A DNA stretch of 31,558 bases from a virus: the IMG/VR virus record IMGVR_UViG_3300044681_001230, positions 1 to 31,558 of that record, one strand, 5' to 3'. Positions within the stretch are counted from its first letter, which is position 1; each line of letters opens with the position of its first letter. Below are positions 1-31,558 of this stretch, piece by piece. The position numbers and the translations under genes were made by a program. The notes below the pieces were generated by a model. It was not told the DNA's origin. It made no database searches and worked only from the letters and a program-made list of their open reading frames with translations.

Positions 1-1
1 T

Positions 2-319
2 ATCACACTATATAATTGGATTGTCTCTTTAGGATATCCAGAAAATATAGATCAATTTAACGACTTACGAAGAAATCAAAGATATTTTCCATCTCAAGAT
101 AGCAAAGACATTTTTAATTTATTTTCGGATGGATCTTTAGAAATTTTAAATAGTAACTTAAAGCCAATTTATAGAGTAAAATTTAAAGATTTGTTCCCAG
201 TGTCACTAACTCCATTAGAATTTGATGCGACTCGTACAGATTATAATTATTTTACAGTTAATGTAGTTTTCAAATATACCATTTTTCAATTACAAACACT
301 TGATGGAATTGTTGTATGA
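2..319 (+). CDS. Tail tube / baseplate tail-tube initiator family protein (T4 gp19/gp54-like), C-terminal part only
   Basis: An open frame enters from the left edge and ends at TGA 317-319, giving about 105 residues; the N terminus lies outside the window. The end of the protein contains KFKDLFPVSLTPLEFDATRT followed by alternating hydrophobic residues (YFTVNVVFKYTIF). This is the style of the C-terminal beta-strand region of the T4 gp19 tail-tube fold, shared by gp48 and gp54, where a 'P-x-S-L-x-x-L-x-F-D' turn precedes the last strands. From this fragment I cannot decide between the tube protein gp19 and the initiator gp54. The stop overlaps the uvsY start as ATGA (316-319), so translation is probably coupled. 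The gene links this edge of the window to a structural (baseplate/tail) cluster. Confidence 0.6.
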   Translation: MTLYNWIVSLGYPENIDQFNDLRRNQRYFPSQDSKDIFNLFSDGSLEILNSNLKPIYRVKFKDLFPVSLTPLEFDATRTDYNYFTVNVVFKYTIFQLQTLDGIVV

Positions 320-744
320 ATTTAGAAAAAATTCAAAATTTATGGGAAGAAGATTCAGTAATAGATCCAGATAATTTGCACATAGAATCAATAAAAATAC
401 CGATGTTACATTCAAAATATCATAATATCTACAACAGCATATTGATATTAAAACGGGCAGAAGAAGACAAGTACAAGCAAACAAAATTTAGTAAGTGGCA
501 ATATTATACCGGGAAAGTTCCTCCAGATGATCCAAAATCACAACGTTGTGATCATAAAGTTATGAAGCAAGATTTGGATAAGTATATGGACTCGGATGAA
601 GATATTAGAAAAATAGTAGCAAAATTAAATTATTATGATGCGATGTTAAATTTTTTAGATAGCATTTTGAGATCAATTAAAGATAGATCATTTCAAATTA
701 AAAACGCAGTAGAATTTCAAAAATTTATAGCCGGTTATAGTTAA
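316..744 (+). CDS. uvsY: UvsY recombination mediator
   Basis: This 142-residue protein is close to the 137-aa T4 UvsY in length and layout. Shared features are a short acidic/hydrophobic N terminus, a central lysine-rich helix with a 'YYTGK' turn (T4 has YYSG), and a C-terminal segment SIKDRSFQIKNAVEFQKFIAG that parallels T4 AIKSRGFAIKH...FEAG. UvsY in T4 forms a hexameric ring that loads UvsX recombinase onto gp32-coated single-stranded DNA. The start ATG at 316 overlaps the upstream stop (ATGA), and the TAA at 742-744 overlaps the uvsW ATG (TAATG). Its partner UvsX is about 18 kb away at 19034. No promoter of its own is visible. Confidence 0.88.
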   Translation: MNLEKIQNLWEEDSVIDPDNLHIESIKIPMLHSKYHNIYNSILILKRAEEDKYKQTKFSKWQYYTGKVPPDDPKSQRCDHKVMKQDLDKYMDSDEDIRKIVAKLNYYDAMLNFLDSILRSIKDRSFQIKNAVEFQKFIAGYS

Positions 745-2204
745 TGAGTCATTTAAAAATTTCTAAAAAGAACGAAGTATATTTAAAAATTGAATCAGAA
801 CCTCATGTGTTTCAAGAGTTATCCGATAAATTCACATTTGAAGTTCCAAATGCAAAATTTATGCCGCAGTATAGAAAAAAATATTGGGATGGAAAAATAA
901 GACTATTTTCAACTGCAACCGGAGAAATTTATGTTGGGCTTTTAGATAAAGTTGTCTCTTTTTGTGAACAGTACAATTATACTTACGAATTTATAGACAG
1001 TAAGTTTTATGGGGTTCCATTTGAAGTTGATGAATTAGTATCTAAAGAAGGAGTTTCAGATTATATGAAACGAATTTCAAAGTATGAGCCAAGAGATTAT
1101 CAAATAAATGGCGTTTATGCTGCTTTAAAATATAATAGAAAGTTGCTTATTTCACCAACAGCTTCTGGAAAGTCCTTAATGATTTATAGTGTGATCAGAC
1201 ACTATGTAGAAAAAAATTTACAGTGTTTAATTATTGTTCCTACAACTTCTCTAGTAGAACAAATGTATAAAGATTTTGAAGACTATGGTTGGGATGCATC
1301 GGAATACTGCCATAAAATTTATTCGGGGAAGGAGAAGACTAATGATTATCCAGTTACAATAACTACATGGCAATCAATTTACAAAATGGATAAAACGTGG
1401 TATAAAAATTTTGATGTTGTTGTTGGAGATGAAGCTCATTTGTTTAAATCTAAGTCTTTGATTGATATTATGACAAAACTATATGATTGCAAATACAGAT
1501 TTGGATTTACTGGAACTTTAGATGGAACTCAAACCCATAAATGGATTCTTGAAGGTTTATTTGGTCCTTCATATAGTGTAACAAAAACTAAAGAATTGAT
1601 TGACAAGGGACATGTGTCTAAATTAGACATAAAAATTTTATTGCTAAAGCATGAATATAAAAAATTTGAAACATATGAAGATGAAATACAATATTTAATT
1701 TCTCACACTAAAAGAAATAATTTTATAAAAAATTTAGCAATGGAATTGAAAGGAAATACTTTAATATTGTATAGTAGGGTTGAATCCCATGGAAGGCTTC
1801 TTTATGACATGATAAATAGTAGCAAAGGTGAAGATAGAAAGTTGTTTTTTGTTCATGGAGGTATTGATGCAGAAGAACGTGAAGAAGTTAGAAAAATAAC
1901 AGAAGAAGAACATAATGCCATTATTGTTGCATCTTATGGAACATTTTCTACCGGAATTAACATAAAAAAATTACACAATGTTATTTTTGCATCCCCAAGT
2001 AAGTCTAGGATTAGAAATCTTCAAAGTATTGGAAGAGTTCTTAGAAAGGGAAAAGATAAAGTTAAAGCAGTTCTATATGATATTTCAGATGATATTTCAT
2101 CAAAAAATAATAAAAATTATACATTAAATCACTTAATGGAAAGAATAAAAATATACAATGAAGAGTTATTCAATTACGAAATAGTAAAGGTGGACATAAA
2201 ATAA
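744..2204 (+). CDS. uvsW: UvsW RNA-DNA / DNA helicase (SF2)
   Basis: The 486-residue superfamily 2 helicase has the motifs in order: RDYQ Q-motif-like segment (117-120), Walker A SPTASGKS (137-144), DEAH box (229-232), motif III region GFTGT (254-258) and motif VI QSIGRVLR (427-434). The first ~100 residues match the small N-terminal substrate-binding domain of T4 UvsW (e.g. PQYRKKYWDGKIRLF). T4 UvsW unwinds R-loops and branched DNA, switching replication from origin-dependent to recombination-dependent mode. The T4 protein is longer (about 587 aa); the shorter form appears usual in cyanophages. The start overlaps the uvsY stop (TAATG), and the stop overlaps the next gene in the same way, so uvsY-uvsW-Sm-like form one translationally coupled unit. 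Confidence 0.95.
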   Translation: MSHLKISKKNEVYLKIESEPHVFQELSDKFTFEVPNAKFMPQYRKKYWDGKIRLFSTATGEIYVGLLDKVVSFCEQYNYTYEFIDSKFYGVPFEVDELVSKEGVSDYMKRISKYEPRDYQINGVYAALKYNRKLLISPTASGKSLMIYSVIRHYVEKNLQCLIIVPTTSLVEQMYKDFEDYGWDASEYCHKIYSGKEKTNDYPVTITTWQSIYKMDKTWYKNFDVVVGDEAHLFKSKSLIDIMTKLYDCKYRFGFTGTLDGTQTHKWILEGLFGPSYSVTKTKELIDKGHVSKLDIKILLLKHEYKKFETYEDEIQYLISHTKRNNFIKNLAMELKGNTLILYSRVESHGRLLYDMINSSKGEDRKLFFVHGGIDAEEREEVRKITEEEHNAIIVASYGTFSTGINIKKLHNVIFASPSKSRIRNLQSIGRVLRKGKDKVKAVLYDISDDISSKNNKNYTLNHLMERIKIYNEELFNYEIVKVDIK

Positions 2205-2587
2205 TGATGGAAGAAGATTTTTTAGCAATTATTAAATTAGTATCTGGGGAAGAATTGATATCCTTAGTTGGGGTATGCGAAGAAGATGATGAGATTGTTC
2301 TAATTTTGAGTAATCCAATTGTTTTAAAGGAATACGAAACTCCTCTTGGAACAATTGTAAAAATTGAACCTTGGATTAAAACAACTGGAGAATCTATGTA
2401 TTTTATTTACATTGATAAAGTAATAACTATAAGTGAGGTAACAGATCAAAAATTAATTAACATTTATGAAAAATACATAAGACAAATTAATAATATTAAA
2501 GAATCTAAAGCAACTAAGTCTATGGGATACATCTCTAATATAGACGACTTTCGGAAGGACTTAGAGAAGATCTATAAAAGTAGTTAA
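2204..2587 (+). CDS. Sm-like (LSm-fold) small protein, paralogue 1
   Basis: This 127-aa protein begins with an Sm-like pattern: I-K-L-V-S-G-E-E-L-I-S-L-V (residues ~9-21), then a strand ending NPIVL, a 'P-W-I' turn (EPWIK) and a final strand YFIYIDKVITISE. It continues into a charged helical tail of ~45 residues. The same arrangement recurs in the two proteins at 15945 and 16216, so the three look like paralogues. A protein of putative cyanophage origin with this kind of sequence has been reported from crystallography to adopt an Sm-like fold (recalled, not checked). Sm-like proteins generally form rings that bind RNA; the phage function is not known to me. The gene starts at ATG 2204 or 2207, overlapping the uvsW stop, with AAAGGTGG about 12 nt upstream. 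It is the last gene before the gene 55 promoter. Confidence 0.6.
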   Translation: MMEEDFLAIIKLVSGEELISLVGVCEEDDEIVLILSNPIVLKEYETPLGTIVKIEPWIKTTGESMYFIYIDKVITISEVTDQKLINIYEKYIRQINNIKESKATKSMGYISNIDDFRKDLEKIYKSS

Positions 2588-2647
2588 TATATACTTATAT
2601 AATTTTTATCAACCCTGACAGAGTTATTATAGCAAAATTCGAGAGGC

Positions 2648-2676
2648 TTGTCAACCCCCCATAAGTATGGTATAAT
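2648..2676 (+). promoter_or_regulatory. Sigma70-type promoter for gene 55
   Basis: TTGTCA (2648-2653) and a perfect TATAAT (2671-2676) are separated by exactly 17 bp, in a 112-bp non-coding gap. The predicted start of transcription is near 2683 and the gene 55 ATG is at 2700, giving a short leader. This is a host-RNA-polymerase-type signal, as expected for the gene that supplies the late sigma factor. Confidence 0.8.
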
Positions 2677-2699
2677 ATTTCCAGCAACTATTTAATCAA

Positions 2700-3182
2700 A
2701 TGGCCCCAAGAAACAAGGATCCTCAGCATTACGTAAACAATAAGCAATTTCTTGAAGCTTTGTCTGAATTTAAACACAGTGTTCAGAAAGCCAAAGCTGA
2801 GGGATTACCAAGGCCACGCATAACGAGGTATATTGGGGAATGCTTTTTAAAAATAGCCACTCACTTATCATATAAGCCAAATTTTGTCAACTATATGTTC
2901 CGTGAAGATATGATTAGTGACGGTGTTGAAAATTGTGTTCAGTACATCGATAATTTTGATCCCAATCGGGGAAATCCATTCGCATACTTTACTCAAATTA
3001 TTTGGTATGCATTTTTAAGACGAATTGAACGTGAAAAACGTCAATTGGATTTGAAATCTAAAATCCTAGAACAGTCGGGATTTGACGAAGTTTTTGTTTC
3101 AGACAGAAATATTCTTGACGGAAATGAATCTGAGTACAATGGTATTAAAAATTCTGTTCATTGTAAGATGCTTTATAACTAA
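2700..3182 (+). CDS. 55: Late-transcription sigma factor gp55
   Basis: The protein has 160 residues (T4 gp55 has 185). Alignable blocks with T4 are YVNNKQFLEAL at the N terminus, EDMISDGVENCVQYIDNFDP (T4 QEMIADGIEAS...NFDE) and NPFAYFTQIIWYAFLRRIEREKR (T4 [23 protein letters not shown]). These correspond to the region-2-like core that recognises the late promoter and binds RNA polymerase. T4 gp55 ends with a hydrophobic/acidic peptide (SLDFLYE) that attaches to the gp45 clamp. This protein ends ...NSVHCKMLYN and shows no obvious equivalent. It has its own sigma70-like promoter upstream, and its stop overlaps the gene 47 start (TAATG). Its product should act on the NATAAATA boxes found later in the window. 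Confidence 0.9.
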   Translation: MAPRNKDPQHYVNNKQFLEALSEFKHSVQKAKAEGLPRPRITRYIGECFLKIATHLSYKPNFVNYMFREDMISDGVENCVQYIDNFDPNRGNPFAYFTQIIWYAFLRRIEREKRQLDLKSKILEQSGFDEVFVSDRNILDGNESEYNGIKNSVHCKMLYN

Positions 3183-4219
3183 TGAAAGTTGCAATTATTA
3201 CTGATCAACATTTTGGTGTTAAAAAGGGAAGTAAAATTTATCATGAATATTTTAAAAAGTTTTATGATGAAGTTTTTTTCCCAACACTAGAAAAGGAGAA
3301 AATCTCGGTCTTAATTGACATGGGAGATACTTTTGACAATCGAAAGGTCATAGATCTTTGGAGTTTAAAATGGGCTCAAGATAATTACTACGATACACTT
3401 GACAGAATGGGAATTGATGTGTATACTATTGTTGGAAACCATACTGCATACTATAAAAATACTAATGAAGTAAACACCTTACAATTAGTATTGGGAAAAT
3501 ACAATAATATTATTTCAATCCCTCAAATTTGCGAACATGTAATAGGCGATTTAAAAATTTTATTTGTTCCTTGGATTAATGAAGAAAATGAGGAAGAAAC
3601 TAAGGAGAAAATTAAAAATTCAGATGCTACTGTCGTTATGGGTCATTTAGAGCTTAGTGGATTTCCTCCATATCGAGGAGTTATTCAAGAAAATGGATTA
3701 GATCCAACAATTTTTTCAAAGTATCGTCGAGTTTTTTCTGGCCATTATCATACTCGTAGTGATAACGGTAAAATATTTTATTTGGGAAATCCGTATCAAT
3801 TATATTGGAATGATTACAACGATAAAAGAGGTTTTCATATAATTGATACTGAAACTCTCAAGTTAAAAACAATTAATAATCCATACGATTTATTTTTGAA
3901 AATTTATTACAACGATACCGATCATAATACCTTCGATTTTAATTCTTGTGAAAATCGATATGTAAAATTGGTCATTGAGAAAAAAACAAACTCACTTAAC
4001 TATGAAACATTTCTAGACAAATTAATTTCTTCTAATTGTCATGAGGTAAAAATTATAGAAAATTTTTCTACTAACGTTGAAACTGTATCAATAAGTCAAA
4101 TTGAAGACACAATTTCAATTTTAAGTAGTTATGTAGAAGGTTCAGAAATTGATTTAGATAAAAAAATAATCATGAATCACATTGAAGAAATATATAGAAA
4201 AGCATCTGAAATCGAGTAA
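3182..4219 (+). CDS. 47: Recombination endonuclease subunit gp47 (Mre11/SbcD-like)
   Basis: This 345-aa calcineurin-like metallophosphoesterase has all the expected metal-binding motifs: D-Q-H (8-10), GDT (48-50), GNH (85-87), GH (154-155) and GHYH (187-190). With gp46 it forms the phage Mre11-Rad50-type complex, which degrades the host chromosome and resects DNA ends for recombination-dependent replication. Its ATG overlaps the gp55 stop and its TAA overlaps the next ATG (TAATG). It is separated from its partner gene 46 only by the DUF3110 gene, which suggests that the three proteins are made together. Length agrees with T4 gp47 (339 aa). Confidence 0.95.
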   Translation: MKVAIITDQHFGVKKGSKIYHEYFKKFYDEVFFPTLEKEKISVLIDMGDTFDNRKVIDLWSLKWAQDNYYDTLDRMGIDVYTIVGNHTAYYKNTNEVNTLQLVLGKYNNIISIPQICEHVIGDLKILFVPWINEENEEETKEKIKNSDATVVMGHLELSGFPPYRGVIQENGLDPTIFSKYRRVFSGHYHTRSDNGKIFYLGNPYQLYWNDYNDKRGFHIIDTETLKLKTINNPYDLFLKIYYNDTDHNTFDFNSCENRYVKLVIEKKTNSLNYETFLDKLISSNCHEVKIIENFSTNVETVSISQIEDTISILSSYVEGSEIDLDKKIIMNHIEEIYRKASEIE

Positions 4220-4488
4220 TGTATGTAATTGCTTTAAAAGATCAACTATCCTCTGGTCTTTATGCAGTAGAAAACGATTACAATGAAAAAGTCCTGTATT
4301 TTTTTATAGATGAAGATGATGCTAATAGATATGTTGGTCTTTTAGAAGCCGATAATTTCCCCGAACTGGAAGTTATAGAAGTTGATGACGAAATTTCTAT
4401 AGAAGCTTGTAGAAGATATGGATATCCTTATTTGATAATAACTCCCGAAGATTTAATGATTCCCCCATCTTACCATGATAACCTTTAA
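4219..4488 (+). CDS. DUF3110-like protein between genes 47 and 46
   Basis: This 89-aa protein resembles the DUF3110 family of cyanobacteria and plastid-bearing plants. It has a GLYAVE strand, then VLYFFIDEDDANRYVGLLEA (family pattern: VVLxFEDEDDAxRYAxLLEAQ), FPELEVIEVD, and the tail EACRRYGYPYLII (family: EFCxxxGYxYxLV). The function of DUF3110 is unknown. The pattern match is strong, and the family is otherwise largely restricted to oxygenic phototrophs, so this is probably a gene acquired from a cyanobacterial host. It overlaps gene 47 by one base and gene 46 by 14 bases, so it is fully embedded in the end-processing operon and might modulate or bind the gp46/47 complex (inference). Confidence 0.75.
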   Translation: MYVIALKDQLSSGLYAVENDYNEKVLYFFIDEDDANRYVGLLEADNFPELEVIEVDDEISIEACRRYGYPYLIITPEDLMIPPSYHDNL

Positions 4489-6184
4489 GCAAATTACTTG
4501 GAAAAATTTTCTGAGCACCGGAAATAATCCAACCACAATTAATCTAACTGAAAATACTACAAATTTAATTGTCGGATCAAATGGAGCAGGAAAAAGTACA
4601 ATTTTAGACGCATTAACTTTTGCTCTTTTTAACAAACCCTTCAGAAAAATTAATAAACCACAACTTGTAAATTCTCAAAATGATAGAGACTGTGTGGTTG
4701 AAATTGATTTTGAAGTTGGCTCAGTTTGCTGGAAAGTTGTACGGGGAATGAAACCGAATATTTTTGAAATTCATAAAAATGGAAAAAAACTTCCTCAGAG
4801 TGCAGACATTAAAGATGATCAAAAGCTTTTAGAGCAGTCTATTCTAAAACTCAATTATAAATCTTTTACTCAAATTGTAGTTCTTGGCTCTACAAATTTT
4901 GTCCCATTTATGCAATTAACTGCGGCAAATCGTAGAGAAGTTATTGAAGATCTTCTCGACATAAAAATATTTTCATCAATGAATGATATTGTGAAAATGG
5001 ATCTTAAGGATAATCGAGATGAAATTAAAACTTTAGAGCTTAATCTTGAGTCTGTTAAAGATAAAATTGAAATGCAACAGTCCTTTATTAAACAGCTTGA
5101 AGATCGTGGTAAGCAAGATATAACCGAAAGAAAAAATAAAATTAAAGAATTGGAATCTCTAATATTGGAAAGCCAAAATTCCATCAACGAGTTAACAGAA
5201 CAAATTGATAGTGTTAATACTGAAATTGTATCTTTTTCGGATTCGACTGAAAAACTTAAAAAGCTTGGAACCCTAAAGGGTAAAATGTCTCAAAAAATTA
5301 ATAACATCATAAAAGAGCATAAGTTTTTTAATGAAAATACGGTTTGCCCCACATGCACACAAGATATCGATGAGCAATTTAGGTTAAATAAGATTACTGA
5401 TGCACAAACTAATGCAAAAGAACTTCAAGAAGGATTTAAGAATCTTGAATCTGCAATTTCCGAAGAGGAATTTAGAGAAAATAGATTTTTAGAATTAACA
5501 AAAAGAGTAAGTACATTAACTAATGAAATTTCTAAGCACACTACTAAAGTTTCCGAAAACGGAAAACAAATTCAGCAATTACGACAAGAAATTCAAAAAG
5601 TTGCCGATAGCCTTAAAAACAAAAATATTGAGCATGATAAATTAGAGCAGTATCGCCAAGAACATCAATCATTTAAGACAAAATTAAATGAACGTAAAGA
5701 AAAATCTTCATACTACGATTTCATATATTTGCTGCTAAAAGATGGTGGAGTTAAAACTCAGATCATTAAACACTATCTCCCTCTTATCAACAAAAAGGTA
5801 AATGAATACTTACACCAACTCGATTTTTATATTAATTTTAATCTAGATGAAGAATTTAATGAACGAATAAAAACGCCAATCCATGATACTTTTTCATATA
5901 CATCTTTTAGTGAAGGTGAAAAAATGAGAATTGATCTTGCTTTATTGTTTACTTGGAGAGAAGTTGCTCGCCTTAAAAATTCAATTAATACAAATTTATT
6001 AATCATGGATGAGGTTTTTGATAGCTCATTAGATAGCTTTGGAACTGATGAATTTTTAAAAATCATCCGATATATAATAAAGGATGCTAATATATTTGTA
6101 ATTTCACATAAGTCTGAACTGCATGACAAATTTGAAAGTGTCATACGGTTTGAAAAAGTTAAAAATTTTAGTCGTATCGTCTAA
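4475..6184 (+). CDS. 46: Recombination endonuclease subunit gp46 (Rad50/SbcC-like ATPase)
   Basis: This 569-aa ABC-type SMC-like ATPase has Walker A GSNGAGKS at 34-41, long heptad-rich coiled coils (~170-280 and ~310-400), and a zinc hook CPTC (C291, C294) at the turn. The ABC signature SEGEK is at 479-483 and Walker B/D-loop LLIMDEVFDSSLD has the catalytic acidic pair D512-E513. T4 gp46 (560 aa) has the same size and domain order. It powers the gp47 nuclease, acting as the DNA-tethering ATPase of the complex. The start ATG 4475 lies 14 bases inside the DUF3110 gene. The operon ends here: a small ORF and a terminator follow. Confidence 0.96.
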   Translation: MITFKQITWKNFLSTGNNPTTINLTENTTNLIVGSNGAGKSTILDALTFALFNKPFRKINKPQLVNSQNDRDCVVEIDFEVGSVCWKVVRGMKPNIFEIHKNGKKLPQSADIKDDQKLLEQSILKLNYKSFTQIVVLGSTNFVPFMQLTAANRREVIEDLLDIKIFSSMNDIVKMDLKDNRDEIKTLELNLESVKDKIEMQQSFIKQLEDRGKQDITERKNKIKELESLILESQNSINELTEQIDSVNTEIVSFSDSTEKLKKLGTLKGKMSQKINNIIKEHKFFNENTVCPTCTQDIDEQFRLNKITDAQTNAKELQEGFKNLESAISEEEFRENRFLELTKRVSTLTNEISKHTTKVSENGKQIQQLRQEIQKVADSLKNKNIEHDKLEQYRQEHQSFKTKLNERKEKSSYYDFIYLLLKDGGVKTQIIKHYLPLINKKVNEYLHQLDFYINFNLDEEFNERIKTPIHDTFSYTSFSEGEKMRIDLALLFTWREVARLKNSINTNLLIMDEVFDSSLDSFGTDEFLKIIRYIIKDANIFVISHKSELHDKFESVIRFEKVKNFSRIV

Positions 6185-6201
6185 TCGAGTTACCTACTAA
6201 A

Positions 6202-6384
6202 ATGAACACTCCAAATTGGCAACACAATTCGGGGAAACAGCAAAAACGGCATTTAAAGCCACAAGCTCTCCGACAGGCAAAACAAAAAACAAAAACCTTT
6301 TTGGGACGGTTTAAGAACTGTCACAAAGACTCACCGAAAGGTGGGTCTTTTTCGTATTATTCGATCAGTTCACTTTTTTATTAA
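6202..6384 (+). CDS. Small basic hypothetical ORF (60 aa)
   Basis: The reading frame encodes a Lys/Arg/Gln-rich peptide (e.g. QQKRHLKPQALRQAKQKTK) with no family I recognise. It has an ATG but no visible ribosome-binding site. Its last ~25 codons run through both hairpins of the downstream terminator cassette (6305-6349), and its stop abuts the next ATG. This makes at least the C-terminal part doubtful, and a sequencing or real frameshift near 6300 may have lengthened the frame. The first ~35 residues look protein-like because of their coherent basic amphipathic composition. It could equally be non-coding leader DNA. Confidence 0.4.
   Translation: MNTPNWQHNSGKQQKRHLKPQALRQAKQKTKTFLGRFKNCHKDSPKGGSFSYYSISSLFY
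6304..6323 (+). promoter_or_regulatory. Upstream hairpin of cassette A (GGAC...ACTGTC element)
   Basis: GACGGTT (6305-6311), loop TAAG, AACTGTC (6316-6322) form a 7-bp stem with one G-U pair. The same element (14 of 19 positions identical) occurs at 9948-9966, in the same position relative to a terminator and a downstream start codon. Its role is unknown; RNA processing or 3'-end protection are possibilities. Confidence 0.5.
6326..6352 (+). terminator. Rho-independent terminator (cassette A)
   Basis: AAGACTCACC (6326-6335), a GAAA tetraloop and GGTGGGTCTT (6340-6349) form a 10-bp stem with one G-U pair, followed by a U-tract. It would end transcripts from the gene 47-46 operon before the VWA gene. 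Confidence 0.85.
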
Positions 6385-8526
6385 ATGATCAATCACGAAA
6401 TCAAAGGAAATCTTGCTCGACTTCTTGCAACAGAAGACCTTGTAGTTGAGCATAGAAAAGTTTCTACAGCTTGCTTTAATGTTCAGACTAGGGTTTTGAC
6501 TCTTCCTATTTGGGACAAGGCTTCTGAAGTTGTTTACGATATGTTGGTTGGTCATGAAGTCGGACATGCTTTGTACACCCCAAATGAAGATTGGGGTAAA
6601 GTTAAAAAAATTCCTAAGTCTTTTGTAAATATTACAGAAGATATCCGAATTGAAAAGCTGATGAAGCGTAAATATGGTGGATTGAATAAAATTTTTTATG
6701 CAGCATATAGTGAACTTCACGACGAAGATTTTTTCTGTATTGGTAGTGATGATATTGAAAAATATAACTTAGCTGATAGGATTAATCTTTATTTTAAGAT
6801 TGGAAATTTTTTGGATGTTCCTTTTTCCGAAAGTGAACTTTCTATTGTTGAGAAGGCCAACAAGATGGAAACTTTCGAAGATGCTGTTCATGTTGCAGAG
6901 CTTATCTATAATTTTTGTTGTGAAGAACAGAAGCAAATTCAAGATAATGTCGATAGTTTTGTGAAGAATAGTGATCCAACTAACTCTAAAAATGCTGCTA
7001 TTAGTGGGGAAAGCATTGAAAACTCTTCACCTAAAGATACTTTGGATGATGATGGTGGCAATGAAGTTTTTTCGGATGAACAGGATTCTGTAAAAAATAC
7101 TGATTCCCTTTCTCAAAAGGCTGCAGAAGAAAATAATGGGGAACCAAATACTAACGGACCAAAAGAACCAGAAGTTGTAACTGATCGCAATTTTTCCGAG
7201 AACATTCAAAAGCTCGTTGATCCTAATTGTGAGGAGAGTGACTATGTGGAAATTCCCAAAGTTGATTTGAGCAAACTTATTATTTCTCCTGAAAAATTTC
7301 ATGCAATTTATGAGGATCATATTAAACTGCAAGACTGGACAGAATATGATAAGTATTACGAAGAGTATAAAACAACAGCACAATCTGAGGTTTCATATTT
7401 GATTAAAGAATTTGAATGTAAGAAATCTGCAGATGAATACGCACGAGCTACTGTATCCAGGACGGGAGTTTTAGATACAAAAAAACTTCACACATATAAG
7501 TACAATGAAGATTTGTTTAAAAAGGTAACGAATTTACCTGATGGTAAGAATCACGGTTTGATTTTTATCTTAGACTGGTCTGGTTCTATGGCTAACACTT
7601 TGCTTAACACCGTAAAGCAACTGCTTAATATTATTTGGTTTTGTAAAAAAACTGGAATTGATTTTGAAGTCTATGCATTTTCCGATTCTTATTTTGAAAT
7701 CCAGCAAAATTCTTATGGAGATGAGATAAAAGTTATACCATCTAGGGCATATGAACGAGCTGAACACTATATTGATATTCATCCCGAATTTAAACTTTTT
7801 AACATTCTTAGCAGTAAAACCAAACTTTCTTCATTGAATGGGCACATGAAAAACATCTTTAAACTTGCATATTACTTTTCGTGTGGGAGCGATGTGACTA
7901 TTCCGGAACAAATTTCTCTTAGTTCTACCCCTCTCAATGAAGCGATTGCATGTTTGCACGATCTGATACCGAATTTTGCTTCAAGTTATAAAGTTCAAAA
8001 AGTTCATTGCGTTATATTGACAGACGGTGAAGCTAACAAATCTAAGTATCATAAAATTTTTAATTGTGATTATTCAACTGCCCCTAATTATGGCATTAGA
8101 CGTATTGAACGTGGAGCATTTTTGAGGAATCGTAGGACTGGCAGGATCTATGCATTTTCTTATAACGACTTTAAGAATACTGAAGTTTTTATTCAATCTG
8201 TCAGAGATGCTTTTCCTGAAGTAAATTTTATTGGAATACGTTTACTTGGACATAGAGACAGTTACACCTTCATTAGAACTCATTTTCCATATGAACAACA
8301 TAATCGAGCAAAAACAGAACTTAAAAAGCAAAAAAGTCTAGTAGTTACAACTTCAGGATATCACAAATATTTTGGAATCATGTCAAATTCTCTTTCTTCT
8401 CAAGTTAATTTTATCGTTCCGCCGGGTTCAAGTAAATCGACAATTATTTCGCAATTTAAGAATTCAATGAATGCAAAAAAACTTAATAAAAAGTTTCTTA
8501 ACGAATTTGTAAATTTGATTGCGTAA
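6385..8526 (+). CDS. VWA-domain protein with N-terminal HExxH metallopeptidase-like motif
   Basis: The protein has 713 residues in three visible parts. The N-terminal domain (~1-165) has HEVGH at 57-61 and a following NITEDIRIE helix (82-90), a zincin-like arrangement. A long acidic/Asn-rich linker (~165-275) follows. The C-terminal von Willebrand A domain (~385-640) has a complete MIDAS: D397-x-S399-x-S401, T515 and D547 (LTDGEA). VWA proteins with an N-terminal metallopeptidase-like domain are known to pair with MoxR-type AAA+ ATPases, and CobT pairs with CobS in the same way. The CobS/MoxR-like ATPase is encoded at 10030, and both genes have matching upstream cassettes. I infer that the two form an ATP-driven metal-dependent remodelling or processing complex; the substrate is unknown. 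No Shine-Dalgarno sequence is seen before ATG 6385. Confidence 0.85.
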   Translation: MINHEIKGNLARLLATEDLVVEHRKVSTACFNVQTRVLTLPIWDKASEVVYDMLVGHEVGHALYTPNEDWGKVKKIPKSFVNITEDIRIEKLMKRKYGGLNKIFYAAYSELHDEDFFCIGSDDIEKYNLADRINLYFKIGNFLDVPFSESELSIVEKANKMETFEDAVHVAELIYNFCCEEQKQIQDNVDSFVKNSDPTNSKNAAISGESIENSSPKDTLDDDGGNEVFSDEQDSVKNTDSLSQKAAEENNGEPNTNGPKEPEVVTDRNFSENIQKLVDPNCEESDYVEIPKVDLSKLIISPEKFHAIYEDHIKLQDWTEYDKYYEEYKTTAQSEVSYLIKEFECKKSADEYARATVSRTGVLDTKKLHTYKYNEDLFKKVTNLPDGKNHGLIFILDWSGSMANTLLNTVKQLLNIIWFCKKTGIDFEVYAFSDSYFEIQQNSYGDEIKVIPSRAYERAEHYIDIHPEFKLFNILSSKTKLSSLNGHMKNIFKLAYYFSCGSDVTIPEQISLSSTPLNEAIACLHDLIPNFASSYKVQKVHCVILTDGEANKSKYHKIFNCDYSTAPNYGIRRIERGAFLRNRRTGRIYAFSYNDFKNTEVFIQSVRDAFPEVNFIGIRLLGHRDSYTFIRTHFPYEQHNRAKTELKKQKSLVVTTSGYHKYFGIMSNSLSSQVNFIVPPGSSKSTIISQFKNSMNAKKLNKKFLNEFVNLIA

Positions 8527-8531
8527 CTTTG

Positions 8532-8554
8532 AGGAGGGGAAACCTTCCTTTTTT
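8532..8554 (+). terminator. Rho-independent terminator overlapping a late promoter
   Basis: AGGAGGG (8532-8538), a GAAA loop and CCTTCCT (8543-8549) are followed by T6 (8549-8554). It starts six bases after the VWA gene stop. The last T of the tract is the first base of the TATAAATA late box. Confidence 0.8.
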
Positions 8555-8561
8555 ATAAATA
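8554..8561 (+). promoter_or_regulatory. Late promoter TATAAATA
   Basis: An exact match to the T4-type late promoter core (TATAAATA), which gp55-containing RNA polymerase recognises. It lies 25 bp before the ATG at 8586. Confidence 0.8.
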
Positions 8562-8585
8562 AAAAAAAAGATTCCTGTGCAACGA

Positions 8586-9947
8586 ATGAACTTAATCGAG
8601 GCTTATAACGAGATATATACAAATCAATACAATCTTACGGAAGATTTGACAGATCTTATAATTCAATATTGCATTGAAGACATTGAAGAAGCTAAATCTT
8701 TTGCTGAAGATTTAGTTTTGACAAATCTTGTTCAAGATTTTTTATTTGAATTATCTGAGGAATTAGAAGTAGATATCTCAGAATATCTCGTAGAGGGTGC
8801 AGGATCAACAGCACTTAGGGGTATTATTAATGCCTTAAGTTCTGCTGGAAGAACGAAGGCTGGTCTTCAAGCGGGAACTGCTCTTGGTAAAAAGTTAGAT
8901 ACTACCGTAAGGGGTGCAGCAGCATCAACATCGATTAGATCTGCAAGAGCAGCAAGACCTAAATCTTCTCAGGAACTTCCTGGTAAGTATGCAACCATGC
9001 AGTTCAAAAAGAAAATTGATACTGCTTTATCTAGACCTGCATTGCCCCCAGGAAGATCCTCTGTGCCCCCTCAACGCCCTTCTGGGAAACGTACTCCAGC
9101 AGATGCTGGGATGCCATTCAGAGCGACTGGAGCCGGTGGAGATGCTCGCATACAAAGACTTTCAGCTCAATCTGCTCCCGGATCAGGATTAAACCCGGCT
9201 GCGTTGAAAACTCAAACTTCCAAAATGACTGATGCTGCTGATGCATTAAACAAAGCCAGAAGAGCCCTTGCTGGAGTTGCTGCAGCTGGACTAGCTGCTA
9301 GTTCTGTTGTTCCCGTAATTAACGATACTGGAAAAAAGAAAAGTCCCGAATCCAGCGTAAACAAATACAATACCAAGGATTCGGGTGGTAAAATTAGAAG
9401 TCGCTTAAAGGTTGGCCCTAAAATTGTTGGAACTGGAAGCATAGCTGGTGATTTCGATCTTGCATTTAAAAAGGCAAGATCTTCTGGGGCTAAATCCTTC
9501 AAATTTCAAGGAAAACAATATACTACAAAATTAAAAACTGAGGAAGTTGATTATTTCGATGTAGTGCTGGAAACTTTAATTGCCGAAGGTTATGTTGATA
9601 GTATCGAAGATGCTTTAATTATGATGACCGCATTAGATGAAAATATTATTTCAAAAATAGCCTCTGGTGCTATTAAAAATGTAATTAAAACAGGCGCAGA
9701 CAAATTGACAAAAACAAAACTTCCACCGAAGATGGATCCAGCGTTAAAGGCAGTAAAGGATTCTATTAAACAGCAATATGGATCTGGAGCTTTAATGGGA
9801 ACTCCTGAATACAGATATGCAAAAGCTGCAAGACAAGCTGAATTGAGAAAAAATCCACCGCCAAAGCCAAAATACGTAGATCCATTTCCGGGAGATGTTT
9901 ATTCCAGAGGGGACTTTGGAATTCGAGGATACAGGTCTGGAGATTGA
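8586..9947 (+). CDS. Late-expressed virion-type protein with Ala/Gly/Pro-rich centre
   Basis: The protein has about 453 residues from ATG 8586; an in-frame GTG at 8577 would sit only ~16 bp after the late box, so the ATG is preferred. The acidic helical N terminus contains EDLTDLIIQYCIEDIEEAKS. A low-complexity central region (~80-260) is rich in Ala, Arg, Pro, Ser and Gly. A second acidic helical module YFDVVLETLIAEGYVDSIED lies at ~320-340, and the C terminus is basic, Pro- and Gly-rich. The two acidic modules resemble each other and the 'D-x-V-L-x-x-L-I-x-E-G-[YF]' segments common in cyanophage late proteins. I do not recognise a function; the late promoter and composition suggest a virion or head-associated protein. 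It sits between the VWA and AAA+ genes, with a terminator on both sides. Confidence 0.7.
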   Translation: MNLIEAYNEIYTNQYNLTEDLTDLIIQYCIEDIEEAKSFAEDLVLTNLVQDFLFELSEELEVDISEYLVEGAGSTALRGIINALSSAGRTKAGLQAGTALGKKLDTTVRGAAASTSIRSARAARPKSSQELPGKYATMQFKKKIDTALSRPALPPGRSSVPPQRPSGKRTPADAGMPFRATGAGGDARIQRLSAQSAPGSGLNPAALKTQTSKMTDAADALNKARRALAGVAAAGLAASSVVPVINDTGKKKSPESSVNKYNTKDSGGKIRSRLKVGPKIVGTGSIAGDFDLAFKKARSSGAKSFKFQGKQYTTKLKTEEVDYFDVVLETLIAEGYVDSIEDALIMMTALDENIISKIASGAIKNVIKTGADKLTKTKLPPKMDPALKAVKDSIKQQYGSGALMGTPEYRYAKAARQAELRKNPPPKPKYVDPFPGDVYSRGDFGIRGYRSGD

Positions 9948-9967
9948 GGACACTTTTTAAACTGTCC
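9948..9967 (+). promoter_or_regulatory. Upstream hairpin of cassette B (GGAC...ACTGTC element)
   Basis: GGACA (9948-9952) pairs with TGTCC (9963-9967), with a partly pairing AT-rich interior. It starts at the base after the stop codon of the preceding gene. It is the second copy of the element at 6304-6322, placed 82 bases before the AAA+ gene ATG (81 bases in cassette A). Confidence 0.5.
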
Positions 9968-9969
9968 AT

Positions 9970-9994
9970 TGGGGGCTTTACGGCCCCCATTTTT
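9970..9994 (+). terminator. Rho-independent terminator (cassette B)
   Basis: TGGGGGC (9970-9976), loop TTTACG and GCCCCCA (9983-9989) are followed by T5. It ends the late gene at 8586 before the AAA+ gene. The stem sequence is unrelated to that of cassette A, although the position is the same. Confidence 0.88.
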
Positions 9995-10029
9995 AATGTA
10001 TTATTTCCTTGTGAACACTCACTTTTCAA

Positions 10030-11136
10030 ATGCCCAAAACAATTATGATGACCGACGACCAAATTATCAAAGATCTTAAAGAAATGTTTTCTGCGGAAAT
10101 CACATCTTCTGATATTCGTGGATATTGTGCTTCTAAGGGGTTTTCCTATCCAACCATTACTCGCCGCCTCGATCAGTATAAGGTTGGGCATGGTAAATGG
10201 AATCTAGAAGTTACACAAGAAGCTGTAGATCAAATTGAACATGCTTATGAAGCTCCTTCTGCTATTCCTGTAGTGCAAAAAAATCTTATTCCCTCGAAAG
10301 ATCCTAATTTTGTAAGTTTTGGTAATTTTGTAGATATTAAAAAAATTATTTCTTCTGGAATTTTTTATCCAGCATTTATTACCGGTCTTTCTGGCAACGG
10401 TAAAACTTTTGCAGTCGAGCAAGCATGTGCTCAATTGAAACGTGAATTGATTCGTGTCAACCTCACTATTGAAACCGATGAAGATGATTTGATTGGCGGT
10501 TTTAGGCTTGTTGATGGACAAACCGTCTGGCACAATGGTCCAGTTATTGAAGCACTTCAACGAGGAGCTATTCTTCTTCTCGATGAAATCGATCTTGCTA
10601 GTAATAAGATTATGTGCCTGCAGTCTATTCTAGAAGGTAAAGGTGTTTTTCTTAAAAAAATTGGTAAATTTGTTGAACCTACTCCTGGTTTTAACATTAT
10701 TGCCACTGCAAATACTAAAGGCAAGGGATCTGATGGTGGTATGTTTATTGGAACCAATGTTCTTAACGAAGCCTTTCTGGAACGTTTTTGTGTAACCTTT
10801 GAGCAAAAATATCCAACTTCTCAAACAGAAACAAAAATTCTTGTTAAAGTTGCAACTAGTCTTGGACTTGATTCGGAAGAAAAGTTTTGTGGTTGGTTGG
10901 CTGATTGGGCTGATTTAATTCGTAAAACTTTTTACGAAGGCGCTATTGATGAAGTTATTTCTACTCGCAGACTTGTGCATATTATTCGTGCTTATGCTAT
11001 CTTCGGAAACAAGTTGAAAGCAATTAAGTACTGTATTAATAGGTATGATGAAGCAATAAAAATTTCTTTCCTTCAGTTTTACAACACAGTAGATGCAGAG
11101 ATTGATATTGCTCAACAAGAAGACTCTGGCGCTTGA
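10030..11136 (+). CDS. cobS: MoxR/CobS-type AAA+ ATPase (annotated cobS in related cyanophages)
   Basis: The protein has 368 residues. The N-terminal ~80 residues form a small helical domain with a winged-helix-like segment (SSDIRGYCASKGFSYPTITR). The AAA+ module has Walker A GLSGNGKT (119-126), a 'GGFRL...W..GP' segment (156-171), Walker B LLLDEID (182-188), sensor-1 ATANT (225-229) and an arginine-finger-type FLERF (249-253). This is the MoxR/CobS clade. CobS is the ATPase of the aerobic cobaltochelatase, and cyanophage homologues carry that name. No CobN or genuine cobalamin gene is visible here. The VWA-metallopeptidase gene at 6385 is a better candidate partner. The stop codon overlaps the -35 element of the next promoter (11133-11138). 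Confidence 0.9.
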   Translation: MPKTIMMTDDQIIKDLKEMFSAEITSSDIRGYCASKGFSYPTITRRLDQYKVGHGKWNLEVTQEAVDQIEHAYEAPSAIPVVQKNLIPSKDPNFVSFGNFVDIKKIISSGIFYPAFITGLSGNGKTFAVEQACAQLKRELIRVNLTIETDEDDLIGGFRLVDGQTVWHNGPVIEALQRGAILLLDEIDLASNKIMCLQSILEGKGVFLKKIGKFVEPTPGFNIIATANTKGKGSDGGMFIGTNVLNEAFLERFCVTFEQKYPTSQTETKILVKVATSLGLDSEEKFCGWLADWADLIRKTFYEGAIDEVISTRRLVHIIRAYAIFGNKLKAIKYCINRYDEAIKISFLQFYNTVDAEIDIAQQEDSGA

Positions 11137-11161
11137 CTTAAATTAAATTTCGTGGTACAAT
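11133..11161 (+). promoter_or_regulatory. Sigma70-type promoter for the clamp/clamp-loader operon
   Basis: TTGACT (11133-11138) and TACAAT (11156-11161) are separated by 17 bp. The -35 box overlaps the stop codon of the AAA+ gene. The predicted start of transcription falls inside the hairpin that follows. Confidence 0.75.
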
Positions 11162-11185
11162 TTGGGGAAGGAAACTTCCCCAAAT
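11160..11185 (+). promoter_or_regulatory. Perfect 11-bp hairpin with GAAA loop at the promoter start region
   Basis: ATTTGGGGAAG (11160-11170), GAAA, CTTCCCCAAAT (11175-11185). No clean U-tract follows (ATTTAACT), so it is at best a weak terminator for read-through from the AAA+ gene. Because it spans the predicted transcription start, it could also be an operator-like palindrome, or an RNA stabiliser formed only on read-through transcripts. Confidence 0.6.
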
Positions 11186-11203
11186 ATTTAACTAGGTGTA
11201 ACT

Positions 11204-11548
11204 ATGGAAAGAAATCTTGAAAATACGTTAGAACTAAATCTTTCAAACCCAAATAATTTTTGGAAATATGGTGAGAATATTGTCTTGAAAGAAATCGAGA
11301 ATTATATTGCAACCACATATCATTCACATTACACTTCTCCTGAATCGCAAACACAAACTCTTGATTTAATTGAGAGCATTGGAGATGCTGAACCGTTTTG
11401 TAGAAGCACAGCAATTAAATATCTTTCTCGTTTTGGGAAGAAAAACGGAAAATATAAACTTGACATTTTAAAGGCAATTCATTATTGTATTTTGCTCTAT
11501 TATTTTGTCGGATTTACCAAAAACTCAACTGATAATTATCCTCACTGA
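11204..11548 (+). CDS. DUF3310-like small protein
   Basis: The protein has 114 residues. The C-terminal half fits the phage DUF3310 pattern: a 'T-L-D-L-I-E-S-I-G-D-A-E-P-F-C' helix followed by STAIKYLSRFGKKNGKYKLDILKAIHY (family: GNAIKYIARxGKKxxxxxDLxKAxWYL). The N-terminal 40 residues (FWKYGENIVLKEIENYIATTY) are family-atypical. The function of DUF3310 is unresolved; some members carry a nucleotide-kinase name without proof. An AGGTG ribosome-binding site lies about 5 nt before ATG 11204. It is the first gene of the clamp operon, directly downstream of a strong promoter, and ends two bases before gene 45. Confidence 0.65.
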   Translation: MERNLENTLELNLSNPNNFWKYGENIVLKEIENYIATTYHSHYTSPESQTQTLDLIESIGDAEPFCRSTAIKYLSRFGKKNGKYKLDILKAIHYCILLYYFVGFTKNSTDNYPH

Positions 11549-11550
11549 TT

Positions 11551-12222
11551 ATGAAATTTTCAAAGTCAACAATACAAATATTGACAAATTTTGCTGAAAT
11601 TAATCAGTCGATTTTGTTTAAGCCCGGAAATACACTTAAAACTATTTCCGTTATGAAAAACATTTTTGCTGAAGCAAAAATTAATGAAAAAATTACAAAG
11701 GAGTTTGCAATTTATAATTTAAACGAATTTTTGAATGGATTGAGAATCTATGATGGATGTCCGACACTAGACTTTTCTAATGAGTCTTATGTCATTATGT
11801 CTGATGATACTGGCAATTCTACAAAGTATTATTATTCCGATCCTACTATTATTGTCTCTCCTCCAGACAAATCTATTGAGCTTCCTTCTAAGGATGTATG
11901 TTTTGTTGTAAATAGTGATCAGTTTGTAAAATTAGCAAAGGCAGCCTCTATCTACGGATTGACTGATTTATCGGCTGTTGGAGACGGTAAAAATGTAAGT
12001 CTTGTTGTTAGGGACAAAGAAAATTCTACTTGCAACCAATTTTCAATTGTGGTTGGAGAAACTGATTCTACGTTTGTATTTAATTTTAAAATGCAGAATA
12101 TCAAAATAATTCCTGGAAAATATGAAGTAATTGTTTCCGCACCAAATGCTGCAAAATTTACAAACACTGAAATTGATTTAAATTATTTTATTGCGCTTGA
12201 GCCCGATTCGACTTTCTCTTAA
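11551..12222 (+). CDS. 45: Sliding clamp gp45
   Basis: The protein has 223 residues (T4 gp45 has 228). The N terminus MKFSKSTIQILTNFAEINQSILFKPGN corresponds to the start of T4 gp45 (MKLSKDT..LLKNFA.INSGI..K.GN), and the following 'LNEFLNGLRIYD' segment also matches. Position immediately before gp44 is the T4 order. The protein forms a trimeric ring that tethers DNA polymerase gp43, and in T4 also activates gp55-dependent late transcription. The gene begins two bases after the DUF3310 stop, consistent with one polycistronic message from the promoter at 11133. Confidence 0.93.
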   Translation: MKFSKSTIQILTNFAEINQSILFKPGNTLKTISVMKNIFAEAKINEKITKEFAIYNLNEFLNGLRIYDGCPTLDFSNESYVIMSDDTGNSTKYYYSDPTIIVSPPDKSIELPSKDVCFVVNSDQFVKLAKAASIYGLTDLSAVGDGKNVSLVVRDKENSTCNQFSIVVGETDSTFVFNFKMQNIKIIPGKYEVIVSAPNAAKFTNTEIDLNYFIALEPDSTFS

Positions 12223-12240
12223 ACTTATATTAATTAAATT

Positions 12241-13182
12241 ATGAATGAATTCCTTTGGGTCGAAAAATATCGACCTAAAACAATTGAAGACTGCATTTTA
12301 CCCGAAGAAACTAAATCTACGTTTATTGAATTTATCCGTGGAGGAGAAATACCAAATCTTTTACTTTGTGGCCCTCCAGGAGTTGGAAAGACCACAGTAG
12401 CAAAAGCTTTATGCAACGAGTTAGGAGTTGATTTTTATGTCATCAATGGATCTGATGAAGGACGATTTCTGGACACGGTACGGAACCAAGCAAAGAACTT
12501 TGCATCGACCCTTTCACTTCAAAAAACTGGTAAACATAAAGTCATCATTATTGATGAAGCAGATAACACAACCAACGACGTACAACTCCTTTTACGGGCT
12601 AATGTTGAGACGTTTCATAACAACTGCAGATTCATCTTTACCTGCAATTACAAAAACAAAATCATTGAGCCACTTCACTCTAGATGCGCCGTTGTTGAAT
12701 TCTCAATCAAAGGAAAACAGCGAGCACAACTTGCCGGGATATTCTTTCAAAAGATGCGATTTATCCTCGATAAAGAGCAGATTGAATATGATGAAAAAAT
12801 CGTTGCGAAAATCATATCCAACTATTTTCCCGATTTTCGACGTGTATTAAATGAGTGTCAAAAGTATTCTGCTGGCGGTAAAATCGATTCTGGAATACTC
12901 TCGTCATTTTCTGAAATTAAACTTGATATCTTAATACAAGCAATTAAAGAAAAGAACTTTTCAGAAGTACGTAAATGGGTTTCTTCGAGCACCAGCAATG
13001 ATGTATCGAGTATATTTACTGAGATTTATAATTCTTTGTATAATGTGCTTGAGGGACCAAGTATTGCATCTGCAGTTTTAATCTTAGCAAAATATCAATA
13101 TCAAGCAGCATTTGTTGCAGATCAAGAAATTAATCTTTTGGCAGCATTGACTGAGATTATGGTAGAGGCAAAATTTAAATGA
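12241..13182 (+). CDS. 44: Clamp loader large subunit gp44
   Basis: This 313-residue AAA+ ATPase (T4 gp44: 319 aa) has Walker A GPPGVGKT (44-51), a DEAD Walker B box (105-108), the sensor-1 segment FIFTCNY (131-137) and the clamp-loader hallmark SRC (147-149). The N-terminal 'WVEKYRP' is the typical RFC-box start. Four gp44 with one gp62 open and load the gp45 ring. An 18-base AT-rich gap separates it from gene 45, and its TGA overlaps the nuclease-like gene by ATGA. Confidence 0.96.
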   Translation: MNEFLWVEKYRPKTIEDCILPEETKSTFIEFIRGGEIPNLLLCGPPGVGKTTVAKALCNELGVDFYVINGSDEGRFLDTVRNQAKNFASTLSLQKTGKHKVIIIDEADNTTNDVQLLLRANVETFHNNCRFIFTCNYKNKIIEPLHSRCAVVEFSIKGKQRAQLAGIFFQKMRFILDKEQIEYDEKIVAKIISNYFPDFRRVLNECQKYSAGGKIDSGILSSFSEIKLDILIQAIKEKNFSEVRKWVSSSTSNDVSSIFTEIYNSLYNVLEGPSIASAVLILAKYQYQAAFVADQEINLLAALTEIMVEAKFK

Positions 13183-13583
13183 AAAATTTTCAATCGGAAA
13201 GTAAACTATCTGGAAACGAATTTGAAGACCTTGTTCAGGAAAATATTGAACTTAAAAACGGAATAATTGTGGGAAAAGATTATCATATCAAAGATCTTGG
13301 AATTGAACTTGATTTCTTGGCAGATTTTCCCAATAGAACAGAATATATTGAAGCCAAGGGCGGAAAAACGGGAAACAAAAAACGTCCCGGTGCAAAGAGA
13401 ACTGATAATGTTAAAAAAGCTATATGCAATGGAGCGTTATTGAAACATAGTAATCCTAACGCATATTTTGTCGTATATTTCTCATCTAAACCAAAAAAGA
13501 ATAGTTATTCATACTATATGATTGAAACTGCATTAAATGCAAATTATATTGATGAGGTAAGATATTTGGATTATGTTAAATAA
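13179..13583 (+). CDS. PD-(D/E)XK nuclease-like protein in the clamp-loader operon
   Basis: The protein has 134 residues with the core of a PD-(D/E)XK fold. There is an N-terminal helix with E14 (GNEFEDLV), a strand ending in D45 (GIELDFLADF), and E58-A-K60 (YIEAKGGK), i.e. the D...ExK catalytic set. A conserved-looking K-K-A-I-C-N-G helix and a final YFVVYFSSK strand follow. It is close in size to minimal endonucleases or Holliday-junction-like nucleases of this superfamily. It starts inside the gp44 stop (ATGA) and overlaps the next small gene by 11 bases, so it should be made with the clamp loader. The biochemical substrate is unknown; a structure- or nick-specific nuclease linked to the clamp is an inference. 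Confidence 0.7.
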   Translation: MKNFQSESKLSGNEFEDLVQENIELKNGIIVGKDYHIKDLGIELDFLADFPNRTEYIEAKGGKTGNKKRPGAKRTDNVKKAICNGALLKHSNPNAYFVVYFSSKPKKNSYSYYMIETALNANYIDEVRYLDYVK

Positions 13584-13779
13584 AAAAATTACATATCGAG
13601 AATTAGTTGAACCTCGTATTAAATCGACCCCTCAAAATGTTAAAGAATCTAATGAAAAATTGTTTAGGTCTGAATGGAATTTACCTAAAGCGGCAAAAAA
13701 TTGTGGCATGAGTGAAAAAGAGATGAAACTAATTTTTTATGAATATTTGAAATATAATGCTCCCGACTATGAAGTATGA
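13573..13779 (+). CDS. Small helix-turn-helix-like protein between the nuclease gene and gene 62
   Basis: The protein has 68 residues. The region FRSEWNLPKAAKNCGMSEKEMKLIFYEYLK has the rhythm of a Fis/sigma-like helix-turn-helix: an 'LPKAAKNCGMS' first helix and turn, then a second helix. I do not recognise a named family. The gene starts within the previous reading frame (11-base overlap) and its end overlaps gene 62. Its place inside a tightly coupled replication operon suggests that it is real. DNA binding is a guess based on the helix pattern alone. Confidence 0.6.
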   Translation: MLNKKITYRELVEPRIKSTPQNVKESNEKLFRSEWNLPKAAKNCGMSEKEMKLIFYEYLKYNAPDYEV

Positions 13780-14155
13780 ATTAAAAGATTGGTTAAAGTC
13801 AATTAACGAATCTAAAAATAATTTGACAGATGAGGATCCAACCGCAATTTCGTCCTATCTTCCATATATCATTAATAAATGTCTTTCTGGCACTATTGAT
13901 TCGTTGATGTATGCAAATGAGATGAATAAATATCCACATCTAAGTAAACAGATGCAATACGATTTTTATATAAATAGTTTGCGAAAAAGGAAGAGATTTT
14001 CTCCCTGGATAAATAAGAAAGTGGACAAAGATCTTGAATGTGTCAAATCTTACTATGGCTATAGTGATGAGAAGGCAAGCCAAGCTTTGAAAATTCTTTC
14101 ACCGGACCAAATAAATTTTATTAAAAAGCGAGTTGAACTCGGAGGATTAAAATGA
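13769..14155 (+). CDS. 62: Clamp loader small subunit gp62
   Basis: The protein has about 128 residues from ATG 13769 (MKYELKDW...). An in-frame ATG four codons upstream (13757) is possible but overlaps the previous gene by 23 bases. It matches the cyanophage version of gp62, which is shorter than T4 gp62 (187 aa). Conserved-looking blocks are PYIINKCLSGTIDSLMYANEMN, QYDFYINSLRKRKRFSPW and YYGYSDEKASQAL. It is the non-ATPase subunit of the gp44/62 clamp loader and the position between gp44 and RegA is the T4 order. Its TGA overlaps the regA ATG (ATGA, 14152-14155). Confidence 0.85.
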   Translation: MKYELKDWLKSINESKNNLTDEDPTAISSYLPYIINKCLSGTIDSLMYANEMNKYPHLSKQMQYDFYINSLRKRKRFSPWINKKVDKDLECVKSYYGYSDEKASQALKILSPDQINFIKKRVELGGLK

Positions 14156-14589
14156 GCGTTGTACAAGAGCCTGAAGTAAATTGGACTCCTGCCGATATGG
14201 TAGAAGTTGTTTTAACTGAGCCTGATGATTTTTTGAAGGTTCGTGAAACTCTTACTAGAATAGGAGTTGCTAGCAGAAAGGAAAAAACTTTATATCAATC
14301 TTGCCATATTCTCCATAAACAGGGAAGGTATTATATTGTTCATTTTAAAGAACTTTTTGCTTTAGATGGGAAACGTGCTAATTTTACGGTTAATGATCTT
14401 CAGCGTCGGAATAGAATTACTCAACTTCTTGCCGATTGGGGATTGATTACATTAGTCAATGCCGATAAAATTTCCGATATAGCTCCATTGAATCAAATTA
14501 AAGTTCTTTCATACAAAGAAAAGGATGAATGGACTCTTGAAACTAAGTATAATATTGGAAAGAAGAAAAAGGTTCAGGAAACCGAATAA
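14152..14589 (+). CDS. regA: RegA translational repressor
   Basis: The protein has 145 residues (T4 RegA: 122). It aligns almost throughout with T4 RegA: EPDDFLKVRETLTRIGVASRKEKTLYQSCHILHKQGRYYIVHFKELF, DLQRRNRITQLLADWGLITLV, and a final VLSYKEKDEWTLETKYNIG. About 20 residues are added at the N terminus and a short basic tail (KKKKVQETE) at the C terminus. RegA binds AU-rich ribosome-binding sites of early mRNAs, in T4 including those of genes 44, 45 and regA itself. The many A/T-rich start regions here would fit that mode. A strong terminator follows at 14597-14621. Confidence 0.96.
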   Translation: MSVVQEPEVNWTPADMVEVVLTEPDDFLKVRETLTRIGVASRKEKTLYQSCHILHKQGRYYIVHFKELFALDGKRANFTVNDLQRRNRITQLLADWGLITLVNADKISDIAPLNQIKVLSYKEKDEWTLETKYNIGKKKKVQETE

Positions 14590-14596
14590 TTTTTGT

Positions 14597-14621
14597 AGGG
14601 AGTACAACACTCCCTTTTTTT
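14597..14621 (+). terminator. Rho-independent terminator after regA
   Basis: AGGGAGT (14597-14603), loop ACAAC and ACTCCCT (14609-14615), with T7 at 14615-14621. It closes the clamp/clamp-loader/regA operon. Confidence 0.9.
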
Positions 14622-14631
14622 GTGCTTATCG

Positions 14632-14637
14632 TATAAT
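14632..14637 (+). promoter_or_regulatory. Possible -10 element (TATAAT) upstream of hsp20
   Basis: A perfect TATAAT lies just past the regA terminator and 58 bases before the hsp20 ATG. No acceptable -35 box occurs 16-18 bp upstream, since that position is inside the terminator stem. It would need an activator, or it is fortuitous. Confidence 0.35.
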
Positions 14638-14694
14638 TAGTATTGGATGCCTTAGGGGTCCAAAACACAATCTCGCTTAAAAGGAGAACCTAAA

Positions 14695-15129
14695 ATGTCT
14701 TACTTAACCAAATACAGTGCTTCCGATATTCCGGCACTAATGAAAAGAATTAATGAGCATAGTATTGGCATGGACCAATATTTGGATAAAATTTTTAATT
14801 TTCATGAAACGAATTCAAATTATCCTCCCTACAACTTGATTCAGATAAATGATTCTGAAGTTAAATTGGAAATCGCACTTGCAGGATTTAATAAAAAGGA
14901 ACTTAACGTATATACTGAATCTGGCAAATTGTTTATTGAAGGTAAGAAGGAAGAAAAAAATCCAGAAGAGCAGTATTATCACAGAGCAGTGGCTCAAAGA
15001 TCTTTTACTAGATCTTGGACAATTTCAGACGATACTGAAGTTAGATCTGTTGAATTTGCTGATGGTTTACTAACTATTATACTCGGTAAAGTTATTCCTG
15101 AGCATCATAAAAGAAAGGATTGGTTCTAA
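14695..15129 (+). CDS. hsp20: Small heat-shock protein Hsp20 (alpha-crystallin family)
   Basis: The protein has 144 residues. The N-terminal region has 'FNFHETNSNYPPYNLIQ'. The alpha-crystallin domain (~45-130) has the classical features KLEIALAGFNKKELNVYTESGKLFIEGKK, a 'YYHRAVAQRSFTRSW' strand and ADGLLTIILG (the A-x-x-x-G-x-L-like motif). The end HHKRKDWF lacks a typical I-x-I/V tail. It is an ATP-independent holdase chaperone and is widespread in cyanomyoviruses, where a role in protecting host or virion proteins is assumed. A good ribosome-binding site, AAGGAG, lies 8 nt upstream of ATG 14695. A terminator/late-promoter unit follows directly. Confidence 0.93.
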   Translation: MSYLTKYSASDIPALMKRINEHSIGMDQYLDKIFNFHETNSNYPPYNLIQINDSEVKLEIALAGFNKKELNVYTESGKLFIEGKKEEKNPEEQYYHRAVAQRSFTRSWTISDDTEVRSVEFADGLLTIILGKVIPEHHKRKDWF

Positions 15130-15154
15130 ATAGTATTGAATATCGTCGCTGCGG

Positions 15155-15190
15155 GGAGGGGATGGTCAGAATCATCCTTCTCCCCCTTTT
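15155..15190 (+). terminator. Rho-independent terminator after hsp20
   Basis: A G-rich arm (GGGGAGGGGATG, from ~15155) pairs with CATCCTTCTCCCC, with one bulge and one G-U pair, and is followed by a T-tract ending at 15190. The late box CATAAATA begins at the next base. Confidence 0.75.
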
Positions 15191-15198
15191 CATAAATA
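15191..15198 (+). promoter_or_regulatory. Late promoter CATAAATA
   Basis: A match to the NATAAATA late core, directly after the terminator U-tract and 29 bp before the ATG of the nucleotidyltransferase gene. Confidence 0.7.
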
Positions 15199-15226
15199 AA
15201 AATACCGATGGAAATAACTGTGAAAT

Positions 15227-15940
15227 ATGAACTTAGAGACTTTTTTAGAACAAAAGATTACGTTTAAATATCACAATATTCTTAATAAAAAATTTTGGGA
15301 AGGTGATCAGTTAAAGTCTGAAGTTAGAATGAAATTAATTTTAATTGCAAAAGCGTGGTCAGAATTTGCAAATATACCAAAATCGGCAATTAAGGATATA
15401 ATTTTTGTTGGCGGAAATGCAAATTACAACTATACCAAATATTCGGATATAGATCTTCATTTAGTTGTAAACAAAAAAGAACTTCCAGACTGTCCAGATT
15501 TAATAGACGATTATCTTAGAGACAAAAAGCAGTTATGGGCATTAACCCATGACATAAAAATATATGGTCATACTGTGGAATTGTATGCTGAAGAAGAGGG
15601 ACTTCAACGCCCATCAAATCAAGGAGTATATTCAATTAAATATAAAACCTGGTTAGTTCCACCAAAAAAACAAAATCCTAATATAGACACTAGGTTGCTA
15701 AAAAGAAAAACTCATGATATAATGGATATGATTGATGTTTTTATTTCTGGTAAATCTAATGATATTGGTGAAATGACTAAATTAAAAGAAAAACTCAGAA
15801 CAATGAGATCTGTTGCAATACAGCGTGGGGGGGAATTTTCACTTGAAAATTTAGTCTTTAAAGAACTTAGAAATAACGGATATTTAAATAAATTTTCCGA
15901 ATACATTAATTCAAAAAAAGTAAAAGAACTTTCTCTTTAA
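15227..15940 (+). CDS. Late-expressed nucleotidyltransferase (DNA polymerase beta superfamily)
   Basis: The protein has 237 residues. The superfamily signature G-G-x(9-13)-D-h-D is present as VGGNANYNYTKYSDIDLHLVV (~65-85). A third acidic residue follows on a beta strand, HTVELYAEE (~122-130). The C-terminal half is helical and basic. Members of this superfamily transfer nucleotides to RNA, proteins or small molecules; the target here is unknown. Unlike the surrounding replication genes it is driven by a late promoter, which suggests a role late in infection or inside the virion. Its N terminus, MNLETFLEQ, distantly resembles a T4 capsid-targeting peptide but is not convincing. It is followed by two Sm-like genes without a new promoter. 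Confidence 0.8.
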   Translation: MNLETFLEQKITFKYHNILNKKFWEGDQLKSEVRMKLILIAKAWSEFANIPKSAIKDIIFVGGNANYNYTKYSDIDLHLVVNKKELPDCPDLIDDYLRDKKQLWALTHDIKIYGHTVELYAEEEGLQRPSNQGVYSIKYKTWLVPPKKQNPNIDTRLLKRKTHDIMDMIDVFISGKSNDIGEMTKLKEKLRTMRSVAIQRGGEFSLENLVFKELRNNGYLNKFSEYINSKKVKELSL

Positions 15941-15944
15941 GCAT

Positions 15945-16223
15945 ATGACAATTAAAATTGCGTTATTAAAATCTAATGAAGAAGTTATTTCTGACGTAAA
16001 GGAAGTTTCATCTGATGACAAATTAGTGTGGTATCATTTTGATAAACCCTATGTGGTTAAGGTTATTTCGGAAACAAAAACCGGAACTTATAAACTTTCC
16101 TATACTCCCTGGATTGTACTATCTGAGGAGAAAAATTTCTTTGTAAATCCTGATTGGGTTGTTACTTTATATGATCCTGAAAAGGAAGTAGAAAAATCTT
16201 ACATGGAGCACGTTAATGGATAA
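15945..16223 (+). CDS. Sm-like (LSm-fold) small protein, paralogue 2
   Basis: The protein has 92 residues. The pattern matches the Sm-like protein at 2204: KIALLKSNEEVISDVKEV (strand 1-2), KPYVVKV (middle strand), the T-P-W-I turn, then NFFVNPDWVVTLYDPEKEV (final strands), ending KSYMEHV. It is essentially a bare domain without the long tail of paralogue 1. It begins four bases after the nucleotidyltransferase stop and overlaps the following paralogue by 8 bases, so these two are made as a pair. Ring assembly and RNA binding are inferred from the fold only. It could be under the late promoter at 15191. Confidence 0.6.
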   Translation: MTIKIALLKSNEEVISDVKEVSSDDKLVWYHFDKPYVVKVISETKTGTYKLSYTPWIVLSEEKNFFVNPDWVVTLYDPEKEVEKSYMEHVNG

Positions 16224-16530
16224 TGACCTAGAATATATTGATATGATGGAAGATGAACTTGATTCTGAAGTTAGTCCAGAATATGAAACTAAGTGCATCT
16301 TGCTAAAAGATGGAACATATCTTGTATCAAAAATTCAAGAAATTCTTGCTGATTATGGAATGCCAAATTGCAAATTAATAACCCCTCTTCAAATACTTAA
16401 CGACGGGACTAAATTTTGCACTTGGCCAAAATATCGAGATCAAGATGAAATTTTAGTTTCCTCGGATTCCTTCTTGACAATTTACGATCCGGATGCTAAA
16501 GTACTTAAAGAGTACCATGAGCTTGTTTGA
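16216..16530 (+). CDS. Sm-like (LSm-fold) small protein, paralogue 3
   Basis: The protein has 104 residues. After an acidic 20-residue N terminus it reads TKCILLKDGTYLVSKIQEI, TPLQIL, WPKYRDQDEILVSSDSFLTIYDPDAKVLKEYHEL. The end is nearly superimposable on paralogue 2 (VVTLYDPEKEVEKSYMEH). The glycine of the first hairpin (K-D-G-T) is kept, while the P-W-I turn is changed to W-P-K. Two adjacent, overlapping but divergent copies suggest a hetero-oligomer rather than a recent duplication. Its TGA overlaps the DNA polymerase ATG (TGATG at 16528-16532), coupling it to gp43. Confidence 0.55.
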   Translation: MDNDLEYIDMMEDELDSEVSPEYETKCILLKDGTYLVSKIQEILADYGMPNCKLITPLQILNDGTKFCTWPKYRDQDEILVSSDSFLTIYDPDAKVLKEYHELV

Positions 16531-19025
16531 TGCGATTTTATACTAACGTCCAACTGGTTGGAAATGATTTTTTGGTTCGTGGGCATGAAGATGGTGAAAA
16601 TTTTCTCTTTAGGGAGAAGTATAACCCAACTTTATTTGTGCTTAGTAATAAAAAAACAGAATATAAGACTCTAGATGGTAAGTATGTTGTTCCAATTAAT
16701 CCTGGAACTGTAAAAGATTGTCGAGAATATTACAAAGAATATCAGCATGTAGAAAACTATAAAATTTACGGAAACAATAGATTTATCTATCAATATATTT
16801 CCGACAATTACCCAGAAAATGAGATCCATTTTGACATAAGTAAAATTAAAATTTTCACAATTGATATTGAAGTTGCATCCGAAAACGGATTTCCCACAGT
16901 TCAAGACTGTTGTGAAGAACTTCTTACCATAACAATTCAAGATTACGCAACAAAGGAAATTGTTACCTGGGGGTGCAAACCATTTAATGTAACTAAAGAT
17001 AATTCAACTTATATTTTATGCAATGATGAAGCTGATTTATTTCGTAAATTTATTTACTTTTGGGAAAACAATTTTCCCGATGTAGTTACTGGATGGAATT
17101 GTAGCTTATATGATATGCCATATATTTGCAGAAGAATATCTAGAATTCTTGGAGAATCTGAAGCAAAACGGCTTTCTCCTTGGAAACTATTGAGTGAAAA
17201 GGAAATTCAAATTAATCATAAAGATCATATTATATCTGATATTGGTGGTGTAACTATTTTGGACTATATTGATCTTTATAAGAAATTTACTTACGTCAAT
17301 AGAGAATCTTATCGTCTAGATCACATTGCAGAAGTTGAACTTGGGCAGAAGAAATTAGATCACTCAGAATATGACACCTTTAAAGATTTTTACACTAACA
17401 ATTGGCAAAAATATGTAGAATATAATATTATAGACGTAGAGCTTGTTGATAGGCTAGAAGATAAATTAAAACTAATTGAGTTGGCAATTACTCTAGCCTA
17501 TGATGCAAAAGTTAATTTTGCAGACGTATTTTATCAGGTTACAATGTGGGATAGTATAATTTATAACTATCTTAAGAAAAAGGGAATTGTAATTCCCCCA
17601 AGACAAGAATCTAAAAAGGATGAGAAATATAAGGGGGCATATGTTAAAGAACCAATTCCTGGAAAATATGATTGGGTTGTAAGCTTCGACTTAAATTCCC
17701 TGTATCCGCATTTAATTATGCAATACAATATAAGTCCCGAAACTTTGGTTGAAACTAGACATCCATCCGCAAGCATTGAAAAAATCTTAAGTAAACAAAT
17801 TTCCTTTGAAAATTATTCTGACTACTGTGTGTGTCCAAATGGATCTATGTATCGAAAGGATTTGCAGGGATTTCTTCCGGAATTGATGCAAAAAATTTAT
17901 AATGAACGAGTGATTTATAAAAAGAAGATGATTGAAGCTAAGAAAAAATATGCAAAAGAAAAAACTAAAGATCTTGAAAAGGAAATAGCAAGATATAATA
18001 ATATTCAAATGGCACGAAAAATCCAATTAAACTCTGCTTATGGTGCCATTGGAAATCAATATTTTCGATATTATAAGTTGGAAAATGCTGAAGCAATTAC
18101 ATCGTCTGGACAAGTTTCAATTCGATGGATCGAAAATAAAATGAATCAATATTTAAATAAAGTCACAAAAACTGAGGGAGTTGATTATGTTATTGCTTCT
18201 GATACTGATTCTCTGTATCTTAATTTGGGTCCTATGGTTGAAGCTGTATACCAGGGAAGAGAGAAAACTACTAAGAGCGTTGTTTCATTCCTTGATAAGA
18301 TCTGTAAGATGGAACTTGAAAAATATATTGAAAGTTCTTATCAAGAATTGGCGGATTACTTAAATGCTTACCAGCAAAAAATGAGCATGAAACGTGAAAA
18401 TATTGCTGAACGTGGTATTTGGACGGGAAAAAAACGATATGCTCTAAATGTTTGGGATTCTGAAGGTGTTCGATATGAAGAGCCAGAACTTAAGATCATG
18501 GGTCTCGAAGCGATTAAATCTTCTACTCCATCTGCTTGTAGGGGAAAAATTAAAGATGCAATTCGAATCATGATGACAGGCACTGAATCTCAGCTAATTA
18601 AATTTATTTCGGACTTTAAAGATGAATTTTCTAAGATTCCTTTGGATCAGATCTCTTTCCCTAGATCAGTGAATGAAGTGAGTAAATTTAAATGTTCGAA
18701 TTCAATTTACACCAAGAAGACACCGATAGCAATTAGAGGAGCTTTGTTATTTAATTACTTGGTTAATACTAAAAAACTGACTAATAAATACAGCTATATT
18801 GGAAATGGTGAAAAAATTAAGTTTTGTTATTTAAAAATGCCAAATCCAATTCACGAAAATGTAATCTCGTATATTCAAGAATTACCTAAGGAATTTAAAC
18901 TTGACAATTATATAGACTATAATTTACAATTCAGTAAAGCCTTTTTAGACCCAATTAAATCCATTCTCGAATGTATTGGTTGGAATTATGAAAAACAAAC
19001 CACTTTAGATTCATTATTTAATTAG
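16530..19025 (+). CDS. 43: DNA polymerase gp43 (family B)
   Basis: The protein has 831 residues from ATG 16530; a TTG one codon earlier is in frame but unlikely. The 3'-5' exonuclease motifs are ExoI FTIDIEVAS (D112, E114), ExoII GWNCSLYDMPYI and ExoIII YNIIDVELVDR. The polymerase motifs are A FDLNSLYPHL (D387), B KIQLNSAYGAIGNQ (~500) and C ASDTDSLYL (D558, D560). The C terminus ends in TTLDSLF, resembling the hydrophobic clamp-binding tail of T4-type polymerases. T4 gp43 has 898 aa. The gene is intact, without an intron or homing endonuclease. Its start overlaps the Sm-like gene; uvsX follows after 8 bases. Confidence 0.97.
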   Translation: MRFYTNVQLVGNDFLVRGHEDGENFLFREKYNPTLFVLSNKKTEYKTLDGKYVVPINPGTVKDCREYYKEYQHVENYKIYGNNRFIYQYISDNYPENEIHFDISKIKIFTIDIEVASENGFPTVQDCCEELLTITIQDYATKEIVTWGCKPFNVTKDNSTYILCNDEADLFRKFIYFWENNFPDVVTGWNCSLYDMPYICRRISRILGESEAKRLSPWKLLSEKEIQINHKDHIISDIGGVTILDYIDLYKKFTYVNRESYRLDHIAEVELGQKKLDHSEYDTFKDFYTNNWQKYVEYNIIDVELVDRLEDKLKLIELAITLAYDAKVNFADVFYQVTMWDSIIYNYLKKKGIVIPPRQESKKDEKYKGAYVKEPIPGKYDWVVSFDLNSLYPHLIMQYNISPETLVETRHPSASIEKILSKQISFENYSDYCVCPNGSMYRKDLQGFLPELMQKIYNERVIYKKKMIEAKKKYAKEKTKDLEKEIARYNNIQMARKIQLNSAYGAIGNQYFRYYKLENAEAITSSGQVSIRWIENKMNQYLNKVTKTEGVDYVIASDTDSLYLNLGPMVEAVYQGREKTTKSVVSFLDKICKMELEKYIESSYQELADYLNAYQQKMSMKRENIAERGIWTGKKRYALNVWDSEGVRYEEPELKIMGLEAIKSSTPSACRGKIKDAIRIMMTGTESQLIKFISDFKDEFSKIPLDQISFPRSVNEVSKFKCSNSIYTKKTPIAIRGALLFNYLVNTKKLTNKYSYIGNGEKIKFCYLKMPNPIHENVISYIQELPKEFKLDNYIDYNLQFSKAFLDPIKSILECIGWNYEKQTTLDSLFN

Positions 19026-19030
19026 GAGGA
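19025..19030 (+). promoter_or_regulatory. Strong Shine-Dalgarno sequence for uvsX
   Basis: GGAGGA-type sequence (AGGAGGAATT before ATG 19034) overlapping the gp43 stop region. It is one of the few consensus ribosome-binding sites in the window and fits the high UvsX level needed for filament formation. Confidence 0.75.
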
Positions 19031-19033
19031 ATT

Positions 19034-20035
19034 ATGTCATTTTTAAATGAAATTATTAAGGAGATTGGTGGAGAATATACTCAATTAGCATCAGAAATTG
19101 TAGAGACGGAGAATTATGTTGACACGGGTTCTTTTATCTTTAACGCATTGGTTTCGGGCAGCATTTTTGGCGGGGTTTCTGCTAATAAAATCACTGCTAT
19201 CGCTGGAGAAACTTCTACTGGAAAGACTTTTTTCTCTCTCGCTGTGGTTAAGAATTTTCTTGATAGTAACCCCGATGCTTATTGCCTCTATTTCGATAGT
19301 GAAGCTGCTATCACTAAATCTCTTTTAGAAAGTCGTGGAATTGATACTACTAGAATTGTAGTTGTTAATGTTGTTACTGTAGAGGAGTTTCGTGGAAAAG
19401 CACTTAAGGCAGTTGATATGTATCTTAAAAAGCCTGCTGAAGATCGAAAATTGTGTATGTTTGTGCTAGACTCTTTAGGTATGCTTTCAACTGAAAAGGA
19501 AATTACTGATGCCTTAAATGATAAGCAAGTGAGAGACATGACAAAATCTCAACTTGTTAAAGGAGCATTCCGTATGCTAACTTTGAAGTTGGGCCAGGCA
19601 AACATTCCAATGTTGGTCACCAATCATACCTACGATGTTATTGGTTCTTATGTTCCCGCAAAGGAAATGGGTGGTGGATCTGGGCTTAAATACGCTTCTT
19701 CTACAATCATTTACTTATCCAAGAAAAAGGAAAAGGACGGAACTGAAGTTGTAGGTAATATTATTAAAGCCAAGACTGCTAAATCTCGTTTGAGTAAAGA
19801 AAATCAGGAAGTGGAGATTCGTTTGTATTATGATGAGCGTGGTCTTGATCGGTACTATGGTCTTTTGGAGCTTGGTGAACTTGGTGAACTTTGGAAAAAT
19901 GTTGCGGGTAGATATGAAATAGACGGGAAAAAAATCTATGCAAAACAAATTTTAGCAGAGCCTGAAAAATATTTTACCCCAGAAGTTCTTCAGGCATTAG
20001 ATGAGATTGCTAGGAGTCAATTTTCTTATGGTTGA
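19034..20035 (+). CDS. uvsX: UvsX RecA-like recombinase
   Basis: The protein has 333 residues (T4 UvsX: 391). It has Walker A GETSTGKT (58-65), an acidic residue after AYCLYFDSE (~88-90), Walker B CMFVLDSLG (141-149) and loop-2 region QANIPMLVTNHTYDV with GGGSGLKYASS (~205-235). It forms helical filaments on single-stranded DNA and catalyses strand exchange for recombination-dependent replication, with UvsY as loader. A strong ribosome-binding site precedes ATG 19034. Its last bases overlap the 2OG-oxygenase gene. Confidence 0.95.
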   Translation: MSFLNEIIKEIGGEYTQLASEIVETENYVDTGSFIFNALVSGSIFGGVSANKITAIAGETSTGKTFFSLAVVKNFLDSNPDAYCLYFDSEAAITKSLLESRGIDTTRIVVVNVVTVEEFRGKALKAVDMYLKKPAEDRKLCMFVLDSLGMLSTEKEITDALNDKQVRDMTKSQLVKGAFRMLTLKLGQANIPMLVTNHTYDVIGSYVPAKEMGGGSGLKYASSTIIYLSKKKEKDGTEVVGNIIKAKTAKSRLSKENQEVEIRLYYDERGLDRYYGLLELGELGELWKNVAGRYEIDGKKIYAKQILAEPEKYFTPEVLQALDEIARSQFSYG

Positions 20036-20585
20036 ATTGAATGACCTAATCAAAATTTATCCGGACAGTTTGAGTAAAGATATTTGTAACTACTTAATTA
20101 CTTTTTTCGATTCTAATGAATCTATTCACGAAAAAATTACAAATGACAAAAAGCCAAATTTTACTCAACTTGATTTAAGTGAATGTGTATCTAAAAATTC
20201 TGAATTAGAATCTGTTCATAATTTTTTAGTACATACAACAATACAATATAAAAACGAATATTATTCGTTTATTGATTCTAGATGTTTCCCTGAGGATAAT
20301 GCATTTGAACACTTTCGCATAAAACGATATTTGAATAATGGAGATGATGCCTTTGATACTCATGTTGATGTCAAAGATCTTAGTACATGCAAAAGATATC
20401 TTTCCTTTATGTGGTATTTGAATGATGTTGAATCTGGGGGAAACACTGTTTTTTATGATTATCAAATTAAACCAAAAGCTGGAACTTTAGTAGTTTTTCC
20501 CCCCATGTGGATGTATCCTCACAAGGGAGAAGAGCCAATTAGTGGATCGAAGTATATTATGAGTACTTACTTACATTACGTTTGA
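20028..20585 (+). CDS. 2-oxoglutarate/Fe(II)-dependent oxygenase
   Basis: The protein has 185 residues from ATG 20028, which overlaps the uvsX stop by 8 bases. An earlier in-frame ATG at 20001 would overlap by 35 bases and adds nine residues without family resemblance. The prolyl-4-hydroxylase-like jelly-roll motifs are present: iron ligands H112-x-D114 (DTHVDV) and H165 (YPHKG), and K175 (SGSKYIMSTYL) in the place of the 2-oxoglutarate-binding basic residue. Between them lie LSFMWYLND and GGNTVFYD, typical of this fold. It would hydroxylate a protein or nucleotide substrate, unknown here. 2OG oxygenases are frequent in cyanophages and may also be linked to 2-oxoglutarate and nitrogen status in the host (inference). 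It is located between uvsX and gp41. Confidence 0.85.
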   Translation: MVELNDLIKIYPDSLSKDICNYLITFFDSNESIHEKITNDKKPNFTQLDLSECVSKNSELESVHNFLVHTTIQYKNEYYSFIDSRCFPEDNAFEHFRIKRYLNNGDDAFDTHVDVKDLSTCKRYLSFMWYLNDVESGGNTVFYDYQIKPKAGTLVVFPPMWMYPHKGEEPISGSKYIMSTYLHYV

Positions 20586-20593
20586 ATGATACT

Positions 20594-21961
20594 ATGGATA
20601 GAATTGAAAAAACAATCTTAAGAAACTTGATTAATGATGAAAAATTTAGTAGAAAAGTAATACCCTTTATCAAGAAAGACTATTTTGGAGAAAGAAGCGA
20701 AAGAGTAGTTTTTGAGGAAATTTATAATTTTCTTGAAAAGTACGATAAACTTGCCACCAAAGAAGTTTTGAATATTGAAGTATCTAATAGAACTGATCTT
20801 ACTGAGTCTGAATTGAAGGCTGCCAAAATTGTAATATCCGAATTAGATTCTGAATCTTCTGATTTTGATTGGCTAACTGCATCCACTGAAAAGTGGTGCA
20901 AGGAACGGGCAATTTATCTTGCATTAATTGAGTGTGTTCATATTGTTGATGATAAAGATGAAAACAAAAAGAGAGACTCTATCCCAGGAATTTTAAGTGA
21001 TGCGCTCTCAGTTTCATTTGATCATAACATTGGCCACGATTACCTTAAAAATTATAAAGAACGTTTTGATTTTTACCACAAAACTCAGAAATTAATTCCA
21101 TTTGATTTGGAATACTTTAATAAGATTACGAAGGGGGGATTGCCATCTAAAACACTCAATGTCGCATTGGCAGGAACTGGAGTTGGAAAAAGTTTATTCA
21201 TGTGCCATGTTGCAGCATCAGTTTTACTTCAGGGTAAAAACGTGTTGTATATAACACTCGAAATGGCAGAAGAAAGAATTGCTGAACGAATTGACGCAAA
21301 TTTATTGGATGTGAACATTAAAGATTTGTCTGAACTTCCCAAACAAAATTTTGAAAACAAAATTATGAGAATTCAGCAAAAAACAATTGGTTCGTTAATC
21401 ATTAAAGAGTATCCAACCGCTTCAGCACATGTTGGTCATTTTAAGACTCTTCTTAATGAATTGTCCATGAAAAAATCGTTTAAACCTGATATTATTTTCA
21501 TAGACTATTTAAATCTGTGCTCCTCATCAAGATATAAGGGGACTATAACAAATAGCTATAGCTTTGTTAAATCCATTGCAGAAGAACTTAGGGGACTTGC
21601 AGTCGAATGCGATGTTCCTATCGTATCCGCTACTCAAACAACAAGATCTGGATATAACAGTTCAAATGTTGAACTTACTGATACTAGTGAATCTTTTGGA
21701 CTTCCTGCCACTGCCGATTTGATGTTTGGACTTATAAGCACTGAAGAACTAGAACAGCGTGGACAAATTATGGTGAAGCAGCTGAAAAATAGGTATAATG
21801 ATCCAACAATGAATCGCAAGTTTTTAATTGGTATTGATCGAGCAAAAATGCGTCTTTATGATGTGGATCAAAATGCTCAAAAAGAAATACTTGACTCTGG
21901 ACAAGAAGTGGAGTATAATGCAGAAGAATCCAAAAAACAATTTCAGGGATTTAAATTTTAA
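20594..21961 (+). CDS. 41: Replicative DNA helicase gp41 (DnaB-like)
   Basis: The protein has 455 residues from ATG 20594; a TTG at 20582 overlaps the oxygenase stop and would add four residues. A helical N-terminal domain (~1-140) is followed by a RecA-fold motor with Walker A GTGVGKS (194-200), the DnaB-type segment LYITLEMAEERIAERID (~218-234), Walker B DIIFIDYLNLC and the C-terminal QLKNRYNDPTMNRKF (arginine finger region). gp41 is the 5'-3' hexameric helicase that works with the primase gp61 encoded at 26633. The size agrees with T4 gp41 (475 aa). Confidence 0.96.
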   Translation: MDRIEKTILRNLINDEKFSRKVIPFIKKDYFGERSERVVFEEIYNFLEKYDKLATKEVLNIEVSNRTDLTESELKAAKIVISELDSESSDFDWLTASTEKWCKERAIYLALIECVHIVDDKDENKKRDSIPGILSDALSVSFDHNIGHDYLKNYKERFDFYHKTQKLIPFDLEYFNKITKGGLPSKTLNVALAGTGVGKSLFMCHVAASVLLQGKNVLYITLEMAEERIAERIDANLLDVNIKDLSELPKQNFENKIMRIQQKTIGSLIIKEYPTASAHVGHFKTLLNELSMKKSFKPDIIFIDYLNLCSSSRYKGTITNSYSFVKSIAEELRGLAVECDVPIVSATQTTRSGYNSSNVELTDTSESFGLPATADLMFGLISTEELEQRGQIMVKQLKNRYNDPTMNRKFLIGIDRAKMRLYDVDQNAQKEILDSGQEVEYNAEESKKQFQGFKF

Positions 21962-21963
21962 CT

Positions 21964-22422
21964 ATGAAAATTAACAAAGAAACCCTTCCTAATGGAGAAA
22001 TTAAATTTACTATGACTAATAAAATCGATTTTTCAAAATACCAAGAATTTGTGGATGCAGTTACTTCCGATGCATCAAAAGATTTTGTTTCATTTTCTGA
22101 TCGGATTGTTGAACTTGATAGAAATGGAGCAAATATTGAAAGACTTCTAACCGCCGCTGTTGGAATTAATGCTGAAGGCGGGGAATTTATGGAAATTGTC
22201 AAAAAAATGATCTTTCAAGGAAAGCCCTGGAATGATGACAATAAAAATCACTTGAAGATCGAACTTGGAGATGTTATGTGGTATGTAACTCAAGCATGTA
22301 TTGCATTGGATGTTTCTATTGATGAAATTGTTGCTTCAAATGTAAATAAATTGATGAGGCGTTATCCTGAAGGATATTTCGATCCTTACTACAGCGAAAA
22401 TCGTGAAGTTGGTGATTTGTAA
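21964..22422 (+). CDS. MazG-like nucleotide pyrophosphohydrolase
   Basis: The protein has 152 residues. The all-alpha NTP-PPase motif is visible: E71-G-G-E74-x-x-E77 (NAEGGEFMEIVKK) and E100-x-x-D103 (IELGDVMWYV), the Mg-binding ExxE(12-28)ExxD set. The tail LMRRYPEGYFDPYYSENR is typical of phage members. Cyanophage MazG-type enzymes have been proposed to act on (p)ppGpp, while biochemical work favours deoxynucleotide substrates. The place between helicase and ribonucleotide reductase genes fits nucleotide-pool management. Its stop codon overlaps a late-type box. Confidence 0.87.
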   Translation: MKINKETLPNGEIKFTMTNKIDFSKYQEFVDAVTSDASKDFVSFSDRIVELDRNGANIERLLTAAVGINAEGGEFMEIVKKMIFQGKPWNDDNKNHLKIELGDVMWYVTQACIALDVSIDEIVASNVNKLMRRYPEGYFDPYYSENREVGDL

Positions 22423-22428
22423 TAAATA
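22421..22428 (+). promoter_or_regulatory. Late-type promoter AATAAATA
   Basis: A match to the NATAAATA late core, overlapping the MazG stop codon and 16 bp before ATG 22444. It is the first of a series of late boxes in this block. Confidence 0.6.
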
Positions 22429-22443
22429 GTTTAAAAGCATATT

Positions 22444-22698
22444 ATGCCACCCTTTTTACAGATAGTGCTGGATAAATTTGTAGACAGCTATTATCAGGAA
22501 AAGAAAAAAATAAGATATGATAGAGATGCAATTCTTAATTTGTGTCTCTATTTTTCTTGTGTTATGGACAATGAGATTAAAACGAAAAGAAATCCAAATG
22601 AAATTAAAAAGTATAAAAACCTAAAGATGTATGGTCTTGACTATATAAAATATAACAAAAAAACAATAACAAACTATTTAAATTTGCAAACAAGATGA
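22444..22698 (+). CDS. Hypothetical basic protein (84 aa)
   Basis: The protein has 84 residues and I recognise no family. It is helical, with many Lys and Tyr residues and an N-terminal hydrophobic stretch (PPFLQIVLDKFVDSYY). It is probably expressed late because of the AATAAATA box just upstream, and it overlaps the next gene by four bases (ATGA). It may be a small packaged or structural accessory protein. No signal peptide or transmembrane segment is convincing. Confidence 0.6.
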   Translation: MPPFLQIVLDKFVDSYYQEKKKIRYDRDAILNLCLYFSCVMDNEIKTKRNPNEIKKYKNLKMYGLDYIKYNKKTITNYLNLQTR

Positions 22699-22943
22699 AA
22701 ACTTTTTTAGACTTTTTATCTGAGGCAACTCGACATCAACCTAACTTAGAAAGTTTCACCCCGGAAGAATTGCGAGAAAAATATATTTGCGGTTCAATTT
22801 TTAAAAATGGGTCTCTTATTGAACAAATAAGCACCGGAAAAATAGGAACTGTTATGAGACGAGGAACTAATTACCTAATATGTTTAACTGATGATGGTAA
22901 TCTGTTTAAACCTTGGATCACTGATTCTAAAGAACTTAAATAA
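22695..22943 (+). CDS. Small SH3-like protein with a T4-type capsid-targeting N terminus
   Basis: The protein has 82 residues. The first eleven, MKTFLDFLSEA, align without gaps with the capsid-targeting sequence of T4 internal proteins (IPI/IPIII: MKTYQEFIAEA). In T4 the head protease gp21 cleaves after Glu10 in an (I/L)-x-E site; here the site would be L-S-E10/A11. The remainder, with ISTGKIGTVMRRGTNYLICLTDDGNLFKPWI, resembles a KOW/SH3-like barrel found repeatedly in cyanophage small proteins. Together this predicts an internal head protein packaged with the DNA. It overlaps the previous gene by ATGA. A late box follows at its own stop codon. Confidence 0.7.
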   Translation: MKTFLDFLSEATRHQPNLESFTPEELREKYICGSIFKNGSLIEQISTGKIGTVMRRGTNYLICLTDDGNLFKPWITDSKELK

Positions 22944-22950
22944 ATAAATA
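22943..22950 (+). promoter_or_regulatory. Late promoter AATAAATA
   Basis: The late core lies within TAAATAAATA at the stop of the previous gene, 27 bp before ATG 22977. Confidence 0.65.
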
Positions 22951-22976
22951 TAAGTAAATCCTAATTTTTTAGAAGT

Positions 22977-24632
22977 ATGTCTAATATTTGGCAGCAAGCT
23001 TTTGAATCCCATAGAGAGCAAATAGACGAGAATTATGTTGCTGAAAAATATGGGCAACATAAGAGTGATGAGTCTGAAGAAACTCAAGCTCTTTATGATC
23101 TTCGTAACAAAATGAAGAACATGGGTAAGGATGCGGTGATTGCTTACCTAAAGCGTTCTAAAATGTCTCCCGAAAGAAAGGCAAGACTCGCTCGTTCATT
23201 GGGGGTTTCTTTTGTTGGAGAAGAAGTTACAACTGAGGGTGTTGCTTCATTGATTAGAGGAGGTCTTGCTGCTGGAACTGCATTAGCTGGTATTAAAGTT
23301 GGCAAAGATGCACAAGATGTAGCTAATAGACTAAAAGCACAAAATGCACAGAAAGAAAAACAAATAAAGCAACTTTTAAATAGGGAAGAATTTGAAAATA
23401 TCGAGGAAAAAATTACAGCTAAAACGGATATTGGAGATGCAATTAGAGATTTTGAATCGTCAAAATCTCCACAATTAGCTGGTAGAACTAAAGAAGAAAG
23501 AAGAAAGGCTGCTATTGCTGCGGTATTAACTGCACGTAGAGGTGGAAAAAAGTTAGGTGAAGATATTTCAGACATTGCTGAAGATCAAAAGGGAAAGGTT
23601 CACGTTAGAATTACCAAAGACGATGGAACTACCTTTGAAAAGCATCTTTTACCAAATCAAGTTTTAGATTATAGAAAAAGATATAAAACTGTAGTTGTTT
23701 TGGGAGCTGAAGAAGGATTAGCAACCGGGACAGCTTCTTCGCAGCAACAAAGAGCAGAAGCTACGGAAGTTAAGCGTTGGTGGGATGATGATGGCGATGG
23801 GGTTGGATATGAAAAGGGTGAAGTTTCTGGAAAGTTTAAGAAAAAAAAGAAAGTAAAAAAAGAAAGTTATTCTGAATGGAGAAATGAACTCCCTCAGTTT
23901 TACGAGGAAACAAAAGCTCAAAAAAGCGTAATGGGCAGAGGATCTACTCCTTCCGATGAGGGAGAAGAAAAAAAAAATAAAAAAAAATCCTCTGAGTCCG
24001 AATGTGGTTGTTCACACGAAGTAAAGGAAGCTGCCGAAAAATTAGCTGAAGATCTTGGAGCAGAATTAGTTGATATTAACGAATTTGCTGGACCTTTAGT
24101 AAGAAGTGCAATTAAAGCATTTACACGCACTCCAGTAAAACCAAGTCCCTTAAAAATACCCATAAGACCTTTAACCCCAGGACCAATTGTTCCAGCTAAG
24201 CCTTCTCCAAAACCAACGCCAACAAAGCCACAACCAAAGCCACAACCACAACCACAACCAAAGCCACAACCACAACCACAACCAAAGCCACAACCAAAGC
24301 CACAACCACAACCAAAGCCACAACCAAAGCCACAACCAAAGCCAGTACCAACTCCGGTAAAAACAACCCCAAAAGGTCAAACTAAAACACAAACCGGAAT
24401 TTTAGTTAGACTTGATCCTAAAACTGGAGCCATAAGTGATGTTGAAACTAAACCAACAGTTGGGGTCAATGTACCAACTCCTCCTGGACCACCTTCAACT
24501 CCAGCTCCACCAGCTCCACCTAGAGGGCCAGGATTAAGACCTACTCCAAGGAATAATCGTAAACTTTTAGCACCTCAATTGAGAGCATCTCTACCAGATC
24601 CTATTCCAAAAACCGGTCAATTTAAGGTTTGA
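22977..24632 (+). CDS. Large late protein with Pro-Gln/Pro-Lys tandem repeat (virion-type)
   Basis: The protein has 551 residues with no enzymatic family recognised. The N-terminal half is helical and charged, with a Gly/Ala-rich segment GGLAAGTALAG (~95-105). At ~262-274 an acidic DDDGDG cluster reads like a calcium-binding loop (WWDDDGDGVGYEKGE), followed by KFKKKKKVKKESYSEWR, a phrase common in cyanophage late proteins. Acidic/lysine patches follow to ~345. After ~385 the chain becomes proline-rich, with 19 consecutive Pro-Gln or Pro-Lys units (residues 418-455) and a second Pro-rich tail. This suggests an extended, spacer-like virion component. The AATAAATA late box upstream supports late synthesis. 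Confidence 0.75.
   Translation: MSNIWQQAFESHREQIDENYVAEKYGQHKSDESEETQALYDLRNKMKNMGKDAVIAYLKRSKMSPERKARLARSLGVSFVGEEVTTEGVASLIRGGLAAGTALAGIKVGKDAQDVANRLKAQNAQKEKQIKQLLNREEFENIEEKITAKTDIGDAIRDFESSKSPQLAGRTKEERRKAAIAAVLTARRGGKKLGEDISDIAEDQKGKVHVRITKDDGTTFEKHLLPNQVLDYRKRYKTVVVLGAEEGLATGTASSQQQRAEATEVKRWWDDDGDGVGYEKGEVSGKFKKKKKVKKESYSEWRNELPQFYEETKAQKSVMGRGSTPSDEGEEKKNKKKSSESECGCSHEVKEAAEKLAEDLGAELVDINEFAGPLVRSAIKAFTRTPVKPSPLKIPIRPLTPGPIVPAKPSPKPTPTKPQPKPQPQPQPKPQPQPQPKPQPKPQPQPKPQPKPQPKPVPTPVKTTPKGQTKTQTGILVRLDPKTGAISDVETKPTVGVNVPTPPGPPSTPAPPAPPRGPGLRPTPRNNRKLLAPQLRASLPDPIPKTGQFKV
24228..24341 (+). repeat. 19 x 6-bp tandem repeat (CCACAA / CCAAAG)
   Basis: 114 bp consist only of CCACAA (Pro-Gln) and CCAAAG (Pro-Lys) units, in the order Q K QQQ K QQQ K Q K QQ K Q K Q K. 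Every proline is CCA, every Gln CAA and every Lys AAG, so the array has expanded recently by slippage or recombination, and copy number probably varies between strains. Confidence 0.95.
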
Positions 24633-24635
24633 TTT

Positions 24636-24643
24636 TATAAATA
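24636..24643 (+). promoter_or_regulatory. Late promoter TATAAATA
   Basis: An exact late core in the 34-bp gap, 24 bp before ATG 24667. Confidence 0.8.
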
Positions 24644-24666
24644 ACTTTGTTGAGTTTATTAAAAAA

Positions 24667-24870
24667 ATGTCGCAAATTCTATCTTTAATCAAGCCACTTT
24701 TACTAAAAGTAGCTAATCATCCGCAAACAAAAATTTTAATTCTTCAGCTTTTAGAAAAGCTTGTAAAAACTACTGATAATAGTATTGATGATACAATTAT
24801 TGCAATTGTTAAGCCAGCGTTGTTTACTAATCAAGTAACTGGTGCTGTTGATACTATGTATTTTAAGTGA
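24667..24870 (+). CDS. Hypothetical late small protein (67 aa)
   Basis: The protein has 67 residues and no family is recognised. An amphipathic, leucine-rich N-terminal half (MSQILSLIKPLLLKVANHP...ILILQLLEKLV) leads into a short polar C terminus. It has its own late box and is followed by a strong terminator, so it is a monocistronic late unit. The composition would suit a membrane-associated or head-inner-surface peptide, but there is no clear transmembrane helix. Confidence 0.65.
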   Translation: MSQILSLIKPLLLKVANHPQTKILILQLLEKLVKTTDNSIDDTIIAIVKPALFTNQVTGAVDTMYFK

Positions 24871-24917
24871 TAGTTATTTTGAGTTTAAATTTTCAATAGA
24901 AAAACTATACTTTTTAC

Positions 24918-24946
24918 TGGGGGAGATAATTTACTCCCCCATTTTT
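24918..24946 (+). terminator. Rho-independent terminator fused to a late promoter
   Basis: TGGGGGAG (24918-24925), an 8-nt loop and CTCCCCCA (24934-24941) are followed by T5 (24942-24946). The last T belongs to the next late box. Confidence 0.88.
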
Positions 24947-24953
24947 ATAAATA
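24946..24953 (+). promoter_or_regulatory. Late promoter TATAAATA
   Basis: An exact late core at the end of the terminator U-tract, 28 bp before ATG 24981. Confidence 0.82.
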
Positions 24954-24980
24954 TTTTAAGGTAAATTTACAAAGACTAAA

Positions 24981-25508
24981 ATGGCACTCTGGGGAAACTC
25001 TGATAATGTAGGTTCAAACGGAACAGTATCCTTGAACTATTCTACTCGTATTGTTACTGGAGCTGGAACTAGTTTTGGGCAAGTTGGAGCCGCTAAAACC
25101 GGTGATATCATTCGGTTTGGAGTTAGAGGTTCTGGAGGAACTTACTATGGAGATGCTGTAGTTGTTGGAATCGCCAGCACAACTCAACTTACTATCGGAT
25201 CTACTTCAGGACTTAGCGGAGCTTCTATTGCGAGTACTGATTTTTATATTAGTGAGCTTCCGATGTATACTGTATTAGACTCTACTTATAGTGAAAAGTA
25301 CGGTGTTAATGACAAGCAAGTTTATGGTGTTAGTAGATCATTGACTGGAATAGTCACAGGAAAATATGCCCCAGCTCATCAGGGATGGGTGGGAGTTACA
25401 ACTTATGTTGATCAGCATGGCAGATTGAGAGTAAAAAGTGAAGTGTTAGTAGCAATGTCTGGAATTACAACCGGATCTAACGGCATTTCGTATCCAACTA
25501 ACGTTTGA
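24981..25508 (+). CDS. Virion structural protein (cyanophage-conserved, beta-rich)
   Basis: The protein has 175 residues. It is a Gly/Ser/Thr-rich, beta-strand-rich chain beginning MALWGNSDNVGSNGTVSLNY, with repeats of 'VTGAGTSFGQVGAAKTGD' and 'IASTTQLTIGSTSGLSGA' and the end GWVGVTTYVDQHGRLRVKSEVLVAMSGI. Proteins with this start and end are common in cyanomyoviruses, where they are listed as structural proteins (recalled). Cysteine is absent, as in many extracellular virion proteins. It has its own strong late promoter. The exact position in the particle cannot be read from the sequence. Confidence 0.8.
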   Translation: MALWGNSDNVGSNGTVSLNYSTRIVTGAGTSFGQVGAAKTGDIIRFGVRGSGGTYYGDAVVVGIASTTQLTIGSTSGLSGASIASTDFYISELPMYTVLDSTYSEKYGVNDKQVYGVSRSLTGIVTGKYAPAHQGWVGVTTYVDQHGRLRVKSEVLVAMSGITTGSNGISYPTNV

Positions 25509-25514
25509 TAAGTC

Positions 25515-25886
25515 ATGAGATTTAATGAATTGAATGAAGATAATTACATGATTTTTGCAATTAAAAATTATGATAATCCTCAAGCAGTAACACAAGATGA
25601 TTTTTTTGAAGACATGAAGAGATTTAAATATGTGAAAAAAATTCTCAAACATTATAAAAATACTGGAGAATTAAAATCACATTTACTTATAAATCACTTT
25701 ATCATTCTATACAATATTTTTGGAGAAGCAGCAACACCATTATTATTTTTTAAGATAGATCGTGATTTTTGGCCTTCAATGAAATCCGTTATGCTTTTTT
25801 TGGGAAGATTTCCGGAGTATCCAAAAACTATTTTGCATGAAATAGTGGAGGACGAACACTGCTTAACTATTCTTCAAAATCTATGA
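25515..25886 (+). CDS. Conserved cyanophage hypothetical protein (123 aa)
   Basis: The protein has 123 residues and is mostly helical and acidic/aromatic, with segments DDFFEDMKRFKYVKKILKHYKNTGELKSHLLINHFIILYNIFGEAATPLLFFKI. I recall similar proteins from other cyanomyoviruses but no assigned function. No domain or catalytic motif is evident. It starts seven bases after the structural gene stop and its TGA overlaps the next ATG (ATGA), so it is probably transcribed from the late promoter at 24946 together with the next two genes. Confidence 0.75.
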   Translation: MRFNELNEDNYMIFAIKNYDNPQAVTQDDFFEDMKRFKYVKKILKHYKNTGELKSHLLINHFIILYNIFGEAATPLLFFKIDRDFWPSMKSVMLFLGRFPEYPKTILHEIVEDEHCLTILQNL

Positions 25887-26122
25887 ATAATTTAGAAAAA
25901 ATTATAGATATTATTAGAAGTCTTCGTGAGGATTCTCCGACAATGAGTGCTGGGAATCTTGGTTTTACTCATGCAGCCAACCCTAAAGGACCGGTAGCCG
26001 GATATGATAAACCAATTTATTCTGTCGGACAGGGTAAAACGACCCTCGATTTTAGACGAAAAATACCAAAGAAACTACCGCCAGAATACCAACAGATATA
26101 CCGGAGGAAGCCAAGTGTTTAA
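25883..26122 (+). CDS. Small cyanophage hypothetical protein (79 aa)
   Basis: The protein has 79 residues. An N-terminal helix (MNNLEKIIDIIRSLRED) is followed by a Gly/Pro/Lys-rich tail (TMSAGNLGFTHAANPKGPVAGYDKP, DFRRKIPKKLPPEYQQIYRR). The composition (short amphipathic helix plus disordered basic tail) is typical of small cyanophage virion or assembly proteins, but no family is recognised. Its 3' end supplies the ribosome-binding site GGAGGA (26103-26108) for the overlapping coiled-coil gene. Confidence 0.65.
   Translation: MNNLEKIIDIIRSLREDSPTMSAGNLGFTHAANPKGPVAGYDKPIYSVGQGKTTLDFRRKIPKKLPPEYQQIYRRKPSV
26103..26117 (+). promoter_or_regulatory. Ribosome-binding site that fixes a GTG start
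   Basis: GGAGGA (26103-26108) lies six bases upstream of GTG 26115. The preceding in-frame ATG (26004) has no such site and would overlap the previous gene by about 120 bases. Confidence 0.75.
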
Positions 26123-26576
26123 ACAAAATACTCCGACAGAAACTAGAGTTGCTGTTCTTGAGGAAAGGATTAATATTTATGAGCAAGTTATGGATAAAAT
26201 CGAAGATGCTATACGTGCAATTAGTGAAACTAATCAGAACATTTCAAAAATGCTTGCGGTTCACGACGAACGATTAGAGCAAGTTGTAAGATCTGATGAA
26301 GTAATTATTAAGATGCTTGAGGAGCAAAAAAAATCTTTAGAAGCTGAAGATATAGACTTGGGAAATAGAATTGATGAACTCGAAGATGAACAAAGCGAAA
26401 AACTTAAACTAATTAATACTAAAATTGATGAGATTTCAAAATTAAAATGGATGACTATTGGTAGTGCAACAGTATTAGCGGTAATTGTAACTGCAGCCTC
26501 ATCTTTAATTTCTGGAATGTGGACACCTTCAGAGATTAATCACTATAGAAACGAGAGATCTGAATTGTCCAGATAA
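26115..26576 (+). CDS. Membrane-anchored coiled-coil protein
   Basis: The protein has 153 residues from GTG 26115. Residues ~5-110 form a long coiled coil (TRVAVLEERINIYEQVMDKIEDAIR..., SLEAEDIDLGNRIDELEDEQSEKLKLI). It is followed by one transmembrane segment, KWMTIGSATVLAVIVTAASSLI (~112-133), and a short tail with WTPSEINHYRNERSELSR. A single-pass, tail-side anchored helical rod could be an inner-membrane protein active late in infection (lysis, membrane scaffolding); this is inference. Similar proteins seem common in cyanomyoviruses. No catalytic motif is seen. Confidence 0.75.
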   Translation: MFKQNTPTETRVAVLEERINIYEQVMDKIEDAIRAISETNQNISKMLAVHDERLEQVVRSDEVIIKMLEEQKKSLEAEDIDLGNRIDELEDEQSEKLKLINTKIDEISKLKWMTIGSATVLAVIVTAASSLISGMWTPSEINHYRNERSELSR

Positions 26577-26582
26577 AAGCAC

Positions 26583-26611
26583 TTGACATACAGCCCCATA
26601 CGTGCTATTGT
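26583..26611 (+). promoter_or_regulatory. Sigma70-type promoter for gp61-nrdA-nrdB
   Basis: A perfect TTGACA (26583-26588), a 17-bp spacer and TATTGT (26606-26611). The gene 61 ATG is at 26633, so the leader is about 15 nt. Confidence 0.75.
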
Positions 26612-26632
26612 GAAATCGCATTGGGATTTTTT

Positions 26633-27634
26633 ATGTCACATATTGATGATAAGTATATCGGAATAATTTCTTGTAGGCTAGGAAAATTTGCAAGAAAAAA
26701 AACCGGTCTTTACAATTTTAGATGTCCTTACTGTGGAGATTCTCAAAAGAATCGAAACAAAACTAGGGGATATTTATACCAATATAAGAATGATTATAAT
26801 TTCAAGTGCCATAATTGCAGTATATCTAAAAGTCTTGGAAATTTTATAAAGGATTTAGATGAACCTCTTTATAAAGAATATGTATTGGAAAGATATAAAC
26901 AGGGACTGACTGGAAAATCTACTAATGTACCAGAGCCTAAATTTGAATTCAGTCCTCCAAAATTTAAATCTAAAATAGATCTGCCAAAAATATCAGAACT
27001 AAATATAGAACATCCTGCGAGACAATATATAGAAAATCGACAAATACCCAAATGCTATCTGCAAAAGATATATTATTGTGAAAAGTTTAAAGAGTGGACA
27101 AATAAACAAATTCACACTTTTGATTCAATTGATTTAGATGAACCGAGAGTTGTTATTCCTTTTTATGATAAAGATGGTAATTTTTTTGGCTATCAGGGTC
27201 GAAGTTTAAATAAAAACTCAAAGGTAAAATACATTACAATTATTATCGAAAAGGGAGTTCCGAAAGTTTATGGATTAGATCAAATAAATTATGAACTTCC
27301 TATATTAGTTACTGAAGGTCCTTTTGATAGCATGTTTTTAGATAATGCTATTGCAATGGCAGGAGCAGATTTTAATAATAAAATCTTATCCTTTGCGTCA
27401 AATTCTAAATTTATTTTTATCTATGATAATGAGCGTAGGAACAAACAAATTGTACAAAAAATTGAATCGACTATAGACTTGGGACATGAAGTTGTTATCT
27501 GGCCCAGTAACATTCTTGAAAAGGACATAAATGATATGGTTTTGGCTGGACATGATGTAAAAACTATGATAGAATCTAATACTTACAATGGTATTCAAGC
27601 AAAAGTAAAATTATCTGAATGGAAACGAGTATGA
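26633..27634 (+). CDS. 61: DNA primase gp61
   Basis: The protein has 333 residues from ATG 26633; a TTG at 26621 is in frame but lies too close to the promoter. The N-terminal zinc ribbon is C31-P-Y-C34 (CPYCGDSQKN) and C59-H-N-C62. A TOPRIM-like core has E228 (LVTEGPFDSMFL) and D265/E267 (FIYDNER). gp61 makes primers for lagging-strand synthesis and works with gp41 helicase. T4 gp61 has 342 aa. The stop overlaps the nrdA start (ATGA). Confidence 0.93.
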   Translation: MSHIDDKYIGIISCRLGKFARKKTGLYNFRCPYCGDSQKNRNKTRGYLYQYKNDYNFKCHNCSISKSLGNFIKDLDEPLYKEYVLERYKQGLTGKSTNVPEPKFEFSPPKFKSKIDLPKISELNIEHPARQYIENRQIPKCYLQKIYYCEKFKEWTNKQIHTFDSIDLDEPRVVIPFYDKDGNFFGYQGRSLNKNSKVKYITIIIEKGVPKVYGLDQINYELPILVTEGPFDSMFLDNAIAMAGADFNNKILSFASNSKFIFIYDNERRNKQIVQKIESTIDLGHEVVIWPSNILEKDINDMVLAGHDVKTMIESNTYNGIQAKVKLSEWKRV

Positions 27635-29922
27635 GCACTAACATCAAAGTATATAAACGAAACGGTTCTTTCGAGCAGCTAAATTTAGAAAAACTTCACG
27701 TTATGGTTGAAGAAGCCTGCAAAGATCTTGCGGGGGTATCTGCTTCTCAAGTTGAGATGCAATCTGGAATTCAATTTTATGATGGAATTAGCACAGAAGA
27801 AATTCAGCAAATTTTGATTAGGTCGGCTTCAGATCTAATCAGCTTAGATTTTCCTAACTATCAATACGTTGCGGCTAGACTTCTTCTATTTTCAGTAAGA
27901 AAATCTTTATATGGAAAAATGCATGATCTTCCGACATTAAGTAAGCATGTTTTTACTTGTGTTGATGCAGGTATTTACGATAAAGAAATTATTTCAAAAT
28001 ATAATTGCAACGAATTTAATGAACTTGACCGATGTATAAATCACGATAGAGACTATTTGTTCACTTATGCGGGTCTTAGGCAGGTAGTGGATAAGTATCT
28101 TGTTCAAGATAGAAGTCTTGGTAAAATATATGAATCTCCACAATTCATGTATATGCTTATTGCTATGACGATTTTTGCTAATTATCCAAAAGAAACTCGT
28201 CTAACGTATGTAAAGAGGTACTACGATGCAATCTCAAAACACAAACTCAGCCTCCCAACGCCAATTATGGCAGGAGTTAGAACCCCCCTTCGCCAGTTTG
28301 CAAGTTGTGTTCTGGTTGATGTTGATGACTCCCTCGATAGTATCTTTAGCTCTGATATGGCTATTGGCAGATATGTCTCTCAAAGGGCAGGCATTGGCAT
28401 TAACGCAGGTAGAATCCGTGGCATCAACAGTAAAATCCGAGGTGGAGAAGTTACCCACACTGGCATTGTTCCATTTCTTAAGAAGTTTGAATCAACTGTA
28501 CGTTGTTGCACACAAAATGGAATTCGTGGCGGATCAGCTACTGTCCATTTTCCCATTTGGCATCAAGAAATAGAGGATATTATTGTTCTTAAAAATAATA
28601 AGGGAACCGAAGATAACAGAGTCCGTAAACTGGATTATTCTATTCAAATTAGTAAACTTTTTTATGAACGATTTATTCGAGATGGTGAAATTACATTATT
28701 TTCTCCGCACGATACGCCTGGACTTTATGATTCTTTCGGGACAGATGAATTTGATGATCTTTACATACAATATGAAAACGATTCGTCCATTAAAAAGAAA
28801 ACTGTTAAAGCGCAAGAACTTATTCTTAACTTACTTAAAGAACGTGCTGAAACGGGAAGAATTTATATCATGAATATTGATCATTGTAATTCACACTCTT
28901 CATTTTTAGATAAAGTTGAAATGAGCAATCTTTGCCAGGAAATTACTCTTCCCACAATTCCATTAAATCATATTGATGATGAAGCTGGTGAAATTGCACT
29001 ATGCATTTTATCTGCAGTCAATGTTGGTAAAATTAAAAGTGATGATGATTTTGAGGACACTTGTGAACTTGCAGTTAGAGGTCTAGATGAACTTATCGAA
29101 TATCAAGAGTATCCCGTTAAGGCGGCAGAGAGATCTACAAGGGCTCGTAGATCTCTTGGAATTGGCTTTATTGGCCTTGCACATTACTTGGCTAAGCTTG
29201 GGTACAAATACGATTGTAAAGAGGCTTGGGATGCCGTTCATGGTCTGTCTGAAAGTTTTCAATATTTTCTTTTAAAAGCTTCTAATAATCTTGCTAAAGA
29301 ACGGGGTCCTTGTGAATATTTTAACAAAACTAAATATTCAAGGGGGATTCTTCCCATTGATACCTACAAGAAAGATGTTGATGATATTAGTTTAATCGAA
29401 TATCAGCATGATTGGGAAACTCTTAGGGCATCTATCTTGGAACACGGTCTCAGGAACTCAACATTGTCCGCACAAATGCCTTCGGAGAGCAGTTCCGTTG
29501 TGTCAAATGCAACAAATGGAATTGAACCGCCTAGGGGATTCTTGTCCGTTAAAAAATCGAAAAAGGGGCCACTTAAGCAAATTGTACCTCAATATCAAAC
29601 GCTTAAGGGGAACTATAGTTTATTGTGGGATCTTCCTGATAATAATGGGTATATTAATGTTGTTGCGGTAATGCAAAAGTTCTTTGATCAGGCCATTTCT
29701 GGTAATTGGAGTTATAATCCTGAAAATTATCCTGACAATGAAGTTCCTGTGTCAGTAATGGCTAAGGACCTACTGACAACTTATAAGTATGGTTGGAAAA
29801 CTTCATATTATCAAAACACATATGATAATAAAACTGATGAGGAAAAGCCAAAAACTGAAAATGATATTATTTCTGAATTTTTAAAACTGGGAGAAGAAGA
29901 CTGTGAAAGCTGTAAAATTTAA
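27631..29922 (+). CDS. nrdA: Ribonucleotide reductase class Ia, large subunit
   Basis: The protein has 763 residues from ATG 27631 (ATGA overlap with gp61); an in-frame ATG four codons upstream lies inside gp61. An N-terminal ATP-cone-like region (IKVYKRNGSFEQLNLEKL) is followed by the catalytic barrel with C226 (ASCVLVD) and N433-L-C435-Q-E437 (active-site N, thiyl-radical Cys, E). The C-terminal redox pair CESCKI is at C758/C761; E. coli NrdA has a C-x4-C tail, so the spacing is shorter here. It reduces ribonucleoside diphosphates for phage DNA synthesis with NrdB. No intron or intein is present. Confidence 0.97.
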   Translation: MSTNIKVYKRNGSFEQLNLEKLHVMVEEACKDLAGVSASQVEMQSGIQFYDGISTEEIQQILIRSASDLISLDFPNYQYVAARLLLFSVRKSLYGKMHDLPTLSKHVFTCVDAGIYDKEIISKYNCNEFNELDRCINHDRDYLFTYAGLRQVVDKYLVQDRSLGKIYESPQFMYMLIAMTIFANYPKETRLTYVKRYYDAISKHKLSLPTPIMAGVRTPLRQFASCVLVDVDDSLDSIFSSDMAIGRYVSQRAGIGINAGRIRGINSKIRGGEVTHTGIVPFLKKFESTVRCCTQNGIRGGSATVHFPIWHQEIEDIIVLKNNKGTEDNRVRKLDYSIQISKLFYERFIRDGEITLFSPHDTPGLYDSFGTDEFDDLYIQYENDSSIKKKTVKAQELILNLLKERAETGRIYIMNIDHCNSHSSFLDKVEMSNLCQEITLPTIPLNHIDDEAGEIALCILSAVNVGKIKSDDDFEDTCELAVRGLDELIEYQEYPVKAAERSTRARRSLGIGFIGLAHYLAKLGYKYDCKEAWDAVHGLSESFQYFLLKASNNLAKERGPCEYFNKTKYSRGILPIDTYKKDVDDISLIEYQHDWETLRASILEHGLRNSTLSAQMPSESSSVVSNATNGIEPPRGFLSVKKSKKGPLKQIVPQYQTLKGNYSLLWDLPDNNGYINVVAVMQKFFDQAISGNWSYNPENYPDNEVPVSVMAKDLLTTYKYGWKTSYYQNTYDNKTDEEKPKTENDIISEFLKLGEEDCESCKI

Positions 29923-29956
29923 AGTTAGTAAAACTACTCAACCGCAAGAACCTAAA

Positions 29957-31099
29957 ATGTTACAAGGAATTACCGTATTTAATTCCGAAATAGCAGATAC
30001 AAAAAAACAACCCATGTTTTTTGGTAGCCCACTTGGGGTTCAAAGATACGATAGCTACAAGTATCCAGTTTTTGAAAAACTCACTCAACAACAATTAGGT
30101 TATTTTTGGAGACCAGAAGAAATTTCTCTACAAAAAGATCGTGCAGATTATCAAACATTAAGACCTGAGCAAAAGCATATTTTTACTTCTAATTTAAAGT
30201 ATCAAATTATGCTTGATTCTGTTCAGGGTCGTGGGCCCGGAATGGCATTTCTTCCATATTGCTCACTTCCAGAACTTGAAGCATGTATGACCGTTTGGGA
30301 ATTTATGGAAATGGTCCATAGTCGTTCCTACACATACATCATTAAAAATGTCTATTCGGATCCATCTGAAGTTTTTGATACAATTTTGACAGATGAAAAT
30401 ATTTTAAAACGGGCTTCTTCTGTTACCGGAGCTTATGACGAATTTATTAATTCTGCTCAAAAATATGGAACTTCTAACGATTGGCTATTTGCTCAAGAGG
30501 GAGTTTCTTATGCTAAAAGGGAGAGAATAGAACTTAAACGAAAACTTTATAGGGCCATTGCAAATGTTAACATTCTTGAAGGTATCCGGTTTTATGTCTC
30601 GTTCGCTTGCTCGTTTGCGTTTGGTGAACTCAAATTTATGGAAGGATCCGCTAAGATTATCTCTCTCATCGCAAGAGACGAAAATCAGCATCTTGTTATT
30701 ACTCAAAACATCCTCAACAAATGGAATGAGGGTGATGATCCAGAAATGCAGCAAATTGCTAAAGAAGAATCTGAATGGGTGAAAAATGCATTTCGGTTGT
30801 GTGTTGATGAAGAAAAATCCTGGGCACAATATTTGTTTAAAAGCGGTTCCATGATTGGATTAAATGATAAACTTCTTTGGAATTATGTTGAATGGATTGC
30901 CAATCGCAGAATGAAGGCAATTGGCATTAAGCCAATTTATGATGTTGCTGCAAAAAATAATCCCCTTCCTTGGACAGAGCATTGGATTTCTTCTAAAGGA
31001 CTTCAAGTTGCTCCTCAGGAAACTGAGGTAGAATCTTATGTTGTTGGTGGAATTAAGCAAGATGTTAAGAAGGATACTTTTGTAGACTTTAAGCTGTAG
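29957..31099 (+). CDS. nrdB: Ribonucleotide reductase class Ia, small subunit
   Basis: The protein has 380 residues from ATG 29957. The start MLQGITVFN...PMFFGS matches T4 NrdB (STVFN...EPMFFGS). A GTG at 29903 is in frame and has a GGAG site, so an 18-residue longer form inside the nrdA end is possible. The diiron/tyrosyl-radical residues are D87 (LDSVQGRGP), E118, H121 and Y125 (MEMVHSRSYTY), then E242 and H245 (ARDENQH). The C terminus ...VKKDTFVDFKL is the NrdA-binding type of tail. The gene is co-transcribed with gp61 and nrdA. Confidence 0.96.
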   Translation: MLQGITVFNSEIADTKKQPMFFGSPLGVQRYDSYKYPVFEKLTQQQLGYFWRPEEISLQKDRADYQTLRPEQKHIFTSNLKYQIMLDSVQGRGPGMAFLPYCSLPELEACMTVWEFMEMVHSRSYTYIIKNVYSDPSEVFDTILTDENILKRASSVTGAYDEFINSAQKYGTSNDWLFAQEGVSYAKRERIELKRKLYRAIANVNILEGIRFYVSFACSFAFGELKFMEGSAKIISLIARDENQHLVITQNILNKWNEGDDPEMQQIAKEESEWVKNAFRLCVDEEKSWAQYLFKSGSMIGLNDKLLWNYVEWIANRRMKAIGIKPIYDVAAKNNPLPWTEHWISSKGLQVAPQETEVESYVVGGIKQDVKKDTFVDFKL

Positions 31100-31109
31100 A
31101 TTATTACAC

Positions 31110-31138
31110 TTGACTAAATATGAAATGAGTGTTAGAAT
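31110..31138 (+). promoter_or_regulatory. Sigma70-type promoter downstream of nrdB
   Basis: TTGACT (31110-31115), a 17-bp spacer and TAGAAT (31133-31138), 11 bases after the nrdB stop. The predicted start near 31145 leaves a ~64-nt leader before ATG 31209. Confidence 0.72.
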
Positions 31139-31147
31139 CCACTCACG

Positions 31148-31177
31148 TTCATTCGCTATTTTCGAATAGCGAACGGA
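31148..31177 (+). promoter_or_regulatory. Leader hairpin with UUCG loop
   Basis: TTCGCTATT (31152-31160), TTCG, AATAGCGAA (31165-31173): a perfect 9-bp stem, extended by three more pairs after one mismatch. No U-tract follows, so it is not a terminator. Its position at the start of the predicted leader suggests a 5' mRNA stabiliser or a translation-control structure. Confidence 0.6.
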
Positions 31178-31208
31178 AGTAAGCCGACTCGGAACGGATC
31201 GTTCATCT

Positions 31209-31364
31209 ATGGAACAGTTCATCTTAACTTGCTTACAGGCTCAGCTTATTGCCGCCAAAGTCAATATGCAACAAAAAATCTCACAACCACAAAAACGTGA
31301 AATAATAGCTGAACTTAAGCAAGTTACAAGAAAAAATTGTCCCATAGACGCAAAAGTTGACTGA
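31209..31364 (+). CDS. Small conserved-looking ORF (51 aa)
   Basis: ATG 31209 to TGA 31362-31364 gives a 51-residue protein: MEQFILTCLQAQLIAAKV, then a basic Gln/Lys-rich helix (KREIIAELKQVTRKN) and a short end with C44. The hydrophobic N-terminal stretch with C8 could be a weak signal or membrane-anchor segment, but it is short. I recall similar short ORFs in other cyanomyoviruses without function. There is no clear ribosome-binding site. A promoter and a structured leader precede it and another small gene follows, which supports it being translated. Confidence 0.6.
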   Translation: MEQFILTCLQAQLIAAKVNMQQKISQPQKREIIAELKQVTRKNCPIDAKVD

Positions 31365-31404
31365 AGGAACGCTACTTAACCCTAACAAAGTAAGGAGCAA
31401 CCTA

Positions 31405-31551
31405 ATGTCTAAAGTTGTATATCGTGGTGTTGAATATAACACCGACCAAACAAAAGAAAATATTGTAGTTAATTGGCTTCCAATTATACGAGAACAAATT
31501 AAAAAGCAAAAAAGAATAGAAGAAGCTCAACTTCAAATGGCAATCAAATGA
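31405..31551 (+). CDS. DUF4278-like small protein
   Basis: The protein has 48 residues from ATG 31405, chosen because AAGGAG (31392-31397) sits eight bases upstream; an earlier in-frame ATG at 31357 overlaps the previous gene and lacks such a site. The start KVVYRGVEYNTD fits the DUF4278 pattern of cyanobacterial small proteins (K-L-x-Y-R-G-x-x-Y). The rest is a helical basic tail (NWLPIIREQIKKQKRIEEAQL). The function of the family is unknown. The last bases ATGA (31548-31551) also supply a possible start for the next gene. Confidence 0.65.
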   Translation: MSKVVYRGVEYNTDQTKENIVVNWLPIIREQIKKQKRIEEAQLQMAIK

Positions 31552-31558
31552 TAAAATT
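31548..31558 (+). CDS. Possible start of the next gene (truncated by window edge)
   Basis: ATGATAAAATT at 31548 overlaps the previous stop by four bases, the usual junction in this genome, and would begin M-I-K-I/F. Only three codons are visible. A glutaredoxin/thioredoxin after nrdAB would be natural but cannot be shown. Confidence 0.3.

Follow-up and report, generated by a model that had tools for sequence, protein, structure and literature searches.

What does the cobS gene of cyanophages do? Studies use it as a core marker of T4-like cyanophages, and ocean virome surveys list it among the auxiliary metabolic genes for vitamin B12 (PMC9983427, PMC3037559). We addressed the question at a locus that encodes a CobS-like AAA+ ATPase close to a VWA protein, within 31,558 nucleotides of viral DNA (IMG/VR record IMGVR_UViG_3300044681_001230, positions 1 to 31,558; hereafter the window). 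The pair itself is not new: PMC8651126 already recognized it as cobST of the cyanophage core and noted that cobT had been "mistakenly annotated as a peptidase". The window adds a further member, from a freshwater-type Kyanoviridae phage near Synechococcus phage DSL-LC03. Here we report the pairing of the two genes, the conserved sites in their products, and the absence of CobN from the records tested.

Two proteins and their conserved sites

Both open reading frames, and all residues that the original prediction had named in them, were present (Table 1). The VWA protein belonged to phrog_459 ('peptidase', E = 1.8e-246) and the AAA+ protein to phrog_249 ('porphyrin biosynthesis', E = 7e-128), so that both families of the viral cobST pair were found nearby on the same strand. 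One locus thus combined a P-loop AAA+ protein having Walker A, Walker B, and an arginine finger motif with a MIDAS-bearing VWA protein.

Table 1 Features of the cobST locus, in window coordinates.
Feature	Position	Strand	Evidence or remark
Terminator-like hairpin 5' of VWA gene	6325..6350	+	
CobT-like zincin-VWA protein, 713 aa, phrog_459 (cyanophage annotation 'peptidase')	6385..8526	+	
N-terminal zincin-like domain (predicted), residues 1-191 modeled	6385..6957	+	Model and Foldseek
HEVGH, residues 57-61, predicted helix 48-64	6553..6567	+	H/E/H invariant in 85/85; models
N-I-T-E-D-I-R, residues 82-88, predicted helix 78-96	6628..6648	+	Alignment, 85/85
Acidic linker, low-confidence, probably disordered, residues 195-258	6967..7158	+	pLDDT <50
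VWA domain, about residues 390-666	7552..8382	+	MIDAS invariant; best PDB match NorQD complex
MIDAS D397-x-S399-x-S401	7573-7587	+	
MIDAS T515	7927-7929	+	
MIDAS D547	8023-8025	+	
Terminator-like hairpin 3' of VWA gene	8531..8550	+	
TATAAATA, T4-type late-promoter-like octamer, 25 nt 5' of ATG at 8586	8554..8561	+	
Intervening gene	8586..9947	+	Variable insertion, outside core pair
Terminator-like hairpin 3' of intervening gene	9970..9989	+	
CobS-like AAA+ ATPase, 368 aa, phrog_249	10030..11136	+	
Walker A GLSGNGKT, residues 119-126	10384..10407	+	Present, conserved
Walker B LLLDEID, residues 182-188	10573..10593	+	Present, conserved
FLERF, residues 249-253, candidate arginine finger	10774..10788	+	Conserved at least 97%

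In an alignment of 85 homologues of the VWA protein (mean column conservation 0.68), H57, E58, H61, and the five MIDAS residues were invariant. The zinc motif was fuller than originally described, as HExxH was followed after 17-21 residues by N-x-x-E-D-x-R in 85/85 sequences, with N82, E85, D86, and R88 invariant. H57 and H61 are candidate zinc ligands and E58 a candidate general base, while the conserved N-x-x-E-D-x-R makes E85 a candidate third ligand. The two motifs, on two predicted helices, have the arrangement of a zincin. Consistent with this, the model of the N-terminal domain (pLDDT 92, pTM 0.86) had metallopeptidase folds as its leading Foldseek matches (ArdC, selecase, PprI, and abylysin), although the matches were weak (best E = 0.1; selecase probability 0.98). 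The model predicts a zincin-like fold that shares HExxH and a downstream glutamate helix with the minigluzincins (selecase and abylysin), ArdC, and PprI. In the phage, however, the domain is joined to a VWA domain within one protein, which has an AAA+ motor as its partner.

The VWA protein matched no Pfam family at E-values up to 1, including PF06213 and PF11775; a PDB sequence search with the full-length protein gave no useful match, and a single-sequence search of viral contigs gave none, so that the homologue alignment was needed as query. Among solved structures, the VWA model was nearest the NorQD complex, with human MDN1-MIDAS among the matches. The AAA+ protein matched Pfam AAA_5 (E = 3.9e-18) and, in solved structures, both CobS and NorQ/CbbQ chains, but scored only 80.7 bits against the curated cut-off of 558.55 bits for the CobS equivalog TIGR01650. 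These matches agree with the predicted MoxR-VWA type. The RavA-ViaA system, named in the same prediction, is likewise a MoxR AAA+ protein with a VWA partner (PMC10585395); the sequence and structure searches run here returned no RavA or ViaA match.

The survey of cyanophages that the original prediction had called for found the two genes together nearly always: at ≥80% coverage, 463 phage records had the VWA gene and 458 the AAA gene, with equal counts for both by record name (Synechococcus 365, Cyanophage 61, Prochlorococcus 24). The AAA gene lay downstream in 69 of 80 IMG/VR loci, and the other 11 contigs stopped within 1.9 kb. This near-perfect co-occurrence supports a single functional pair.

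Kinship with CobT and probable independence from CobN

The phage VWA protein appears homologous to CobT through the VWA region, by way of intermediate phage proteins. Profile-profile comparison linked Kyanoviridae to other-phage CobT (97.6%, E = 4.8e-12) and other-phage CobT to cellular CobT (100%, E = 1.5e-40), while the direct comparison of Kyanoviridae with cellular CobT was weak (E = 0.005, probability 7%). Proteins from phages SSU5 and CRP-810 matched both PF06213 and PF11775, and a tree of the VWA region gave starred support to the grouping of Kyanoviridae with OC. Most phage CobT-like proteins sampled kept HExxH, whereas the cellular CobT examined had HDxxxH. Two apparent HExxH matches in cellular CobT reading frames were set aside, because they came from read-through translation a long way ahead of the CobT start. 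The versions from Stenotrophomonas, the Acinetobacter plasmid, and nickie have lost the motif, which indicates that peptidase activity is not needed in every member. We had also considered Staphylococcus phage ISP as another carrier of the pair, but neither ORF185 nor ORF178 of this phage showed the MIDAS pattern, and it was excluded from the VWA comparisons.

Like the phage pair, the cellular CobS-CobT(-CobN) system of Alphaproteobacteria joins an AAA+ protein with an acidic-linker/VWA subunit encoded by adjacent genes. The phage proteins differ in having HExxH instead of HDxxxH, in lacking CobN, and in scoring far below the family cut-offs. No match to CobN (PF02514) was found in the window, as originally noted, or in any of 14 related phage or plasmid records (0/14), a result that covers phage and plasmid DNA. 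Relatives of the pair turned up in 1013 plasmid records, 348 of them from Klebsiella and 229 from Escherichia, and the E. coli genome in our control set had no PF02514 family even though E. coli phage-plasmids carry related pairs. The uncoupling extends to cells: Caulobacter had CobT and CobS with PF02514 not found, and 109/289 Alphaproteobacteria had CobT without CobN/ChlH (the genome scan for CobT used Sinorhizobium CobT as query). The pair probably does without CobN and would then not be a cobaltochelatase in the strict sense, and these counts support the earlier suspicion that the phage pair are probably not cobalamin genes.

Genomic neighborhood and the gene between the pair

In Kyanoviridae, the pair lies between gp46 and gp45/gp44. 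Related genes adjoin dnaE/DNA polymerase III alpha in SSU5, Cyrano, nickie, and the Stenotrophomonas, Rhizobium, and Acinetobacter elements, and they adjoin primase, helicase, or polymerase genes in ICP2 and a Cobavirinae phage. Three groups of phages have replication genes next to the pair. Actinophages do not; the gene had no such neighbor in phages of Microbacterium and Gordonia. This genomic place suggests a role in the DNA-replication phase. Early phage genes cluster together anyway, which counts against a replication reading.

The original prediction described the pair as split by a late virion gene whose product might be the client. The late assignment is plausible because a late-promoter-like TATAAATA precedes the ATG and terminator-like hairpins stand on both sides. 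The split is only local. Among relatives, the VWA-AAA spacing ranged from 4 to 4012 nt and held nothing, nrdC, or a DNA-binding gene, and among phage records a full-length relative of the intervening gene occurred only in DSL-LC03. The gene resembles an independent late cassette that was inserted in a few relatives, which makes its product an unlikely client, and we rejected it as such since most relatives lack the gene.

Possible functions of the pair

We consider it reasonably probable that the two genes encode a CobN-independent AAA+/zincin-VWA remodeling, possibly proteolytic, machine of the MoxR-VWA (CobS-CobT) type that works in the replication phase of the phage. The AAA+ ATPase would form a ring, presumably a hexamer, and associate with a partner in which a flexible acidic linker connects the N-terminal zincin domain to a VWA domain whose MIDAS is intact. 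If NorQ-NorD, Rea1/midasin, and CobS-CobT are a guide, the MIDAS may capture a client through a metal-bridged acidic residue, and ATP hydrolysis in the ring may pull or reshape it. The zincin site could then clip the client or load metal into it, and the client would belong to the DNA-replication phase. If a CobN-independent machine of this kind is correct, inferences on B12 drawn from cobS in viromes should be dropped.

Other functions must be weighed against such a machine. The pair might serve as a metalloenzyme chaperone in the manner of NorQ-NorD or CbbQ-CbbO, with the zincin site binding or passing metal and cutting nothing. These systems resemble the phage pair in joining a MoxR-type AAA+ protein with a VWA partner, by both fold and sequence matches, and supply its closest structural matches (NorQD for the VWA protein, NorQ/CbbQ chains for the ATPase), though their partners differ. 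Iron enzymes are also encoded in the window (class I ribonucleotide reductase) and in relatives (2OG-Fe(II) oxygenases). However, no metalloenzyme neighbor was conserved across the phage groups that bear the pair, and complete retention of HExxH with glutamate E58 suggests selection beyond metal binding, so we regard a pure chaperone as unlikely. PMC8651126 treats the peptidase label as an error and the VWA protein as CobT, whereas we find the zincin site invariant. The same paper proposes that phage CobS-CobT hijacks host CobN (or ChlH), raising cobalamin output during infection. The ATPase is indeed CobS-like, with its TIGR01650 score and CobS chains in the PDB, and a member of the CobN/ChlH family is encoded by one cyanobacterium among our controls. 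The proposal is weakened by the shortfall from the equivalog cut-off, the missing PF06213 and PF11775 matches, the lack of CobN in the phage and plasmid records, and the relatives in E. coli phage-plasmids, whose host is without the PF02514 family. Moreover, the class I ribonucleotide reductase of the window phage (nrdA/nrdB), which DSL-LC03 also encodes, needs no B12. We judge the hijack quite improbable.

T4-like phages use proteolysis in head maturation, and the window pair flanks a late-type cassette, so the pair might instead process or assemble virion proteins such as the intervening-gene product. Against this, gap content varies among relatives, from nothing to as much as 4 kb, the only full-length relative of the intervening gene is in DSL-LC03, and the pair sits among replication genes, not in a structural block. 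A virion role therefore appears very improbable.

Within the CobN-independent remodeling machine that we favor, a bolder version is conceivable, if somewhat doubtful: cyanophage 'cobS' and its 'peptidase' would form an ATP-fueled metalloprotease or remodeler acting on the replication apparatus, a widespread replication factor masked by its B12 annotation, with CobT of cells as a relative that lost the protease-type site. The invariant zincin site, missing in cellular CobT, provides a direct handle for finding the client of the machine.

The gene pair and its genomic setting

The window carries an already known phage gene pair, described earlier as cyanophage cobST (PMC8651126) and encoding a 713-aa CobT-like VWA protein (phrog_459) and a 368-aa CobS-like AAA+ protein (phrog_249). 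The original prediction of a MoxR-VWA-type two-component machine read the pair correctly, and its positions and all residues named for both proteins are borne out in the window's open reading frames. New here are an invariant putative zincin site that appears absent from cellular CobT, the family's apparent CobN-independence, and the recurrence of replication genes beside the pair; how the machine works, what it acts on and its catalysis we infer.

Gene order in the 31.6 kb record (uvsW-like helicase, gp46/47, gp45, gp44, gp62, regA, gp43, uvsX, gp41, primase, nrdA/nrdB) closely matches that of DSL-LC03, a freshwater Kyanoviridae phage of Synechococcus. A co-occurrence survey, originally suggested as a check, supported the pairing. 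Phage records with the VWA gene numbered 463 and those with the AAA gene, at a minimum coverage of 80%, 458, with equal numbers under Synechococcus, Cyanophage and Prochlorococcus names, a comparison of counts and not of record lists. The AAA gene lay downstream of the VWA gene in 69/80 environmental loci; the remaining 11 contigs end no more than 1.9 kb past it. At the short end the two genes overlap or are a few bases apart, at the long end 4012 nt separate them (median 275); the content of the gap differed among P-SSM2, S-ShM2 and Mosig, with zero genes in S-T4.

In Kyanoviridae the pair sits between gp46 and gp45/gp44. It adjoins a DNA polymerase III alpha gene in SSU5, Cyrano, nickie, and Stenotrophomonas, Rhizobium and Acinetobacter elements, and a primase, helicase or polymerase in ICP2 and a Cobavirinae phage; in Microbacterium and Gordonia phages it was not beside replication genes. 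Since some of these phage groups are akin to each other, there are about three independent cases, and the neighbourhood suggests a replication role only through guilt by association.

The VWA protein and its putative zinc site

H57, E58 and H61 of the HEVGH motif, N82, the candidate third zinc ligand E85, D86 and R88, and the MIDAS (VWA metal site) residues D397, S399, S401, T515 and D547 had zero variation across 85 homologues. In an alignment whose columns average 0.68 in conservation, such invariance is far more than chance would give and means that both sites are under strong selection. In the model of the N-terminal 191 residues (pLDDT 92, pTM 0.86), helix 48-64 carries HExxH and helix 78-96 the E85 motif. 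Leading PDB matches to this model were ArdC, selecase, PprI and abylysin, all four metallopeptidase folds (E-values 0.1 and above); those to the full-length model included the NorQD complex, a MoxR-VWA system, among the best, with MDN1-MIDAS further down.

The window protein had no passing match to Pfam CobT models. The Kyanoviridae VWA profile matched other-phage CobT across the VWA region (97.6%, E=4.8e-12), other-phage CobT matched cellular CobT over its whole length (100%, E=1.5e-40), and the direct Kyanoviridae-cellular match was weak and kept the register, with HALYTP...VEDaRIE opposite Ha..P...VEQARVE. These profile matches make the protein a divergent relative of CobT.

HExxH with an E-containing helix after it was present in Rhizobium phage X66, ICP2, one Cobavirinae phage, one Actinomycetia phage, Ochrobactrum phage OC, SSU5, Cyrano, CRP-810, HVTV-1, Pumpernickel and GodonK, and HExxH was lost in the Stenotrophomonas phage, Acinetobacter plasmid and nickie versions. 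The cellular CobT proteins examined have HDxxxH or HNxxxH at that place and retain the downstream glutamate. Two apparent cellular HExxH exceptions were rejected as translated sequence upstream of the gene. The predicted zinc site is what tells phage from cellular forms. Cellular CobS formed one clade in the AAA tree, nearest to two phage sequences, with Kyanoviridae and OC in a separate clade; the VWA tree again joined Kyanoviridae and OC and was poorly resolved elsewhere, and both trees are unrooted, so the direction of change is not readable from them.

Relation to cobalamin synthesis

CobN (PF02514), the cobaltochelatase large subunit, was absent from the window, as originally noted, and from 14/14 phage or plasmid records searched. 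Related pairs occur in 1013 plasmid records, including Klebsiella (348) and Escherichia (229), and PF02514 was not found in the E. coli of the control set. These results favor the earlier view that the phage cobS is probably not a cobalamin gene, and the pair is likewise probably not a cobalamin enzyme. PMC8651126 proposed that the cyanophage pair hijacks CobN, which is possible for cyanophages, as their hosts may have the PF02514 family and the cyanobacterial control does, but leaves the wider pair family unexplained. That control, Synechococcus elongatus, had neither TIGR01650 CobS nor PF06213 CobT, so a simple host origin is unsupported in this one genome.

Caulobacter has CobT and CobS and lacks PF02514. 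Among 289 Alphaproteobacteria, CobT (PF06213) was present in 228, the CobN/ChlH family in 122 and both in 119, leaving 109 with CobT and no PF02514 member, although completeness values were not reported and some absences may be gaps. Cellular CobT may thus also act outside cobaltochelatase. The names cobS and cobT are each used for two unrelated proteins: the annotation of Cyrano CobT (4666-6774 in the Cyrano record) reads dimethylbenzimidazole phosphoribosyltransferase, and cyanophage cobS goes under 'cobalamin synthetase' (PMC9983427 table 1; PMC4303638 methods).

The middle gene and other features of the locus

The gene within the pair starts 25 nt after a TATAAATA octamer and is flanked on each side by terminator-like hairpins. 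Three of the four plus-strand octamers in the window sit 24-28 nt upstream of gene starts and look like T4-type late promoters. The only full-length relative among phage records was in DSL-LC03, with one clear and six weak relatives in environmental loci. The middle gene reads as a late cassette inserted within the pair in a small phage group. Of the predicted 'late virion gene', 'late' is plausible from the octamer and hairpins and 'virion' is hypothetical; that its product is the pair's client is unlikely for so confined an insertion.

Coordinates of features in the window
Feature	Position	Strand
VWA protein gene	6385-8526	
AAA+ protein gene	10030-11136	
Middle gene	8586-9947	+
TATAAATA octamer ahead of middle gene	8554-8561	+
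TATAAATA octamer ahead of gene start	24636-24643	+
TATAAATA octamer ahead of gene start	24946-24953	+
60-aa ORF	6202-6384	
Terminator-like hairpin	6325-6350	
194-aa ORF	20001-20585	
82-aa ORF	22695-22943	
ATAAATA	22940, 22944	
551-aa ORF	22977-24632	

Residues 1-32 of the 60-aa ORF match phrog_3309, and a terminator-like hairpin lies inside its 3' part, so this ORF may be truncated or mis-ended. The 194-aa ORF, flanked by uvsX and the gp41 helicase, is without an annotated counterpart at the same place in DSL-LC03. The 551-aa ORF has a long Pro-Gln-Lys repeat and ATAAATA close upstream. The N-terminus of the 82-aa ORF, MKTFLDFLSEA, may resemble T4 capsid-targeting peptides.

Follow-up and report, generated by a model that had tools for sequence, protein, structure and literature searches.

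Background

The internal proteins of bacteriophage T4 enter the prohead core before the DNA. Two of them, IPII and IPIII, begin with the N-terminus MKTYQEFIAEA; the propeptide of IPI is longer and different (MKTFKEFTSTTTPVSTITE|A). Amber-suppression mutants of IPIII showed that targeting depends mainly on residues 4 and 7 of this sequence and processing on residues 8 and 10 (PMC9026906). The T4 internal proteins Ip1-3 all inhibit GmrSD enzymes (PMC12373910).

Such tagged internal proteins are known from T4 and its close relatives, and T4-GC190 is known separately as a virion protein of cyanophages. T4-like cyanophages occur in great abundance, and their core protein of NMNAT type recurs in virion proteomes: mass spectrometry has identified GC190 in virions of S-SM1 (PMC3037559), S-CREM2 (gp154; PMC10665884) and S-SCSM1 (gp91; PMC9602691), and NMNAT has also been reported for S-CBWM1 (PMC9602691). 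In the S-CREM2 and S-SCSM1 studies the authors did not decide between carriage in the particle and co-purification as a contaminant; as they note, finding a protein by mass spectrometry in CsCl-purified particles is no proof that it lies inside the head (PMC10665884, PMC9602691). In the literature found, which included few subscription papers, no paper names this tag or capsid targeting in cyanophages and none joins the T4-type tag to GC190.

Organization of the locus

The window, the whole 31.6-kb stretch of DNA analyzed here, is an IMG/VR fragment of a T4-like cyanophage whose closest relatives are Kyanoviridae. No capsid or protease genes were found in the 31.6 kb. An 82-aa ORF at 22695-22943 (plus strand, as are its parts, the upstream 84-aa ORF and the neighbors at 22977-24632, 24981-25508 and 25883-26122 described below) was confirmed as real; the ORF call, its relatives and a structure model divide it into a capsid-targeting-like N-terminus beginning MKTFLDFLSEA, a linker and an SH3-like domain. 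The predicted capsid-targeting propeptide, MKTFLDFLSE, comprises residues 1-10 (22695-22724) and is assigned from the IPII/IPIII pattern, its specificity and its conservation in the family. An (L/I)-x-E motif predicts a prohead-protease cut after E10 (codon 22722-22724). The predicted mature product, ATRHQP...KELK (22725-22940), would be 72 aa and 8.2 kDa with a pI of about 8.0. Within it, residues 12-22 form a variable linker (22728-22760), and residues 36-82 form an SH3-like barrel (22800-22940) common to the cyanophage cytidyltransferase proteins (phrog_395).

The ATG of the tagged ORF overlaps, as ATGA, the stop of an 84-aa ORF of unknown function at 22444-22698. This upstream partner also adjoins the tagged gene in phage DSL-LC03, where it is 48% identical. 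In the window the pair is placed between mazG (21964-22422) and a series of late-type genes.

The N-terminal tag

The window tag and the N-terminus of IPII and IPIII are identical at residues 1, 2, 3, 7, 10 and 11 and differ conservatively at residues 4 (F/Y), 6 (D/E) and 8 (L/I). F4 and F7 supply an aromatic residue at both T4 targeting positions, and the (L/I)-x-E cleavage motif is present as L8-S9-E10|A11. The alignment to T4 internal proteins proposed in an earlier note on this DNA thus holds for IPII and IPIII and fails for IPI, with its different propeptide.

To measure specificity we used a strict pattern, M[KR][TSNKRQ][FYL]..[FYL][ILVMAT].E, in eight T4-like genomes or large contigs (DSL-LC03, HTVC008M, P-SSM2, Syn9, P-HM1, T4 and two IMG/VR contigs). 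The pattern was matched at 16 of 4202 first-Met ORF starts versus 0 of 7372 internal Mets (Fisher P 9e-8, a descriptive value, as both the T4 tag and the window motif guided the choice of pattern); shuffling residues 2-21 gives an expectation of 0.085 matches. Every match is the first Met of its ORF. T4 itself supplies 3 of the 16, and P-HM1 and the pelagiphage HTVC008M have none. The occurrence of the tag at ORF starts is not due to chance, and the earlier note's observation of a T4-type N-terminal pattern on the 82-aa ORF is confirmed.

A more independent test is provided by a survey of proteins chosen with the N-terminus left out of account, although many of the sequences are closely related. 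An alignment covering the nucleotidyltransferase and SH3-like portions of GC190 retrieved 80 IMG/VR loci. The strict pattern heads 62 of the 66 distinct complete GC190 N-termini; of the remaining four, three depart from it at position 8 alone (F) and the fourth lacks an N-terminal extension. When short forms are included, giving 71 distinct N-termini, M1, F7 and E10 are invariant, K2 occurs in 70 and A11 in 66. Only F or Y occurs at position 4 and only L, I, V or F at position 8; positions 5, 6 and 9 vary. These conserved positions include those tested in T4, so the motif matches the T4 tag where the mutants matter. Around the predicted cut, P3, P1 and P1' are constrained and P2 (position 9) is free, as expected from the T4 rule (L/I)-x-E. 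The tag does not extend to every relative, however: the GC190 homolog of HTVC008M begins MKTLKELLRKK, and looser tag-like starts are found in P-HM1, ACG-2014e and S-WAM2. Among nine short orthologs, identity is 72% over the first 11 residues, 29% in the linker and 79% in the SH3-like part, a high-low-high profile such as a signal attached to a domain should give.

The major capsid protein offers a further comparison. T4 gp23 is cut at FLTE|A, and cyanophage gp23, whose cut sites are inferred by alignment with T4, has L-x-E at the aligned site: FLSE|A in DSL-LC03 and P-SSM2, LLTE|A in S-CREM2, FLAE|A in S-SCSM1; MLTE|A, VLTE|A, ILTE|T and NLME|S also occur there. The window tag, ending FLSE|A, is the same as the inferred gp23 site of DSL-LC03 and P-SSM2. 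It could still be argued that the N-terminal motif has some other job, for instance in translation control or as a partner-binding helix, and came to resemble the T4 tag by convergence; the shared sequence is short, and the literature found does not report cleavage in the GC190 family. We regard convergence as improbable, because the invariance falls at positions that were examined in T4, because P2 is free while its neighbors are constrained, and because the same pattern heads several unrelated proteins, many of them with late-promoter motifs.

All three GC190 proteins detected by mass spectrometry in virions are tagged, their genomes giving the N-termini MKKFSAFLNEA (S-SM1), MKNFSSFLTEA (S-CREM2) and MKSFLQFLKEA (S-SCSM1). 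A T4-type tag and protease site in GC190 argues for carriage in the particle, and would be a direct reason for the presence of GC190 in virions where two studies could not tell cargo from contamination. Family conservation, the T4-tested positions, the gp23 context and the virion data for these three relatives together strongly support the capsid targeting and gp21-type cleavage after E10 that had been predicted for the 82-aa protein, and we consider its packaging and cleavage likely. The expectation that the remainder is packaged "with the DNA" does not stand, given the order in which T4 internal proteins and DNA enter the prohead.

Relationship to T4-GC190

A point missed by the earlier note is that the 82-aa protein is a nucleotidyltransferase-less form of a known virion protein, T4-GC190. 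By tblastn its C-terminal part is found in 452 phage records, nearly all from cyanophages and mostly in genes named "cytidyltransferase"; PHROG 395 matches the same part, and no Pfam match to the protein rose above the cut-off. The counterpart in P-SSM2, Syn9 and S-SM1 is T4-GC190 or a homolog, consisting of tag, nucleotidyltransferase, SH3-like module and tail. The window protein and its DSL-LC03 ortholog (WJZ48018.1, 90 aa, from a complete genome) have only tag, linker and SH3-like module. The two are 59% identical over their full length and lie in the same gene order, differing in the slightly longer linker of WJZ48018.1. No convincing match to a nucleotidyltransferase (NMNAT-like) domain was found in the 82-aa protein, in the window or in the complete DSL-LC03 genome. 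Virion-type genes surround the window gene, which has mazG on one side and the primase/nrdA genes on the other, a position shared with T4-GC190. From its sequence and position, the 82-aa protein is best described as a domain-reduced, syntenic relative of this cyanophage core gene, and as such is a new variant of GC190, the larger version of which is present in hundreds of related marine phages.

The "cytidyltransferase" annotation in DSL-LC03 was considered as a guide to function and rejected for both proteins. It appears to be wrong for WJZ48018.1 because the catalytic domain is absent, and by the same domain comparison the window protein should not be named a cytidyltransferase.

In P-HM1, ACG-2014e, S-WAM2 and S-MbCM7 the GC190 family is split into two ORFs, which overlap in the last three of these phages. 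The nucleotidyltransferase ORF then opens directly with its domain and has no tag, and the separate SH3-like ORF begins MKDFKKLREEA or MKSLADFTKKSKVAEA. Since the split families keep a tag-like start on the SH3-like ORF, the tag-like start travels with the SH3-like module. This arrangement, with the overlap of the split ORFs, is what one would see if tag and module were a packaging adaptor for the nucleotidyltransferase, non-covalent in the split phages, covalent in the fused ones and without cargo here; the absence of the enzyme domain from the complete DSL-LC03 genome would represent the cargo-less state. An adaptor nevertheless seems unlikely to us. No evidence places the split nucleotidyltransferases in virions, and the short form is conserved in enzyme-less lineages, the module at 79% identity, so that it is not a decaying remnant.

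The stand-alone SH3-like proteins of ACG-2014e and S-WAM2 (L124:2049-2306 and L125:2031-2285) are annotated as ribonucleotide reductase subunits. PHROG 4808 is so named, and the naming of the stand-alone SH3-like proteins looks like a misannotation.

Predicted structure

An AlphaFold2 model built on 20 sequences has a mean pLDDT of 81.5, rising to about 92-95 across residues 31-80. It consists of a short helix at residues 4-11, a low-confidence linker (pLDDT <50 at 10-18) and, from residue 23, a well-predicted helix and small barrel. The earlier description of a small SH3-like protein is supported by this model. The best viral matches to the model are mostly cyanophage cytidyltransferases. Those in the PDB (Foldseek E 1e-3 or worse; best Z 7.6) are small SH3-like barrels of a generic kind; they include PetP and NdhS-type proteins of cyanobacteria as well as Tudor and KOW domains, and no specific function can therefore be read from the fold. 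The structure of T4 IPI is not among the PDB matches listed, which is uninformative either way.

Because Ssl0352 (3c4s_A), 6khi_S and PetP (2n5u) rank among the best structural matches, with Z of 7.2-7.4, the domain might be thought to mimic cyanobacterial SH3-like subunits such as NdhS and PetP and, once ejected, to act on photosynthetic electron flow in the host. However, the Tudor and KOW domains of eukaryotes score equally, sequence identity is 12-15%, and Z values below 8 are common for small barrels; we give such mimicry very little credence.

Late promoter motifs and neighboring genes

The sequence ATAAATA, the core of the T4-type late promoter, occurs at 22422-22428 (plus strand), 22 bases upstream of the 84-aa ORF of the coupled pair. 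It also lies 22-37 bases upstream of five other window genes, those at 8577, 15227, 22977, 24667 and 24981. Six genes with an upstream ATAAATA compare with 0.54 expected by random placement, and six were never reached in 20,000 trials; local shuffles gave P 0.0005 for the position of the motif relative to genes. Enrichment of ATAAATA is seen upstream of certain genes and not in its count over the entire window, and a scan of the sequence for sigma-70-type promoters did no better than shuffles. In many relatives the motif is found 21-50 bases upstream of the tagged gene, but not in a large group comprising S-SM1, Syn9 and their kin. The motif suggests that the operon may be expressed late in infection.

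Several neighbors are related to virion proteins. The 551-aa neighbor at 22977-24632 has its own ATAAATA at 22940/22944, is syntenic with DSL-LC03 and weakly matches gp92 of the S-SCSM1 virion. The product of 24981-25508, with ATAAATA at 24947, is 59% identical to S-SCSM1 gp95, annotated as a virion protein. At 15227-15940 the window encodes a nucleotidyltransferase-like protein with a late motif at -35 that is 51% identical to S-CREM2 gp156, a member of the virion proteome (PMC10665884). The relationship of the products of 24981-25508 and 15227-15940 to virion proteins points in the same direction as the late motif on timing.

The 79-aa neighbor at 25883-26122 resembles the mature N-terminal arm of gp23. 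Its relatives include S-SCSM1 gp97, a virion protein, and S-CREM2 gp160, found in the virion proteome (PMC10665884). The S-CREM2 gp160 sequence GFTGAAAPEGPVAGYDPLM may be compared with that of its own gp23, GFTGAAAPGGPNAGFDPVM; the Syn9 and S-CREM2 copies are closest to the gp23 of the same phage and the S-SM1 copy is not. A 456-aa protein at 8577-9947 has a called GTG start, an ATG (MNLIEAYNEIY) three codons on and a late motif at 8555. It weakly matches the S-SCSM1 virion protein gp89, and its start also holds L-x-E|A.

Even with a genuine tag, the product might work only inside the head, as an aid to core or capsid assembly or on the packaged DNA, and not as an effector in the host: head assembly is influenced by IPIII in T4 (PMC9026906), relatives of other virion genes surround the gene, and the predicted mature protein, having 10 basic and 9 acidic residues, is close to neutral. 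Against this, the T4 internal proteins are dispensable and many are ejected (PMC9026906), and the domain shuffling of GC190 is more like that of cargo than of scaffold. We judge a purely internal role to be the less probable course, though a serious one.

Additional tagged ORFs

The same tag is found on cyanophage ORFs outside GC190: L028:1084, L039:1483, L053:1194, L058:1339, L074:2769, L077:13737, L089:17106 and L093:736, and on the minus strand of L056 and L097. Most of them have ATAAATA or TATAAAT 26-32 bases upstream. They are candidate cargo proteins and suggest that the cargo set may be wider.

In T4 itself (locus L102), a 54-aa ORF on the minus strand near 19130, MKTFKEFIKEDMVAGDSGG..., starts in a tag-like manner and continues with GTTSGAVVNKGP, a stretch similar to the gp23 arm GQTSGAVTQIGP. 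In one contig the N-terminus MKTFLDFLVEEA is found on a 392-aa protein (L042:2789) that contains a KYDG motif and is ligase-like and apparently related to T4-GC71; this start is absent from the cyanophage relatives that were compared.

A proposed role and comparison with known systems

The best explanation overall, and one we hold to be likely, is that the product of the 82-aa ORF is an internal head protein of T4 type in a T4-like cyanophage. The protein would be made late in infection and bind the prohead core through its first 10 residues; a phage gp21-type protease would cut after Glu10, and the 72-residue SH3-like domain would stay in the head. It may have descended from T4-GC190, or may share modules with it, the nucleotidyltransferase domain being missing in this lineage. 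By analogy with T4, and in view of its small size, delivery of the mature domain into the host with the DNA is somewhat favored. An early effector role in the host is a guess, which we offer tentatively. An anti-defense or takeover function would be plausible because T4 Ip1-3 all inhibit GmrSD enzymes.

More speculatively, T4-type capsid targeting might be a general cargo system of cyanophages, in which unrelated late tagged proteins, GC190 foremost, are packaged, trimmed and delivered. Tag and SH3-like module would then be a portable delivery unit, carrying an NMNAT-like enzyme in most cyanophages and acting here as a stand-alone delivered protein. The tag predicts an exact mature N-terminus and allows cyanophage genomes to be screened, by a simple sequence test, for proteins that may be delivered; it would also serve for loading proteins into cyanophage heads.

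Compared with T4 IPII and IPIII, the window protein has the same N-terminal pattern, a cleavage motif at residues 8-10 and a small size, and likewise belongs to a T4-type phage. It differs in that no sequence likeness to their mature domains was seen, in its origin from a cyanophage, and in that its packaging and cleavage are predicted only. With T4-GC190 (the cytidyltransferase/NMNAT represented by P-SSM2_194, Syn9 gp184, S-CREM2 gp154 and S-SCSM1 gp91) it shares the N-terminal tag, the SH3-like module and, usually, a neighborhood of mazG and virion-type genes, whereas the nucleotidyltransferase domain and the C-terminal tail are present only in the larger protein.
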